NCBI GenBank assembly: GCA_030683005.1
Contig: JAUXMY010000030.1
Coordinates: 1 to 64,000, forward strand
DNA length: 64,000 bases
Origin: Caulobacter sp.
GTDB lineage: Bacteria > Pseudomonadota > Alphaproteobacteria > Caulobacterales > Caulobacteraceae
Direction of reading: 5' to 3'
Shown here: in pieces, positions 1 through 64,000 of the stretch
Numbering within the stretch: the first letter of the stretch is position 1
Layout of the letters: the number at the start of each line of letters is the position of its first letter
Position numbers and translations under genes: made by a program
Notes under the pieces: generated by a model
What the model saw: the letters and a program-made list of their open reading frames with translations, nothing else
Databases searched by the model: none
Told to the model about the DNA's origin: nothing

Positions 1-191
1 CAGTGAGGGAATTTTCTGCGCAATAGATTGCCTGTGTAGGCGCTCGGAGTGCCGGCAGGCGCAAAACCCATCCGCACAGCAATGGCCAAGCGGCAGATTG
101 TTGCGCGCGAATTTGGCCGGACCGAGTTTTTACACAGCCTCCACCCTTAGCGGACACGACCGGCCGCCCGCACTCAACGTCAGAACACCCC

Positions 192-226
192 AAAAAAGAA
201 ACGCCCCGGAGATCGCTCTCCGGGGC
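192..226 (-). terminator. Rho-independent terminator of hppA
   Basis: Read on the minus strand, a perfect 10-bp stem (203-212 paired with 217-226, 4-base loop) is followed by a T-rich tract at 192-200. It lies about 50 bp past the hppA stop, the usual position for an intrinsic terminator. Bases 1-190, to its left, hold no convincing gene. Confidence 0.85.
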
Positions 227-278
227 CTCTCGCATTGACGGGTGGATCAGGAGCCGGCGGACCGACCCCCTCCCCGGT

Positions 279-2438
279 CTAGTGAGCCAGAACCGCCAGC
301 AGCAGGAGCGCCACGATGTTGGCGATCTTGATCATCGGGTTCACGGCCGGGCCGGAGGTGTCCTTATAGGGATCGCCGACCGTGTCGCCGGTCACCGCGG
401 CCTTGTGGGCTTCGGAGCCCTTGCCGTGGGTGACGCCGTCGCTGTCGGTGAAGCCTTCTTCGATCACCTTCTTGGCGTTGTCCCAGGCGCCGCCGCCCGA
501 GGTCATCGAGATGGCGACGAACAGGCCCGTCACGATCACGCCCATCAGCATGGCGCCCAGGCTGGCGAAGGCGTTGACCTTGCCGGCGATGGCGTTGATC
601 GCGAAGAACAGCACCACCGGCGAGACGACCGGCAGCAGGGACGGCACGATCATTTCCTTGATCGCGGCCTTGGTCAGGATGTCGACCGCCTTGCCGTACT
701 CGGGCTTGACCTCGCCGGTCATGATGCCCGGGTTCTCGCGGAACTGGCGACGAACCTCGACCACCACGGCCTGGGCGGCGCGCCCGACGGCGGTCATCGA
801 CATGCCGCCGAACAGGAAGGGCAGCAGGCCGCCGAACAGCAGGCCGACGACGACGTAGGGGTTGGAGAGGTCGAAGGCGACCGCGCCGAGGTCGTAGAAG
901 AAGCTGCCTGGCAGGGCTTCTGCCGTGAAGAACTTCAGGTCCTCGGTGTAGGCGGCGAAGAGCACCAGGGCGCCCAGGCCGGCCGAACCGATGGCGTAGC
1001 CCTTGGTGACGGCCTTGGTGGTGTTGCCCACGGCGTCGAGCGCGTCGGTGGTGACACGGACTTCCGACGGAAGACCGGCCATCTCGGCGATGCCGCCGGC
1101 GTTGTCCGTCACCGGGCCGAAGGCGTCGAGGGCGACGATGAAGCCGGCCAGCGACAGCATGGCGGTCACGGCGATGGCGATGCCGAACAGGCCGGCCAGA
1201 CCGTAGGCGACGATGATGCCGCCGATGATCACGATCGCCGGGGCCGCGCAGGCCTCCAGCGACATGGCCAGGCCCTGGATGACGTTGGTGCCGTGGCCGG
1301 AGACCGAGGCCTGGGCGACCGACTTTACCGGGCGGAAGCCGGTGCCGGTGTAGTACTCGGTGATGACGACGATCAGGGCCGTGATGACCAGGCCGACGAT
1401 GCTGCACCAGAACAGTTCCATGGCCCCGTAGGACTTGGCTTCGAGCGCGCCGTAGGGCGTGAACTCGATCTGGCCGCTGACCAGCATCGGGAACAGGAAG
1501 TAGAGGCCGACGGCCGACAGCACGCCGGTGACGATGAGGCCCTTGTAGAGGGCGCCCATGATGTTCTGGCTCTTGCCGAGGCGGACGAAGAAGGCCCCGA
1601 TGATCGAGGTGACGATGCCGACGGCGCAGACCGCGAGCGGCAGAACCATCATGTTGGCGGTGACCGCCGCATCGGCGCGGAAGAAGATGGCGGCCAGGAC
1701 CATGGTGGCGACCGTGGTCACCGCGTAGGTCTCGAACAGGTCGGCGGCCATGCCGGCGCAGTCGCCGACGTTGTCACCGACGTTGTCGGCGATGGTCGCG
1801 GCGTTGCGGGGGTCATCTTCCGGAATGCCGGCCTCGACCTTGCCCACCATGTCGCCGCCGACGTCGGCGCCCTTGGTGAAGATGCCGCCGCCGAGACGGG
1901 CGAAGATGGAGATCAGCGAGGCGCCGAAGCCCAGCGAAACCAGCGAGTCGATCACGGTGCGGCTGGTCAGCTCATTGCCCATCGGGCCGGTGAGCACCCA
2001 GTAGTAGCCGGCGACGCCGATCAGGGCGAGGCCAGCCACCAGCATGCCGGTGATGGCGCCCGAGGTGAACGCGATCTTCAGGCCCTTGGCCAGGCTCTCG
2101 GAGGATGCCTGGGCGGTGCGGACGTTGGCGCGGACCGAGATCAGCATGCCGACGAAGCCGGCGGCGCCCGACAGGATCGCGCCGACCGCGAAGCCGACCG
2201 GTTGCTCCCAGCTGCGGAAGAACAGGGCCAACACGATGATCACCAGAACGCCGACGATGGCGATGGTGGTGTATTGCCGGTTCAGATAGGCCTGAGCGCC
2301 TTCCTGGATCGCCGCGGCGATCTCCTGCATGCGCGCATTGCCCGGCGAATTCTTGAGCAGCCCCATGGTCTGCACAACGCCGTATGCGACGGCGAGCAGA
2401 CCGGCGAGGATCGCCAGCCAGAGAAAGTCGATGTCCAT
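279..2438 (-). CDS. hppA: Membrane-bound proton-translocating pyrophosphatase
   Basis: The product hydrolyses pyrophosphate and pumps H+ across the inner membrane. It is a 719-residue polytopic protein, normal for the family, with about 16 hydrophobic segments. The substrate-binding motif [13 protein letters not shown] lies at about residues 192-204, followed by EDDPRN and a DNVGDNVGD repeat; EYYTGTG is also present. The motif GNTTKA near residue 468 carries Lys where K+-dependent enzymes carry Ala, so this should be the K+-independent H+ pump (family knowledge). I chose the ATG at 2438 because it has a GGA-type ribosome site and begins directly with the first membrane helix; an upstream in-frame start would add 20 unlikely residues. 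It appears monocistronic, with a strong terminator downstream. Confidence 0.97.
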
Positions 2439-2529
2439 AGTTTCCAAGCGCCCCTGTTTTTCTCGGAAACCCGGGACCCTCGGCCAGTCTTGCGACAAGC
2501 GCCGGTCGAACCCCGTAGCACCCGATTAC

Positions 2530-2551
2530 GGGGCGCCTGTTCCGGCGCCCC
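2530..2551. terminator. GC-rich hairpin between the 2630-3064 gene and hppA
   Basis: An 8-bp perfect inverted repeat (ggggcgcc/ggcgcccc) with a 6-base loop lies between the two minus-strand genes. There is no T-tract, so it may be a weak or Rho-assisted terminator or simply a transcript-stabilising hairpin. Confidence 0.35.
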
Positions 2552-2629
2552 CTGTTGTTAATACTGCCGTGTTTGCCAGCAGACCCGCGAGGGCGCAACC
2601 GGTTGGGGCGCGGGGAATGAGTCCAGGGC

Positions 2630-3064
2630 TCAGCGCCCGGGCGGCGTGGGCAGGCGGCTGCGCTGTTTCGGGGTCTGGCTCATCAGCTGGGCCGAGGTGA
2701 AGTTCTTAGCCCCGGCGATGGCCCGCGCCTCCCGCAGCAGGGTGGCGACGAGGCGTTTCTCGTCGATCCTCGTGTAGTCCGTCGCCACGGTGAACGGCGT
2801 CCGGTGACCGGCCCGCACGACGGCGTCGCGGAACCAGGGCTCGCGGGTGCGCATGGCCGCGCCGTCCGCCGACGGCGACAGGGTCAGCCGCAGCTGGACG
2901 AAGACGTAGTTTATCAGCTTGCCGTCCACCGCGATCGGCAGGGCGATGGGCGAGATGTTCACGTAGGGCTCTTCCCTGGCCTTCTCATCACCGCCCCCGG
3001 CAGCCTGGGCCGCTGTGGCGGAGAAGGCAAAGGGGGCGGCGGCGAGGAGGTGGCGACGGAGCAT
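2630..3064 (-). CDS. Small exported protein, possibly FliL-like
   Basis: The protein has 144 residues. It starts with a signal peptide (MLRRHLL, hydrophobic Ala/Phe core, cleavage probably after AAQA at about residue 21), so it should act in the periplasm. The mature part has the pattern 'Y.ni.PialPi...' followed by a strand-rich stretch and 'WFRDAVV', which loosely recalls the FliL/basal-body-associated fold. That resemblance is inference and not a firm family call. It lies downstream of thiL on the same strand with a 39-bp gap and may be the last gene of the rib-nusB-thiL operon. No enzymatic motif was seen. Confidence 0.75.
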   Translation of the reverse strand: MLRRHLLAAAPFAFSATAAQAAGGGDEKAREEPYVNISPIALPIAVDGKLINYVFVQLRLTLSPSADGAAMRTREPWFRDAVVRAGHRTPFTVATDYTRIDEKRLVATLLREARAIAGAKNFTSAQLMSQTPKQRSRLPTPPGR

Positions 3065-3103
3065 GCCGTCCTCATCGCACGCCGTGGTTAAGGCCCGGTT
3101 AGA

Positions 3104-4042
3104 TCAGCCGTGGGTCCAGCCCCGGCGCGTGACCTCGACCTCGCGCCCGTCGAACCAGGCCGCGACCCCCTGCCCCTCCACGAAGCGTCCGATGACCGTC
3201 AGCCCCTCGGGCGCCTCGACGTCCGGCGCCAGGGCGCAGACGACCTGATAGTCATCGCCGCCCGACGCCAGCGCGGCCAGCGCGTCAGCTTGCGCCGGCT
3301 CGCCGCCGAGCCACGCCCGCGCCTCCGGAGACAGCGGAATGGCGTCCAGGTCGATCCGGGCACCGCACCCGCTCGCCGTGGCGATATGGCCGGCGTCGGC
3401 CAGGAGACCGTCGGACACGTCCGCCGCGGCGCGGGCATGGGCGCGCAGGACCGGGATCAGGTCGACGCGCGGCGTGGGCAGGCGGTAGCGAGCGGCCAGG
3501 ACGGCGCTGTTCAGCTCCCCCCGCGCGGCCCGCAGACCCAGCCAGCCGTCGCCAATCACGCCACTGACCGCCAGAAGGTCGCCCGGTCTGGCGCCGGCGC
3601 GACGGACGGCCCGGCCTTCGGGGACCCAGCCGAGCATCGACGCGGTCAAGGTCAGCGGTCCGGGGGTGGTCACGGTGTCGCCGCCCAGCAGACTGATGTC
3701 GAAAGCATCGCCGTCCGTCGCCAGGCCATCGGCGAACAGCGCCTTGTCCGGCCAGCTGGTCTCGGTCGGCCAGGCGGTGGTCAGGAAGTAGCCGTAAGGC
3801 TGCGCCCCCTTGGCGGCCAGGTCGGAGAGGTTCACCCGCAGCAGCTTGCGGGCGACCAGGTCGAGCGGGTCATCGGGCAGGAAATGGACGCCGGCGACCA
3901 TGGCGTCCGTGGTGATCACCAGGTCAAAGCCGGGCCGCGAGGGAATCACCGCCGCGTCGTCGAGCAGATCGAGCGCTTCCGGCGCGCCCCGGGTCAGGGG
4001 CCTCAGGAGCTGCGCGATCCAGTCGAACTCACCCCCGGGCAT
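3104..4042 (-). CDS. thiL: Thiamine-monophosphate kinase
   Basis: ThiL phosphorylates thiamine monophosphate to thiamine pyrophosphate with ATP in the cytoplasm, the last step of vitamin B1 synthesis. The 312-residue product has the family N-terminus EFDWIA, the metal-binding [18 protein letters not shown] near residues 40-50 and [13 protein letters not shown] later LGGDT and the C-terminal SGGDDYQ signature are also present. The start at 4042 overlaps the 3' end of nusB by 14 bp; longer in-frame starts would add 80 residues lying inside nusB. The order ribH-nusB-thiL is widespread in alphaproteobacteria. Confidence 0.96.
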
Positions 4043-4556
4043 CGCGGGCGATGCCATCAAGGGCGGCGTTGACGAAGCCGGGCTCGGGACCCTCGAAGAA
4101 GGACTTGGCGATCTCGACATACTCGTCGATGGCCACCTCGACCGGCACGTCCGGCCGGCGGACCAGCTCCCAGGCGCCGGCGCGCAGGATGGCGCGCAGC
4201 GTGGCGTCAATGCGTTCCAGCCGCCAGCCCGTGGCCAGCCGGCCCTTGACCGCGCCGTCGATGGAGGCCTGTTCGGCGACAACGCCCTTCACCAGTTCGC
4301 CGAAGAAGACCTCGTCGGCCTCGGCGAGAGTCTCGCCTTCCATGTCGCGGTCGAAGCGGTGCTCGGTGAACTCGGCGATGACGTCCTCGGCGCCGGCGCC
4401 GCTCATCTCCATCTGGTAGAGCGCCTGGATGGCGGCCAGGCGGGCGACGGTGCGGGCGCGGCGCTCGCGCGTGCTCAGGTTGACCTTGTCCTCGGTCGCG
4501 GCGACCAGCTTGTCATAGGCCGCCTTGAGCGAGGCGGGCTTGCCCTCGCCGCTCAT
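4029..4556 (-). CDS. nusB: Transcription antitermination factor NusB
   Basis: NusB binds boxA RNA together with NusE (ribosomal protein S10) to allow processive transcription of rRNA operons. The 175-residue all-helical protein has the family signature [19 protein letters not shown] near residues 32-50. The C-terminal helices include '[19 protein letters not shown]', followed by the ending '[10 protein letters not shown]'. Its ATG overlaps the ribH stop by one base, so translation is probably coupled to ribH. thiL starts inside its 3' end. Confidence 0.97.
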
Positions 4557-5011
4557 CAGGACCGTCCCGACAGGCGCTGGCGGATGCTCAGGACCTCAAG
4601 GCAGGCGCGGGCCGCGCCGCCGCCCTTGTCGCCCTCGGAGATGCGGGCGCGGGCCCAGGCCTGCTCCTCGTCCTCGACGGTCAGGATGCCGTTGCCGATG
4701 GCCAGTCCCTTGTGGACGGCCAGGTCCATCAGGCCGCGCGAGCTTTCGTTGGAGACGATCTCGAAGTGATAGGTCTCGCCGCGGATGACCGTGCCCAGCG
4801 CGACGTAGCCGTCATAGCGCACGCCCATGGAGCCAGCTTCCTCGGCGATGGCGATCACGGCCGGAATCTCCAGCGCGCCCGGCACCGTGATGACGTCGTA
4901 CTCCGCGCCGAACGCGGTGATGGCGTCGGTCGCGCCGGCCAGCAGCGCGTCCGCCAGGTCGGAGTAGAACCGCCCCTCCACGATCAGGATGCGGATCTTG
5001 TCATCGGACAT
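4556..5011 (-). CDS. ribH: 6,7-dimethyl-8-ribityllumazine synthase
   Basis: RibH condenses 5-amino-6-ribitylaminouracil with 3,4-dihydroxy-2-butanone 4-phosphate, the penultimate step of riboflavin synthesis. The 151 residues contain [14 protein letters not shown] at the start, the substrate-binding VPGALEIP near residue 44 and the phosphate-binding [22 protein letters not shown] (split here by family knowledge into substrate and catalytic parts, with His acting as the base). It lies 6 bp downstream of ribBA and overlaps nusB, so it belongs to the same operon. Confidence 0.97.
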
Positions 5012-5017
5012 GGTCGG

Positions 5018-6142
5018 TTACTCCTGCCCCTCTCCGGGGGTCTGGATGGGCTGGCGGCCGACGATCTTCAGGCCGTAGCCTTCCAGCGCCGCCGGCTTGA
5101 ACGTGCTGGAGGTCAGCAAGACCATTTCCCGCACCCCGAGGTCCAGCAGGATTTGCGCGCCGACGCCGTAGTCGCGGATGGCGTTGTTGCGGTACTGCGC
5201 GCCGGCGTCGCCGCCGTAGCGGTCCGACAGCCAGGTCGGGCTGGGGTCGCGGATGAACACCGCCACGCCGGGACCGTCGTTCTCGCCGATGGCGCGCATG
5301 GCCGAGGCGACATAGTCGCGGCGGCCGCCGCTGAAGCCCAGCATGTCGACGGCGAAGTCGACCTGGTGCATGCGGACCAGGGTCGGCTTGTCGCCCTCGA
5401 TCCGGCCCTTGACCATCGCCACATGCTCGGAGCGGTCGATCAGGTTGCGGTAGATCATCATCCGGAAGTCGCCGCCGTGGACGCTGTGGAACGGCGTCTC
5501 CAGCACGCGGTCGACCTGGCGCTCGGTCCGGCGGCGGTAGGCGATCAGGTCGGCGATGGTGCCGATCTTCAGGCCGTGCAGCTGGGCGAAACCGATCAAG
5601 TCCGGCAGACGGGCCATAGTGCCGTCGTCCTTCATGATCTCGCAGATCACCCCGGCCGGGTTGAGGCCCGCCAGCCGGGAGATGTCCACCGCCGCCTCGG
5701 TGTGGCCGGCGCGGACCAGCACCCCGCCGTCGCGGGCGACCAGCGGGAAGATGTGGCCGGGCGAGACGATGTCGTCGCAGTCCTTGGTCGGGTCGATGGC
5801 CACCGCCACGGTGTGGCTGCGGTCATGGGCCGAGATGCCGGTGGTGACCCCTTCCTTCGCCTCGATAGAGACGGTGAAGGCCGTTGTCATGCTCTCGCGG
5901 TTGTCGGCCGTCATCGGCGGCAGGCGCAGCTGGCGGGCGCGGTCGCCGGTGATCGACAGGCAGATCAGGCCGCGGGCGTGCCGGGCCATGAAGTTGATCT
6001 GCTCGGGCGTCGCGAACTGGGCGGGGATGATGACATCGCCCTCGTTCTCGCGGTCCTCGGCGTCGACCAGGATGTAGGGCCGCCCGTTGCGGGCGTCCTC
6101 GATGATGTCTTCGATCGGGGAGATGGGGGTGTCTTGGGACAT
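5018..6142 (-). CDS. ribBA: 3,4-dihydroxy-2-butanone 4-phosphate synthase fused to a degenerate GTP cyclohydrolase II domain
   Basis: The N-terminal 205 residues are a complete RibB domain, which makes the four-carbon unit of riboflavin from ribulose 5-phosphate. Key motifs are DAEDRENEGD near residues 27-36 and HDRSHTVA, GHIFPLVA and GHTEAAVD further on. The C-terminal part aligns in outline with GTP cyclohydrolase II (PTLVRMH, 'DYGVGAQILLDLGV', 'L.GYGLKIVGRQP'). It lacks the CX10CXC zinc-ligand cluster and the 'D.R....A' catalytic stretch of active RibA. This matches the hybrid class sometimes called RibBX, in which only RibB activity remains (family knowledge). Active RibA should then be encoded elsewhere. 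The gene is 71 bp downstream of ribE; no FMN riboswitch was recognised in that gap. Confidence 0.93.
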   Translation of the reverse strand: MSQDTPISPIEDIIEDARNGRPYILVDAEDRENEGDVIIPAQFATPEQINFMARHARGLICLSITGDRARQLRLPPMTADNRESMTTAFTVSIEAKEGVTTGISAHDRSHTVAVAIDPTKDCDDIVSPGHIFPLVARDGGVLVRAGHTEAAVDISRLAGLNPAGVICEIMKDDGTMARLPDLIGFAQLHGLKIGTIADLIAYRRRTERQVDRVLETPFHSVHGGDFRMMIYRNLIDRSEHVAMVKGRIEGDKPTLVRMHQVDFAVDMLGFSGGRRDYVASAMRAIGENDGPGVAVFIRDPSPTWLSDRYGGDAGAQYRNNAIRDYGVGAQILLDLGVREMVLLTSSTFKPAALEGYGLKIVGRQPIQTPGEGQE

Positions 6143-6213
6143 TAGCTTCTACCGGTCATCCGCAGCGCTGAACGCACGTCGGGCCATGACGACTGAAAAG
6201 TGGATCGCGGCAT

Positions 6214-6804
6214 CTACGCGGTTTCCTGCCAGCGCGCGAGATAGCGCGCCAGCATGTCGATCTCGAGGTTGACCAGATATCCGGGCTTCATTTCGCCCAG
6301 GGTGGTCACTTCCCAGGTATGCGGGATCAGGTTGATGTCGAAGACGTCGTCCTCGACTTCGTTGACGGTCAGGCTGACCCCCTCGACGGTGATCGAGCCT
6401 TTCGGCGCGATCAGGCGGTGCAGCGGGCGCGGGGCGCGGATGCGGATGCGGTGCGAGCCGCCATCGGGTTCGACCGACAGCACCTCGCCGACGCCGTCGA
6501 CGTGGCCCGACACGATGTGGCCGCCCATCTCGTCGCCCAGCCGCGCGGCGCGCTCCAGGTTGACGCGATGGCCCTCGGTCCAGCGGTCCAGGGTGGTCTT
6601 CGACAGGGTCTCGTGGCTGACCTCGACGGCGAACCACCCCTGCCCTTTCTCGACCACCGTCAGGCAGCAGCCGGCGTGCGAGATCGACGCGCCCAGGTCG
6701 ATGCCGGCGACGTCGTAGGCCGTCTCGATCTCGTAGCGGCGGTCGCGGTTGGTCTCGCGCACGGAGCGCACGCGGCCGACGTCTGTGACTATTCCGGTGA
6801 ACAT
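6214..6804 (-). CDS. ribE: Riboflavin synthase, alpha subunit
   Basis: The enzyme dismutates two molecules of 6,7-dimethyl-8-ribityllumazine into riboflavin and the ribitylaminouracil precursor. The 196-residue product starts [10 protein letters not shown], the invariant family N-terminus. It shows the two internally repeated barrel halves, each with an SHAGCCLTV or SLTVNEV-type motif, plus the inter-repeat GHVDGVGEV. Its ATG (6804) overlaps the end of the ribD reductase gene by one base. The upstream in-frame extension of 50 residues is very Arg-rich shadow sequence and was discarded. Confidence 0.97.
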   Translation of the reverse strand: MFTGIVTDVGRVRSVRETNRDRRYEIETAYDVAGIDLGASISHAGCCLTVVEKGQGWFAVEVSHETLSKTTLDRWTEGHRVNLERAARLGDEMGGHIVSGHVDGVGEVLSVEPDGGSHRIRIRAPRPLHRLIAPKGSITVEGVSLTVNEVEDDVFDINLIPHTWEVTTLGEMKPGYLVNLEIDMLARYLARWQETA

Positions 6805-7463
6805 CAGGCCTTCTCGTAGCGTTCCCACAGATCGTCGCCGACCGCCTCGACCGCAACCCTGCGGAAACGTGGCGCGGCGGCCAGATCTTTCAACACGAAG
6901 GCGCCCACGGCGGGCCGACCCTCGTCTCCGAGCACGATGGGGGCCCGGAACCACTCCAGCGCATCCACCAAGTCCGCCGCAAGGAAGCTCGCCGCCACCT
7001 GGCCGCCGCCTTCGATGAAGACGCCCGCCGCCTCACCGAGCGGCAGGTGCGCCCGCAGCGCCGCGAGCGCCGCCTTCGGCTCGGGCCGCCCATCTCTTTC
7101 GTCCACCTGAAGCACGGTGACCCCAACGTCAGTCAAACGGTTGTTTGGATTCTGACCGGTGATGACCACGGTCGGCAGTCGGCCGGCGTCCCGGACCAGC
7201 TTCGACGTCAACGGCAGCCGCTGGCGGCTGTCGAGCACCACGCGCACAGGCTGGAACCCGACAAAGCCCGGCAGGCGCACCGTCAGCTCCGGATCATCGG
7301 CGATCGCCGTCTCGACCCCGATCAGCACCGCCTGGTGCATAGCCCGCAGCCGATGGACCTGTTCCCGCGCGGCGGGGCCGGTGATCCAGCGGCTCTCCCC
7401 CGAGGCCGTGGCGATCCGTCCGTCGAGTGAAGTCGCAAGCTTGAGCGTGACGCCCAAACTCAA
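6804..7463 (-). CDS. ribD: Stand-alone RibD-type pyrimidine reductase domain
   Basis: The product reduces 5-amino-6-(5-phosphoribosylamino)uracil to its ribitol form with NADPH. Its 219 residues start directly with the reductase signature [15 protein letters not shown] and continue with SRWITG, '[11 protein letters not shown]', 'PVRVVLDS' and the cofactor loop '[13 protein letters not shown]'. Typical RibD is about 360 residues with an N-terminal zinc deaminase domain, and that domain is absent. The upstream gene nrdR ends exactly at the start (TTGA overlap, TTG start), so no room exists for it. The deaminase must be encoded elsewhere or replaced by another enzyme. Confidence 0.92.
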
Positions 7464-7927
7464 TCCTCCACGTCGTCGGACAAGCCCTCGGCGCTCAGGA
7501 ACTGGGCGAAGTCGTCGGTGTGCTTGAAGTCACGGTAGACCGAGGCGTAACGGACGTAGGCGACGTCATCGAGCGACTTGAGCGCCTTCATGACCATCTC
7601 GCCGACGACGGAAGACGGCATCTCCGTCTCGCCCATGCTTTCCAGCTGGCGCACGATGCCGTTGATCAGCCGGTCGACCCGCTCGGGCTCGATGTTGCGC
7701 TTGCGCAGCGGCAGCGCCACGGAGCGGGCCAGCTTCTCGCGGTCGAAGGGCGTGCGCCGCCCCGACCGCTTGAGGATGGTCAGCTCGCGCAGCTGCACGC
7801 GCTCGAAGGTGGTGAACCTGCCGCCGCATTCGGGGCAGAGGCGACGGCGGCGGATGGCCGCGCCGTCTTCCGACGGGCGGCTGTCCTTCACCTGGCTTTC
7901 CATGTGTCCGCAGAACGGGCAGCGCAT
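7460..7927 (-). CDS. nrdR: Transcriptional repressor NrdR
   Basis: NrdR is a zinc-finger and ATP-cone repressor that senses dATP/ATP and shuts off ribonucleotide reductase genes. The 155-residue product has the N-terminal zinc ribbon with Cys3, Cys6, Cys31 and Cys34 (MRCPFC...CPEC). An ATP-cone domain follows from about residue 48 ([18 protein letters not shown] to '[13 protein letters not shown]'). Length and motifs are typical. It sits 30 bp downstream of glyA and overlaps ribD, an arrangement common in alphaproteobacteria. Confidence 0.97.
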
Positions 7928-7957
7928 ATCTGGGCCCCTCCCGGAGGACCGTCCCTA

Positions 7958-9250
7958 TTAGTTGTAGATCGGGAAGCGCGCCGTCAACGCCATGACCTGT
8001 TCGCGCACCTTCGCCTCGACCGCGGCGTTGCCCTCGGCGCCGTTGGCGGCCAGACCGTCGACGACCTCGCCGATCCAGCGACCGATCTGCTGGAACTCCG
8101 CCACCCCGAAGCCGCGGGTGGTGCCGGCCGGGGTGCCGAGACGAACGCCGGAGGTCACCGTGAACGAGGCCGTGTCGAACGGAATGCCGTTCTTGTTGCA
8201 GGTGATGTGGGCGCGCTCGAGCGAGGCTTCGGTGTCGCGGCCGGTGACGCCCTTTGGCCGCAGGTCGACGAGCATGACGTGGCTGTCGGTACCGCCCGAG
8301 ACGATGTTGACGCCGCAGGCCATCAGGGTGTCGGCCAGGGCCTTGGCGTTGGCGACCACCTGTTCGGCGTAATGCTTGAAGTCCGGCTGCAGCGCCTCGC
8401 CGAAGGCCACGGCCTTGGCGGCGATGACATGCTCCAGCGGTCCGCCCTGCAGGCCGGGGAACACCGCCGAGTTGATCTTCTTGGCGATGGCCTCGTCGTT
8501 GGTGAGGATCAGGCCGCCGCGCGGACCGCGCAGGGTCTTGTGGGTCGTGGTGGTCACGACATGCGCGTGCGGCACCGGGTTGGGATAGGCGCCGCCCGCC
8601 ACCAGGCCGGCGTAGTGGGCCATGTCGACCATGAGCAGGGCGCCGATGCTGTCGGCGATCTCGCGGAAGCGCTTGAAGTCGATGGCGCGGCTGTAGGCCG
8701 AGCCGCCGGCGATGATCAGCCTGGGCTTCTCGCGCCGGGCGACCTCGGCGACGTTGTCGTAGTCGATGTACTGGTCCTGGGCGCGGACGCTGTAGGCGAC
8801 GGGCTTGAACCACTTGCCGGACTGGTTTGCCGGGGAGCCGTGGGTCAGGTGCCCGCCGGCGGCCAGATCCATGCCCATGAAGGTGTCGCCCGGCGTCAGC
8901 AGGGCCAGGAACACCGCCTGGTTGGCCTGGGCGCCCGAGTGCGGCTGGACGTTGGCGAAGCCGGCGCCGAACAGCTGCTTGGCGCGGTCGATGGCCAGCT
9001 GCTCGATGACGTCGACGTACTCGCAGCCGCCGTAGTAGCGCTTGCCCGGGTAACCCTCTGCGTACTTGTTGGTCAGGATCGAGCCCTGGGCCTCGAGCAC
9101 CGCCTTGCTGACGATGTTCTCGGAGGCGATCAGCTCGATCTGGGTCTGCTGCCGCTCGAGCTCCTGGGCGATGGCCCTGGCGATCGCCGGATCGGCGGTG
9201 GTCAGGTCAGCGCCGAAGAAGGCGGGGCGGGTCGGAGTCGTGGCGTTCAT
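7958..9250 (-). CDS. glyA: Serine hydroxymethyltransferase
   Basis: GlyA converts serine and tetrahydrofolate to glycine and methylene-tetrahydrofolate, the main entry into one-carbon metabolism. The 430-residue PLP enzyme shows [27 protein letters not shown], the cofactor region '[13 protein letters not shown]' and the PLP-lysine motif [16 protein letters not shown] chose the ATG at 9250 because it has a GGGGAT ribosome site at good spacing; an upstream start would add 17 residues. It is probably the first gene of the glyA-nrdR-rib-nusB-thiL operon. Its leader (9251-9485) faces the divergent mucR-like gene. Confidence 0.97.
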
Positions 9251-9485
9251 GGTCAGATCCCCTGGCAACGGCGCATCGGCGCGCCCTCTATTAGTGTGCA
9301 TTGCGGAAAATGGGAGGCCGGTTCTGCATCCGGCGGGATTTGCTGGTGACGATTTAGGGCGACCGCCCGGTCGTTCGAGGGGGAACAGGCGGGAACCCTC
9401 ATGCGCAAGACGCGTTGGTCACCGGAGCCTTCCGCCGTCCAGGCGCGACGGTACGGCGCGTCATATCCAGGAGAGAAGGTGAGTA

Positions 9486-9917
9486 ATGGCCGACGAAACC
9501 GGGCGTAAGGACACGTCGGACACCGAGATCCTCGCCCATGCCTCCGACATTGTATCGGCCTATGTGAGTCGCAACGCGGTCGGGGCCACAGCGCTTCCGG
9601 ACCTGATCCGGATGGTCCACCAGTCGCTGAGCGGTCTGACCGACGCGCCGGCGCCGGCCCCGCGCGAAAAGCAGAAGCCGGCTGTGCCGATCTCCAGGTC
9701 GATCCAGCGGGACTACATCGTCTGTCTTGAGGACGGCGCGCACCTGAAGATGCTGAAGCGCTACCTGCGCTCGCGCTTCGGGCTCTCGCCCGAGGACTAT
9801 CGACGCAAATGGGGACTGCCGCCGGAATACCCGATGGTCGCGCCGGCCTACGCGGAGCGCAGGTCGGACTTCGCCAAACAGATCGGACTTGGAAAAGGCG
9901 TTCGGCGGCGGACGTAG
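9486..9917 (+). CDS. MucR/Ros-family transcriptional regulator
   Basis: The 143-residue protein has the MucR layout: an N-terminal oligomerisation region, then a DNA-binding core with YIVCLEDG, LKMLKRYLRSRFGLSPEDYR and KWGLPPEYPMVAP, and a basic tail. MucR proteins are nucleoid-associated silencers that bind AT-rich sites. Usual members carry a CX2DX9HX3H zinc site. Here Cys and Asp remain, but the two His positions are Tyr and Arg (KRYLRSR), so zinc binding looks lost or altered. A strong AGGAGA ribosome site precedes the ATG. It is divergent from glyA. Confidence 0.92.
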   Translation: MADETGRKDTSDTEILAHASDIVSAYVSRNAVGATALPDLIRMVHQSLSGLTDAPAPAPREKQKPAVPISRSIQRDYIVCLEDGAHLKMLKRYLRSRFGLSPEDYRRKWGLPPEYPMVAPAYAERRSDFAKQIGLGKGVRRRT

Positions 9918-9980
9918 CTCCGGTTGGGCAGGACGCTGTCTAGCCGATCTTGAGGTTTCGAGAAAGCTCTTCCCTCACGC

Positions 9981-10022
9981 CGTCATGGCCCGACTCGTTC
10001 GGGCCACCCATGCGTGGTGAGT
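9981..10022. repeat. Palindromic intergenic repeat, family A, left copy
   Basis: The sequence cgtcatggcccgactcgttc followed by gggccaccca is an imperfect palindrome. It recurs, inverted, at 10375-10412 and in two more copies at 34991-35033 and 35201-35235. It behaves like a REP-type element and lies between the mucR-like gene and the 10032-10406 gene. Confidence 0.8.
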
Positions 10023-10031
10023 CCAACGTGG

Positions 10032-10406
10032 CTAGGCCAGCAGTTGCTCGACGGCTCTGACACCAGCGGACGTGAGCGTGAGTGGCGCCGGACCACCGCC
10101 TTGAATCACGCGCTCCGGCAGTGCAGCCCAGCGATCTCCGGGCCTTCGGATCCAGTGCTCCTCGCCGCGATAATCGTGGCTCAGCTCAGCTACGATCTTC
10201 CCGTCACTGGCCACGTGGAACAGGTATCTGGAGAAGGGCTCGCTGCTCTCGCGACCAGCATGACTTACTGTGTATCCGCCCATGTCGAGCAGTGTAGCTG
10301 CGCTGAAGAACTCGGCAACTGGACCGACAACGGCGGCGGGCACGGGACCTCCACGCGCTTTTTGCTGATGCTCGCGTTCATGGGTGGCCCGAACAAGTCG
10401 GTCCAT
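10032..10406 (-). CDS. Small protein of unknown function
   Basis: The open frame encodes 124 residues. I do not recognise a family. The first 9-10 residues (MDRLVRATHE) are encoded by a family A repeat and look like a translated repeat, so a start further inside (for example the Met of MGGYTV near residue 42) is possible. The later part is ordinary globular sequence (YLFHVASDGKIVAELSHDYRG, then a Pro/Gly turn and a C-terminal helix), with no signal peptide or membrane segment. The gene lies between two inverted repeat copies and is followed at once by hemA on the same strand. It could be a real small gene or a decayed one. Confidence 0.5.
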   Translation of the reverse strand: MDRLVRATHEREHQQKARGGPVPAAVVGPVAEFFSAATLLDMGGYTVSHAGRESSEPFSRYLFHVASDGKIVAELSHDYRGEEHWIRRPGDRWAALPERVIQGGGPAPLTLTSAGVRAVEQLLA

Positions 10407-10412
10407 GACGCG
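10375..10412. repeat. Palindromic intergenic repeat, family A, right copy
   Basis: This copy is inverted relative to 9981-10022 and matches it over about 35 bases with few changes. It overlaps the 5' end and presumed start codon of the small gene at 10032-10406. Confidence 0.75.
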
Positions 10413-10423
10413 GATAGTAAGGC

Positions 10424-11653
10424 TTAAGCCGCCACGCCGCCGACACGGGCGATGTTGCAGTGGGCCCAGAGGTTCTCCATCGCCCTGACCAGATCGCGCA
10501 TCATCTCGTCGGTGTGGAAGGGCGTGGGCGTGAAGCGCAGCCGTTCGGTGCCGCGCGGCACGGTCGGGTAGTTGATCGGCTGGACATAGATGCCGTGGTC
10601 TTCGAGCAGCATGTCGGAGACCATCTTGCAGTGGACGGCGTCGCCGACCATCACCGGCACGATGTGGCTGACCGAGCTTTCCATCACGGGAAGACCGGCT
10701 TCCTTCATCATCCGCTTCAAGGTCGCGGCGCGCTCCTGGTGCGCCTGGCGAAGCTCGTCATGCGCCTTCAGGTACCGCACCGAGGCCAGGGCGCCGGCGG
10801 TCAGCGCCGGCGGCAGCGAGGTGGTGAAAATGAAGCCCGAGGCGTAGGAGCGGATCGCGTCGATGATCACGGCGTCGGCGGCGATGTAGCCGCCCATGAC
10901 ACCGAACGCCTTGCCCAGCGTGGCCTCGATGATGTCGATCTGGTCCATCATGCCGTCACGCTCGGCGACGCCGCCGCCGCGCGGACCGTACATGCCGATG
11001 GCGTGGACCTCGTCGATGTAGGTCATCGCCCCGTACTTCTTGGCCAGGGCGACGGTGCCGGGGATGTCGGAGATGTCGCCGTCCATCGAATAGACGCTCT
11101 CGAAGGCGATCAGCTTGGGCGCCGCCGGATCAGCCGCCGCCAGCAGCTGTTCGAGATGCGCCAGATCGTTGTGGCGGAAGATGTGTCGGGCGCCGCCGCC
11201 GTTGCGGATGCCGCTGATCATCGAGGCGTGGTTCAACTCGTCCGAGAAGATGATCAGGCCGGGCAGGATCTTGTAGAGCGTCGACAGCGTCGCCTCGTTG
11301 GAGACGTAGCCGGACGTGAACAGCAGCGCCGATTCCTTGCCGTGCAGGTCGGCGAGCTCGTGCTCCAGTTCGACGTGGAAATGGGTGGTGCCGGAAATGT
11401 TGCGCGTGCCGCCCGAGCCCGAGCCGGTGGCGTCGATCGCCGCATGCATCGCATCCAGCACGACCGGGTTCTGACCCTGACCCAGGTAGTCGTTGGAGCA
11501 CCAGACGACGATGTCGGCTTCGGACCCGTCTTCGCGGGTCCAGGTGGCGCGCGGGAAGGCTCCCCGATGACGCTTCAGGTCGGCGAAGACGCGATAGCGA
11601 CCTTCACTGCGCACCTGCTGCACGGCATTTTCAAACGCGGCTTTGTAGTCCAT
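10424..11653 (-). CDS. hemA: 5-aminolevulinate synthase
   Basis: The enzyme condenses glycine and succinyl-CoA to 5-aminolevulinate, the first step of haem synthesis by the C4 (Shemin) route typical of alphaproteobacteria. The 409-residue PLP enzyme shows [44 protein letters not shown], the His/Asp cofactor region '[12 protein letters not shown]' and the PLP-lysine motif [15 protein letters not shown] chose the ATG at 11653 ([11 protein letters not shown]), the family N-terminus. hemB, the next enzyme of the pathway, lies at 17.9 kb on the opposite strand. Confidence 0.97.
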
Positions 11654-11847
11654 CGACGATGCCCGGTCCCGCAACGGCGCAAGTCCGCCCGACCGGCTCC
11701 TTGGTTTTTTCTAGCGCGGCTTTTGGCGCCGCTGCACGCCCGAGTCCACTTACGGGAGTTTCATCTGGAAACCTAATACGTGAATCCACGGAGGTCTTGC
11801 GCGAACGGTTCTCAGATCAGCGGCCCGCTGACGCAGGTTCAAGTAGG

Positions 11848-12750
11848 TCAGCCGTCCAGCGAGGCGAGCTTTCCGCGGAACATCTGCAGCATGGCCGAAA
11901 AGTCCTTCTGACCGTAGCCGAGGCCGTCAAACAGCGCGTACAGGGCCTCGGCCTGGGCTCCCAGGGGCGTCGTCGCCCCGGACCGCGCCGCGGCCTCCTG
12001 CGCCAGTTTCAGGTCCTTGAGCATCAGGGCGGTCAGGAAGCCGCCCTCGTAGTTGCGGTTCGACGGCGCCGCCTCGACCGGTCCGGGCCAGGGGCTGTAG
12101 CTGGTCAGCGACCAGCACTGGCCGGAGGACTTCGAGGCGATCTCGAAGAATCGCTCAGGCTCAAGCCCCAGCTTTTCGGCCAGGGCGAAGGCTTCGCAGG
12201 TGCCGATCATCGAGATGCCGAGCAACATGTTGTTGCAGATCTTGGCCGCCTGGCCCGAGCCCAGCCCGCCGGCGTGAAAGACGGCCCGGGCCATCGGGGT
12301 CAAAGCGTCCTCGAAGGCGGCGTAGTCGTCAGCCTCGCAGCCAACCATGAAGGCCAGGGAGCCGGCCTCGGCCGCCATGACCCCGCCGCTGACCGGCGCG
12401 TCGGCGAAGCGCAGGCCCGCCGCCCTCGCCTGCTCGCCCACGGCCCGGGCGCTGTCGACGTCGATGGTCGAGCAGTCGATCAGCAGGGCCGATTTGGGCG
12501 CATGGGCCAGCACCTCATCGCCATAGACAGCGCGGACATGGGCTCCCGCCGGCAGCATGGTGATGACGATGTCCGCGTCCTTCACGGCTTCGGCGACCGA
12601 GGCAGCGGGACGGCAGCCGGCAGCGACGGCCTTGTCGAGCGCGGCTTGGGAGAGGTCGAAGGCATGGACCTGGCGGCCGGCCTTGGCCTGGTTGGCGGCC
12701 ATGCCGGCCCCCATGGCGCCGAGACCGATGAACGCGACTTGGGTTGTCAT
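11848..12750 (-). CDS. mmsB: 3-hydroxyisobutyrate dehydrogenase
   Basis: The enzyme oxidises 3-hydroxyisobutyrate to methylmalonate semialdehyde with NAD+ in valine degradation. The 300 residues show the Rossmann motif FIGLGAMGAGMA at 8-19, the substrate motif DAPVSGGVMAAEAG at 117-130 and catalytic Lys170 in GSGQAAKICNN. C-terminal family motifs include 'GLGYGQKDFSAMLQ'. Its neighbours upstream are 3-hydroxyisobutyryl-CoA hydrolase and an isobutyryl-CoA-type acyl-CoA dehydrogenase, which supports the valine role. It ends the cluster, about 195 bp before hemA. Confidence 0.94.
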   Translation of the reverse strand: MTTQVAFIGLGAMGAGMAANQAKAGRQVHAFDLSQAALDKAVAAGCRPAASVAEAVKDADIVITMLPAGAHVRAVYGDEVLAHAPKSALLIDCSTIDVDSARAVGEQARAAGLRFADAPVSGGVMAAEAGSLAFMVGCEADDYAAFEDALTPMARAVFHAGGLGSGQAAKICNNMLLGISMIGTCEAFALAEKLGLEPERFFEIASKSSGQCWSLTSYSPWPGPVEAAPSNRNYEGGFLTALMLKDLKLAQEAAARSGATTPLGAQAEALYALFDGLGYGQKDFSAMLQMFRGKLASLDG

Positions 12751-12756
12751 GGAGGG

Positions 12757-13512
12757 CTACTTCGGCTTGCGGAACTTGAGGACGAACTGGTCCGAGCGGC
12801 CCTTGATGGAGTCGTCGAACACGCTGGCGGTGCGCGGGTCGGAGGGATTGCGCAGGACGTCGCTTTCGGCCTCCAGCACGAAGCCGGCTGCGGCCAGCTC
12901 GGCCTTCACCATCGCGATGTCGATGCGGTGCAGCTTGCTGGAGTCCCGGTCGCCGGTTCCATCCGCCGCATGGTGGTCGATGACCAGCAGCACGCCGCCG
13001 GGCTTCAGCGCATCGAACACCTGCTTGTTGATCGCCGCGATCTGCTCGGGCGTCGCCATGCCCAGGTGCAGGTCGTGGTAGTTCTGGGCGGTCAGGATCA
13101 GATCCAGCGGCTCGGGGAAGGTGACCGTGCCCAGGGACTGCCGCACCGGAACGATGTTGGGCGCGAACTTGACCGTCTCATCCTGGCCGGCGGCGTAGCT
13201 GGCCTGGAAGGCGATGAATTCCGAGGCCTGGTAGGCGTAGACCTTGCCCGTCGGCCCGACCGCGCCCGACAGGATGCGGCTGAAGTAGCCGCCGCCCATC
13301 ATGAAGTCGGAGACCCTGTCGCCCGGTTGGACCCCGGCGAAGGCGAGGATCTCGGCCGGCTTGCGGCTGGCGTCGGCGACGCGCTGGGCCTCCGGACGCG
13401 CCGCGGCGGCCACGGCGGCGGCGATATTGGCCGGAATCTCGGCGGCGAAGGCGCCGGGGGCGAGGATCAGCGAGAGACCGCCGGCGAGGGCGGCGAGGCA
13501 GCGGCGGGTCAT
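12757..13512 (-). CDS. Exported class I methyltransferase-like protein (COG4798 type)
   Basis: The 251-residue product begins with a signal peptide (MTRRCLAALAGGLSLILAPGAFA, cleavage near 23-24), so it should act in the periplasm. The mature part resembles a SAM-dependent methyltransferase: 'PGDRVSDFMMGGGYFSRIL' in the motif I position, then 'GKVYAYQ', 'DLILTAQNYHDLH' and 'LKPGGVLLVIDHHA'. The SAM-binding glycine loop departs from the usual DLGxGxG, having DFMMGGGY. The ATG at 13512 overlaps the stop of the paralogous upstream gene. The substrate is unknown. Confidence 0.85.
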   Translation of the reverse strand: MTRRCLAALAGGLSLILAPGAFAAEIPANIAAAVAAAARPEAQRVADASRKPAEILAFAGVQPGDRVSDFMMGGGYFSRILSGAVGPTGKVYAYQASEFIAFQASYAAGQDETVKFAPNIVPVRQSLGTVTFPEPLDLILTAQNYHDLHLGMATPEQIAAINKQVFDALKPGGVLLVIDHHAADGTGDRDSSKLHRIDIAMVKAELAAAGFVLEAESDVLRNPSDPRTASVFDDSIKGRSDQFVLKFRKPK

Positions 13513-14315
13513 CGGCGAGCGCTCCCGGGTTTGCGGAACTTGAACGCGAACTGGTCGGTCTTGCCGCGGATGCCGGCATCGAAGACGTTGGCGGTCAGCG
13601 GGTCCCTTGGATTGCGCAGGATGCGGGTCTCGCCCTCGTAGATGAAGCCGGCGGCCTCGACCTCCCGGCGCACAACGGCCGGATCGATGCGGTGCAGGAC
13701 GTCCCACTGGGCCGGGCCCGTGCCCGCCTTGGCGGTATGGTCGATGACGATGTAGACGCCGCCGGGCTTGAGGGCGTTGAACGCCTGCCGGTTCACGACC
13801 GCCAGATCGACCGGGCCCATGAAGGGCAGATGCAGGTCGTGGTAGTTCTGGGCCGTGAAGATCATGTCGACCTTCTCGGGCGCGCCGAACTGCGGCATCC
13901 GGCGCAGGATCATCCGGGTGTTGGCGAACGGCGGCTTGTTCACAAAGGCGGCGACGGACGGCGGACGGCCCTTGGCCACGGCGGTCAGCTCATCGGGCAC
14001 ATAGGCGTAGACCCGCCCGTTCGGACCCACCGCCTTGGAAAAGATGCGGGTGAAGTAGCCCTGGCCCGGCACCAGATCGATGACCTTCATGCCCGGACGC
14101 ACGCCGGCCCAGGCGAGGATCTGGCCCGGCTTGCGGGCGGCGTCGCGGGCCTTGTCGGCGTCCGGACGCGCCGGATCGGTCAGAGCTGCCCCCAGGAAGC
14201 CCGGGATCGCGATCGGCGCATCAGCCGGAGGCGGCGGCGGGGGTGGCGGAACGGTTTCGCAGGCCGAGACGGCAAGGACGGCGGTCAGCGCCAACCAGCG
14301 GGCATGGGTCTTCAT
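13509..14315 (-). CDS. Methyltransferase-like lipoprotein, paralogue of its downstream neighbour
   Basis: The 268-residue product starts with a lipoprotein signal (lipobox AVSAC, Cys near residue 19), followed by a Pro-rich linker of eight prolines and then a class I methyltransferase-like domain. Visible motifs are KPGQILAWAGVRPGMKVIDL, 'VPGQGYFTRIFSKAVGPNGRVYAYVP', 'FTAQNYHDLH' and 'LKPGGVYIVIDHTAKAGTG'. It is clearly homologous to the 12757-13512 product (shared NYHDLH, LKPGGV and DQF.FKFRKP endings), so the two are a tandem duplication. They overlap by 4 bp and are probably co-translated. Function is not known. Confidence 0.85.
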   Translation of the reverse strand: MKTHARWLALTAVLAVSACETVPPPPPPPPADAPIAIPGFLGAALTDPARPDADKARDAARKPGQILAWAGVRPGMKVIDLVPGQGYFTRIFSKAVGPNGRVYAYVPDELTAVAKGRPPSVAAFVNKPPFANTRMILRRMPQFGAPEKVDMIFTAQNYHDLHLPFMGPVDLAVVNRQAFNALKPGGVYIVIDHTAKAGTGPAQWDVLHRIDPAVVRREVEAAGFIYEGETRILRNPRDPLTANVFDAGIRGKTDQFAFKFRKPGSARR

Positions 14316-14376
14316 TCTGGCAGTTCTCTTCCCTGGTGTTCCCCGACCCGGCTCTGTTCTTATGCCGGAAGTCGTC

Positions 14377-15435
14377 TCAAGTCAGCGGCGTCCATTCCTG
14401 ATCGGCCGGAAGGGGCGCGAAGATGTCGTCCAGCACCGCCTCCTGAACCTCCGCCACCGTCGGCGGCGACCAGCGCGGCGCGTTGTCCTTGTCGATAATG
14501 ACCGCGCGGACGCCTTCAAGGAAGTCGTGCATCGCCACAACGCGGGCGCCGATCCGGTATTCCATGACCATGTTGTCGGTGAAGTCGGTCAGCAGCGCCC
14601 CGTGGGCCAGCTGGCGGAAGGCGACCCGCAGGGTTTGCGGCGACTTGGTCGCCAGGGTCGCCAGCTGGGCCGTGGCCCACTCGCCGCCATCGACGGTGAG
14701 GCGTTCAAGGATCGTCTCGACGCTGTCGCCGTCGAACAGCCGGTCGATGTCGGCCTGATGCGCGGCCAGCGGCGGATGGCCGGCGTCCTCGACGCAGGTG
14801 GCCAGGGCTCCCGCCAGGGCGTCAGGGTGTTCCAGCAGCGCCGCCTTGAAGGCCTCGACCTTCGCGGCGGGCATGAAGTGGCTGGCGATGCCCAGCGCGC
14901 AGCAATCCGGCGCCTTGATCCGCGCGCCGGTCAGGGCCAGCCACAGCCCCGCCTTCCCCGGCAGGCGTGGCAGGAACCAGCCGCCGCCGACGTCGGGAAA
15001 CAGGCCGATGCCGGTCTCGGGCATGGCGAAGGTGGTCCGCTCGGTGGCGATCCGCACGCTGGCCGGCATGGAGAGCCCCACGCCGCCGCCCATGGTCACC
15101 CCGTCCATCACCGCGATCACCGGCTTGGGATAGACGAACAGCAGGTGGTTGAGCCGGTACTCGGTGTGGAAGAACAGCCGCGCCGCCTTGCCGTCCCCCG
15201 CCCCGCTCTCGGCCAGCATCCGGATGTCGCCGCCGGCGCAGAAGCCGCGCTCGCCGCTGTGGTCGATCAGGATGCAGCGGACGGCGTCGTCGGACTTCCA
15301 CGCCTGCAGCGCCTCGATCATCGCCTCGCACATGCCCAGCGTCAGGGCGTGAAGGGCCCTGGGCCGGTTCAGCGTGATGCGGCCGACGCCGGATTCGATG
15401 CGGCAGAGGACTTCGGGGGCTTCGGCATTTGTCAT
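14377..15435 (-). CDS. 3-hydroxyisobutyryl-CoA hydrolase (enoyl-CoA hydratase/isomerase fold)
   Basis: The product is predicted to release 3-hydroxyisobutyrate from its CoA ester in valine degradation. The 352-residue crotonase-fold protein shows ITLNRPRALHALTLGM near residues 20-35, the oxyanion-hole segment 'GERGFCAGGDIRML', 'KPVIAVMDGVTMGGGVGLS' and the hydrolase-type 'AMPETGIGLFPDVGGG'. A long C-terminal region ends with 'EYRIGARVV...DFLEGVRAVIIDKDNAPRW', which is typical of HIBCH rather than simple hydratases. It is 6 bp downstream of vapC and in the same cluster as the acyl-CoA dehydrogenase and mmsB. Confidence 0.93.
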   Translation of the reverse strand: MTNAEAPEVLCRIESGVGRITLNRPRALHALTLGMCEAMIEALQAWKSDDAVRCILIDHSGERGFCAGGDIRMLAESGAGDGKAARLFFHTEYRLNHLLFVYPKPVIAVMDGVTMGGGVGLSMPASVRIATERTTFAMPETGIGLFPDVGGGWFLPRLPGKAGLWLALTGARIKAPDCCALGIASHFMPAAKVEAFKAALLEHPDALAGALATCVEDAGHPPLAAHQADIDRLFDGDSVETILERLTVDGGEWATAQLATLATKSPQTLRVAFRQLAHGALLTDFTDNMVMEYRIGARVVAMHDFLEGVRAVIIDKDNAPRWSPPTVAEVQEAVLDDIFAPLPADQEWTPLT

Positions 15436-15441
15436 GGTGCG

Positions 15442-15864
15442 TCAGTCTCTCAGATCGACCGTGGCGAGACCACGACGCACCGCCGCCGCGAGCATGGGTC
15501 CGTCACGACTCGCCAGTCTGGCTCCGGACTCCAGCGCCGCGTCGAGATAGAGCGCGTCGTATAGCGACAGACCTTCCCGCCGCGCCAGAGCCAGCACGTC
15601 GTCGTGACGCACCCTGTCGAGCAAAGGTCCGACCGTGATCGCAAGCTTGGCCACGAAGTCGAGCGCGGCGGCGACCTCCGCAGGGCTGAGGCCGCCTCGA
15701 CGCTCTGCGCGCAAAAGCAGGCTGCGGCATTCGGCCGGAAAGATGTACGGCGCCACAAACCGGGTGTCGGCCACTTGCGTCCTGAGCGCATCGCTCGACG
15801 TCGTCCCCTGCGATGGCACCAGCCAGGCAGCGATCACGGATGCGTCGAGGACTGTCGCCGTCAC
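15442..15864 (-). CDS. vapC: PIN-domain toxin, VapC family
   Basis: VapC toxins are Mg2+-dependent ribonucleases that block translation when freed from their antitoxin. The 140-residue product has the PIN core: Asp7 in VLDASVIAAWL, Glu45 in PAECRSLLLRAE, Asp103 in LSLYDALYLDAAL and Asp121 in ARLASRDGPM. All the usual acidic residues are present, so it looks active. It overlaps its antitoxin gene by 4 bp. The pair sits between two valine-degradation genes on the same strand, so read-through from the metabolic operon is possible. Confidence 0.93.
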   Translation of the reverse strand: MTATVLDASVIAAWLVPSQGTTSSDALRTQVADTRFVAPYIFPAECRSLLLRAERRGGLSPAEVAAALDFVAKLAITVGPLLDRVRHDDVLALARREGLSLYDALYLDAALESGARLASRDGPMLAAAVRRGLATVDLRD

Positions 15865-16115
15865 TCCCGTCCGTCCTCGACCGCCTCTTTCCAGTCGAAC
15901 TCGAACTTCGCGCCAAGGCGGTCTTCAACACCGCTCTGAAACGCCCGCATCTGTTCGGCCAGATCCGCCGGAGCGCGACGGGTCGTGGGGGGGGCGCTCA
16001 ACTGCGCCACGGGTTTGCCATGGCGGGTGATCAGCACGGGTTCGCCCGTCTGCTGCACCTCGTCCAGCAGGGCGGACAGATTGGTTTTCGCCTCGAGGAC
16101 GCCGACTTCGCGCAT
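15861..16115 (-). CDS. Phd/YefM-type antitoxin
   Basis: The 84-residue protein starts MREVGVLEAKTNLSALLDEVQ and continues GEPVLITRHGKPVAQL, the Phd/YefM DNA-binding and dimerisation fold. Its C-terminus is charged (KFEFDWKEAVEDGRE), as expected for a toxin-neutralising tail. I chose the ATG at 16115; a 14-residue longer version would run through the operator. Such antitoxins repress their own promoter, and a perfect inverted repeat lies just upstream at 16129-16149. Confidence 0.92.
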   Translation of the reverse strand: MREVGVLEAKTNLSALLDEVQQTGEPVLITRHGKPVAQLSAPPTTRRAPADLAEQMRAFQSGVEDRLGAKFEFDWKEAVEDGRE

Positions 16116-16128
16116 GGAAGGCCGCCTG

Positions 16129-16149
16129 TTCTGACCAGTCTGGTCAGAA
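16129..16149. promoter_or_regulatory. Probable operator of the phd-vapC pair
   Basis: A perfect inverted repeat, ttctgaccag T ctggtcagaa, has two 10-bp arms and a 1-base centre. It is 13 bp upstream of the antitoxin start, within the 45-bp gap after the acyl-CoA dehydrogenase. The position and symmetry fit autoregulation by the antitoxin-toxin complex; binding itself is inference. Confidence 0.7.
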
Positions 16150-16160
16150 TAGCACATCCG

Positions 16161-17300
16161 TCACTGCCTGAACATCTCCCGGCTGATGATCACCCGCATG
16201 ATCTCGTTGGTGCCCTCGAGGATCTGGTGGACGCGCAGGTCCCGCACGATCCGCTCCAGCGGGTAATCCTGCAGATAGCCGTAGCCGCCGTGCAGCTGCA
16301 GCGCGTCGTTGGCGACGCTGAAGCCGGCGTCGGTGGCGAACCGCTTGGCCATGGCGCAGAGCTTGGTCGCCTGCGGGTCGCGCTTGTCCAGCGCATCGGC
16401 GGCGCGGCGGACCATCAGGCGGGCGGCCTCCAGCTCGGTGGCCATGTCGGCCAGCTTGAACTGCAGGGCCTGGAAGTCCTTCAGCGGTTTGCCGAACTGG
16501 TTGCGGGTTTCCATGTAGGCCTTGGCGGTATCGAGCGCGAAGGCGGCGCCGCCCAGCGAGCAGCTGGCGATGTTCAGCCGGCCGCCGTCCAGGCCCATCA
16601 TGGCGAAGCGGAAGCCCTCACCCTCCTGGCCGACGCGGTTACTCTCGTGGACCCGGACGTTGTCGAAGTTGACCTGCGCGGTCGGCTGGGCGTTCCAGCC
16701 CATCTTGCGCTCGTTGGCGCCGAAGGAGAGGCCCTCCTGCCCCTTCTCGACCACGAAGGTCGAGACGCCCTTGGCGCCGTCGACGCCCGTGCGCGCCATG
16801 ACGACATAGACGTCCGAGACGCCCGCCCCGCTGATGAAGGCCTTGGAGCCGTTGAGGACGTAGTGGTCGCCGTCCTTCTTCGCCGTGGTGCGCATGCTGG
16901 CGGCGTCGGAGCCAGACCCCGGCTCGGTCAGGCAGTAGCTGGCGATCAGCTCCATCGTCGTCAGGCGCGGCAGATAGCGGGCGCGCAGGTCCTCCGACGC
17001 GAAACGGTCGATCATCCAGGAGGCCATGTTGTGGATGGTCAGGTAGGCCGCCGTCGGCACGTCGCCGTAGCTGAGCGCCTCGAAGATGATCGAGGCGTCG
17101 AGCCGCGACAGGGCCGAGCCGCCGACGTCGTCCTGCACATAGATGCCCGCGAAGCCGAGCCCGGCGGCGGCGCGCATGACGTCGACCGGAAAGTGCCGTT
17201 CCTCGTCCCACTTCGCCGAATGCGGGGCGAGTTCGTCCCGCGCGAAGGCCTGGGCCATCTCCTGGATGGCGCGCTGATCGTCGGTGAGCGAGAAATCCAT
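16161..17300 (-). CDS. Acyl-CoA dehydrogenase, probably isobutyryl-CoA dehydrogenase
   Basis: This FAD enzyme introduces an alpha-beta double bond into short branched acyl-CoA and passes electrons to ETF. The 379-residue product shows MDFSLTDDQRAIQEMAQAFA, 'YCLTEPGSGSDAASMRT', 'GGRLNIASCSLGGA' and 'LQLHGGYGYLQDYPLERI'. The catalytic-base region is ILEGTNEIMR near the C-terminus. The isobutyryl preference is inferred from the downstream 3-hydroxyisobutyryl-CoA hydrolase and 3-hydroxyisobutyrate dehydrogenase. I chose the ATG at 17300, the start of the family domain. It appears to lead the valine cluster. Confidence 0.93.
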   Translation of the reverse strand: MDFSLTDDQRAIQEMAQAFARDELAPHSAKWDEERHFPVDVMRAAAGLGFAGIYVQDDVGGSALSRLDASIIFEALSYGDVPTAAYLTIHNMASWMIDRFASEDLRARYLPRLTTMELIASYCLTEPGSGSDAASMRTTAKKDGDHYVLNGSKAFISGAGVSDVYVVMARTGVDGAKGVSTFVVEKGQEGLSFGANERKMGWNAQPTAQVNFDNVRVHESNRVGQEGEGFRFAMMGLDGGRLNIASCSLGGAAFALDTAKAYMETRNQFGKPLKDFQALQFKLADMATELEAARLMVRRAADALDKRDPQATKLCAMAKRFATDAGFSVANDALQLHGGYGYLQDYPLERIVRDLRVHQILEGTNEIMRVIISREMFRQ

Positions 17301-17406
17301 GCGCGGTTCGCCTCCACTGCGGCAAGGGTCTGCCCAAGCCCGTTCATTGCGGTTGATGACCTGACGCTGGCGGCGCACCCTGTCAACGACCGCGAACCGC
17401 CAAAGG

Positions 17407-19487
<2,081 letters not shown>

Positions 19488-19492
<5 letters not shown>

Positions 19493-19508
19493 TTTTGTCG
19501 GTAATGTC
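19488..19508. promoter_or_regulatory. Candidate TetR-type operator
   Basis: An inverted repeat gacatt...aatgtc (6-bp arms, 9-base spacer) lies in the divergent gap and overlaps the first codons of the tetR-like gene. Short TetR operators often have this geometry. It is a visual call with a meaningful chance of being coincidental. Confidence 0.4.
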
Positions 19509-19554
19509 GATCTGGATGCATACGCCTTCCTAGCCCTCCCTCCCCGAGGACGCC

Positions 19555-20403
19555 ATGACCCTGAAGAACACCCCCGCCGACGTCGCCGTCCTGCCGCGCG
19601 ACATCCGCTTCGACGTCGCGCCGGCCGGCGCCGGCCACTGGCTGGGCGGCGATCCGGTCGGCACGGCGGTGTTCAACGCGCTGTCGCTGACCTTCCCGGA
19701 CGGCGAGCGGCTGTTCATGGACGCGGTGCGCAACTACCGGGGCCGGCTGAGCGGCAAGCTGCTGGAGGACGCCCGGGGCTTCATCGCCCAGGAAGCCATC
19801 CACTCCCGCGAACACCACGGCCTCAACGGCGCCATCGACCGCAGCAAGTACCCGGTCGCCGAGATCGAGGCCCGGGTCCGCCAGCGCACCACCTTCGCCC
19901 GCGACCGCGGCCCGATGGCCATGCTGGTCTCGACCATCGCGCTCGAGCATTTCACCGCCATGATGGCCGACATGTTCATGGCCAACCCTGAACTGTTCAA
20001 GGGTTCCGCCCCGGATATGGAGCGCCTGTGGCGCTGGCACGCCATGGAGGAGACCGAGCACAAGGCGGTCGCCTACGACGTGTTCATGGCGGTCACCAAG
20101 GACTGGTCGCCGTTCAAACGCTACATGATCCGCTGCCGGGCGATGTTCTTCGTCAGCATCATGTTCACCCGCAACATCTGCCGCTACGCCGCGCGGCTGC
20201 TCGAGGCCGACGGCTATGAGCCGAAGGCGGCTCTGAAGGCGGTGGATCGCTATGTCTGGCGCGAACCGGGCATCTTCATGCGCGGCTGGAAGACCTATTT
20301 CGCCTGGTACCGCCCCGGCTTCCATCCGTGGGACCACGACAACCGGCAGGAGTTGGCCGCCTGGCAGGCCGAGTTCGACGCGGCGGTTCCGGCGGCCGCC
20401 TAG
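19555..20403 (+). CDS. Putative metal-dependent hydrolase, di-iron ferritin-like type
   Basis: The 282-residue product matches the PF10118 'metal-dependent hydrolase' family in pattern. Paired carboxylate and His motifs typical of a di-iron helical bundle are visible: 'FPDGERLFMDAVR', 'FIAQEAIHSREHHGLN', 'ALEHFTAMMADM' and 'WRWHAMEETEHKAVAYDVFMAV'. The C-terminal region carries 'MRGWKTYFAWYRPGFHPWDHD'. The substrate is unknown; members are often near lipid or fatty-acid genes. The divergent TetR gene probably regulates it. Its stop overlaps that of the convergent dehydrogenase gene. Confidence 0.85.
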   Translation: MTLKNTPADVAVLPRDIRFDVAPAGAGHWLGGDPVGTAVFNALSLTFPDGERLFMDAVRNYRGRLSGKLLEDARGFIAQEAIHSREHHGLNGAIDRSKYPVAEIEARVRQRTTFARDRGPMAMLVSTIALEHFTAMMADMFMANPELFKGSAPDMERLWRWHAMEETEHKAVAYDVFMAVTKDWSPFKRYMIRCRAMFFVSIMFTRNICRYAARLLEADGYEPKAALKAVDRYVWREPGIFMRGWKTYFAWYRPGFHPWDHDNRQELAAWQAEFDAAVPAAA

Positions 20404-21260
20404 TCCCGCTCCAGCCTCGCCACCAGGCTCGACGTGTCCCAGCGGTTTCCGCCCATGGCCTGCACTTCGGCGTAGAACTGGTCGATCAGGGCCGTGGCGG
20501 CGATGCGGGCGCCGTTGGTCCGGGCCTCGTCCAGCGCGATGCCCAGATCCTTGCGCATCCAGTCGACCGCGAAGCCGAAGTCGAACTTCCCCTCGCTCAT
20601 CGTCGCCCAGCGGTTCTCCATCTGCCAGCTCTGGGCCGAGCCCTTGGAGATGGCGGCCAGCACGCCGTCGGTATCGAGTCCCGCCTGCTTGGCGAAGTGC
20701 AGCGCCTCGGCCACGCCCTGGACGGCGCCGGCGATGGCGATCTGGTTGCACATCTTGGTCAGCTGGCCGGTCCCGACCTCGCCCATGCGGCGCACGGCCT
20801 TGGCGTAAGCGCTGATCACCGGCTCGGCCCGGGCATAGGCCGCAGCGTCGCCGCCGGCCATGATGGTCAGCTGGCCGGTCTCGGCCCCCGCCTGGCCGCC
20901 GCTGACCGGCGCGTCGACGAACCAGCGTCCGCCCTCGGCCGCCTGCGCCGCCATCTCCCGCGCCACTTTCGCCGAGGTGGTGGTGTGGTCGACGATGACG
21001 CCGCCCGCCGCCATGGTCGCCAGCGCCTGAGGCACGACCCCGCGCACGTCGTCGTCGTTGCCGACGCACAGGGCGACCAGCTCGGCGCCTTCGCAGGCCT
21101 CGCCGATAGTCGCGCCAGCCCGGCCGCCGTGGGTCGCCACCCAGCGATTCGCCTTGTCCGGGCTGCGGTTGAACACCGCGACATCGTGTCCGGCCCTGGC
21201 CAGGTAGCCGGCCATCGGAAAGCCCATCACGCCAAGGCCTACAAAGGCGGTCTTCATCAC
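20400..21260 (-). CDS. NAD(P)-dependent beta-hydroxyacid dehydrogenase
   Basis: The 286-residue product belongs to the 3-hydroxyisobutyrate/2-hydroxy-3-oxopropionate reductase superfamily. It has the Rossmann motif FVGLGVMGFPMAGYL at 6-20, NRSPDKANRW, 'VDAPVSGGQAGAETGQL' near 116-131 and catalytic Lys169 in GTGQLTKMCNQ. It is related to mmsB at 11.8 kb but differs enough that its substrate cannot be fixed; tartronate semialdehyde or a related short acid is possible. There is no operon partner. Confidence 0.9.
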   Translation of the reverse strand: MMKTAFVGLGVMGFPMAGYLARAGHDVAVFNRSPDKANRWVATHGGRAGATIGEACEGAELVALCVGNDDDVRGVVPQALATMAAGGVIVDHTTTSAKVAREMAAQAAEGGRWFVDAPVSGGQAGAETGQLTIMAGGDAAAYARAEPVISAYAKAVRRMGEVGTGQLTKMCNQIAIAGAVQGVAEALHFAKQAGLDTDGVLAAISKGSAQSWQMENRWATMSEGKFDFGFAVDWMRKDLGIALDEARTNGARIAATALIDQFYAEVQAMGGNRWDTSSLVARLERD

Positions 21261-21369
21261 GCGGCTCCGTTCATTTGTTGGCTGTGTGGACCACGCGAAG
21301 CGGCCGGTCGCAACACCATCTTAACGTCCGGCGGCGACCTTGCCGAACAAGGTTAAGCGGGGTTTCACC

Positions 21370-22275
21370 ATGGCGCTCAACAGCGACGCGCCCATCATGA
21401 TCAAGAAGGTCAAGAAGGTCGTCGGCGGCGGACACCACGGCGGCGCCTGGAAGGTCGCCTACGCCGACTTCGTCACCGCCATGATGGCCTTCTTCCTGCT
21501 GATGTGGCTGATCAACACGACCAGCCCCGAGCAGAAGCGCGGCATCGCCGACTATTTCGCGCCGGCCAGCGTGGCCGAGACCACCAGCGGCTCGGGCGGC
21601 ATCCTGGGCGGCACGGCGCTGGGCGACGACGGCGCCAAGAGTTCCGGCTCCATGTCGACCATCGAGCAGATGGCCCCCGAGGCGCCGCCCAACGTCCGCG
21701 AAACCGGGCAGAGCGAGAACAAACCCGGCCAGAGCAGCCTCGACCAGGCCAGCGAGGAGGCGCTGCGCAAGGAGTTGCAGGCGCGCGAGGAAGCCGCCTT
21801 CGCCTCCGCCGCCCAGTCCCTGCGCCAGGCGCTGCAGGACATGCCGGAGCTCGCCGAGCTGTCGAAGCAGATCATGATCGATCAGACGCCGGAGGGCCTG
21901 CGCATCCAGCTGGTCGACCAGGAAGGCCGATCGATGTTCAGGGAAGGCGCCGCCGCCCCCAATGACCGGGCCCGGATCCTGCTGCGCGCCATCACCCGCA
22001 TCATCAACCAGCTGCCCAACCGCATCAGCATCAGCGGCCATACCAACATGAGCCCGAGCGGCCGCACGGTGGCCGGCGACTGGAAGCTGTCATCCGACCG
22101 CGCCGACATGTCGCGACAGCTTCTGCAAGGGTTCGGCGTTGATCCGGACCGGGTCTATCAGGTGGCCGGCAAGGCCAATTCAGATCCGCTGTATCCAGAT
22201 GATCCCATGCTGGCCGGCAATCGTCGCATCTCGATCATACTGCTTCGGGAGGCGTCGGTATTGCCGCCGGATTGA
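21370..22275 (+). CDS. motB: Flagellar motor stator protein MotB
   Basis: MotB anchors the stator to peptidoglycan and provides the proton-carrying Asp for flagellar rotation. The 301-residue product has a cationic N-terminus with a GGGHHGG stretch, then one membrane helix containing the conserved Asp33 (AYADFVTAMMAFFLLMWLI). A plug/linker rich in Ser/Gly/Glu follows, then an OmpA-like domain with 'ISISGHTNMSP', 'WKLSSDRADMSRQLL' and 'PMLAGNRRISI'. I chose the ATG at 21370 rather than an upstream start that would add 10 residues. No motA is adjacent, which is known for Caulobacter relatives. Confidence 0.95.
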   Translation: MALNSDAPIMIKKVKKVVGGGHHGGAWKVAYADFVTAMMAFFLLMWLINTTSPEQKRGIADYFAPASVAETTSGSGGILGGTALGDDGAKSSGSMSTIEQMAPEAPPNVRETGQSENKPGQSSLDQASEEALRKELQAREEAAFASAAQSLRQALQDMPELAELSKQIMIDQTPEGLRIQLVDQEGRSMFREGAAAPNDRARILLRAITRIINQLPNRISISGHTNMSPSGRTVAGDWKLSSDRADMSRQLLQGFGVDPDRVYQVAGKANSDPLYPDDPMLAGNRRISIILLREASVLPPD

Positions 22276-22368
22276 CGAACAAGGGTCGCCCAATGCCTGC
22301 TTGCACCTTTCGATGTCATGGGCGCTAATCCCTTCGGGGACTGAGGAGAGCCGCAAGGCGACGGGGCA

Positions 22369-23187
22369 GTGACGCACCACTTCACATCAAGACGGATGCG
22401 TTTCTTCCTGACGGCCCCGGCCCCGTGCCCCTACCTTCCGGGCCGTGAGGAACGCAAGGTCTTCGCCCACCTTCCCCCCGGCGACGGCCCGTCGGTCAAT
22501 GACAGTCTGACCCAGTCCGGCTTTCGCCGCTCGCAACACATAGCCTACCGACCGGCCTGCGAGAGCTGCAACGCCTGCACCTCGGCCCGTATTCCGGTCG
22601 GCGACTACCAGTTCAGCCGCTCCGAGCGGAAGATCCTGGCCCGCAACAGCGATATCCGCCGCCACCTGGTCGAGGCCGAGGCGACGATGGAGCAGTTCGA
22701 CCTTCTGCGCCGCTATCTGCTGGCCCGCCACGCCGACGGCGGCATGGCCGAGATGACCTGGCCCGACTATGTCGCCATGGTCGAGGACACCGCGGTCCGC
22801 ACCCACATCATCGAATACCGCACCCCCTCGAAGGACGGCGGGCCGGGCGACCTGATCGCCTGCATCCTGGTCGATCTGATGGGTGACGGCCTGTCGATGG
22901 TCTACAGCTTCTACGATCCGCGCGAGGAGCGCCGCAGTCTCGGCACCTTCATCATCCTCGACCACATCGTCCAGGCGACCCTCAACGGCCTGCCCTATGT
23001 CTATCTGGGCTACTGGGTCCCGGGCAGCGAGAAGATGGCCTACAAGGCGCGCTTCTCGCCGCTGGAGGTGCTGAAAGGCCAGGGCTGGATGCTGATGTCG
23101 GCCCGCGAGCGCGACGAGGCCGGCGAGGCCCTGGATCGCGAACGCCGGCTGCGCGGACCCGTGGTTCCCCGGCTCGGCAGGAAGTAG
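22369..23187 (+). CDS. bpt: Aspartate/glutamate leucyltransferase (Bpt)
   Basis: Bpt transfers Leu from Leu-tRNA to N-terminal Asp or Glu of proteins, marking them for ClpS/ClpAP degradation (N-degron pathway). The 272-residue product shows FFLTAPAPCPYLPGREERKVF near residue 12, the Cys-rich CESCNACTSARIPV near residue 64, 'SMVYSFYDP' and 'PYVYLGYWVPGSEKMAYKARF'. The start is GTG at 22369. There are 93 bp between it and motB, with no obvious link to flagellar function. Confidence 0.96.
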   Translation: MTHHFTSRRMRFFLTAPAPCPYLPGREERKVFAHLPPGDGPSVNDSLTQSGFRRSQHIAYRPACESCNACTSARIPVGDYQFSRSERKILARNSDIRRHLVEAEATMEQFDLLRRYLLARHADGGMAEMTWPDYVAMVEDTAVRTHIIEYRTPSKDGGPGDLIACILVDLMGDGLSMVYSFYDPREERRSLGTFIILDHIVQATLNGLPYVYLGYWVPGSEKMAYKARFSPLEVLKGQGWMLMSARERDEAGEALDRERRLRGPVVPRLGRK

Positions 23188-23190
23188 CCT

Positions 23191-24192
23191 TCAACCCCAC
23201 GGTCCGACGCCCGGCGCGACGATGGCCGCCGGGCCATCCTCGCCTCCGGCGTACTTCACCAGGGCGGCGATCCGCTTCTCGATCGGCGGGTGGGTGGCGA
23301 AAATGTCCATGATCCCGGACGGCTCGTTGTCGAGGAACATCGCCTGCACCGCCTCGGGCGCCTGCAGCTTGACCGGCGTGGCGGAGATCTTGCGCAGGGC
23401 CCCGATCATGGCGTCGGGATTGCGGGTCAGCTCCACGGCGCCGGCGTCGGCGACGTACTCGCGGGTCCGCGAGAGGGTCATGCGGATGACGATGGCCAGC
23501 AGGTAGCCGACCGCCGCCACGGCCAGGGCGATGAGGATGAACAGTCCCGCGCCCTTGCCGCCCCGGCCCGACCGGCCGCCGCCGAACTGCACGCCACGGA
23601 AGATGACCTGGGCGATCAGGGTGATCACCCCGGCGAAGACCGAGGCGATGATCATGGTCCGCACGTCGCGGTTCACCACATGGGTCAGCTCATGGGCCAG
23701 CACCGCTTCCAGCTCGGCCTCGTCGAGCGTGGCCATCAGGCCGCGGGTCACGGTGATGCTGTACTGCTTCTCGTTCACGCCGCTGGCGAAGGCGTTCAGC
23801 GCCTCGCTGTCGATGATCCGCAGGCTGGGCATCGGCACGCCGCGCGAGATGCAGAGGTTTTCCAGCAGATTATAGAGCGCCGGCTCCTGCGTGCGGGTCA
23901 CCTTCCGTGCCCCGGTGGCCAGGTCGATGATGGCGGTGTTGCCGAACCAGGCGACCAGGAACCAGACGCCCGCCACCCCAAGGGCCAGCGGCGCCCCGGC
24001 GATCATCATCCGCCCGGCCAGGGCCATGTCGCCGCCCAGCGTCCGCGTCGAGGGAAGGAAGCCGGTCCCGGTCAGCCCCAACGTCAGCGCATAGACGATC
24101 CCCAGCAGCAGCACCGGGAATCCGGCCAGCAGGATGGCCGACCGGGCATTGTTGGCCTGGATATGGGTGTAGAGGCCGAACGCCCCCATCAT
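23191..24192 (-). CDS. M48-family membrane metalloprotease (HtpX-like)
   Basis: The 333-residue inner-membrane protein has two N-terminal hydrophobic segments (about 18-42 and 64-84), the zinc motif HELTH at 167-171 and two further membrane segments after it. The third-ligand region is 'SRTREYVADAGAVELT', and 'FATHPPIEKRIAAL' lies near the C-terminus. HtpX-type proteases degrade misfolded membrane proteins. It is the downstream partner of lemA, a common pairing. I leave the symbol blank because true HtpX and this LemA-linked M48 subgroup differ. Confidence 0.92.
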   Translation of the reverse strand: MMGAFGLYTHIQANNARSAILLAGFPVLLLGIVYALTLGLTGTGFLPSTRTLGGDMALAGRMMIAGAPLALGVAGVWFLVAWFGNTAIIDLATGARKVTRTQEPALYNLLENLCISRGVPMPSLRIIDSEALNAFASGVNEKQYSITVTRGLMATLDEAELEAVLAHELTHVVNRDVRTMIIASVFAGVITLIAQVIFRGVQFGGGRSGRGGKGAGLFILIALAVAAVGYLLAIVIRMTLSRTREYVADAGAVELTRNPDAMIGALRKISATPVKLQAPEAVQAMFLDNEPSGIMDIFATHPPIEKRIAALVKYAGGEDGPAAIVAPGVGPWG

Positions 24193-24323
24193 CTAACTCC
24201 GGTCATCCCGGCCCCCGGGTCGCGCACAGCGCGCGCCCGAGGATAAACTCCCGCCGGGACCCATGCTTCAAGCGCCGCAACCGGCCCATGAACCCCGGCC
24301 TGCGCCGGGGACACGGTGCTCAT

Positions 24324-24881
24324 TCAGAACTTCACCGCCGGCGCCACGTCCAGTGCCTCGCGCCGCTCGCCGAGGTCGAAGCTGCTGCGGTGGCCGAAGC
24401 CGAACATGCCGGCGAACAGGACGGCCGGGAACGACTGGCGGGCGGTGTTGTACTCTGCGATGGCGTTGTTGAAGAACCGGCGGGCGGCGGCCAGTTTGTT
24501 CTCGACGTCCGACAGCTCGGTCTGCAGTCCCAGGAAGTTGGTGTTGGCCTTGAGGTCCGGATAGGCCTCCGACAGCGCGAACAGCCGTCCCAGCGCGCCG
24601 GTCAGCACCCCCTCGGCCTGGACCTTCTCCTCGACCGAGCCGGCATGGGTGGCGGCGTTGCGGGCCGTGATCACCGCATCGAGCGTGGTCTTCTCGTGAG
24701 CGGCGTAGCCCTTCACGATCTCGACCAGGTTGGGGATCAGGTCGTGGCGCTGCTTCAGCTGCACGTCGATGTCGGCGAAGGCCTGGTCGGCCCGGGCGCG
24801 CAGCGCGACCAGACGGTTGTAGATGCCGACCACCAGCAGGGCCAGGACCCCGACGACGACCAGGAGGATGATCAGTTCCAT
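24324..24881 (-). CDS. lemA: LemA family protein
   Basis: The 185-residue protein has one N-terminal membrane helix (residues 2-20) followed by the LemA coiled domain: 'YNRLVALRARADQAFADIDVQLKQRHDLIPNLVEIVKGY', 'LTGALGRLFALSEAYPDLKAN', 'FLGLQTELSDVENKLAAARRFFNNAIAEYN', ending in 'FPAVLFAGMFGF'. The biochemical role is not settled; genes of this type commonly sit with M48 proteases, as here. It is downstream of the beta-lactamase-family gene on the same strand (39-bp gap). Confidence 0.94.
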   Translation of the reverse strand: MELIILLVVVGVLALLVVGIYNRLVALRARADQAFADIDVQLKQRHDLIPNLVEIVKGYAAHEKTTLDAVITARNAATHAGSVEEKVQAEGVLTGALGRLFALSEAYPDLKANTNFLGLQTELSDVENKLAAARRFFNNAIAEYNTARQSFPAVLFAGMFGFGHRSSFDLGERREALDVAPAVKF

Positions 24882-24920
24882 GTCAGGCCCTTCCGAGGCA
24901 GTGGACAGGCGACGGTATCG

Positions 24921-26228
24921 CTACTTCTCCGGATCGACCAGCGCCTGGTAGACCAGCTGCGCCGACAGTTCGTCCAGCCGCAGACGGCTGCCGCCCAGCA
25001 CCTGGATATAGCCCAGGAAGGCGACGTCGTTCTCCGGGTCGACCCAGAACCAGGTGCCGGCCGCGCCGCCCCAGCTGTAGCTGCCCTTGCCGGCGATCGT
25101 GCCGGCCTTGGCCGGGTCCATGATCACCGCCACGCCCAGCCCGAAGCCGACGCCGTCGCCGAGCGGCTTCTTCGCCAGCTGCGCATCGGTCAGGTGGTTG
25201 CTCGCCATCAGCCGGATGGTCGCCGGCGCCAGGATCCGCGCGCCGTCCAGTTCGCCCTCGTTGGTCAGCATGGTCGCGAAGCGGGTGAAGTCGGCCATGG
25301 TCGAGACCAGTCCGCCGCCGCCGTTGGGCGCGGTCGGCATCCTGTCGACCGGCAGGACCATGAAGCCTTCCGCCGGGACCAGCTGGCCGGTCTTCGGGTT
25401 GAAGGCGTAGAGCGTCGCCAGCCGCGAGCGCTTCTCTTCCGGGACCCAGAAGTCGGTGTCGGTCATCTTCAGCGGCGTGAAGATGCGGCTGCGCATGAAG
25501 TCGGGCAGGGTCTGACCCGACAGCTTCTCGATGATGTAGCCCTGGATATCGACGGCGATGGAGTAGCGCCACTCCGTCCCCGGCTGGCTGGCCAGCGGCA
25601 GCTTGCCTGCCTCGACCATGCCGGCGGCCAGGGTCGGGGCGCGGAACATGCCGCTCTGCTGGTAGACCTGATCGACATAGTTGTCGTCGACCAGGCCGTA
25701 GGCGAAGCCGGCGGTGTGGGTCATGAGCTCGCGCATGGTCGCCGAGCGGCTGATCGGCTCCAGGATCGGCTTTCCGTCGGCGTCCAGACCCTTGAACACC
25801 TTCAGGCCGGCAAACTCCGGCACATACCTGGTCACCGGCTCGTCGAGCCGCCATTTGCCCTCTTCGTAGAGCATCATCATGGCCACGCCCGTCACCGGCT
25901 TGGTCTGGCTGTACATCCGCCAGAGGGTGTCGCGCGTCACCGGCGCGCCGCTGGCGCTGTCGACCTTGCCGTAGATGTCGCTGTGAACAACCTTGCCGTG
26001 GCGCACCAGCACCGTGGCGATGCCGGGGACCCGGCCGCTGTCAACCACCGCCCTCATCCCGGCGTCGAGCCGCGCCAGCCGCTCGGACGAGAAGCCGACT
26101 TTCTCCGGCTGGACGGCCGGAACGCCGACGGCGACCGGCTTTTCGGCGGCGAAGGTCGGCGCGGCGACCATCCCGGTCAAGGCCAGCGCCGTCGCGGCGG
26201 CCAGCAGGCCCCTGCGCAGATCGATCAT
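24921..26228 (-). CDS. Exported beta-lactamase-family serine hydrolase (class C / family VIII esterase type)
   Basis: The 435-residue product has a signal peptide (MIDLRRGLLAAATALALTGMVAAPTFA). The mature part carries the catalytic SxxK in 'MYSQTKPVTGVAMM', a Tyr motif in 'WRYSIAVDIQGYI' and a Gly-rich third motif region (GGGGLVSTMADFTRF, later SWGGAAGTWFWVDPE). This layout fits serine hydrolases related to AmpC, such as EstB-type esterases and D-aminopeptidases. The substrate is unknown, and a resistance role should not be assumed. I chose the ATG at 26228, which begins the signal peptide. Confidence 0.9.
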   Translation of the reverse strand: MIDLRRGLLAAATALALTGMVAAPTFAAEKPVAVGVPAVQPEKVGFSSERLARLDAGMRAVVDSGRVPGIATVLVRHGKVVHSDIYGKVDSASGAPVTRDTLWRMYSQTKPVTGVAMMMLYEEGKWRLDEPVTRYVPEFAGLKVFKGLDADGKPILEPISRSATMRELMTHTAGFAYGLVDDNYVDQVYQQSGMFRAPTLAAGMVEAGKLPLASQPGTEWRYSIAVDIQGYIIEKLSGQTLPDFMRSRIFTPLKMTDTDFWVPEEKRSRLATLYAFNPKTGQLVPAEGFMVLPVDRMPTAPNGGGGLVSTMADFTRFATMLTNEGELDGARILAPATIRLMASNHLTDAQLAKKPLGDGVGFGLGVAVIMDPAKAGTIAGKGSYSWGGAAGTWFWVDPENDVAFLGYIQVLGGSRLRLDELSAQLVYQALVDPEK

Positions 26229-26312
26229 GGAAGCTCCCCCTCGGCTCGAACGGCCGTTTGACGCGAGAGAGTAGCGGGGTGTGACAGCGCGGCAAGCCTG
26301 TCTGTGCGCTGG

Positions 26313-26393
26313 GCGGAAAAGGGGGACAGTCACTCATTTCCCCTGTGCGCCTTCGTGTCCGCCGCCGGAAATGCGTGACTGTCCCCTTTTTCC
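26313..26393. repeat. Long inverted repeat with about 27-bp arms
   Basis: The left arm (26313-26341) reads gcggaaaagggggacagtca and continues ctcatttcc; the right arm (26367-26393) is its near-perfect reverse complement. The transcript would form a strong hairpin. The core gtgactgtcccc is reminiscent of REP elements mobilised by RAYT-type transposases, which is inference. Confidence 0.75.
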
Positions 26394-26861
26394 ACGGCTT
26401 CGCCGCCCGGGCGGGCTTGGGCCCGAACAGGTTGGGGAGGACGGCGGAGCGCCACGGCCCTTGTCCGGGAACCGTGGGGGTAGTGCTTTGAAGTTTTCGA
26501 CGCAGGCCTGACGCGCTCCGCCGCGGAGAGGCTTCGAGGGCTGAGCGCAATGGGCATTATCCTCCCGCTCGCTTTCGCCTCGCCGGGGCTTCTACCTCCC
26601 GGCGCCCTGGCCGTTCCTCACGGCCAGGCCCGGCGGGCAGGGATGATGCCGACCATCCCCGGACCCCGTGGTTCTTGCCCCGGCGCGCCTTTGGAGCGGG
26701 CCAGGGTCCACGGGCAAATCCCGCATCTCCGCATCTCCATCGCCGTATCGGGCCGGATCCGTACGCCCTCCCCCGCGACGGGGACGGTCATGAGGATACG
26801 GACGGTGAAGCTGAGGGGGATAAAATCATTCTATCCCCCTATTTTCTCCAATGAACTCAAT

Positions 26862-27016
26862 CCTCCCCACATCGTGGGGAGGGGGACCGCGCAACGCGCG
26901 GTGGAGGGGAGATGCCGCCCGCTGAATGCTTCTGGCGTCGAAAGAAGAGACCGTGGCCGCGCCTCCCCTCCACCATGCTTCGCATGGTCCCCCTCCCCGG
27001 CAAGCCGGGGAGGATC
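26862..27016. repeat. Nested palindromic repeat near the parC 3' end
   Basis: The left unit (cctccccacatcgtggggag then ggggaccgcgcaacgcgcgg) and the right unit (cctcccctccaccatgcttc, gcatggtccccctccccggc, aagccgggga) are inverted relative to each other, and each contains its own short hairpins. The last hairpin (about 26995-27015) lies just past the parC stop and may also help end its transcript. Confidence 0.7.
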
Positions 27017-27023
27017 GAGCGTG

Positions 27024-29270
27024 TTATCGCGGCCGGAACCGTTTGCTGGCCGGGAAGCCCTTGGGCGCCAGCTTGCCGGCGCCGGAGCGCTTGCCGACCC
27101 AGCTTTGCCAGTCGGGCCAGTCGCGGGTGCGGCCGGCGGCGTCGATCCAGCCGGCGCCGACGGCGCTGTCGAAGGCTGTCGCGTCGCGCAGGCCGCCCTC
27201 GCGGTAGCTCTGCAGCTTGACGCCCTTGCCGCGCGGCATTTCGGGCAGCTCGTCCATCGCGAAGATCAGGATCTTGCCGTTGTCCCCGACCACGGCCACG
27301 CGGTCGCCGACCGCTTCCAGCGACACCAGCGCCTCGCCGTTCAGCACCTGCTTGCCGGCCCGGCGGAAGGCCAGGGCCTCGTCCTCGGGCAGGATGAAGC
27401 CGTAGCCGGCCTTGCTGGCCAGGAAGCGCTTGCGGCCCGGCTTGTGTGGGAAGACGTCGATCAGCTTCACCTTGTCGTCGATATCGACCATCAGCCGCAG
27501 CGGCTCGCCGTGGCCGCGCGCGCCGGGAAGCTTGCTGCAATCGACCGTGAAGAAGCGGCCATCCGACGCGAAGATAAGCAGCTTGTCCGTTGTTTCCGCT
27601 GGAACAATGAAGCCCAGCTTGTCGCCTTCCTTGAACTTCAGTTCGGACGGATCCTCGACCTTGCCCTTGGCGGCGCGAATCCAGCCCTTCTCCGACAGGA
27701 TGACGGTGATCGGCTCGCGGACCACGAAGGCCTCGACCGAGACGTCGGCCGAGATCGAGGGGGCGTCGGCGAAGTCGCTGCGGCGTTTGCCGACGGTGGT
27801 CGCCTGGCCCAGCACCTTCTGGACGTCCTTGAGGCCCTGCCCGACCAGCTTCCACTGCATGGCGTCATTGGCCAGCATGGCCTGGATGCCGTCGCGCTCT
27901 TCGGCGAGCTCGGCATGCTCGCGACGCAGCTCCATCTCTTCAAGCCTGGCCAGCTGGCGCAGGCGGGTGTTGAGGATGGCGTCGGCCTGCAGGTCGCTGA
28001 GGTCGAAGGCGGCGATCAGCTTCTGTTTGGGCTCGTCCTCGTAGCGGACGATGCGGATGACCTCGTCGAGGTTCAGATAGGCGACCAGCAGGCCGTCGAG
28101 GATGTGCAGCCGGGCCTCGATCTTGCCCAGCCGGAACCGCGCCCGGCGGATCAGCACCTCGCGCCGGTGCGCCAGGAAATGCTGCAGGCAGGCCTTCAGT
28201 CCCATGACGCCGGGCGTGCCGCGCGCGTCCAGCACGTTCATGTTGACCGAGAAGCGGACCTCCAGGTCCGAGAGCCGGAACAGGCTCTCCATCAGCATCT
28301 CGGGCTCGACGGTGCGGCTCTTGGGCTCCAGGACCAGCCGCACGTCCTCGGCGCTCTCGTCGCGCACGTCGCCCAGCAGCGGGGCCTTCTTGTTCTCGAT
28401 CAGCTCGGCCAGGGCCTCGACCAGGTCGGACTTCTTCACCTGGTAGGGGATCTCGGTGACGACAATCTGCCAGCCGCCGCGCGGCTGTTCCTCCTTGAAC
28501 CAGCGCGAGCGGGTGCGAACCCCGCCCCGGCCGGTCTCGTAGGTCTCGAGCATCGAGGCCGCTGACTCGACGATGATGCCGCCGGTCGGGAAATCGGGGC
28601 CCTTCACATGCTCCATCAGGTCGGCCGTCGTGGCGGTCGGGGTCTTTAGCAGCAGCAAACAGGCGTCGATCAGCTCGCCGGCGTTGTGCGGCGGGATCGA
28701 GGTGGCCATGCCCACGGCGATGCCGGAGCTGCCGTTGGCCAGCAGGTTGGGGAAGCCGGCGGGCAGCACGACCGGCTCTTCGTCCTGGCCGTCGTAGGTG
28801 GGGCGGAGGTCGACCGCGTCCTCGTCGATGCCGTCCAGCAGCAGCATCGCCGCCTGGGTCATCTTGCATTCGGTGTAGCGCATGGCGGCGGGGTTATCGC
28901 CGTCGATGTTGCCGAAGTTCCCCTGCCCCTCGATCAGCATGTAGCGCTGGGAAAAATCCTGGGCCAGGCGGACCAGGGCGTCATAGATCGACTGGTCGCC
29001 GTGCGGGTGGAAGTTGCCCATCACCTCCCCGACCACCTTGGCGCATTTGCGCGCCGCGGCCTCGGGGTTCAGCCGCATGTTGCTCATGGCGTACATCAGC
29101 CGCCGGTGCACGGGCTTGAGCCCGTCGCGCACGTCGGGCAGCGCCCGCGAGCTGATCGTCGACAGGGCGTAGGCGAGATACCGCCGCGACAGCGCCTCGG
29201 TGAGCGGCTCGTCCAGGATACGGTCGCCCCCAAACTCAGGGGGGCCCGGCGGAGGGGTTTGCAGAGTCAT
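27024..29270 (-). CDS. parC: DNA topoisomerase IV subunit A
   Basis: ParC cuts and rejoins DNA in the ParC2ParE2 complex that unlinks daughter chromosomes. The 748-residue product has the winged-helix and tower regions '[35 protein letters not shown]', '[20 protein letters not shown]', the catalytic Tyr132 in PAAMRYTE and '[18 protein letters not shown]'. A C-terminal beta-pinwheel follows, ending in a basic tail. It is shorter than GyrA and lacks a clear GyrA box, supporting ParC. It is preceded at a distance by recO in the conserved alphaproteobacterial order. Confidence 0.96.
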
Positions 29271-29333
29271 GCTCGAATCGGGAATGGTGGTTCGGGTCTT
29301 GTTCTAGCAAGTCGGCGACGGCGTTGTCGCCGT

Positions 29334-29439
29334 GCGTCCTTCGACACGCGTCCTTCGGACGCTGCTCAGGATGACGTGGCTAGACGTGCTCCAACAGACG
29401 TCATGGTGAGCAGGCACGAAGGGCCGTGTCGAACCACGC
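29334..29439. repeat. Paired inverted repeat, family B
   Basis: The left arm (29334-29376, containing ttcgacacgcgtccttcgga and ctgctcaggatgacg) is matched by an inverted copy at 29399-29439 (cgtcatggtgagcaggcacg and cgtgtcgaaccacgc). Related pairs occur at 30661-30759, 35042-35142 and 36451-36560. It lies between parC and recO. Confidence 0.8.
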
Positions 29440-29469
29440 AGGGCCTGGCCGCCACGCACGGTCCGCCCG

Positions 29470-30201
29470 CTACAGCCTCCCCGCATCGGCCAGCTTATCC
29501 AGCAGCCAGACCCGGGCCGGGGGCAGCGGCCGGTTCAGCGGGCCGAACACAAACTGCTCCAGGAAGTGGCCGGTCAGGTCGAAGCCGGCGCGGATGTCGC
29601 CGTCGCGCAGGCCGCCCTGCGACGACAGCAGAAACCCCGGCAGCGGCAGCAGGCGGTCGGCATAGGGCTCCCCCGCCGCGCGGCTGACCGCCCGGCCGGT
29701 GCGCGGGCTGACCCAGACCAGGTCGTCGACCGCGCCCGTCGAGGCGCATTTGGTCAGGTCCAGCCCAAAGCCGAGCTCTTCCAGCAGCCCCGCCTCGAAG
29801 CGCACGAAGACGGCCGGCCAGATGTCGGTCAGGGCGAAGGCGTTGCTCAGCGCCTCGAAGGCCAGGAACGCGCCGGGGTGCGGCTCGCGCTCGGGCAGAG
29901 CCCCGGCGGCCACCGCGGCGGCGGCGGCCAGGCCGCTGAGCGCCAGCGGATCGTCGAACAGGGCCGAGGGCCCCTCGCCCACCGGCTCGAGCAGCGCCGC
30001 GCCCAGCTGAGCCTCCACCCGGGCCCGGTAGTCGGCCCGCACCCGCGCCCCGGCCTGCAGGAACGGCTTCATGCGCCGTGAGGCCCCGCCGGCCACATGG
30101 GCGGCGAACCGTCCGTGGCGCTCGGTCAAGAGGTCGACGATGGCGCCGGTCTCCCCGTGCGCCCGCGCCGACAACACAAAGGCGTCGTCTTCCCATTCCA
30201 T
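29470..30201 (-). CDS. recO: DNA repair protein RecO
   Basis: RecO works with RecR to load RecA on SSB-coated single-stranded DNA and anneals complementary strands. The 243-residue product starts MEWEDDAFVLSARAHGETGAIVDLLTERHGR, the N-terminal OB fold, and continues 'LQAGARVRADYRAR'. The helical part contains 'LLEELGFGLDLTKCASTGA', with a single Cys where zinc-binding homologues carry a cluster. I chose the ATG at 30201; the longer open frame upstream is shadow of the divergent gene. Confidence 0.93.
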   Translation of the reverse strand: MEWEDDAFVLSARAHGETGAIVDLLTERHGRFAAHVAGGASRRMKPFLQAGARVRADYRARVEAQLGAALLEPVGEGPSALFDDPLALSGLAAAAAVAAGALPEREPHPGAFLAFEALSNAFALTDIWPAVFVRFEAGLLEELGFGLDLTKCASTGAVDDLVWVSPRTGRAVSRAAGEPYADRLLPLPGFLLSSQGGLRDGDIRAGFDLTGHFLEQFVFGPLNRPLPPARVWLLDKLADAGRL

Positions 30202-30245
30202 GATGATGAGATAGCGTACCTGATCTGTTCCGGCGAGGCTTCCCT

Positions 30246-30650
30246 GTGATCGCGTCCGTCCTGCTCCCCATCGCCCTCTTCCTGCCGCTGGCCCCGGCCG
30301 CCGAGCATGCGTCGCTGGCCCGGCTGACCGCCGGGGCCAGGGTCGTCGCCGTGACGCCGACAGGGGAGCGGCGCGCGACCCTGGAAAGCTGGAGCGGCGA
30401 GGCCTGCGTCTCCCGCATCGCCCTGCGGCTGGAGGACGGCCGGGCGCGGGCGCCGACCCTCGACTGGAGCGCGCCGGATCTCGATTTCGACGCCGGCCGG
30501 GCGGGGATGACCGTGTCGATGCGCGCCCGTTTCGGCGGTGAGGCCGGCGGGATCGAGGCCCTGAGCCTGCGGCTGACCTCGGAAGAGGAGGCCGCAGATA
30601 CGCTACGGGCCCTGCGCAGCCTAAGGCTGGCCTGCGCGCCGCTGCGCTGA
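30246..30650 (+). CDS. Small exported protein of unknown function
   Basis: The 134-residue product starts at GTG 30246 with a hydrophobic signal peptide (MIASVLLPIALFLPLAPAAEHA). The mature part has two Cys residues, in EACVSRIAL and RLACAPLR, that could form a disulphide, and a repeated 'LRLT/LRSLRLA' pattern. No known family was recognised. It is divergent from recO, with only 44 bp between starts. Confidence 0.6.
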   Translation: MIASVLLPIALFLPLAPAAEHASLARLTAGARVVAVTPTGERRATLESWSGEACVSRIALRLEDGRARAPTLDWSAPDLDFDAGRAGMTVSMRARFGGEAGGIEALSLRLTSEEEAADTLRALRSLRLACAPLR

Positions 30651-30660
30651 GGCGGCGCGT

Positions 30661-30759
30661 TGCGTCCTTCGACACGCCGCTTCGCGGCTGCTCAGGATGA
30701 CGTAGTCAGAAGGCCCACGTCATGCTGAGCAGCGCCGCAGGCGCGTGTCGAAGCACGCA
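30661..30759. repeat. Paired inverted repeat, family B
   Basis: The left arm (30661-30702) and the inverted right arm (30718-30759) share the core cttcgacacgc...ctgctcaggatgacg, with a 15-base centre. It fills the convergent gap between the 30246-30650 and 30769-31257 genes, where a strong hairpin could help end both transcripts. Confidence 0.85.
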
Positions 30760-30768
30760 GGGCGATCC

Positions 30769-31257
30769 CTACTTCTTCGCCGCTCCGAATTCCTTGATCT
30801 TCGCCACCACATCGTCGGCGACGGCGTTGGGGATCGGGAAGGTCAGGGCGTACTGGCTGACGCGCCAGCCCTGCGGCGTCATCAGCAGGGTCCCCGTGCC
30901 GCGCGCCGTGCCGTAGGACTTGCTGTCCAGCACCTCGTCGAACCAGGCCACGCAGCGGCAGTCGACCGGCGCGATGGTCACCTGCCGCTCGCGGGCGGCG
31001 TAGGTCCAGCCCTGGCCCTTGTCGAACCAGGGCTGGGCGTAGGCGCGGAAGGCCGGGATGGTCCAGCGCTCGGTGACGTCGGTGCCGATGAACACCGCGT
31101 CGGGCGTGTAGAGCGCGAAGTAGGCAGGACCGTCGGCCTTGGCGGCGGCGGCGTGCAGCTGGTCGAGGACGGCGGCGATGTCCTCCTCCGGCGTGGCGGC
31201 CAGGGCGGGGGTGGCGGCCGTCAGGGCCAGGGACAGTGCAAGCGCCGAAGCACGCAT
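30769..31257 (-). CDS. Exported SnoaL/DUF4440-like protein
   Basis: The 162-residue product has a signal peptide (MRASALALSLALTAATPALA). A cone-shaped alpha+beta NTF2-like domain follows: 'EEDIAAVLDQLHAAAAKADGPAYFALYTPDAVFIGTD', 'FRAYAQPWFDKGQGWTYAARERQV' and 'GTLLMTPQGWRVSQYALTFPIPN'. The last two motifs are typical of periplasmic SnoaL-like domains. The ligand is unknown. The ATG at 31257 begins the signal peptide. Confidence 0.85.
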   Translation of the reverse strand: MRASALALSLALTAATPALAATPEEDIAAVLDQLHAAAAKADGPAYFALYTPDAVFIGTDVTERWTIPAFRAYAQPWFDKGQGWTYAARERQVTIAPVDCRCVAWFDEVLDSKSYGTARGTGTLLMTPQGWRVSQYALTFPIPNAVADDVVAKIKEFGAAKK

Positions 31258-31274
31258 CACGGTAAGTCTCCGCC

Positions 31275-31372
31275 TTCCCGGCGAAGGCCGGGATCCATCC
31301 ATTCCCCTGCTGCCCTTCAGGGTCTTTCGCCCCCTGTGACCCCAAAGATGGATCCCGGCCTTCGCCGGGAAG
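31275..31372. repeat. Paired inverted repeat, family D
   Basis: ttcccggcgaaggccgggat (31275-31299) is repeated inverted at 31348-31372 (gatggatcccggccttcgcc). Each copy is itself a short palindrome. Related copies lie at 42916-43018 and near 24289-24312. It separates era from the SnoaL-like gene. Confidence 0.8.
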
Positions 31373-31405
31373 ACGGGATTAGGGGAAACGCAGGGCAGGA
31401 AGCGC

Positions 31406-32353
31406 CTAGACGTCGAAGTCCAGGCCCATGCCTTCGTAGGTGCCGCGTTCCTCGGCCCAGGTCTCGCGGACCTTCACATGCAGGAACAGGTGCACCTTGC
31501 GCTCGAGCAGGTCGGTCAGCTCCTCGCGGGCGGCAGAGCCGATCCACTTCAGGGTCTGGCCGTTGGCGCCGATGATGATGGCGCGCTGGCCCTCGCGCTC
31601 GACCAGGATGGTCTGTTCGATACGCAGCGAGCCGTCGGCGCGCTCCTCGAAGGCGTGGGTCTCGACGCTGGCGGCGTAGGGCAGTTCCTCGTGGACCCGC
31701 AGGTAGAGCTTCTCGCGAGTGATCTCGGCGGCCAGCAGGCGCACGGGCAGGTCGGCGGTCTGGTCTTCCGGATAGAGCCAGTGGCCCTCCGGCATCATCG
31801 CGGCGAGACGGGCCTTGAGGTCGTCGACCCCGGCGCCGGTGGCGGCGGAGATCATGAACACCTCGTCGTAGACGCCGGTGTCGAACAGGTCCTTGGCGAC
31901 GGCCAGCATCCGCTCGCGCTTGACGCCGTCGATCTTGTTCAGGGCCAGGATGGCCTTGCGCCGCGCGCCCTGCAGGCCCTGGACGATGGAGCGGACGTCC
32001 TCGATGGCCTTCTTGTCGGCGCCCTTGGCGGTGCCGTCCTGCACGGCCAGCTCGGCCTGGACGTCGACCAGATGCACGACCGCCTCGGCGTCCTCGGCTC
32101 CGGCCCAGGCCGAGCGGACCATGGCCCGGTCCAGCCGGCGGCGCGGCTTGAAGATGCCGGGCGTGTCGACCAGCACGATCTGGGCATTGTCGTGCATGGC
32201 CACGCCGCGCACGGGAAAGCGCGTCGTCTGGACCTTCTGGGTGACGATGGAGACCTTGGCGCCGACGAGGCGGTTGGTCAGGGTGGACTTGCCGGCGTTG
32301 GGCGCGCCGATGATGGCGGCGAAGCCCGCGCGGGTGGGGGTGGTTTCGGTCAT
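31406..32353 (-). CDS. era: GTPase Era
   Basis: Era is an essential GTPase that assists 16S rRNA maturation and 30S assembly. The 315-residue product has the P-loop GAPNAGKS at 16-23, DTPGIFKPRRR in the G3 region, NKID and a C-terminal KH domain (IGANGQTLKWIGSAAREEL, 'KVHLFLHVKVRETW'). I chose the ATG at 32353 (MTETTPTRAGFAAIIG). It follows rnc in the usual rnc-era order, separated by a double-hairpin repeat. Confidence 0.97.
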   Translation of the reverse strand: MTETTPTRAGFAAIIGAPNAGKSTLTNRLVGAKVSIVTQKVQTTRFPVRGVAMHDNAQIVLVDTPGIFKPRRRLDRAMVRSAWAGAEDAEAVVHLVDVQAELAVQDGTAKGADKKAIEDVRSIVQGLQGARRKAILALNKIDGVKRERMLAVAKDLFDTGVYDEVFMISAATGAGVDDLKARLAAMMPEGHWLYPEDQTADLPVRLLAAEITREKLYLRVHEELPYAASVETHAFEERADGSLRIEQTILVEREGQRAIIIGANGQTLKWIGSAAREELTDLLERKVHLFLHVKVRETWAEERGTYEGMGLDFDV

Positions 32354-32378
32354 TGCGCGGGCGTGTAGCACAGCCGCC

Positions 32379-32451
32379 GGGGACATGCACTTCAGTGCGT
32401 GTCCCCTGCCGCTTCAAGCCGAGGGGGACACGTACTGAAGTACATGTCCCC
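32379..32451. repeat. Two tandem palindromes between rnc and era
   Basis: Two 28-bp elements, ggggacatgcacttcagtgc... (32379-32406) and ggggacacgtactgaagtac... (32424-32451), are each nearly perfect palindromes and inverted copies of each other. As RNA they would form two stable hairpins, or one long one, directly between the RNase III gene and era. Confidence 0.8.
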
Positions 32452-32455
32452 AAGA

Positions 32456-33154
32456 CTACTCCGTCCCCTCCCGCCGCAGCAGCATCTGCAGGGCGGCGGA
32501 CTTTTCGGCGTCCTGGCGGGAGCGGCCTTCGGCGTCCTCGGCGGCGTAGCCCTGGATGTGGACGCGGACGGTGAAGCTGGGGGCGTGGTCGGGGCCGGTG
32601 CGGCCGACGACCTCGTAGCGGGGCAGCGGAAGCCCTCTCGCCTGGGCCCATTCCTGCAGCTGGGTCTTGGGATCGCGGCCGCGGGCGGGCGAGGGATCGG
32701 CGAACTCCTCGGCCCAGGCCTCCAGGAAGAAGGCGCGGGCGGTGTCCAGGCCACCGTCGATGAAGAGGGCCGCCATCAGCGCCTCGCAGGCGTCGCCCAG
32801 CACGCCGTCGCTCTCGCGCGCGCCGATCTTGCTGGCCGAGCCCGACAGCCGCAGGGCCTGGGCCAGACCAATGCGGCGGGCCACCCGGGCGCAGGCCTTG
32901 CCGTTGACCAGCGCCGCCAGCCGGGGCGACAGGACGCCCTCCTTGGCGTCGGGATCCAGCGCCAGCAAGCGCTCGGCCGCCAGCAGGTTCAGCACCCGGT
33001 CGCCGAGGAACTCCAGCCGCTCGTTGTGGCGCACCTTGCGGGCGCCGTCGCCGACGCTGGCGTGGGTCAGGGCCCGCTCCAGCAGGTCGCGATCGGCGAA
33101 GCTGTGGCCGATACGCTGCTCCAGCGCCTCGACGGCCGAGAGCCGGGCGTTCAT
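32456..33154 (-). CDS. rnc: Ribonuclease III
   Basis: RNase III cleaves double-stranded RNA in rRNA precursors and regulated mRNAs. The 232-residue product has the signature [13 protein letters not shown] at residues 44-56 and the second acidic cluster '[16 protein letters not shown]'. A C-terminal double-stranded RNA-binding domain follows ([14 protein letters not shown], '[24 protein letters not shown]'). Its ATG overlaps the stop of the upstream lepB copy by 4 bp, so the two are coupled. Confidence 0.97.
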
Positions 33155-33933
33155 CTCAGGATGTTGAAGAACCGGCTCGGCCGGGCGTCCAGCACCCAGG
33201 TCCAGGGCTTGAACAGCGAGGCATCGCCGTTCCAGGACAGCAGGATGATCTGCGCCTTGCCGACCAGGTTCTCGGCCGGAACGAAGCCGACGTCGGCGCG
33301 GCTGTCGGCCGAATTGTCGCGGTTGTCGCCCATGAAGAAATACTGGCCAGCGGGCACCAGGAACACCTGGGTGTCGTCCAGGTCGCCCCCCGGGCCGCAG
33401 TCGTAGGTCTTGTACGGGCGCCCCTCGGGGCTGGTCTCGCGGAAACGTTCAACCTGGGCGCCGCTCCAGCAGACGCCGGACGCGCCGGGGCCTTCGGACA
33501 CACGGGGGACGGCCTGTTCGTTGATGAACAGCACGCCGCCCTTCACCTGCACCCGGTCGCCGGGCAGGCCGACGAGGCGCTTGATGTAGTCGGTGCGGTT
33601 GTCGGTCGGCAGCTTGAAGACGATGATGTCGCCCCGCTTGGGGTCGCTGCCGAAAACCCGGCCCTTGAACAGCGCCGGGCTGAACGGCGCGGAGTGGCGG
33701 CTGTAGCCGTAGCTGAACTTGCTGACGATGATGTAGTCGCCCTTCAGCAGGTTCGGCTCCATTGAGGCCGACGGGATGGTGAAGGGCTGGAACAGGAAGA
33801 CGCGCAGGAACAGCGCGATCAGCAGGGCATAGACGACGGTCTTGACGATCTCGATCGTCTCCTCGACCGCGCCGTTCCTGACGGTCGCGGGCGGGGTTTC
33901 GGTTTCCGTCGGCGTATCGGCGGCGTCGGTCAT
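33151..33933 (-). CDS. lepB: Signal peptidase I, downstream copy
   Basis: This membrane peptidase removes signal peptides from exported proteins. The 260-residue product has an N-terminal membrane anchor at about 30-48, catalytic Ser57 in [14 protein letters not shown], catalytic Lys118 in [13 protein letters not shown] and the C-terminal box '[15 protein letters not shown]'. Two Cys (CWSG and YDCGPG) match the position of the disulphide seen in some LepB proteins. It is the nearer of two tandem lepB genes and is coupled to rnc. Confidence 0.96.
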
Positions 33934-34038
33934 GTCGGCGCGCGGCCCTTTTCTCTTCGAATGACGCGGATCAGCTATCCCGTGTCTGGTTAGTCTCCCA
34001 TTACGACACGGGCAAGCATGGCGCCTGTATACTCGCCT

Positions 34039-34857
34039 TCATGGCGTATTGGCGGCGGGCTCCGTCGGCGCCTTCAGCGAGTGGAAGCTGCGGCCCCAGC
34101 GCAGATCCAGCCAGGTCCAGGGCTTGAACAGCGCCGCGCCGATGTTCCACGAGATCAACACCGTCTCTGCCTTCCCGACCAGATTCTCGGCCGGAACGAA
34201 GCCGACGCCGCCCACCTGGGGAATCACCCGGCTGTCGATCGAGTTGTCGCGATTGTCGCCCATGAAGAAATAATGGCCGTCCGGCACCAGGAAGATGTCG
34301 GTGTCGTCCAGCCGGCCGCGGCCACAGTCGTAGGTGGCGTAGGTGCGGCCCACGGTGTTGGTTTCCAGCCAGCGGGTCGGCACCGCGCCGTTGGGACAGG
34401 ATCGGGTCTCCCCCGCCCCGTCCTCGACGCGCTTCAGCGCCTGGCCGTTGACGTGCAGCGCGCCGTCGATGACCTGGACGCGGTCGCCGGGCACGCCGAT
34501 CAGGCGCTTGATCAGGTCCTTGTGGCCTTCGGCCGGGGTCTTGAACACGATGACGTCGCCGCGCTCCGGCTCGCCGCCGAGGATGCGGCCCTTGAACAGC
34601 GGCGGGCTGAACGGGATCGAGTTCTTGCTGTAGCCGTAGCTGAACTTGGACACGATCACATAGTCGCCGATCAGCAGGTTGGGCTTCATCGACGTCGAGG
34701 GGATGGTGAACGGCTGGAACAGGAAGATCCGCAGGACCATGGCGATCGCCAGGGCCCAGGCCACCGTCTTGGTGATGTCGATCAGCTCCTTGACGGTCTC
34801 GCCTTCCGGCTCGGGCGTCTCGCTGGCTTCAGGCGGCTTGTCGGCGGCGTCGGTCAT
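34039..34857 (-). CDS. lepB: Signal peptidase I, upstream copy
   Basis: The 272-residue product is a second full signal peptidase I: membrane anchor at about 31-48, catalytic Ser56 in IPSTSMKPNLLIGD, catalytic Lys117 in LIKRLIGVPGDRV and '[15 protein letters not shown]'. It is collinear with its neighbour (identical MTDAAD start, [10 protein letters not shown] and SKFSYGYS), so the pair arose by tandem duplication. It carries an insertion near residue 205 (IPQVGG) and a C-terminal extension. Both catalytic dyads are intact. There is a 105-bp gap to the other copy. Confidence 0.95.
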   Translation of the reverse strand: MTDAADKPPEASETPEPEGETVKELIDITKTVAWALAIAMVLRIFLFQPFTIPSTSMKPNLLIGDYVIVSKFSYGYSKNSIPFSPPLFKGRILGGEPERGDVIVFKTPAEGHKDLIKRLIGVPGDRVQVIDGALHVNGQALKRVEDGAGETRSCPNGAVPTRWLETNTVGRTYATYDCGRGRLDDTDIFLVPDGHYFFMGDNRDNSIDSRVIPQVGGVGFVPAENLVGKAETVLISWNIGAALFKPWTWLDLRWGRSFHSLKAPTEPAANTP

Positions 34858-34990
34858 GGCGGCGCGCTCTCTGTTGCGGATGCGGGCCCCCGCCCGGTGG
34901 AGTGAGTCGTACGATATCCCGGGCCCGAGCGCCCGTTAACTCGCTTTCATGGCGAAGGGGCGGTCGAAGTCTCCTCCAGCCATCCTGGTC

Positions 34991-35235
34991 CGTCATGGCC
35001 CGACTCGTTCGGGCCATCCATGCGCGGTGAGCCCGCCGTCCTGCGTGCTTCGACACGCGCTTCTTGAGCGCTGCTCAGCATGACCGGGTTGGGAAGCCTT
35101 CCAGCCTGGTCATCCTGAGCAGCCGCGCAGCGGCGTGTCGGGGCCCGCCCTCGGGCCGGCCATTGGCCGGTTCCGGGGGGACGCACCGCCCCATGCCGTG
35201 TTCATGGCTGGCCCGAACGAGTCGGGCCATGACGG
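34991..35235. repeat. Composite nested repeat: family B pair inside family A pair
   Basis: Family A copies at 34991-35033 and 35201-35235 are inverted relative to each other. Between them lies a family B inverted pair (35042-35084 and 35107-35142). The 408-bp gap between lepB and acpS (34858-35265) has no gene apart from this structure. Confidence 0.8.
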
Positions 35236-35265
35236 ATCGCGGAGCAGACGGGCCGATCCCCTCCC

Positions 35266-35679
35266 TCAGCCCGGCAGGGCCTCGATGATCACGAAGGCCT
35301 GGGCGTAGGGGTGGTCGTCGGTCAGGGACAGGTGGATCACCGGGACCATGCCCTCGGGCGTGAGCTCGGCCAGCCGCGCGGCGGCGCCGCCAGTCAGGGC
35401 CATGGTCGGCTTGCCGCTGCGCAGGTTGACCACCCCCATGTCGGCCCAGTGGACGCCCCGGCGCGGCACGCCGGTGCCCAGGGCCTTGGCGCAAGCCTCC
35501 TTGGCCGCGAACCGCTTGGCGTAGCTGGCCGCCCGGCCGCCCTGGGCGTTGACCTTGCGCTCGGAGCGCTCGCGCTCGATGGCGGTGAAGGTGCGATTGA
35601 TGAAGCGGTCGCCGAAGCGCTCCAGCGTCTTCTCGATGCGGCGGATGTCGGAGAGGTCCGAGCCGATGCCGATAATCAC
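35266..35679 (-). CDS. acpS: Holo-[acyl-carrier-protein] synthase
   Basis: AcpS transfers 4'-phosphopantetheine from CoA to apo-ACP. The 137-residue product has the Mg2+-binding [16 protein letters not shown] at the start and the catalytic [16 protein letters not shown] near residues 55-70. The ending '[18 protein letters not shown]' is typical. It overlaps pdxJ by 4 bp (ATGA), giving translational coupling in the conserved pyrE-pdxJ-acpS-lepB order. Confidence 0.97.
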
Positions 35680-36449
35680 GCGGCGACGTCCGCTCTGGCG
35701 GCGTCCATGAGCGCGCGCATGCGCTGGATGGCCGGGGCCAGGCCGATGAAGATGGCCTCGCCGATCAGGAAGTGGCCGATGTTCAACTCCGCCAGCTGCG
35801 GAATGGCGGCGATCGGCGCGACGGTGGCGTAATCGATGCCGTGGCCGGCGTGGACCTCAAGCCCCAGCTGGTCGGCCAGGGCGGCGGCGTCGCGCAGGCG
35901 GGTGAGGATGGCCTCGGCGCGGTCAGGCTCGCCGGCCCGGAAGGCGTCGCAGTAGGCGCCGGTGTGCAGCTCGACCACCTGGGCGCCGATGTCGGCCGAG
36001 GCGCGGATCTGCACCGGGTCGGGATCGATGAACAGCGACACCCGGCTTCCGGCGTCGCGCAGGCGCTTCACGGCCGGGGCGATGTGGTTGTGACCGGCGA
36101 CGATGTTGAGGCCGCCCTCGGTGGTCACCTCCTCGCGCCGCTCGGGCACCAGGCAGGCGGCGCGCGGGCGGTGGGCCAGCGCTATGCCGAGCATCTCGTC
36201 GGTGACGGCCATCTCGAAGTTCAGCGGCTTGCCGCGCTTGAGGCACAGGGCCGCAAGCACCTCGATGTCGGCGTCGGAGATGTGGCGCCGGTCCTCGCGC
36301 AGGTGGGCGGTGATGCCATCGGCGCCGGCCGCCAGGGCCAGCTCGGCCGCCCGCGCGGGCTCCGGATAGCTGGCGCCCCGAGCGTTCCGGATGGTCGCCA
36401 CATGGTCGATGTTCACGCCGAGGCGGAGAGGATGATGGGACATGGTCAT
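35676..36449 (-). CDS. pdxJ: Pyridoxine 5'-phosphate synthase
   Basis: PdxJ closes the pyridine ring of vitamin B6 from 1-deoxyxylulose 5-phosphate and aminoacetone phosphate. The 257-residue TIM-barrel protein shows [18 protein letters not shown], '[15 protein letters not shown]', '[17 protein letters not shown]', 'SLFIDPDP' and 'GHGIDYATV...[16 protein letters not shown]' in outline. The start could be 36449 or the ATG two codons inside (36443); neither has a good ribosome site. A family B repeat lies immediately upstream, between it and pyrE. Confidence 0.96.
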
Positions 36450-36450
36450 T

Positions 36451-36560
36451 GCGTGGTTCGCGACGCTCGCCTTGTGGCTCGCTCCTCACCATGACGAATT
36501 CGGGGCAAGCCTTCCACCTTCGTCATCCTGAGGAGCGCGCAGCGCGTCTCGAAGGACGCA
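36451..36560. repeat. Paired inverted repeat, family B, divergent copy
   Basis: The left arm (36451-36503, gcgtggttcgcgacgctcgc ... catgacgaattcgg) and the inverted right arm (36521-36560, cgtcatcctgaggagcgcgc ... gaaggacgca) share the family B pattern with changed interior bases. It fills most of the pyrE-pdxJ gap and abuts the pdxJ start. Confidence 0.75.
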
Positions 36561-36574
36561 TGGCCCTGATGTAG

Positions 36575-37159
36575 TCAGCCCCTGAGCCGACGGCTACCTG
36601 GATCCTCGATCGGAATGGCCGCCAGCTCGGGCGGCAGCTTGTCGGCCTCGTAGGCGGGGACGTCCAGGCTGGCCAGCGCCACCAGCGGCACGCCGACGTC
36701 GGCCTTGCCGCCGGAGCGGTCGACGATGCAGGCCGCGGCGATCACATCGCCGCCCGCCGCGCGGATGGCCTCGATGCATTCGCGGGAGCTGAGCCCGGTG
36801 GTGACGATATCCTCGACCATGACCACCTTGGCGCCCGGCTCGATGTGGAAGCCCCGGCGCAGCTTGAAGGCCCCGCCCTCGCGCTCGACGTAGAAGGACT
36901 GCACGCCCAGGTGCCGGGCGGTCTCGTAGCCGGGGATGATGCCGCCGACGGCCGGGCTGATCGCCACGTCCGGCTGGCCGACCTGGGCGACAATCTTCGC
37001 CGCCAGCGCCTTGCACAGCCGCTCGCAGCGGTCGGGCTGGGCGAAGACCAGGTTCTTCTGCAGGAAGACCGGGCTGTGCAGCCCGCTGGACAGCACGAAA
37101 TGGCCTTCGCGCAGGGCCCCGCAGGCGCGGAATTCGTCGAGGACGTCGTCAGTGTTCAT
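36575..37159 (-). CDS. pyrE: Orotate phosphoribosyltransferase
   Basis: PyrE joins orotate to PRPP to give OMP in pyrimidine synthesis. The 194-residue product shows [18 protein letters not shown], '[16 protein letters not shown]', '[14 protein letters not shown]' and the PRPP-binding loop [17 protein letters not shown] near residues 112-128. It is the second core gene after rsh in the conserved cluster. The 37206-38366 gene lies immediately upstream on the same strand. Confidence 0.96.
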
Positions 37160-37175
37160 GAGTCGCCTGAATAGC

Positions 37176-37198
37176 CCTTCTCCTCTTGCGGGAGAAGG
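37176..37198. terminator. Hairpin between the 37206-38366 gene and pyrE
   Basis: An 8-bp stem (ccttctcc/ggagaagg) has a 7-base loop. It is placed just past the stop of the upstream minus-strand gene and before pyrE. There is no T-run on the minus strand, so termination strength is uncertain. Confidence 0.4.
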
Positions 37199-37205
37199 AC
37201 CGCCG

Positions 37206-38366
37206 CTACTTCGGCATGCGATCGGGGCGTTGCGGGAGCGGCTTGCTGGGATCGAGCTGGAGCAAGGTTGCGCCGCTGCCGCGGAAAGCGGCCTGGATCG
37301 CCGGCCACGCAGCAGGCCTCACCACGACATAGACCCGTTTCCCCGCGAAGCGGCCCGGCGGAATGCGGGGGCCGAGGTCGGACAGCAGGAGGACGAGGTT
37401 CGCCTCGGCCGGCGATCCGATCATGAGCGTATCGCCAAGATGCCCGTCTTCGGTCAGCACCTCGCGCAGCCAGCCGACCGACTTCTCGTACTCGGGGTGA
37501 TCGAGGCTGCGAAGTATCTTCACGGCCGGGTAGCTACTGCCGTCCTTCGGCGTGAGGCGAAAATAGGCTTCCACCAGATAGCGATGCCAAGGCCACTCGT
37601 CCGTCGTCGTCGGGGCGAGCAACGGCTCGGACAGGTACTTCCTCCGGGCCGCGTCGGCCTCGGCGAGCTCGACGTTGCGACGCGTAGCGGCTTCCAGCGC
37701 GACCTGCCAGGCGGCGCCCGTCTTCGGCTTCACCGAGCCTGTCGCCAGATCGACGGCGACATCGACAAACACCTTGGACCTGTTTGCCGTGTCGCTGCCG
37801 GGCACGATGACCTGCAGGATCAGGTCGTCGCCAGCGAAATGGAAGCCGCCCTTCCAGGACGTCGAACTCACGGAGCGGGGCAACGCTGCGATGTAGGTCT
37901 CCGGCAGGATGTCCTCAAGGCTCAGCGAGCGGACGAGATCGCCCTTGGCGCCGTAGATCACCACCACGTTCTCGCCGCGCCCAACCTGGTGCCAGTTGTC
38001 GAAGGTGACGACGAACGCGCCATCGTCCGTGACAGCGGCGGTGACCGGCGCGACCTCGTTGACCAGCGGCCTATCCCAGACGGGCTTCCAGGCGGCGCCG
38101 TCGGCGCGCTCCAGCACGGCTCGGGCCTTCGCCCGGCCGCCCGGCTTCTGGCCGGCCGGTTCGCGTCCCTCCACCTTATCCTCGAAATAGGCCAGACCGT
38201 TGGCGACCTCTCGCGGATAGACCGTCACGCGATAGGACCCGCTTGCGGAGGCGTAGGGGGCTACCCTGGCCGGGGCCCAGCTGTCACTTCGCGCTGGCAT
38301 CGGCGACAGGGTCAGCAGGGCCAACAGGCAGGCCGTGACGAAGGCGACCGCGCGGTGTCTCATCAT
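37206..38366 (-). CDS. Exported protein of unknown function
   Basis: The 386-residue product has a clear signal peptide ([27 protein letters not shown]). I do not recognise a family. The mature part begins '[18 protein letters not shown]' and looks strand-rich, as in beta-propeller or beta-sandwich proteins, with '[41 protein letters not shown]' resembling propeller blades. A helical segment lies at about 245-275, and '[22 protein letters not shown]' is near the end. It interrupts the otherwise conserved rsh-pyrE neighbourhood and is divergent from the Nudix gene. Confidence 0.8.
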
Positions 38367-38423
38367 GGGTTCCCCTCCAAGGTGAGGTTAGACAAGAGTC
38401 ATCGAACGGTCGAGCGAGACGAG

Positions 38424-38840
38424 ATGAGCGACGAAGCCCCTCCCCGTCCCGGCGTCGGCGTCGGCGCCGCCATCGTTCGCGACGGCAAGCTGCTGCTGGT
38501 GCTGCGGCTGCGCGAGCCGGAGGCGGGCTGCTGGGGCCTGCCCGGCGGCAAGATCGACTGGGGAGAGGGCGTCCGCGTCGCCTGCGCCCGCGAGATCGCC
38601 GAGGAACTGGGCCTGACCATCACGCCGGGCGCCCTGCTCTGCATGGCCGACACCATCGACGCCGGCGACGGCATGCACTGGACCGCGCCGGTCTATCTGG
38701 TCGAGGACTGCGTGGGCGATCCGGTGGTGCTGGAGCCCGACAAGATGGGCGGCTGCGGCTGGTTTGCGCTCGACGCGCTGCCGGAGCGGGTGACGCGAGC
38801 GACGCTGGCAGCTGTGGGGGCGCTGCGCTCCCCGACCTGA
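38424..38840 (+). CDS. Nudix hydrolase
   Basis: Nudix enzymes cleave nucleoside diphosphates linked to another group. The 138-residue product has a complete Nudix box, GX5EX7REUXEEXGU, at residues 42-64 (GKIDWGE, then AREIAEELGL). The N-terminal strand 'VGVGAAIVRDGKLLLVLR' and the spacing resemble small MutT or CTP-pyrophosphohydrolase-like members; the substrate cannot be fixed. I chose the ATG at 38424; the longer frame upstream is shadow of the opposite-strand gene. It is convergent with rsh. Confidence 0.9.
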   Translation: MSDEAPPRPGVGVGAAIVRDGKLLLVLRLREPEAGCWGLPGGKIDWGEGVRVACAREIAEELGLTITPGALLCMADTIDAGDGMHWTAPVYLVEDCVGDPVVLEPDKMGGCGWFALDALPERVTRATLAAVGALRSPT

Positions 38841-38848
38841 CCCCAGCC

Positions 38849-38962
38849 CGTCATCCTCGGGCTCGTCCCGAGGACCCCTCGTTCAGCTTCCGCGTGAGAG
38901 CGTGATCACTTTCGCACCTGCGAACCGACGCAGGGGTTCTCGCCACAAGGGCGAGAATGACG
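38849..38962. repeat. Two palindromic repeats in the Nudix-rsh gap
   Basis: cgtcatcctcgggctcgtcc with its hairpin partner (38849-38877) and ttctcgccacaagggcgaga with atgacg (38935-38962) face each other. Each forms a hairpin. The gap is between convergent genes, where such hairpins may act as terminators. Confidence 0.6.
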
Positions 38963-38986
38963 AACGAAGGGTTTGAACTGGCCCCG

Positions 38987-41284
38987 CTACCCCCGCGCCC
39001 GCTCGACCGTCTCGATCATCGGGTTGGCGCGCAGGGCGGCGACGATGTTGGTGGCGTGTTTGGCGTCGCGGACGTCGACATCGAAGTCGACGTCGAAATA
39101 GTCGTCCTGCCGGTGGTGCATCAGCAGGTTGAAGATGTTGCCGCCGGCCTCGCCGATGGCGACGCAGGCCTCGCCCAGAACGCCTGGGGCGTTGCGGATC
39201 GTGGCGCGCAGGCGAGTGCGGGCCATGGTGTTGCGCTCGGCCTCCGGCGACCAGTGCAGGTCGCGCCACAGATCCTGCCGCTCGTCGTACTGTTCCAGGG
39301 TCGGGCAATCGATGGCGTGGACGTCCAGCGCCTTGTCGTCAGCGACGATGCCGACGATGCGGTCGCCCGGCACCGGGTTGCAGCAGGTCGCGAACTGGAT
39401 CGCCGCCCCGGCCGGGATGCCGCTGCCGCGCACATACTGGCGCGCTTCCTTGCCGCTCTCGATCTTCCGCCGGCCAAGCACCGCGGCCATGTCGGAGTCC
39501 TTGAGACCGGGGAACAGCGCCTCCAGCAGGTCGGCCGGGGTGATGCGGCCGCGGCCGACGGCGTCGAACAGCTCGTCCTCGGTCGCCACGGCGAAGCGGT
39601 CGAGCGCCGGCCGCAGCGATACGCCGGACCGGGTCTTGCCGACCCGCGCGAAGGCCTGGTCCATGGCCGAGACGCCCAGCCGCAGGAACTCTTCCTTCTC
39701 GGTCTGGCGGATGTGGCGGCGGATGGCCGAGCGGGCCCGGCCGGTCACCGCCAGCGAGCGCCAGTCAGGCGGCACCGCCGGCTTGGGTCCGCGCACGATC
39801 TCGACCACGTCGCCGTTCTGAAGTTGTGTCCGCAAGGGCTTGAGTTCGCCGTTGATCTTGGCCCCGACAGTCGTGTCGCCGACGTTGGTGTGGACGCCGT
39901 AGGCGAAGTCCAGCGGCATGGCCCCGCGCGGCAGGCTGACCAGCTTGCCCTTGGGCGTGAACACGAACACCTGGTCGAGGAACATCTCCAGCTTGGCGTG
40001 CTCGACCAGGTCCTCGGCGTCGCCGCCGTGCTCGAGCACCTGGACCAGCTGGCGCAGGTTGGCCAGCGGGTCGCGGCCGCCGTCGGCCTCCATGGCCTCA
40101 CGGTCGAAGCCGTAGGAGGAGTTCTTGTAGCGCCAGTGCGCCGCCACGCCGTCCTCGGCCACCCGGTCCATGACCTCGGTGCGGATCTGCATCTCGATGC
40201 GCATGCCCTTTGGCCCGACCACCGTGGTGTGCAGCGAGCGGTAGTTATTGCGCTTGGGCGTGGAGATGAAGTCCTTGAACCGCTCGGGAATGCACGGCCA
40301 GTTGCGGTGGATCAGGCCCAGCGCGCGGTAGCAGTCCTCCTCGGTGTCGACGATCACGCGGAAGGCGTAGATGTCGCTCATCTGCGAGAAGCCGATCGAC
40401 TTGCGCTGCAGCTTTCGCCAGATCGAGAACGGATGCTTCTCGCGGCCGAACACCCGGGCGGGGATGGCGTCGCGGTCCAGCAGGCGGGTGATCTCGCCGC
40501 TGACCTGCTCCACCGCCCGGCCCTGGTCGGCGCGCATGGCCTCCAGCCGGCGCAGGATGGCGTTGCGGGCCACCGGGTTGAGGTGCTCGAAGGCCAGCTC
40601 CTCAAGCTCGGTGCAGATGCGGTGACAGCCGATGTTGCGGGCCAGCGGGGCGTAGATGTCCAGCGTCTCGCGGGCGATCCGCTCGCGCTTGGCCGGCTTG
40701 GAGATGAAGTTCAGCGTCCGCATGTTGTGCAGGCGGTCGGCCAGCTTGACCATCAGGACGCGCACATCCTTGGAGATGGCCAGGATGAACTTGCGCAGGT
40801 TCTCGGCCTGGCGAGTGTGCTCGGCGGCCAGCTCCAGCTTGGAGAGCTTGGTGACGCCCTCGACCAGCTCGGCCACCTCCTCCCCGAACAGTTCGGCGAT
40901 GTCCTCGCGGGTCACCGAGGTGTCCTCGATGACGTCGTGAAGCAGGGCGGTGACGATGGAGGCGGTGTCCAGCCGGTACTCGGTCAGGATGCCGGCGACC
41001 TCGATCGGGTGGGCGAAATAGGGATCGCCGCTGGCCCGCGTCTGCGCTCCATGCATGCGCACGGCGTAGACGTAGGCGCGATTGAGCAGCTCCTCGTCGG
41101 CGGTCGGGTCATAGGCCCGGACCCGCTCGATCAGCTCGTACTGGCGCAGGAAGCGCGGACGCGCGGCGGCGCGTGCGGCGGCCGTCGCGCCGGTGGGCCG
41201 GGCGGCCGCCTCATGAGGCGCGTCAATGGGAGGGGCGACCTCGGCCGCCTCGATAATGAGGGGTTCTGATCCTTCCGGACTCAG
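38987..41284 (-). CDS. rsh: Bifunctional (p)ppGpp synthetase/hydrolase (RSH)
   Basis: The protein makes and degrades (p)ppGpp in the stringent response. Visible domains are the HD hydrolase ([23 protein letters not shown]), the synthetase ('[24 protein letters not shown]', '[13 protein letters not shown]'), the TGS domain ('[20 protein letters not shown]') and the C-terminal ACT domain. The first canonical start in frame is GTG at 41062, which would begin inside the HD domain. The frame stays open for 74 more codons and encodes conserved sequence ([26 protein letters not shown]). I therefore extend the gene to a CTG at 41284, which has GGAGGAG five bases upstream and overlaps the end of rpoZ. 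The exact start is uncertain. Confidence 0.93.
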
Positions 41285-41640
41285 TACCGCTCCTCCTGAC
41301 CGCCGTCGCGGTCGCTCTGCAGGGCGCGGATCAATTCCTGTTCGCTCATCTGCATGTGGGTGGGATCGGAGAGCAGGGCGACGGTTTCCGCCTCTTCCTC
41401 GGCCTCGGTGCGCTCGTCGACGCGTTGCAGCGTGGCGATCAGGCCTTCCTTGAGGCCGTCGTTGTCGACCACGTCGTCGGCGATCTCGCGCAGGGCGACG
41501 ACGGGGTTCTTGTCGTTGTCACGGTCGACCAGCAGCGCCGCTCCGGCCGAGATGGCGCGGGCGCGATGCGAGGCCAGCAGCACGAGGCCGAAACGGTTGG
41601 GAACCTTCTCGACGCAGTCTTCGACGGTGACGCGGGCCAT
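41281..41640 (-). CDS. rpoZ: RNA polymerase omega subunit
   Basis: Omega helps assemble RNA polymerase and in many bacteria contributes to the ppGpp site. The 119-residue product starts [30 protein letters not shown], the invariant family core, followed by '[13 protein letters not shown]'. An acidic C-terminal tail ([15 protein letters not shown]) is typical of alphaproteobacteria. It is directly upstream of rsh, whose translation probably begins at its stop codon, linking omega to the (p)ppGpp enzyme. Confidence 0.97.
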
Positions 41641-41733
41641 GAATCTCTCGGGAGGCTATCGTGGGAGCCGGCTTACATAGAGTTTTGCGCCCCATTGTGC
41701 AACGCCGCAAGGGCGCGGGGCGATGTCGCGGGG

Positions 41734-42285
41734 CTATTGTTCGCCCAAACCATCCGACGCGGCCCCGCCGAGCGGCGCCGCATCCCTGCCCACCGTCGCG
41801 CCGGCCGCCATCATCCTGGCCTGCCCCCCATAGACCGGATGCCGCCACCCCGGCGCGATCTCCGCCAGCGGGCCCATGACGAACTTCCGCTCGTGGGCCC
41901 TCGGGTGGGGCAGGATCAGGCCGGGGCCGTCCAGCACCAGCCGTCCGTGGGCGATCAGGTCGAGGTCGAGGGTGCGGGGGGCGTTGGGCTCTCCCCTCGC
42001 CCGGCCGAAGGCGCGCTCGATGGCGTGCAGGGCGGCGAGCATGTCTTCCGGGCCAGGGTCCGGCGCCAGCAGCGCGACGCCGTTCAGGTAGGCGGGAGCC
42101 GACGGGTCCGGCCAGGCCGCCGACTGCCACCAGCCCGAGCGGGCCAGCACGGTCAGGCCCAGATCGGCGAAGCGCCGCAGCGCCGCCTCCAACAGGGCCT
42201 CGCGGGACTCGTAGTCCCCCGCTAGGCTGCTGCCCAGGGCGACGACGGCAGAATCGCCTGGATTATATTGAGATATTTGATTCAA
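41734..42285 (-). CDS. folK: 2-amino-4-hydroxy-6-hydroxymethyldihydropteridine pyrophosphokinase
   Basis: FolK transfers pyrophosphate from ATP to the folate pterin precursor. The 183-residue product shows AVVALGSSLAGDYESR, 'SGWWQSAAWP', 'YLNGVALL', 'RARGEPNAPRTLDLDLIAHG' and 'LPHPRAHERKFVMGPLAEIAP', all family hallmarks. No ATG is available near the expected N-terminus. The best start is TTG at 42285 (reading LNQISQYN), only 12 bp from the divergent NYN gene. It is upstream of rpoZ on the same strand. Confidence 0.93.
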   Translation of the reverse strand: MNQISQYNPGDSAVVALGSSLAGDYESREALLEAALRRFADLGLTVLARSGWWQSAAWPDPSAPAYLNGVALLAPDPGPEDMLAALHAIERAFGRARGEPNAPRTLDLDLIAHGRLVLDGPGLILPHPRAHERKFVMGPLAEIAPGWRHPVYGGQARMMAAGATVGRDAAPLGGAASDGLGEQ

Positions 42286-42297
42286 GGATTTGAAAAC

Positions 42298-42906
42298 GTG
42301 AGCTTTTATCCAACAGACCGACTGGCGCTGTTCATCGACGGCGCCAACCTCTACTCCCAGGCCCGGGCCCTGGGCTTCGATATCGACTATCGCAAGCTGC
42401 TCGACGAGTTCAGCAAGCGCGGGGTGCTGATCCGCGCCTACTATTACACGGCGCTGGCCGACAGCGGCGACGACTTTTCGCCGATCCGGCCGCTGGTCGA
42501 CTGGCTGGACTACAACGGCTTCGCGGTGGTGACCAAGCCGGCCCGGGAATACACCGACGCCACCGGCCGCAAGCGCTGGCGCGGCGACATGGATGTCGAA
42601 ATCGCCGTGGGCATGATGGAGATGGCCGGCAAGGCCGACCACATCGTGCTGTTCTCCGGCGACGGCGACTTCCGAGCCGCCGTCGAGGCGGTCCAGCGGC
42701 TGGGCGCGCGGGTCACCGTGGTCTCGACCGTCAAGTCGCAGCCGCCGATGGCCAGCGACGACCTGCGCCGCCAGTGCGATAGCTTCGTCGACCTCTCCGA
42801 CCTCGGCCCGATCATCGGTCGGCCGCAACGGGCGCACCAGCCGCGCTTCCTGAACGACCCGCCGGCCCGCACCCGCGCCGAGATCGAGGCCGAAGATGAG
42901 GTCTAG
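42298..42906 (+). CDS. NYN-domain (LabA/DUF88-type) protein
   Basis: The 202-residue product has a PIN-like NYN nuclease fold. The first acidic motif is LALFIDGANLYSQARALG (Asp14, Asn17), with 'FDIDYRKLLDEFSKRG' next. The later acidic cluster is 'GDMDVEIAVGMMEMA', followed by 'HIVLFSGDGDFRAAVEAVQRLGARVTVVS'. Such proteins are predicted RNases. I chose GTG at 42298 (reading MSFYPTDRL) with AAGGA nine bases upstream; the TTG at 42268 would add a non-conserved leader. It is divergent from folK. Confidence 0.92.
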   Translation: MSFYPTDRLALFIDGANLYSQARALGFDIDYRKLLDEFSKRGVLIRAYYYTALADSGDDFSPIRPLVDWLDYNGFAVVTKPAREYTDATGRKRWRGDMDVEIAVGMMEMAGKADHIVLFSGDGDFRAAVEAVQRLGARVTVVSTVKSQPPMASDDLRRQCDSFVDLSDLGPIIGRPQRAHQPRFLNDPPARTRAEIEAEDEV

Positions 42907-42915
42907 CCAAATCCC

Positions 42916-43018
42916 GTGTTCCCGGCGAAGGCCGGGATCCATCTTCATCCCGCGTTCTCGTCACCTCGTTGCGCGTCGCGAAGGTCTGAATGGACCCCGG
43001 CCTTCGCCGGGGAGACGG
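42916..43018. repeat. Paired inverted repeat, family D
   Basis: cccggcgaaggccgggatcc (in 42916-42944) is repeated inverted at 42986-43018 (ggaccccggccttcgccggg). It sits between the NYN gene and the uracil-DNA glycosylase and supplies the AG-rich sequence in front of that gene's start. Confidence 0.75.
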
Positions 43019-43020
43019 GG

Positions 43021-43659
43021 GTGAGGGTGATCTCCGAGCCTCCCCGCGACTGCCCGCTCTGCCCGCGGCTGGTCGCCTATCGCGAGGACAACCGCCGCCA
43101 GAACCCCGACTGGTGGAACGGCCCGGCCCCGTCGTTCGGCGATCCTGCGGCGCGGCTGCTGATCGCGGGCCTCGCGCCCGGCCGAACTGGCGCCAACCGC
43201 ACGGGACGGCCGTTCACGGGCGATCACGCCGGCTGGCTGCTCTACGACACCCTGAAGAAGACCGGCTTCGCCACCGGGACCTACCACCCCGACGGCAAGG
43301 ACGACCTGGCGCTGGTCGACGCCATGATCACCAACGTCGTCCGCTGCGCCCCGCCGCTGAACAAGCCGGAGACCTCGGAGGAGAAGACCTGCAGCCCCTT
43401 CTTCGCCAACAAGCTGGCGGAGCTGACGCGACTGAAGGTGATCGTCACCCTGGGCGACGTGTCGCGGCGCAGCGTGCTGCGGGCCATGGGTCTGAAGGCC
43501 TCGCTGGGCCAACCGGGCCACGGCTCGCAGTTCGAGGCCGGCGGCTACACCATCATCAACAGCTACCACTGCTCGCGGCTGAACACGAACACCGGCCGGC
43601 TGACCGCGCCGATGTTCGAGGACATCTTCCTGCGGGCGCGGGCGTTGCTGGGCAGTTAA
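43021..43659 (+). CDS. Uracil-DNA glycosylase, family 5 (UDGb type)
   Basis: The enzyme excises uracil and other deaminated bases from DNA. The 212-residue product shows the iron-sulphur Cys pattern (CPLCPRLVAYRED near residue 10, later VVRCAPP and EKTCSPFF), the motif 'LIAGLAPGRTGANRTGRPFTGD' near residues 40-60 and the C-terminal 'YHCSRLNTNTGRL'. These fit the family 5 (UDGb) rather than family 4 motifs. The start is GTG at 43021 (GGAG six bases upstream) or GTG at 43027. Codons upstream of it are a translated repeat. Confidence 0.9.
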   Translation: MRVISEPPRDCPLCPRLVAYREDNRRQNPDWWNGPAPSFGDPAARLLIAGLAPGRTGANRTGRPFTGDHAGWLLYDTLKKTGFATGTYHPDGKDDLALVDAMITNVVRCAPPLNKPETSEEKTCSPFFANKLAELTRLKVIVTLGDVSRRSVLRAMGLKASLGQPGHGSQFEAGGYTIINSYHCSRLNTNTGRLTAPMFEDIFLRARALLGS

Positions 43660-43674
43660 GGCCTATATCCAACA

Positions 43675-43694
43675 CCGCCCACGTTTGTGGGCGG
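43675..43694. terminator. Hairpin between convergent genes
   Basis: A perfect 8-bp stem (ccgcccac/gtgggcgg) with a 4-base loop lies between the stop of the uracil-DNA glycosylase and the stop of the opposite-strand lipoprotein gene. This is a plausible bidirectional terminator, although it lacks a T-run. Confidence 0.5.
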
Positions 43695-43726
43695 AACGAG
43701 GACCGCACATTCTCAAAAAGGGGAAG

Positions 43727-44308
43727 TCAGCGCGCGGGAGCCGGCGGCGGGACATCTGTCCAGCAAGGCTCCAGTCGCGCGAGTGTGGCCTCGACCCACA
43801 CGGCCAAATCGCCGCCGTTGCTCGAGACCGTCACCGCGACAGGAGACCCATCGGACTGCAAGCCGGCCCTGCTCCACACCGTGTAGGCCTCGCCATCTGC
43901 GACATAGCGTGGCGCCGGGCCAGGGGGACGCATTCCTCCGATTGTCAGGCCGTTGACCGGCAGACGCGTCATCTCACCGAGCGCCGCCTCGAGCGCCTGG
44001 CAGGTTCGCGAGTCGGCCCAGCGCGCCGCTGCAGGGCCGATCTCCCCTTCGACCAGCCGCGCCGCCCACCAGGGCTTTGACGGGCCATCGCCCAAGCGGT
44101 CGGCAAGCGCATAGAAGGCGACAGTGTGCAGCGGCTTCATCTCGGTTGAAAAGTGCGTGAAACCAGCGCTCGGCGGAGCCCCTGCAAAGGCTACTGTTTC
44201 CTGAGGCTTCGATGCAGACGGTATCGGTCTGGCATGCGCGCAACCCGCGAGACCAAACGCGACGGCCATTCCAATCATACTGGCGGCAAGGTCAGCACGG
44301 CGTTCCAT
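43727..44308 (-). CDS. Lipoprotein of unknown function
   Basis: The 193-residue product starts with a lipoprotein signal (lipobox FGLAGC, Cys near residue 23). The mature domain has no recognised family; it contains 'WWAARLVEGEIGPAAARWADSRTCQALEAALGEM' and ends in a Pro-rich tail. Its start lies 17 bp inside the 3' end of the JAB protease gene, so the two are translated together. By analogy with toxin-immunity pairs it could protect against its partner, but this is inference only. Confidence 0.8.
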   Translation of the reverse strand: MERRADLAASMIGMAVAFGLAGCAHARPIPSASKPQETVAFAGAPPSAGFTHFSTEMKPLHTVAFYALADRLGDGPSKPWWAARLVEGEIGPAAARWADSRTCQALEAALGEMTRLPVNGLTIGGMRPPGPAPRYVADGEAYTVWSRAGLQSDGSPVAVTVSSNGGDLAVWVEATLARLEPCWTDVPPPAPAR

Positions 44309-44930
44309 CAGGATTTACCTCCGGTCCCGTCTCGCCGCCGGAGCGGTTGCGATCATCGTACACAAAGATTCGCCATTGCGGATTCGGGTTTCCAGCCGTG
44401 TACGTCGGCGCAACGATGTAAATGCGAAGTGCCGACGGATTGCCGCCAGCAGTTGCGACGTCGATCTTCAACTGATCGAACACCGCCCAATCAGCCGCAG
44501 ACGGCCTCTGGCTTCCGCCAGGATGGTTGTGAATGAGGCCGCCGACGTCCGCCATATTGATGTCGGTGAAATCATAAGAAGCAGCGCCAGTTCCCAAGGC
44601 GCCAGTGCCTATGGGTCCAATGGCCATGCCGCCGCCGCTACTGTGGAGAACCGACGTTTGCTCGCGATGACCAAGTTGCTCGTTCCGGCCCGCGGCCGCG
44701 GCCTCGAAGGCTGATTTCGCCGCCGCCGCAGCAGCGTCCCTGTCCCATTCCTCACGAAGCACTGGGTCGTCGCAGATGGACCCAAGCCCGTCGGCATCGC
44801 CGATTTGGGCATCTCCGGTCTCAAGTCCGCTCGGTAAGGGATAGCTATGAACAGGAAACACCTGTTGAGGAGTTGACCGACGCTGGCCGGTCACCACAAG
44901 CGTTTCGACCTCGGTGGGCCCGTCAGGCAT
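44292..44930 (-). CDS. JAMM/JAB-type metalloprotease-like protein
   Basis: The 212-residue product contains a complete zinc motif of the JAB (Mov34/MPN+) type: H134xH136 x7 S144xxD147 in LIHNHPGGSQRPSAADW, with Glu90 upstream as a candidate catalytic residue. JAB proteins cut isopeptide or peptide bonds; bacterial ones occur in polymorphic toxins, phage tails and sulphur-carrier systems. The N-terminus has VETLVVTGQRR, a segment seen in larger secreted or toxin proteins of related bacteria (inference), then an Ala-rich helix. There is no signal peptide. The gene is less GC-rich than its surroundings, with an AT-rich upstream region (44941-44995), suggesting transfer. Confidence 0.82.
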   Translation of the reverse strand: MPDGPTEVETLVVTGQRRSTPQQVFPVHSYPLPSGLETGDAQIGDADGLGSICDDPVLREEWDRDAAAAAAKSAFEAAAAGRNEQLGHREQTSVLHSSGGGMAIGPIGTGALGTGAASYDFTDINMADVGGLIHNHPGGSQRPSAADWAVFDQLKIDVATAGGNPSALRIYIVAPTYTAGNPNPQWRIFVYDDRNRSGGETGPEVNPDGTPC

Positions 44931-45282
44931 CCGATCCCTCCCTCGAAAATCAAAGTATGCTATCTTTAGTTGCCTTTGTTATAAACTCACCCAAGTGCAG
45001 GCCCCAGAGCGCGCTCCCTTCGTCTTTGCCCCTGTTCTTGGTCGCGCTTCATCAGCCGCGTCTTGTCGCCCTGCCAATCACTTTCGGCGGTGACCGCCAG
45101 ATTGTGGTGCGCCTTATGAGCTTGAGCGGATGATCTGCAGGCGCTGCCGAACTAGCGGCAGCGGGTTTTGTCGCCGCGCTGCAAGAGCCTGCCGTCGAGG
45201 TAGAGGCCGTCCTAGCCGTCGGCGACGGTGGTGCTGAGTCGCGGCCGTTTCCTGCGCGCGCGGGTGCTGCTGGACTGATCCG
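44931..45282. other. 352-bp non-coding region with gene remnants
   Basis: It holds an AT-rich stretch at 44941-44995 that is the likely promoter region of the JAB gene, a degenerate copy of the smpB 3' end (45047-45092), and a decayed minus-strand coding stretch at 45152-45232 with an internal stop. No intact gene is present. Confidence 0.6.
45047..45092 (-). pseudogene. Degenerate duplicate of the smpB 3' end
   Basis: The 46 bases match 45809-45854 inside smpB at 40 positions. Translated on the minus strand, they and the bases around them give TAESDWQGDKTRLMK, against [15 protein letters not shown] in SmpB. The orientation is the same as smpB, about 760 bp downstream of it. This is what a displaced 3' gene end at an old integration site would look like, though other duplication routes are possible. 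Confidence 0.6.
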
Positions 45283-45701
45283 CTACTGCGGCGTGATCCG
45301 CACCGAGGTGTCACCCTGGGCATAGTTGGCGCAAAGCGGTGTGATGTTCACCGCGAACCTCTGGCGGCCAACGAAGATGCACCAGTAGCGGGCGCCGGGG
45401 TCGATGGTGCTGCGCACCGCGTTGCCCGTCGTGAGCGTCGTGGTCGTGGTGTAGCTGCGCCCGTCGGGGTACCGCACCCTCACCACCAGTGGAATTTTCG
45501 GCTGCTGCACGCGCAGCAGTCCGCCCGAGACATTGTAGGTCAGGTCGCCGCCGTAGAAGGCGGCGTTGACGAAGGTGATGCTCACCGGCTCACCGGCTCG
45601 CCGCCGTCCACGGTCGCGAAGGCGTAGTAGGTCTGGGCCATGGCCGGCGCAGCGACCGCGGACGCCGCCAGCGCGGCCAGGGCGAAGATGGTTCTGCGCA
45701 T
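45283..45701 (-). pseudogene. Exported small protein broken by an 8-bp tandem duplication
   Basis: From the ATG at 45701 the frame encodes a signal peptide (MRRTIFALAALAASAVAAPAMA) and then QTYYAFATVDGGEPVSR before a stop. The unit ctcaccgg is present twice (45581-45588 and 45589-45596). Removing one copy restores a 136-residue frame continuing EPVSITFVNAAFYGG and ending 'YAQGDTSVRITPQ'. So the gene is frameshifted by a slippage-type duplication or by an assembly error. The function is unknown; two Cys (YWCIF and LCANY) suggest a disulphide. Confidence 0.8.
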
Positions 45702-45790
45702 GATGCTCCCCTCCAGGTTCGAGGGGAGGATGAGCCCGCCGCACGGAGTCGGCATGCCCGGAATGGGGGTGTAGATCAGGACGTGGGGCC

Positions 45791-46258
45791 CTACTCCGCC
45801 CGGTTGCCCTTCATCAGCCGCGCCTTGTCGCGCTGCCAGTCGCGCTCGGCGGTGGCCTCGCGCTTGTCGTGGGTCTTCTTGCCCTTGGCCAGGCCGATCT
45901 CGAGCTTGGCGATGCCCTTTTCGTTCCAGTAGAGCTTGAGCGGGATGATGGTCCGCCCCTCGCGCTGGACCGCGCCGATGAGCTTGCCGATCTCCTTGCG
46001 GTGCAGCAGCAGTTTCCGGTGCCGGCGGGGCTCGTGGTTGAAGCGGTTGCCGCCCGCGTAGGGCGGGATATCGGCGTTGACCAGGATGATGGCGTCGCCC
46101 TCAACCGCCGCGTAGGACTCGGCGATGTTGGCCCGGCCGTTGCGCAGACTCTTCACCTCGGTGCCGGTCAGCATGATGCCGGCCTCGACCACATCCTCTA
46201 TGAAGTAGTCGTAGCGGGCCCGTCGGTTCTCGGCGATCAGCTTGCCGACCTGGCCCAC
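45791..46258 (-). CDS. smpB: SsrA-binding protein SmpB
   Basis: SmpB binds tmRNA and delivers it to stalled ribosomes. The 155-residue product has '[30 protein letters not shown]', '[25 protein letters not shown]', '[26 protein letters not shown]' and a basic tail '[12 protein letters not shown]'. The start is GTG at 46258, immediately after the dapA stop codon. The tmRNA gene itself was not seen in this window. A partial copy of its 3' end lies downstream. Confidence 0.97.
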
Positions 46259-47143
46259 CTAGATCACCCCGGCTTCGCGCATGGCCTCGAGGATCAAGGG
46301 CCTGGCGGCTTCGGCGCAGGGCGAGATCGGCAGGCGGACCTCGTCGGAGCACAGGCCGAGTTGGGCCATGGCGAACTTGGTCGGCGCCGGCGAGGCGTCG
46401 AGGAACAGCGCCTTGTGCAGGCGGATCAAGCGGTCCTGCAGGTAGAGGGCGGTCTCCCAGTCGCCGGCCAGGGCGGCGTTGTAGAAGGCCGCCACCGACT
46501 CCGGCGCGACGTTGGAGGTGACGCTGATGCAGCCGGCGCCGCCGTGGGCGATGTAGCCCAGGCCCGTGGGATCGTCGCCGGTCAGCAGCACCCACTCCGG
46601 CCCGCAGGTCAGGCGCTGGATGCTGATGCGGGTCAGGTCGGCGGTGGCGTCCTTGATGCCGACGATGTTGGGCAGCTTCGACAGCCGCTCCAGCGTCTCG
46701 TTGGCGATATCGACCACGGTGCGGCCGGGCACGTTGTAGGTGATCACCGGGATCTGCACGGCGTCGTTGATGGCCGCGTAGTGCTGGTAGAGCCCCTCCT
46801 GGCTGGGGCGGTTGTAGTAGGGCGCGACGATCAGCACCGCGTCGGCGCCGACAGCCTTGGCGTGACGCGCCAGATCGATGGCCTCGCTCGTGGCGTTGGA
46901 GCCGGCGCCGGCGATCACCGGAACCCGACCCCGCGCCGTCTGGACGCACAATTCGACCACACGCCTGTGTTCATCGTGGCTGAGCGTCGAGGTCTCGCCG
47001 GTGGTTCCGGCGGGAACGAGGCCATGGATTCCGGCCGCGATCTGGCGCTCGACCAGCGCCACGAAGGCGTCCTCGTCGAGGGCGCCGTCGCGAAAGGGCG
47101 TGATGAGGGCGGTGATCGCGCCCCGGAACGGAAGATGGGCCAT
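46259..47143 (-). CDS. dapA: 4-hydroxy-tetrahydrodipicolinate synthase
   Basis: DapA condenses pyruvate with aspartate semialdehyde in lysine and diaminopimelate synthesis. The 294-residue TIM-barrel protein shows [12 protein letters not shown], '[17 protein letters not shown]', Tyr136 in '[11 protein letters not shown]' and the Schiff-base Lys164 in '[11 protein letters not shown]'. I chose the ATG at 47143. It is adjacent to smpB (no gap) and divergent from the lytic transglycosylase gene; both products concern the cell wall, directly or by precursor supply. Confidence 0.97.
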
Positions 47144-47268
47144 AACTTGCAAAAAGCCGTGAGGTCGCCGCTTTGCATTGCGGCTGTGTGTCGGGCGCGG
47201 ACAATATGTCCGGCGGTGCGGGCTCCGCAATGGCCCGCAAGCGTATGAATGAACGAGGAGACGAAGGT

Positions 47269-49359
47269 TTGACGGCCACTGGACGGAAAATGCTGATCGG
47301 TGCGGGTATCGCCGCGATTCTCGGGGGCGCCGCGGTGGCGCAGGTCTCCGGAGGCGCGCCGCAACTGATCTCAACGCCCCAGCCGGCCTACCGCCAGCCG
47401 CTGTCGGACGCCGACGCGGCCAATCTGCGCAACGCGCTTTCCGGCACGTCGGCCGCCTCGATTCGCATGGCCATGTCCTCGATCCAGGATCCGACGGCCC
47501 GCAAGATCGCCCTGTGGGCCCTGGCGGACCGCGCCCCCGAATCGATGAGCTTCTTCGAGGCCGACGCCGCCCGGCGCGACCTCAACGGCTGGCCGCGCGG
47601 CGCCAAGCGCCAGGCCACGGCGGAAAAGCTGCTGGAAACCTCCGGCATGGCGCCGGACCGGATCATCGCCTGGTTCGGCGGCTCCGAGCCCCAGACCGTC
47701 GAGGGGGCCATGGCCCTTGCCGCCGCCCTCCGCGCCACCAGGCGCGAGCTCGACGCCCGCGACCTGATCAAGGCCTGGTGGCGCGACCGGATGTTCGAGG
47801 CTGATCCGCAGCGCACGATGCGCGCCCGCTTCGGCCTCTTCCTGACCGAGGAAGACCACATCCGGCGCGCCGACGTGCTGCTGTACGGACCGCAGGGACC
47901 GGCGGCGAAGGAGCATATCGCAACCCTGAGCGGCCCCTACAGGCAGGTGGCCGACGCCAGGTTGGCCTATCGCGCCGGTTCGGCGACCGCCAACGACATG
48001 GTCGCCGAGATGGACCACGCCCAGCGCCAGGATCCGGGCCTTGTCTACGAGCAGGCCGCCTACTTCCGCCGGCGCGGCATGGACACCGCCCTGCGTTCGC
48101 TGGCGCGCGGCCTCAAGGCTGCTCCCACGAGCGAGCTGGGCGCCCGCACCTGGACCGCGGACCGCAAACGCATCACCGTCGACGCCCTTCAGGCCCGCGA
48201 CTATGCCGCCGCCTACGGCGCCGCGGCAAACACGGGCGCCGTGACCGGGCCGGACGCGGCGGAGGCCGAGTTCTACGCTGGCTGGATCGCGCTCTCGAAG
48301 CTCCGCAACCCGCAGGCGGCCGCCGACCACTTCGCGAGGCTGGCCGCGGCGGGCACCTCGCCGATCACCCAGGGCCGGGCGTTGTACTGGCAGGGCCGGG
48401 CGGCCGAGGCGCTGGGCGACCAGGCCGCGGCGGCGGTATTCTACCAGCGTGGCGGCCAGCACATCACCACCTTCTACGGCCAGCTGGCCGCCGAGAAGGC
48501 AGGCGTCAAGGAGCTGGTGCTCGACAAGGATCCGGTGATCACACCGGCCGACCGCGCCCGCTTCGAGGGCCGCGAGCTGGTGCAGGCGGCCCGCACCCTG
48601 ATCGAGACCGGCAACCGCGACACCTTCAAGGTCTTCGTGCTGCACATCGACGACACCCTGCCGACGGCAGCCGAGATCGCGCTGCTGGTCGACATGGTGC
48701 GCGGCTACCAGGACCAGGACACCGCCATGCGGGCTGTCCGCACCGCGGCGCAGCGCGGCATGCATCTGCCCGAGCGCGGCTATCCGATCATGCGCCTTCC
48801 CTTCGTCCAGGGCGCGGCCGAGCCGGCCTTCGTCCACAGCATCTCGCGTCAGGAAAGCAACTTCGACCCACGGGCCCAGTCCGGCGTCGGCGCGCGAGGG
48901 ATGATGCAGTTGATGCCGGCCACCGGCGCCAGCGTCGCCCGCCAGATCGGCGAGCCCTACTCGCTGGAGCGGCTTTTCGATCCGGAGTTCAACATGCGCC
49001 TGGGAGCACGCTACCTGGGCGACATGATCACCACCTTCAACGGCTCCTACATCATGGCCGCGGCGGCCTACAACGCAGGCCCTGGACGGCCGGCGCGGTG
49101 GGTGACCGAGTGCGGCGATCCGCGCGGCGGCGGGACTGACCCGCTGGACTTCATCGAGTGCATCCCCTTCTCCGAGACCCGCAACTACGTGATGCGGACC
49201 ACCGAGACGATGATGGTCTATCGCGCCCGGCTGAACGGCGGCTCGACCCCGCTGAGCCTGTCGTCGGACATCCGGCGCGGCGCCTGGACGCCGCTGGCGG
49301 TCGGTTCCGACCCGCGCGCGCCCTATCTGCCTTCCGCGCCGTCGACCGGAGCGCGCTGA
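47269..49359 (+). CDS. Soluble lytic murein transglycosylase
   Basis: The product cleaves peptidoglycan glycan strands to 1,6-anhydro ends in the periplasm. It has an N-terminal signal or anchor ([20 protein letters not shown]), a long helical superhelix of about 470 residues and a C-terminal SLT domain with the catalytic Glu in [13 protein letters not shown]. The SLT domain continues '[15 protein letters not shown]', '[12 protein letters not shown]' and '[15 protein letters not shown]'. I favour TTG at 47269 because AGGAG lies eight bases upstream; ATG at 47245 is the alternative. It is about the size of Slt70. Confidence 0.93.
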
Positions 49360-49378
49360 CGAAGACGTCCGCGCGGCC

Positions 49379-50155
49379 TCAGGCCAAGGCGGCGTGGGCG
49401 GCTCGCCGGGCGGCCAGGACCAGTTCGCCCTCGACCTCGACCAGCGCACCGTCGAGACCGAACGCCTCGCGCAGGACGGCTGGCGTCAGCGCGTCTCGCG
49501 GCGCGGCGTCGGCGACCACCCGTCCGCGATGCAGCACCACCAGCCGGTCGCACGACCGCGCCGCGAGCGTCAGATCGTGCAGGGTGACGACCACGGCGGC
49601 CCCGCAGGCCGCCTCGGCGCGCAGGAGCTCCAGGGTCAGGAACTGGGCGTCCGGGTCGAGGCCGGCGGCCGGTTCGTCGGCGACCATCAGCGGCGCGCGG
49701 GTCGACAGCAGGCGGGCGAGCAGCACCCTCGCCCGCTCGCCGCCGGACATGTCGAGCACGCCTCGTCCTTCGAAGCCCGAAAGGCCGACGCGCTCAAGGC
49801 TGCCTGCCGCCACCTCGCGAGCCCTGGCCGGCGGCAGGTCGGGCGCGCCGAGGGCGGCGATTTCCAGCGCGGCCAGGTTCCAGCCGACGCGGCGCTCCTG
49901 CGGCAGGTAGCCGGCCAGTCGCGCGCGGCGAGCCTCCGACAGGGCGGCCAGCGGATCGCCGCCCAGCCGGATGTCGCCGGAGTCGGCCTTGATCAACCCC
50001 AGCCCGGCGCGCAGCAGGGTGGTCTTGCCCGAGCCGTTGGCGCCCAGAACCCCGACGACCTCGCCTGGACGCGCGGCCAGGCCGGCGCTGTCGACGGCCA
50101 GGCGCCCGCCCAGCCGCGCCGTCAGCCCCTCGATGGTCCAGGCCGCCGCGCTCAT
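49379..50155 (-). CDS. ABC transporter ATP-binding protein, iron/cobalamin type
   Basis: The 258-residue product is the ATPase of a BtuCD/FhuCB-like importer. Walker A is GANGSGKTT at 38-46, the signature MSGGERARVLLARLL, Walker B 'PLMVADEPAAGLD' and the switch His in 'VVTLHDLTLAAR'. It overlaps the permease gene by 4 bp and is the last gene of a four-gene operon with a binding protein and a TetR regulator. The transported ligand (ferric siderophore, haem or cobalamin) cannot be told from sequence. Confidence 0.93.
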   Translation of the reverse strand: MSAAAWTIEGLTARLGGRLAVDSAGLAARPGEVVGVLGANGSGKTTLLRAGLGLIKADSGDIRLGGDPLAALSEARRARLAGYLPQERRVGWNLAALEIAALGAPDLPPARAREVAAGSLERVGLSGFEGRGVLDMSGGERARVLLARLLSTRAPLMVADEPAAGLDPDAQFLTLELLRAEAACGAAVVVTLHDLTLAARSCDRLVVLHRGRVVADAAPRDALTPAVLREAFGLDGALVEVEGELVLAARRAAHAALA

Positions 50156-51138
50156 GCCCGCCAGCTCCGGGCGGCCCGCCAGGCGACCAGCGCAAAGACC
50201 GGCGCGCCGAACAGGGCGGTGACGACGCCGAGCTTCAACTCCTGCTCGGTCGGCAGGATCCGTGCGGCCAGATCGGCCAGCACCAGCAGGACGGCGCCGG
50301 CCAGGGCTGAGGGGGCCAGGGTTCGGGCCGGATCGTCCCCGACGCTCCGCCGGACGAGATGCGGCGCGACCAGACCCACGAAGCCGATAACCCCGGCAGC
50401 CGCGACGGCGGCGCCCGCCAACAGCGCGGCGCCGGCCACCGCCGCGGCCCGCAGCCGCGCCATCGGCAGGCCCGACAGCGCAGCGGTCTCATCGCCCAGC
50501 GCCAGCATCCTGAGCCCTCGCGCCGACCAGGCGACCAGGGCCGCGCCGACCGCCATCGGACCCAGGGCGGTCAGGGCGTCGGGCCAGTCGCGGTTGGCGA
50601 CCGACCCCATCATCCAGGTCAGGACCTCTGTGGCCATGATCGGCGAGGCGGCGAAGTTGTAGACCAGCGCCGAAAGGGCGCCGGCGAAGGCCGACAGCGA
50701 CACGCCCATCAGGATCAGGGCCTCGGGCGTGCGGAACCGCGCCGCCAGGGCGGTGACCAGCAGGCCGCAGGCCAGGGCGCCGGCCAGCGCCGCCCCCTCG
50801 ATGGCCAGCGGTACGGCGGCCAGGCCCAGTGAAATGGTCAGACCGGCGCCCAGCCCGGCGCTGGCCGAGACGCCGAGCACGCCCGGGTCGGCCAGCGGAT
50901 TGCGCAGCAGGCCCTGCAGCGCCGCTCCAGCGAGACCCAGGGCCGCGCCGACCAGCGCCGCCATCACCGCGCGGGGCGCGCGGATGGTCCACAGGATCTC
51001 GGCGGCCGGCGAGGCCGGATCGATCAGCGCGGCGCGGTAGTCGGCCGCCGCCATCCCGGTCTCGCCGACCAGAACCGCGAGGATCAGGCTTGCCAGCAGC
51101 AGTCCGCCCAACACCGGCAGGGTCGCCAGCCGACTCAT
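50152..51138 (-). CDS. ABC transporter permease, FecCD family
   Basis: The 328-residue inner-membrane protein has about ten hydrophobic segments, in the BtuC/FecCD pattern. Recognisable motifs are '[42 protein letters not shown]'-like sequence at 54-95 (here ...[10 protein letters not shown]), and the cytoplasmic loop '[19 protein letters not shown]' contacting the ATPase near residue 250. It overlaps both the binding-protein and ATPase genes (ATGA type), giving tight coupling. Confidence 0.94.
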   Translation of the reverse strand: [328 protein letters not shown]

Positions 51139-51950
51139 CTCGCCGCCCGCGGCGCGGCCTCGGCCAGGGTCTCAACGCTTTCGCCGACGAACCAGGCAGG
51201 ACAGCCGATCTGGGCGCCCGGAAGCGAGGCGATGGTCCGGGTCGGCAGGCGCCTGCGCAGCGCCGTGTGGCGGCCGGCGCCCCAGCGGGTGGTCAGGCTG
51301 GACAGCTTGCTGAAGAAGCCGAGCACGAAGGCGGGCGGTGGCGCGCGAACGAGGGCCTCCAGCGGAATCGGCTCCCAGGCCGGCCCGCTGACGATGTTGG
51401 TCAGGCCAGCCGCCCGCAGCATGGCGTCGATCAGGGTGCCGCCGCCGGAACTGTAGCCGGTGGGCGTCAGGTACATGGCCGGCGCGCCGCGCCAGGCGTC
51501 CTTCGACCGGGCCAGACGGGCGTCCATGCCGGCGATCAGCGCCTCGCCCTTCGCCCGCTGATCCAGCGCGGCGGCGACGGCGCGGACATTGGCGCGGACG
51601 CCGTCGAAATCCTGGGCGTCCTCGATGCGCACGACGGTGATCCCGCGCCGGGTCAGCGCCTCCGGCAGCCGCGCGTCGCCGCCCCAGTAGCGGACGACGA
51701 CGTCGGGGCGCAGGGCCAGCACCGTCTCTGTCGTCGCGCGGCGTAGAGGCAGTCCTCTCGCCTGCTCGCGCATGTAGCTGTCTGGATCATCGGCCCGGCC
51801 CGAGACGCCGACGATGGCGTCCCGGGGGCTGAGTGCGATCACATACTGGTCGGCGCAGCTGTCGACCGACATCACGCGCGGCGCCGCCATGACTTCGCCG
51901 GCCAGCGCCAGCCCCGCCGCGAGGGCGGCGCCGAACGCGAGCGGCTTCAT
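51135..51950 (-). CDS. Periplasmic substrate-binding protein of the ABC importer
   Basis: The 271-residue product has a signal peptide (MKPLAFGAALAAGLALAGEVMA) and a type III binding-protein fold: 'PRVMSVDSCADQYVIALSPRDAIVGVSG', 'LALRPDVVVRYWGGDARLPEALTRRGITVVRI', and a C-terminal lobe with 'YSSGGGTLIDAMLRAAGLTNI'. This resembles cobalamin, haem or siderophore binders; no ligand-specific residue pattern was recognised. No TonB receptor gene is adjacent. Confidence 0.9.
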   Translation of the reverse strand: MKPLAFGAALAAGLALAGEVMAAPRVMSVDSCADQYVIALSPRDAIVGVSGRADDPDSYMREQARGLPLRRATTETVLALRPDVVVRYWGGDARLPEALTRRGITVVRIEDAQDFDGVRANVRAVAAALDQRAKGEALIAGMDARLARSKDAWRGAPAMYLTPTGYSSGGGTLIDAMLRAAGLTNIVSGPAWEPIPLEALVRAPPPAFVLGFFSKLSSLTTRWGAGRHTALRRRLPTRTIASLPGAQIGCPAWFVGESVETLAEAAPRAAR

Positions 51951-51953
51951 CGG

Positions 51954-52589
51954 TCAGTCCGTCATCAGTCCGTAGAGGATGCCGTCCAGCATGACCGCCT
52001 TGAGGTCCGCCCGAGGCTCCCAGTTGAACGTCGGCCGGGTCAGCAGCAGGGCCACCAGGCCGTGGCAGGCGGTCCACAGGGTCTGGGCGGCGCTCTCGAC
52101 ATTGCCGGTGCGCAACCGTCCCGAGGCGCCGATCTCGCGGACCACGCCGACGAACTTGTCGTAGCAACGGTCGCCCAGGTCGCGGGTCATCTGCTGCTTG
52201 TCAGCCGACAGAAGGCCGGCGGGCCCGCAGAACACCAGCTGGTAGGCGTTCGGATTGGTCAGCGCGAAGTCCATGTAGGCGTCGAGCATCAGTCGCACCC
52301 GCGTAACCGCGTCGATCGGCTGGGCCGAAATCTCGGTGTTGATGCGAAGAAGCTGCTCGATGGCGCCGTCGCAGATCTCGAGCAGGATCTCGTCCTTGTC
52401 CCGGAAGTGCATGTACAACGCTGTCGACGAGACCCCCACTTCGTCTGCGATCCGTCGGATCGTGGCCCCGTGGTAGCCTTCGGCGATGAAGATGCGCTCC
52501 GCCGCCTGAAGGATTTCGCCGCGCCGCAGATGCCCGTCTCCCTTGGGCTTGCGGGCCGAACGCTGCGGCTTTTTCAACGTCGTGGTCAC
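51954..52589 (-). CDS. TetR-family regulator heading the ABC importer operon
   Basis: The 211-residue product begins with a basic stretch (LKKPQRSARKPKGDGHLRR) and the TetR helix-turn-helix 'ILQAAERIFIAEGYHGATIRRIADEVGVSSTALYMHFRDKDEIL'. The C-terminal ligand domain resembles the WHG/TetR_C type. I chose GTG at 52589 (GGCGA just upstream); longer starts add 17 residues. Its stop is 3 bp from the binding-protein start, so regulator and transporter are one operon and probably feed back on each other. Confidence 0.92.
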   Translation of the reverse strand: MTTTLKKPQRSARKPKGDGHLRRGEILQAAERIFIAEGYHGATIRRIADEVGVSSTALYMHFRDKDEILLEICDGAIEQLLRINTEISAQPIDAVTRVRLMLDAYMDFALTNPNAYQLVFCGPAGLLSADKQQMTRDLGDRCYDKFVGVVREIGASGRLRTGNVESAAQTLWTACHGLVALLLTRPTFNWEPRADLKAVMLDGILYGLMTD

Positions 52590-52764
52590 GACTCGCCATT
52601 CCCCTGCGTCTTGTGTTTCCCCGCGGACACTAAACGGCAATCACCCACGGCCCGCAACCCGTGAGGATGCCGCGTCACGCGGGATGGTTGCCAGAACGTT
52701 AATTTCCTCTTGACCGCGACCTCGCGCTGGTTGAGTGATTCGCCCAAGCGGCGTCGGGGACGGA

Positions 52765-54189
52765 ATGACCGAGGCGAGACACGAACCGCAGTACCGGCGT
52801 CGAACCGGGCTCGAAGGGTGGTCGCCTCGCCGACCGAGACCGCGACTGGCCGCCGAGGCGGACGCCCTTCGACGCGGCGGGGCGGCACAGCCGCCGACCA
52901 TGCTGCAATGGATGGCTCTGGCGGTCGCGCTGACGGCGCCGGCCACAGCACTGATCCTCTGGCCCGCCGCCGCAGGCCAGGCGCTGCACCACCTGTTCTT
53001 CCTGCTTTTCTCGGTCGCGGCCCTCTCCCGGCTTGCCGCGGCGCTGACGCCGCGGGCCAGGGCGTCGGCCCCTTCGCTCGCCGGCGCCGCCCTGCCCGGT
53101 TACACCGTCATTGCACCGCTATACCGCGAGGCCGAGGTCGTCCCACAGCTGCTGGAGGCGCTGGACGCCATCGACTACCCCCGGCGCCGTTTGCAGATCC
53201 TGATCGTCGTGGAGGCCGATGACGGCGAGACCCGCCGGGCGCTGGCGGGGCAGACTCTGCCGCGTCATGTCGAGGTCCTCGTGGCGCCGCCCGGTCATCC
53301 GAGGACCAAGCCCCGCGCCTGCAACATCGCGCTGGAGCGGGCGACCGGCGATCTCGTCACCATCTACGACGCCGAGGACCGGCCCCATCCCGGGCAGCTT
53401 CGCGAGGCGGCCGCCCGCTTCGCCGCGGGCCCTGCCCGCCTGGCCTGCCTGCAGGCGCCGCTGCGGATCGACGCTGATCGCCGCTTCCTGCCCCGGCAGT
53501 TCGCCATAGAGTACGCCATCCAGTTCGAGACCATCCTGCCGCTGCTGGCCCGCCTGGGCCTGCCCTTCCCGCTGGGCGGGACCAGCAATCACTTCCGGAT
53601 GTCGGCCCTGCGCGCCGTGGGCGGGTGGGACGCCTGGAACGTGACCGAGGACGCCGACCTCGGCTTTCGCCTCGCCGCCGAGGGCTATGACCTGGGCATG
53701 CTGGAGCTTCCGACGTACGAGGCCGCGCCCGATCGGCTCGCCGACTGGCTGCCGCAGCGAGCCCGGTGGGTGAAGGGCTACATGCAGACCTTCGGCGTGC
53801 AGACACGGCAACCGCCGCACTGGCGGACAGGGGTCATGCTGGCCTTCGGCCTGACGCTCGGCGTGGCCATCCTGGCGGCCCTGGCGCACGGCCCCCTCCT
53901 CGCCTGGTCCCTGATGTCAGCGGCGGCGCATCTGGGGGGCGGCGATGGCTGGCTGGCGCCGGCGGACCTCACCCTGCTGGCCGGCGGATGGCTCTGCGCG
54001 ATGGCCGCCGCCGTGGTCGGCCTGCGCCGCGCCGGGGGCGAACCGAGGCTGGGGGACCTGCTGGCGATGCCGCTCTACTGGCCGCTGCTGTCGCTCGCCG
54101 CGGCCCATGCGCTCTGGCAGTTGGTCCGCTGTCCGCACCACTGGGACAAGACGCGGCATGCGGCGCGGACTGGACAGGTCGCCGCCTGA
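52765..54189 (+). CDS. Membrane glycosyltransferase, family 2
   Basis: The 474-residue protein has a basic N-terminus, two membrane segments (about residues 48-66 and 72-90), a GT-A catalytic domain and two or three C-terminal membrane segments. The catalytic domain shows 'GYTVIAPLYREAEVVPQLLEALDAIDYP', a nucleotide-sugar acidic motif in 'LVTIYDAEDRPHPGQL', 'GGTSNHFRM' and 'NVTEDADLGFRL' (TED), then QRARWVKGYMQT (QxxRW-like). This is the BcsA-like processive type, but no polysaccharide partner genes lie next to it. I chose the ATG at 52765, which follows a GGGGACGGA ribosome site. Confidence 0.9.
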   Translation: MTEARHEPQYRRRTGLEGWSPRRPRPRLAAEADALRRGGAAQPPTMLQWMALAVALTAPATALILWPAAAGQALHHLFFLLFSVAALSRLAAALTPRARASAPSLAGAALPGYTVIAPLYREAEVVPQLLEALDAIDYPRRRLQILIVVEADDGETRRALAGQTLPRHVEVLVAPPGHPRTKPRACNIALERATGDLVTIYDAEDRPHPGQLREAAARFAAGPARLACLQAPLRIDADRRFLPRQFAIEYAIQFETILPLLARLGLPFPLGGTSNHFRMSALRAVGGWDAWNVTEDADLGFRLAAEGYDLGMLELPTYEAAPDRLADWLPQRARWVKGYMQTFGVQTRQPPHWRTGVMLAFGLTLGVAILAALAHGPLLAWSLMSAAAHLGGGDGWLAPADLTLLAGGWLCAMAAAVVGLRRAGGEPRLGDLLAMPLYWPLLSLAAAHALWQLVRCPHHWDKTRHAARTGQVAA

Positions 54190-54205
54190 GCCGTATCGCC
54201 CGCCC

Positions 54206-55093
54206 ATGAGCGGCCCCACCATCGCCGAGGCTCCGAGCCTGATGCGCACCACCGGCTGGGCGGACTACGCCCTGCTGGACAGCGGCGGCGGCCGCAAGCT
54301 GGAACGCTATGGCCCCTACACCGTCGTGCGGCCCGAGCCGCAGTGCCTGTGGAGGCCGCAACTTCCCGCGAGCGTCTGGGACAATGCTGACGCCGTGTTC
54401 GATCCCTCCGACGAGGACGAGGCCGGCCGCTGGCGCTTCAAGGGCCGGCCCGTGGAGAGCTGGGAGCTCAGCTGGCGCGAGGCGCGGTTCCACGGCCGCT
54501 TCACCAACTTCCGCCACCTGGCCTTCTTTCCGGAGCAGGCCGCCAACTGGGAATGGCTCGACGCCCGCCAGCGCGCGGCGGGGCGGCCGCTGAAGATCCT
54601 CAACCTGTTCGGCTACACCGGGGTCGCCAGCCTGGTCTGCGCCCTGGCCGGCGCCCAGGTCACCCATGTCGACGCCTCTAGGCAGTCGGTGCAGCGGGCC
54701 CGCGAGAACGCGGCCCTGTCCGGCGTCGATAACGTCCGCTGGATCGTCGAGGACGCCCGCCGGTTCGTGCAGCGCGAGGACCGGCGCGGCAGCCGCTACG
54801 ACGGCATTATCCTTGATCCGCCCAAGTTCGGTCGCGGCCCCGACGGCGAGGTCTGGCGACTGTTCGAGGACCTGCCGGAGATGGTCGGCCTCTGCGGCGG
54901 CCTGCTGAGCGACGATCCTTCGTTCCTGATTCTCAACGCCTACGCCGCCCGCATTTCCGGCGCCTCGATGGCCGGCCTGGTGGCCGAGGCGGTGAACCGC
55001 CCCGGCCGCATCGACTGGGGCGAACTGGCCCTGGTCGAGCAGTCCGGCGTTCGGCAGGTAGGCCTCTCCTTCTTTGCGCGGTGGTCGTCATGA
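54206..55093 (+). CDS. Class I SAM-dependent methyltransferase (RlmI/COG1092-like)
   Basis: The 295-residue product shows the SAM-binding motif 'LKILNLFGYTGVASLVCALAGAQVTHVDAS', 'ARENAALSGVDNVRWIVEDARRFV' and the catalytic-type 'YDGIILDPPKFGRGPDGEVW'. This is the pattern of 23S rRNA cytosine-5 methyltransferases of the RlmI group, although the N-terminal PUA domain of RlmI is not evident. It overlaps the downstream SpoU-type gene by 4 bp, suggesting linked RNA modification. Confidence 0.9.
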   Translation: MSGPTIAEAPSLMRTTGWADYALLDSGGGRKLERYGPYTVVRPEPQCLWRPQLPASVWDNADAVFDPSDEDEAGRWRFKGRPVESWELSWREARFHGRFTNFRHLAFFPEQAANWEWLDARQRAAGRPLKILNLFGYTGVASLVCALAGAQVTHVDASRQSVQRARENAALSGVDNVRWIVEDARRFVQREDRRGSRYDGIILDPPKFGRGPDGEVWRLFEDLPEMVGLCGGLLSDDPSFLILNAYAARISGASMAGLVAEAVNRPGRIDWGELALVEQSGVRQVGLSFFARWSS

Positions 55094-55878
55094 GCCGGGT
55101 CATCACCTCCCACACCAATCCGCTGGTGAAGGCCGTCAAGGCGCTGCACATGCGCAAGGCCCGCGAAGAGAGCGGCCGGTTCCTGGCCGAGGGCCTTAAG
55201 ATCGTCACCGAGGCGGTCGAGCTGGGCCACGCGCCGAGGATCCTGATCTACGGCAAGGAGGCCGCCGATCACCCGCTGCTCGATCAGGCGCGGGAGATCA
55301 CCTACGACTCCGGCGGCCAGGTCATCGAGGTCAACCGCGAGATCCTCGAGAAAATCGCCCGCCGCGACAATCCGCAGGCCGTGCTCGGGGTGTTCGAGCA
55401 GAGCTTCACGCCGCTGGCCATGGTCGAGCCTCATACGGCGAAGGTCTGGGTAGCGCTGCAGGCGGTGCGCGATCCGGGCAACCTTGGCACCATCATCCGC
55501 ACCGCCGACGCCGCCGGCTGCGGCGGGGTGATCCTGGTCGGCGACTGCTGCGATCCCTATTCGGTCGAGGCGGTGCGGGCGACCATGGGCTCGATCTTCG
55601 CCGTGCCGATCATCAAGGCGACGATTCCCGAGTTCATCGCCTGGCGCGAGCGCTGGCCGGGTTCCGTGGTCGGCACCCTGCTGAGCGCGAAGACCGATCA
55701 TCGCAGCGCCGTCTACCAGGCCCCGACCCTGATCCTGATGGGCAACGAACAGGCCGGCCTGCCCGACGAGCTGGCGGCCCTGTGCGACGTCAACGTCAAG
55801 ATCCCGATGCGCGGCCGGGCCGACAGCCTGAACCTCTCGGTCGCGACGGGGATCATGATCTACGCGGCGGGGGACTGA
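55090..55878 (+). CDS. SpoU/TrmH-family RNA 2'-O-methyltransferase
   Basis: The 262-residue product has an N-terminal RNA-binding domain ('HTNPLVKAVKALHMRKAREESGRFLAEGLKIV') and a trefoil-knot SPOUT domain. The SPOUT motifs are 'DPGNLGTIIRTADAAG', 'ILMGNEQAGLPDEL' and 'IPMRGRADSLNLSVATGIM'. It probably methylates 23S rRNA or tRNA ribose; the exact target is unknown. I chose the ATG at 55090, overlapping the upstream stop. Its 3' end overlaps the convergent amidohydrolase by about 19 bp. Confidence 0.94.
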   Translation: MSRVITSHTNPLVKAVKALHMRKAREESGRFLAEGLKIVTEAVELGHAPRILIYGKEAADHPLLDQAREITYDSGGQVIEVNREILEKIARRDNPQAVLGVFEQSFTPLAMVEPHTAKVWVALQAVRDPGNLGTIIRTADAAGCGGVILVGDCCDPYSVEAVRATMGSIFAVPIIKATIPEFIAWRERWPGSVVGTLLSAKTDHRSAVYQAPTLILMGNEQAGLPDELAALCDVNVKIPMRGRADSLNLSVATGIMIYAAGD

Positions 55879-57668
55879 GCGGCGTAGACCCGCCGGCCCC
55901 CGACCCAGGTCTCCAGCACCCGGATACCGCCCAGTTCCGCCGGCGGAACCGCCAGCGGATCGCGGTCCAGGATCACGAAATCGGCCATCTTGCCGGGCTC
56001 CAGCGAGCCGATCTCGTGCTCTGACCGGCACTGCCAGGCCGCGTCGCGGGTCAGGGCGATGATGGCCTGCCGGGGGGTGACCCGTTCGGCGGGATTGAGC
56101 ACGCCGCCGGGCTCCTTCCACAGCGAGCGGTTGACGGCGTTGTCGATCATCCGCAGCGGGCCCATCTCGGTCACCGGCTCGTCCGAGTGCATGGTCCAGC
56201 GCAGCCCCGCGGCCCCGCAGGAGGCGGCGCGACCGAGCAGGTCGGCCTTCTCCGGGCCGAAGATCTCGTCGCGGAACGCCTTTCCCCAATAGTGGACGTG
56301 GCCGATCAGGAAGCTGGGCGTGACGCCCAGGCGGACCATCCGGGCGATCTGCTCGTCATGCAGCACCGAGCAGTGCTCGATCCGGAAGCGACTGTCGGCG
56401 GGGGCGCCGGCCTCGACCGCCGCCTCGATGGCGTCCAGCGCCCGGTCGATGGCCAGGTCGCCGTTGGCGTGGATGACCATCTGCCAGCCCTCGAGCGAGC
56501 GTCGCACCGTGATCTCGCGCAGCGTCTCCGGCGTGACATAGGCCATGCCCTGGCCGCCGCCGAGGTAGGGCTCGCGCTGAAGGCCGGTGCGCCCCTGGTT
56601 GGAGCCGTCGGAGACGATCTTCCAGCCGACGGCCCGGGCCACCTCGTCGCCGTCGCCGGGCTTGACGCCAATGGCGTCCCAGCCGCGCTCGCCGGCCTGG
56701 ATCAGGGAGTAGCGCAGCCGCGCGGTCATGTGGCCGGAGGCGGCGAAGGCGTGGAAGGCGGCCAGTTCACCGCGCCCCTGGAAGCCGCCGGCGGCCTGGT
56801 CGCAGACGGTGGTCACCCCGACGCGGTTGGCCTTCTCGCAGACGCGCCGGCAGGCCTCGGGGATGTCGTCCGTGGCCATGGCGGCGAGGTTGTGGCCGAG
56901 CACCGAGAACATCGCCGCCTGCCCCTGCAGCACGCCGTTCGGCGCGCCGGACGCGTCACGGACGTAGCTGGCGCCGGGCGGGTCCTGTGTCGCGGCGGTG
57001 ACGCCGGCGATCTCCAGCGCGCGTGAGTTGCAGTAGGCGATGTGGAGCGAGGCGTTGAACAGGAACACCGGATTGCGAGGCGCGACCTGGTCCAGCGTAT
57101 GACGGGTGATGCGGTCAGCGCCGGCCTGCAGCGACGGGTCGAACTGGCGGGCGACGATCCACGCGCCCTCGGCGGCGGCGGCGGCCATGTCGCCCAGCCG
57201 GGCGATGACGGCGTCGGCGTCCTCGCAGACTACGGCCCCGACGTCGGGGATGGTCCCGAACATGGCGATGGCGAAGAAGTGCATGTGAGGCTCGATGAAG
57301 CCGGGCAGCACGGTGCGGCCTTCAGCGTCGAGCAGCTCGGCGTCCTCGCCGGCGGCCTCGCGGACGGCCTCCAGCGACCCGACCGCCAGGATGCGCCCGT
57401 TGCGGAAGGCCAGGGCCTGCGCGGTGCTGAAGGCCTCGTCCACGGTCAGGATGCGGGCGTTGGCGAGGATCACCGTCCCGACCGGCGCGGCCGGCGGCGC
57501 GCCCAGACGCTTCCATCCGGCGGCCTGTCCGGCGGCGGCCAGGTGCGGCAGCGACAGCAGCCCGAGCGTCCGCAGCGCGGGCGAACAGCAGACGCAGCCG
57601 TGAAGGCCGGGATCCGGCGGTGACCAGGCGCGGACCGTCAACGCGTCCGCGACGAGAGTCTGGGTCAT
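55860..57668 (-). CDS. YtcJ-like amidohydrolase
   Basis: The 602-residue product has the amidohydrolase TIM barrel: 'ILTVDEAFSTAQALAFRNGRILAVGS', 'TVLPGFIEPHMHFF' (metal-binding HMH), 'MVIHANGDLAIDRALDAIE' and 'FRIEHCSVLHDEQIARM'. The C-terminal 'MHSDEPVTEMGPLRMIDNAVNR' and 'GSLEPGKMADFVILDRDP' are also present. This is the COG1574 group, whose substrates are mostly unknown. An N-terminal extension of about 60 residues carries CVCCSP, a Cys cluster not typical of the group. The start at 57668 is the first in frame, and a later start is possible. Confidence 0.92.
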   Translation of the reverse strand: MTQTLVADALTVRAWSPPDPGLHGCVCCSPALRTLGLLSLPHLAAAGQAAGWKRLGAPPAAPVGTVILANARILTVDEAFSTAQALAFRNGRILAVGSLEAVREAAGEDAELLDAEGRTVLPGFIEPHMHFFAIAMFGTIPDVGAVVCEDADAVIARLGDMAAAAAEGAWIVARQFDPSLQAGADRITRHTLDQVAPRNPVFLFNASLHIAYCNSRALEIAGVTAATQDPPGASYVRDASGAPNGVLQGQAAMFSVLGHNLAAMATDDIPEACRRVCEKANRVGVTTVCDQAAGGFQGRGELAAFHAFAASGHMTARLRYSLIQAGERGWDAIGVKPGDGDEVARAVGWKIVSDGSNQGRTGLQREPYLGGGQGMAYVTPETLREITVRRSLEGWQMVIHANGDLAIDRALDAIEAAVEAGAPADSRFRIEHCSVLHDEQIARMVRLGVTPSFLIGHVHYWGKAFRDEIFGPEKADLLGRAASCGAAGLRWTMHSDEPVTEMGPLRMIDNAVNRSLWKEPGGVLNPAERVTPRQAIIALTRDAAWQCRSEHEIGSLEPGKMADFVILDRDPLAVPPAELGGIRVLETWVGGRRVYAAQSPAA

Positions 57669-57754
57669 GGAGCGCGCCCTCCCCGGCGTCGTTGGCGACA
57701 GGCTGGCCCATCCCGCGGACCGGCGCCAGTGGCGAGGTCACTCGATACGGGGAT

Positions 57755-60268
57755 TCAGGTCCCCCGCGGCTTGGCCCGCGTCGTCGCCTGCGCAAGCCAG
57801 GGCTCCTCCGGCCAGACATGGCGGGGATAACGGCCCTTCATCTCGGTGCGGACCTCCTTCCAGGTGCCGCGCCAGAATCCCGGCAGGTCCTTCGTGATCT
57901 GGATCGGCTTGTGACCGGGCGACAGCAGCGCCAGCGTCAGCGGGACGCCGGCCGCCGTCGGGTGGTCTGAGAGGCCGTAGAGCTCCATCACCCGCGCCTC
58001 GACCCGGGGCCCTCCCTCGGCGCCGTAGTCGATGTGGAACTTCGAGCCGGTCGGGGCCTGCCAGCGGGCCGGGGCCTCGGCCTCGAGCTTCTGCTGCAGG
58101 TCCCAGGGCAGCAGATTGCGGATGGCGTCGGCCACGGCGCCGTCGGACAGGTCCGCCAGCGTGCGTTTGCCGACCAGCAGCGGGGTGAGCCATTCGTCCA
58201 GCCGCGCCAGCAGCGCCGGCTCCGACAGGTCGGGCCATAGCGCCGGACGGCTGGCGTGCAGGAAGCCGGCGCGGGCCAGCAGCGACTGCGTGCGCTCGCC
58301 GGGCTTCAGCGCCGCCAGCCCCTCGCGCCGCACCTTCTCGGCCAGGGCCCGGGCGATCATCTCCGGATCGGGCTTCTCGATCAGCCGGTCCTCGACGGTC
58401 AGGCGGTCGAGCTTGAGCAGGCGACGGCCCCGCACCTTGCCGTCGGCCTCGATCTCCAGCCGCTCCTCGCGCACCAGCCGGTCGGCGAAGGCCTCGCGGA
58501 GGGCGGTCTCCTCCAGCGGGGCGGCGAGCAGGATGCGGTCGCGGGCCGCGCCGCCGCCCATCTCGCCGACCGCGATCCATTTCTCCCGGGCCAGGACGTC
58601 GGTCGCCTCGACATGGGCGCCGCGCCCGGTCGCCAGCTGGAACTCGCCGGATGAACCCCGGGCCTTCGCCACCCGCTCGGGAAAGGCCTCGGCCAGCAGC
58701 AGCGCCTCCTCGAGCGGCGGCTGCTTCGGCGGTGAGCCGGCGGCGCGGGCCCAGCGGTCGACCAGCTTGCGCGCGTCGTTGGCGCGGGGCGAGCGGTCGC
58801 GGTCGAAGGCCTCCAGCCGGTGGCCCAGGTGCGTGGCCCGGCCGCCCAGCCCGCGCTCGGTCAGCAGGGCGGCGATCTTCGCGGCCAGCAGCGCCTGCCC
58901 CCCGGCCGCGCCGCGCACCACCATGTGCGCCAGCCGGGGCGGCAGCGGCAGGTTCGCCAGCGCCTGGCCGTGCGGGGTCAGCGCCCCCTGCCCATCCAGC
59001 GCCTGCAGCCGCAGCAGCAAGGCCCGCGCCTCGGCGAAGGCGGCGGCCGGCGGCGGATCGAGGAAGGCCAGGCCCGACGCGTCCCGCGCGCCCCAGCGGG
59101 CCAGATCAAGGGCAAGGCCCGAGAGGTCGGTCTCGAGGATCTCCGGGCGGCTGAAGGGGTTGAGCGCCCGGGTCTCGGCCTCCTCCCACAGGCGGTAGCA
59201 GACGCCCGGCTCGGTGCGGCCGGCCCGGCCCCGGCGCTGGTCGGCGGCGGCGCGGGAGACGCGCACCGTCTCCAGCCGGGTCAGGCCGCTGGCCGGGTCG
59301 AAGCGCGGCACGCGGGAGAAGCCGGCGTCGATGACCACCCGCACCCCCTCGATGGTCAGGCTGGTCTCGGCGATGGAGGTGGCCAGCACCACCTTTCGGC
59401 GGCCCGGGGGCGAGGGACTGATGGCCAGGTCCTGTTCGCGGCCCTCCATCGCGCCGTACAGGGGAGCGAGGTCGACGTCGGGACGCCGCATCCTCTCGGC
59501 GATCAGATCGCGGGTGCGCAGGATTTCGCCCTGCCCCGGCAGGAAGACGAGCAGGCTCCCCGTCTCCTCCGCCAGCGCCTTGTCGACCGCGCGGGCGACC
59601 TGCTCCTCCAGGCGTTTGGCGGGATCGCGGCCCAGATAGCGGGTATCGACCGGAAACGCCCGGCCGTGGCTCTCAATCACCGGGGCGTCGTCCAGCAGCC
59701 GGGCCACAGCCGCCCCGTCCAGGGTCGCCGACATCACCAGGATGCGCAGGTCCTCGCGCAGCAGCCCCTGGCTGTCGCGGGCGAAGGCCAGGCCCATGTC
59801 GGCATCCAGGCTGCGCTCGTGGAATTCGTCGAAGAGCACGGCCGCGACACCGTCGAGCGTCGGATCGTCCTGGATCATCCGGGTGAAGACGCCCTCGGTG
59901 ACCACCTCGATCCGCGTGCGGGCCGAGACTTTCGACTGCAGCCTGACGCGATAGCCCACCGTGTCGCCGACGCTTTCGCCGATCATCGAGGCCATCCGGG
60001 CCGCCGCCGCCCGGGCCGCGAGGCGGCGCGGCTCGAGCACGATCAGCTTGCGGCCCTGGACCCATGGCTCGTCAAGCAGCGCCAGCGGAACGACCGTGGT
60101 CTTCCCTGCGCCCGGCGGGGCGACGAGGACGGCGCAGGTACGATCCGCCAGCGCCTGGGCCAGACGCGGCAGGGCCTCGTGGATGGGCAGGGCCGAGGCT
60201 GCGCCGAACCGTCCGGAAGCGGCCTGGTCCGTCAGGAGATCAACCCAGCAACTTCGGGAACAGGCCAA
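57755..60268 (-). CDS. hrpB: ATP-dependent helicase HrpB
   Basis: HrpB is a DEAH/RHA-type helicase. The 837-residue product shows Walker A GAGKTT near residues 53-58, the DEFH box in 'AVLFDEFHERSLDADMG', motif III SATLDG, 'VVLATSIAETSLTIEGVRVVIDAG' and the family C-terminal domain 'LLPWDLQQKLEAEAPARW...GSKFHIDY'. The cellular role is not well established. The start is TTG at 60268, inside the 3' end of the sodium symporter gene, so its first residues are uncertain; the family core begins near 'ALPIHEALP'. Confidence 0.94.
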   Translation of the reverse strand: MACSRSCWVDLLTDQAASGRFGAASALPIHEALPRLAQALADRTCAVLVAPPGAGKTTVVPLALLDEPWVQGRKLIVLEPRRLAARAAAARMASMIGESVGDTVGYRVRLQSKVSARTRIEVVTEGVFTRMIQDDPTLDGVAAVLFDEFHERSLDADMGLAFARDSQGLLREDLRILVMSATLDGAAVARLLDDAPVIESHGRAFPVDTRYLGRDPAKRLEEQVARAVDKALAEETGSLLVFLPGQGEILRTRDLIAERMRRPDVDLAPLYGAMEGREQDLAISPSPPGRRKVVLATSIAETSLTIEGVRVVIDAGFSRVPRFDPASGLTRLETVRVSRAAADQRRGRAGRTEPGVCYRLWEEAETRALNPFSRPEILETDLSGLALDLARWGARDASGLAFLDPPPAAAFAEARALLLRLQALDGQGALTPHGQALANLPLPPRLAHMVVRGAAGGQALLAAKIAALLTERGLGGRATHLGHRLEAFDRDRSPRANDARKLVDRWARAAGSPPKQPPLEEALLLAEAFPERVAKARGSSGEFQLATGRGAHVEATDVLAREKWIAVGEMGGGAARDRILLAAPLEETALREAFADRLVREERLEIEADGKVRGRRLLKLDRLTVEDRLIEKPDPEMIARALAEKVRREGLAALKPGERTQSLLARAGFLHASRPALWPDLSEPALLARLDEWLTPLLVGKRTLADLSDGAVADAIRNLLPWDLQQKLEAEAPARWQAPTGSKFHIDYGAEGGPRVEARVMELYGLSDHPTAAGVPLTLALLSPGHKPIQITKDLPGFWRGTWKEVRTEMKGRYPRHVWPEEPWLAQATTRAKPRGT

Positions 60269-61676
60269 ACAGCAGGATCAGCGCCACCGCCAGCGGGCAG
60301 AGCCAGGCGATCAGGAAGCGCCAGACCGGCAGCAGGCGCGGCGACAGGCCCGTCTCCGGATTGACCAGCTTGCGGTCGGCGACCCAGCCGATGAAGATCG
60401 CCGTGATCAGGCCCGACAGCGGCAGCATGATCTTGCCGGTCACCCCGTCGATGGCGTCGAACCAGGAGGCGTTCTCGAAGCCGGGCAGGAACGGCAGCGG
60501 CCGGTGGTCGGCCCAGACGTTGAACGACAGCACCGAGGCCAGGCCGATCAGGAAGAAGCCCGCGCCCAGGCCGAACGAGGCCACGGCGCGGCTCATCCCG
60601 AACCGCTCCATGAGCCAGGCGACGGAAACCTCCAGCAGCGAGACCGACGAGGTCAGGGCGGCGAAGAAGGCCAGCACGAAGAAGGCGAAGGCGACGATCG
60701 CGCCGGCCGGCATGGTGTGGAAGGCCGCCGGCATGGTCTGGAACATCAGGGCCGGGCCGCCGTTCGGTTCCAGCCCGACGCTGAACACGATCGGGAAGAT
60801 CGCCAGGCCGGCGATGATGGCCACGGCGGTGTCGGCGAACGAGATCAGTCCGGCGCTGCCCCCCAGATTGGTGTCGCGCGAGGCGTAGGCGCCGTAGGCG
60901 ATCAGCGCCGCGCCGCCGAGGCTGAGGGAGAAGAAGGCCTGGCCGAGCGCCGAGAGCAGCACCGACGGCTGGATCGCCTTGCTGAAGTCGGGCTGGAACA
61001 GGAACTTGGCGCCGGCCGCGAAGTCGCCCTCGATCGCCGAGTAGAGGGTGATGCCGATGAGCAGGAAGAAGAAGGCCGGCATCAGCCAGACCGCCACCAT
61101 TTCCAGACCACCCTTCACCCCCCGCATGACGATCACGGTGGTGGCGGCGGCGAAGATGAAGTGGAACACGGTCATGCGCCACGGATCGCCGAACAGGTTC
61201 GGCATCTGCTGGCGGATGTCCTCGACGGTCCAGTCGGCATAGGCGCCGGCCAGAGGCTGGCCCGCCGCGATGGAGCCGAGCAGGTCGCCGCCCGAGGTGG
61301 CGATGAACGACAGCACCCAGCCGGCGACGACGCTGTAGAAGCTGAGAATCAGGAAGCTGGAGATCACGCCCAGCACCGCGAGCAGGGCCCAGCCGCTGCT
61401 CGCCCCGGATTCCCGCGCCATATGCGCCGCGCTGGCGATGGTCGAGCGCTGGCCATGCCGACCGATGAGGGTTTCCGCCAGCAGCAACGGCATGCCGATC
61501 AGCGCGACGCAAAGGATGTAGATCAGGACGAAGGCGCCGCCGCCGTTGGCGCCGGCCTCGGCCGGAAACCGCCAGAGGTTGCCCAACCCGACCGCCGAGC
61601 CGACCGCGGCCAGGACGAAGGCCGTTCGCGACGACCAGTGCGCCCGTTCCGACGGCGGCGATGCGTTGGCGACCAT
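60240..61676 (-). CDS. Sodium-dependent transporter, NSS (SNF) family
   Basis: The 478-residue inner-membrane protein has about eleven or twelve hydrophobic segments. The first segment is the NSS hallmark 'RTAFVLAAVGSAVGLGNLWRFPAEAGANGGGAF', containing the unwound sodium and substrate site. Later segments include 'QAFFSLSLGGAALIAYGAY' and 'ALTSSVSLLEVSVAWLME'. Bacterial members carry amino acids such as Leu, Trp or Tyr with sodium; the substrate is not fixed here. I chose the ATG at 61676, with AGGAG upstream. Confidence 0.94.
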   Translation of the reverse strand: MVANASPPSERAHWSSRTAFVLAAVGSAVGLGNLWRFPAEAGANGGGAFVLIYILCVALIGMPLLLAETLIGRHGQRSTIASAAHMARESGASSGWALLAVLGVISSFLILSFYSVVAGWVLSFIATSGGDLLGSIAAGQPLAGAYADWTVEDIRQQMPNLFGDPWRMTVFHFIFAAATTVIVMRGVKGGLEMVAVWLMPAFFFLLIGITLYSAIEGDFAAGAKFLFQPDFSKAIQPSVLLSALGQAFFSLSLGGAALIAYGAYASRDTNLGGSAGLISFADTAVAIIAGLAIFPIVFSVGLEPNGGPALMFQTMPAAFHTMPAGAIVAFAFFVLAFFAALTSSVSLLEVSVAWLMERFGMSRAVASFGLGAGFFLIGLASVLSFNVWADHRPLPFLPGFENASWFDAIDGVTGKIMLPLSGLITAIFIGWVADRKLVNPETGLSPRLLPVWRFLIAWLCPLAVALILLFGLFPKLLG

Positions 61677-61828
61677 GGCGGGCTCCTGGACCTGTTGTCC
61701 CGGTTCGGGACCGGGGCGGGCCGCCATCTTTGGACAGCGCCGGGCGATCAATCAAGCGTGTCGCCTGCCGGACGCGAAATCCGCGTGACCGGGAGGATGG
61801 TCGCCGGTGATGACCCGGGCGAACGAAA

Positions 61829-61850
61829 GGCCCGGGAGCGATCCCGGGCC
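61829..61850 (-). terminator. Rho-independent terminator of the AGCS symporter gene
   Basis: The sequence ggcccgggagcgatcccggg cc forms a perfect 9-bp stem with a 4-base loop. On the minus strand it is followed by TTTCGTT. It is about 60 bp past the symporter stop, in the 232-bp gap before the next minus-strand gene; the rest of that gap holds nothing recognised. Confidence 0.8.
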
Positions 61851-61908
61851 TTCCAATTTTGTCCGGTAGTCAGGTCGCCGCCGACCCACGGGCCGGCGGC
61901 GCGCAACG

Positions 61909-63381
61909 CTAGTCGTGGTCCGGGCCTGCCTTCTTGTCGCCCTTGGCCAGCGCGAAGACCACGCCCGACAGCGCCAACAGCGCGATGATGTTGGGCACGG
62001 CCATGGCGGCGTTGGCGATGTCCCCCAGGCGCCAGACCAGCTCGATCTGCTGGAAGGAACCGACGAAGATCATCACAACCCAGAACAGCCGGAACGGCAT
62101 GGCCATACGCAGCCCGAACAGGTGCGTGGCCGCCCGCTCGCCGTAGTAGCCCCAGGTAATCAGGGTGGTGAACACGAACAGCAGCAACGCCGCCGACGCC
62201 ACCAGGGCGCCCAGACTGATGTCGCCGAACACCTTGAACGGGAAGGCCGAGGCGTAGGCTGCCTGGGTCATCGCAAAGCCCTTGAGGTCCGACGTCCAGG
62301 CCTGGTTCTGCATCGCCACCACGCCGTCCGATCCGGTGTGCGGGAACGCGCCCTGGACGGTCAGGATGACCAGGGCGGTGGCCGTGCAGACGACGATGGT
62401 GTCGATGAAGGTGCCCATCATCGCGAACCGGCCCTGGCGGGCCGGATCGTCGGTCTGGGCGACCGCGTGGGCGATGGGGGTCGAGCCCTGCCCGGCCTCG
62501 TTCGAGAACAGGCCGCGCGCCACACCCGCCCGGATGGCCATGATCATGCCGGCGCCGAGGAAGCCCCCGGCCGCGGCCTGGCCGTTGAAGGCGCTGTCGA
62601 AGATGGTGATGAAAGCGCCGGGGATGAACTGGTAGTTCAGCACCAGGGCGACCACAGCCATCACCACATAGATGATTGCCATGGTCGGGACGATCTTCTC
62701 TGCGATGGAGCCGATCGACTTGATGCCGCCGATGATCACGGCGAACACCGCGATGGCGGCGATCAGGCCGGCGACCCATTCGGGCAGGCCGGTCAGGCCG
62801 TGCACCGAATCGGCGAAGGAGTTGGCCTGGATCATGTTGCCGGTGGCGATGGACGAGAACAGCAGCCCGACGCAGAACACCGCTGCCAGCCAGCCCCAGC
62901 GCTTCCCGAGACCGGTGCGGATGTAGTTCATCGGACCGCCCTGATAGTGGCCCTCGGCATTCCTGGTGCGATAGCGAATCGCCAGCGAGCCTTCCGCGAA
63001 GGCCAGGGCCATCCCGAACAGGGCCGTAACCCACATCCAGAAGACGGCGCCCGGTCCGCCAAGCGTGATGGCGGTGGCGACGCCGGCCAGGTTGCCGGTC
63101 CCGATCTGGCCGGACAGGGCGGTGGAGAGGGCCGCGAACGGCGAGATTTCCCCTGCCCCGCCTTCGCCTTTCCTGAACAGGCCGGCGAAGGCCGAGCCGA
63201 GCTTGGTTATCGGGTAGAACTTGAGCCCGATCATGAAGTACAGGCCGGCGCCCAGCAGGACGACGACCATGGGCGGGAACAGGAGCACCTGCTCGCCGTT
63301 CCAGGTTCCTCCCCAGATAAAGTCGCTGACGTTGGTTACGCCGTCGTAGAAGCCCTGAAGGGCGCTAGCGTTTTGAGCCAT
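61909..63381 (-). CDS. Sodium:alanine symporter, AGCS family
   Basis: The 490-residue inner-membrane protein has about ten hydrophobic segments. It shows the family signature 'GQIGTGNLAGVATAITLGGPGAVFWMWVTALFGMALAF' near residues 91-128. 'RTRNAEGHYQGGPMNYI', 'GVARGLFSNEAGQGSTPIAHA' and 'LITWGYYGERAATHLFG' are also present. It imports alanine or glycine with sodium. The gene appears monocistronic, ending in a strong terminator, and is divergent from the metallo-beta-lactamase gene. Confidence 0.96.
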   Translation of the reverse strand: MAQNASALQGFYDGVTNVSDFIWGGTWNGEQVLLFPPMVVVLLGAGLYFMIGLKFYPITKLGSAFAGLFRKGEGGAGEISPFAALSTALSGQIGTGNLAGVATAITLGGPGAVFWMWVTALFGMALAFAEGSLAIRYRTRNAEGHYQGGPMNYIRTGLGKRWGWLAAVFCVGLLFSSIATGNMIQANSFADSVHGLTGLPEWVAGLIAAIAVFAVIIGGIKSIGSIAEKIVPTMAIIYVVMAVVALVLNYQFIPGAFITIFDSAFNGQAAAGGFLGAGMIMAIRAGVARGLFSNEAGQGSTPIAHAVAQTDDPARQGRFAMMGTFIDTIVVCTATALVILTVQGAFPHTGSDGVVAMQNQAWTSDLKGFAMTQAAYASAFPFKVFGDISLGALVASAALLLFVFTTLITWGYYGERAATHLFGLRMAMPFRLFWVVMIFVGSFQQIELVWRLGDIANAAMAVPNIIALLALSGVVFALAKGDKKAGPDHD

Positions 63382-63494
63382 GGGATCCCCCGATCATTTC
63401 GATGGCCGTAGGTATCCACACCGAAGGCACATTGACCACCCCGCTCTGGAACACGACGTTAGGGGGCGCTTCCCCGAACTCTCTGGATCATCCT

Positions 63495-64000
63495 GTGACC
63501 GAAACGCCTGCCGCCCCCGCCGCCAAAGAACCGCCGATCCGCGCCATCCTGGCGCCCGTGACGCCGCTGCAGCAGAACTGCACCATCGTCTGGTGCACGA
63601 AGACGATGAAGGCGGCGATCATCGATCCCGGCGGCGAGGTCCCCAAGCTGATGCAGGCGCTGAAGCAGTACGGCCTGACGCTGGAGAAGATCTGGATCAC
63701 CCACGGGCACCTGGACCACGCGGGCGGCACGGCGGCGATCAAGGATCTGACCGGCGCTCCGATCGAAGGGCCCCACCCCGACGACCAGTTCTGGATCGAC
63801 CAGATCCCGGAGAGCGGCGCGCGCTACGGCATCCCCGACGCCCAGGGCTTCACGCCAGACCGCTGGCTGGGCGACGGCGATGTCGTGACGCTGGGCGAAA
63901 CCCAGTTCGAGGTCATCCACTGCCCGGGCCACACCCCGGGGCATGTGATCTTCTTCCACCGCGAGAGCCGGTTCGCGCAGGTCGGCGACGTGCTGTTCAA
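63495..64000 (+). CDS. Metallo-beta-lactamase-fold hydrolase (partial, right edge)
   Basis: The frame begins at GTG 63495 (MTETPAAPAAKEPPIRAILAPVTPLQQNCTIVW) and is open to the window end, so only the first 168 residues are seen. The zinc motif HxHxDH is at His70, His72, Asp74 and His75 (ITHGHLDHAGG), followed by 'HCPGHTPGHVIFFH' and then 'QVGDVLF'. The pattern fits glyoxalase II-like thioesterases and related small hydrolases. The start could be slightly different, since no strong ribosome site was seen. Confidence 0.9.
   Translation, partial: MTETPAAPAAKEPPIRAILAPVTPLQQNCTIVWCTKTMKAAIIDPGGEVPKLMQALKQYGLTLEKIWITHGHLDHAGGTAAIKDLTGAPIEGPHPDDQFWIDQIPESGARYGIPDAQGFTPDRWLGDGDVVTLGETQFEVIHCPGHTPGHVIFFHRESRFAQVGDVLF

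Follow-up and report, generated by a model that had tools for sequence, protein, structure and literature searches.

Two putatively exported proteins with a predicted class I methyltransferase fold encoded among valine-degradation genes in Caulobacter

The stretch of Caulobacter DNA analysed here (64,000 nucleotides in all; hereafter the window) carries on its minus strand a run of genes in the order 3-hydroxyisobutyryl-CoA hydrolase, A, B, mmsB and hemA, where A and B designate two adjacent genes that the original prediction had described as paralogues coding for exported methyltransferase-like proteins. Both the position of the genes and their paralogy are borne out, the two products being 50% identical over 223 aligned residues (E 5e-75). 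The features discussed below are as follows.

14377..15435, minus strand: 3-hydroxyisobutyryl-CoA hydrolase family gene, 61 bases upstream of A
13509..14315, minus strand: gene A, predicted exported lipoprotein of class I methyltransferase fold, 268 aa (open reading frame, model and orthologues)
14262..14315, minus strand: predicted lipoprotein signal peptide of A, residues 1-18 (class kept in 54/55 orthologues)
14259..14261, minus strand: Cys19 of A, predicted lipidation site, followed by Glu, not Asp
14226..14249, minus strand: octaproline linker of A, residues 23-30 (orthologue comparison)
14055..14078, minus strand: cofactor-loop motif DLVPGQGY of A, residues 80-87 (family alignment)
13836..13850, minus strand: QNYHD of A, residues 156-160, including the invariant His159 (family alignment)
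13737..13748, minus strand: VIDH of A, residues 190-193, including His193 (family alignment)
12757..13512, minus strand: gene B, signal-peptide paralogue of A, 251 aa, with its ATG at 13512
13444..13512, minus strand: predicted signal peptide of B, residues 1-23, cleavage site approximate (orthologue comparison)
13285..13308, minus strand: cofactor-loop motif DFMMGGGY of B, residues 69-76 (orthologue comparison)
11848..12750, minus strand: mmsB, 3-hydroxyisobutyrate dehydrogenase, 6 bases downstream of B
10424..11674, minus strand: hemA, 5-aminolevulinate synthase (TIGR01821, 667.4 bits, cut-off 338.55)

The flanking genes were assigned from family profiles: the hydrolase matches NF004127 with 397.9 bits against a cut-off of 274, and mmsB matches TIGR01692 with 435 bits against 291.6. 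The stop codon of A and the start codon of B overlap by 4 bases. A search for promoters and terminators around the two genes gave nothing above chance, using sigma-70 patterns that may suit this organism poorly. A 316-aa open reading frame covering B proved to be a mechanical extension of B into A from a GTG. Further upstream, between an acyl-CoA dehydrogenase gene and the hydrolase gene, the window also carries a PIN-domain toxin and Phd/YefM antitoxin pair (15442-16157, minus strand), both members of which exceed their Pfam cut-offs; some relatives carry homologues of both genes in this position and others do not.

A and B both score below cut-off with every Pfam and NCBIfam family, and the weak matches obtained are to methyltransferases. 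The assignment is thus weak when judged from single-sequence profiles, but strong when judged from predicted structure. AlphaFold models built with 64 family sequences reach a mean pLDDT of 96.4 for A (modelled from residue 31) and 97.8 for B (modelled from residue 24), and the closest solved structure is in every comparison 3dh0, a SAM-dependent methyltransferase from Aquifex aeolicus. It ranks first in Foldseek with the A model (E 9.8e-12), first in VIA-align for both proteins (A: Z 19.2, rmsd 2.9, 174 residues; B: Z 19.9, rmsd 2.5, 172 residues) and first when the family profile is compared with solved structures (E 4.6e-16), where, at E up to 10, known methyltransferases were all that was of note among the best 60 of 163 matches. 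The likeness to 3dh0 extends to its AFTFHEL region, which resembles the family's AQNYHDL around His159, whereas overall identity is 22-23% and strand 2 of 3dh0 ends in Asp, a position occupied in most family members by Asn, Val or Gln. The class I methyltransferases YcgJ (1xxl) and BH2331 (1vl5) are also alike in fold (Z 16.5-19.1) at 16-19% identity, and YcgJ has in common with the family a VDH motif that includes His193. Another structure with a methyltransferase-like fold, 3ocj, is described as a 'possible exported protein' of Bordetella parapertussis; it ranks 27th in Foldseek (E 7.1e-9) and is absent from the best 60 of 163 family-profile matches. On the strength of these models, A and B almost certainly adopt the class I methyltransferase fold, in agreement with the original prediction; likeness of fold by itself shows no function.

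Both proteins begin with what appear to be export signals. The signal sequence of A is MKTHARWLALTAVLAVSA, with the lipobox VSA-Cys19, and the features expected of a lipoprotein (a basic start, a hydrophobic core and a lipobox ending in Cys) are present in A and in 54 of its 55 orthologues, the single exception missing its 5' end. Orthologues were defined, for A and B alike, as sequences at least 55% identical to the protein and nearer to it than to the other paralogue, and one of the locus sets had been picked as close relatives of A, so that its members are orthologues by choice. The linker, too, is a conserved feature, a run of 4 to 9 prolines being found in 55/55 A orthologues. In enteric bacteria Asp after the lipidated Cys is a signal for retention at the inner membrane, a rule that may not apply here; Asp occupies this position in none of the A orthologues. 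A signal peptide is seen in 11/11 B orthologues. We have little doubt, on the conservation of these segments, that both proteins are exported. Tat export of the two is unsupported, as there is no conserved twin-arginine motif (S/T-R-R-x-hydrophobic): A lacks RR, and among the 11 B orthologues RR occurs in the window copy alone.

Export appears to be the rule in the family as a whole. A home-made rule (a basic start and a hydrophobic core followed by either a lipobox or small residues), with a start picker that favours signal-giving starts and was applied alike to controls, classes 141 of the 147 distinct members as exported; of these, 81 are predicted lipoproteins and 60 have ordinary signal peptides. 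The 147 are what is left of 179 profile hits after removal of identical sequences and of rows without the Gly84 column; as this set is mostly Caulobacter, 72 representatives (below 65% identity, at least 170 aligned residues) were also drawn from it. Among cytoplasmic controls the rule fires in 28/207, 23 of these being mmsB proteins, which can be attributed to their hydrophobic first Rossmann strand; without mmsB the figure is 5/160. RR is present in 8 of the 69 exported representatives, and a Tat-like motif in 2. In three members (L087, L125 and L007) the rule picked an inner start, though an upstream ATG with a signal exists and the class is unchanged.

Of the six members not called exported, L086 and L106 are cut by the end of the locus and L054, from a draft genome, misses its 5' end. 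The only intact exceptions are L088, L089 and L130, which form one clade of 210-residue proteins. In these three (L088 at 3980-4612, L089 at 181-813) the N-terminal segment with Arg50 is missing and Asp replaces Tyr/Trp87. A quick tree places the signal-less L088 inside the larger of two superclades. On the same tree the lipoprotein label changes 16 times, with at least nine changes forced by well-supported branches, counts that are approximate in that two of the three rows labelled as lacking a signal are cut-off sequences; the changes suggest that anchoring comes and goes while export persists.

The altered glycine loop of B had been noted in the original prediction alongside DLVPGQGY in A, and both sequences are as described. 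The change in B is real, though it does not reflect decay: the loop reads DFx[MI]GGGY in all 11 B orthologues, just as it reads DL[IV]PGxGY in all 55 A orthologues, and all 24 family positions checked in B are intact. B is thus best described as a paralogue with a conserved loop signature of its own. A recent duplication of A giving rise to B is likewise unsupported, as the two sit in different subclades of the quick tree, where B groups with L139 and L146, from another family of the class (support 81, not starred). Several genomes of the same genus carry, distant from A or on another contig, a second copy that matches about as strongly.

The family is by no means confined to this genome. It is present in 41/41 genomes of a sample of relatives (own genome included), in 20/144 genomes of the class (A alone as query, 1e-8; own genome included) and in 55/249 genomes of the phylum (profile, 1e-15; own genome and near relatives included). 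Plasmid records, through which alone phyla beyond its own were covered, extend it to Cyanobacteria; no Gram-positive genus is among the plasmid matches listed, a list from which 3 of the 43 records in one search are missing. The plasmids include ones from Rhizobium, Nostoc, Sphingomonas, Paraburkholderia, Variovorax and Tolypothrix, on which family members are annotated as 'class I SAM-dependent methyltransferase' or 'methyltransferase'. Five plasmid-borne relatives (L087, L090, L091, L092 and L094) have signal peptides, while L088 (Rhizobium plasmid) and L089 (Nostoc plasmid) are 210 aa as annotated and lack one. The family is therefore already in databases under automatic names, and may be the one called COG4798, predicted methyltransferase, Alr7345 type. 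Literature searches, whose coverage left out most subscription papers, returned nothing on these names or on the family, and nothing describing rule-like export, loss of the ribose-binding acid or anchored-plus-soluble pairs. What we are dealing with is a real family, predicted to be exported in many bacteria and apparently unstudied, rather than the oddity of a single genome.

Conservation is marked across the 72 representatives. Invariant or nearly so, in A numbering, are R50, D58, R61, P63, V78, D/E80, G86 and G100, and further along D150, H159, L182-G186, H193, G223-F224, D238, G251, D254 and K262-P263. Asp150 and His159 are present in 147/147 members. His193 is retained in 68/72 representatives; among the 147 rows it is replaced in six and gapped in two fragments. 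Four A-like sequences (L026, L027, L028 and L081) have Ala or Phe at this position and are possible natural active-site variants.

The cofactor side of the pocket looks different. The acid that usually ends strand 2 and binds the ribose of SAM is found as Asp or Glu in 4/72 representatives; A has Val and B has Gln, and the residues most often seen are Asn (17), Val (13), Gln (12), Trp (5) and Ser (5), with others making up the remainder. Asn or Gln, which might stand in for the acid, together account for 29/72. In the glycine loop D/E80 is kept in 72/72, Gly84 in 62/72 and Gly86 in 71/72, while the first glycine of GxGxG is present in 7/72, the position being followed by Pro in 45/72. For comparison, the strand-2 acid was read by eye in 16/18 Methyltransf_11 matches of the same genome; the two controls without it (L161 and L163), which we take to be cyclopropane-synthase-like, imply that SAM binding is possible in its absence, and the acid is accordingly usual but not universal in class I methyltransferases. 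The signal-less L088, L089 and L130 retain the same core residues, with Val at strand 2 in L088 and L089 (FVP). As this clade, too, is without the acid, the altered pocket and export are not coupled.

The reading we favour, with confidence roughly evenly divided for and against, is that A and B are extracytoplasmic enzymes whose ligand is something other than canonically bound SAM, and whose position among valine genes is bound to the lineage. A widespread family would, on this reading of sequences and models, employ the class I methyltransferase fold in an extracytoplasmic setting. A would be lipid-anchored on its proline linker, probably at the outer membrane, with B soluble in the periplasm. 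Both would retain the apparent catalytic side of the pocket (Asp150, His159, His193 and KPGG), while lacking the usual ribose-binding acid and, as in most of the family, the first glycine of the cofactor loop, and may take as substrate a small molecule that belongs to the envelope or enters from outside. The suggestion in the original prediction that another ligand is bound fits the scarcity of the ribose acid; on the pocket residues, we would put the case for such a ligand at about evens.

SAM-dependent methylation is regarded as cytoplasmic, and we know of no extracytoplasmic source of SAM. If A and B were nonetheless true SAM-dependent methyltransferases working in the periplasm, SAM would have to be leaked, exported or taken up. 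The fold and the nearest solved structures are those of SAM enzymes, the glycine loop is in part retained, the strand-2 acid is missing from some of the control SAM enzymes and signal-less relatives exist, all of which are consistent with such an activity; Asp150, His159 and KPGG, moreover, occur in cytoplasmic SAM enzymes too. Against this stand the lack of a known SAM source and the absence of the acid from 68/72 representatives, and a search of the literature on exported or periplasmic methyltransferases gave nothing useful. We consider periplasmic SAM-dependent methylation rather unlikely, though it deserves to be taken seriously.

The changed cofactor loop, the missing acid and the lipid anchor with its proline linker could also be taken to indicate that A and B are pseudo-enzymes serving the envelope as structural elements, scaffolds or sensors; a structural or sensory role had been suggested in the original prediction. 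We found no evidence for such a role, and the invariance of Asp150 and His159 in all 147 rows, together with the near-invariance of R50, D58, R61, D238, D254 and K262, makes it improbable. The pattern of conserved residues suggests instead that A and B are probably enzymes rather than scaffolds. The presence of an exported family of this fold in more than a fifth of the phylum sample (55/249) implies that either the familiar fold supports a new reaction or SAM occurs beyond the cytoplasm. Both alternatives are accessible on small, confidently modelled proteins, and automatic annotation as 'class I SAM-dependent methyltransferase' conceals where the protein works.

Does the position of A and B indicate a part in valine breakdown, for example in the extracytoplasmic processing of 3-hydroxyisobutyrate or a related compound? 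Within Caulobacter the placement of the pair among valine genes, to which the original prediction had drawn attention, is well kept. Hydrolase and mmsB flank A in 38 of the 43 named loci with at least 1 kb on each side (52 in total, nine lacking 1 kb on one side), and in 18 of 22 such same-genus loci (24 in total), two sets that may share organisms. Three loci (L058, L060 and L074) have the hydrolase with no mmsB within 6 kb. Outside the genus, by contrast, the arrangement is found in 4/101 loci, many with only about 1.5 kb of flank, and all four come from two genomes of the same family (G092 and G290). It was not seen in two more genera of that family (G310 and G379), nor in a Phenylobacterium locus (L082) with 6 kb on each side, and in L028, L081 and L083 A adjoins hemA with no hydrolase or mmsB matched.

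Elsewhere the company differs: in the same phylum the gene lies between purH and purD (L204 and L206; in L192 purD alone was recognised), and other loci have beside it uvrC on the opposite strand (L177 and L178), aat (L198), a pseudouridine synthase group (L195, L197 and L202) or an AMP-binding enzyme and alpha/beta hydrolase group (L196, L205 and L207), with Slp in L196. A crude open reading frame rule called 163 proteins no more than two genes away from the family member in 41 loci; no group of them recurs in more than three loci, and no functional neighbour kept across lineages emerged. Flanking by hydrolase and mmsB was seen only in Caulobacter and in two other genomes of its family, which makes a valine-specific role unlikely; we regard it as quite improbable. 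We interpret the valine link as a gene order fixed in part of the Caulobacteraceae, not as a function; the place of A and B may reflect lineage-bound co-transcription.

A and B are not the only members of the family in this genome, which has four copies, the other two forming a second tandem pair on another contig.

L005 (C37:149000-166000), 7484-9312, minus strand: second tandem pair of the same genome (family match)

This pair, with weaker matches, is present in 24/25 same-genus genomes (own genome included), the exception being 70% complete. In 21/21 tandem loci read, chosen for having two neighbouring matches (20 of the 24 same-genus loci plus one from another genus, G310), a lipoprotein is paired with a soluble exported copy in the same arrangement as in A and B, the soluble copy of L228 having a doubtful start. 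That A and B should not be exported at all, through use of inner starts (which the original prediction had raised as grounds for its own refutation) or an N-terminus anchored on the cytoplasmic side, draws on the few close relatives without a signal, and is very improbable in view of the signals kept across orthologues and family, the upstream ATGs with a signal and the recurrence of the same classes at this second locus. More speculatively, we suggest as a tentative extension of the favoured reading that the family has re-tooled the fold for a non-SAM ligand and that the recurrent pairs of anchored and soluble proteins act together in the envelope.

Read by eye, the lipoprotein copy of the second pair (L005, L211-L230) has [ST]RR before its hydrophobic core in 21/21 loci, and the soluble copy has RR in 19/21. 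These signals look Tat-like, and the protein might be exported folded, perhaps with its ligand. Just downstream of the second pair (L005 6810-7487, minus strand) lies a gene for an exported 225-aa protein with no Pfam or NCBIfam match, and on the other side (9415-9987, plus strand) a gene that we named by eye as Hsp20-like. In tblastn searches of 20 pair loci with short flanks, the 225-aa protein was found in 14 and the Hsp20-like protein in 20.
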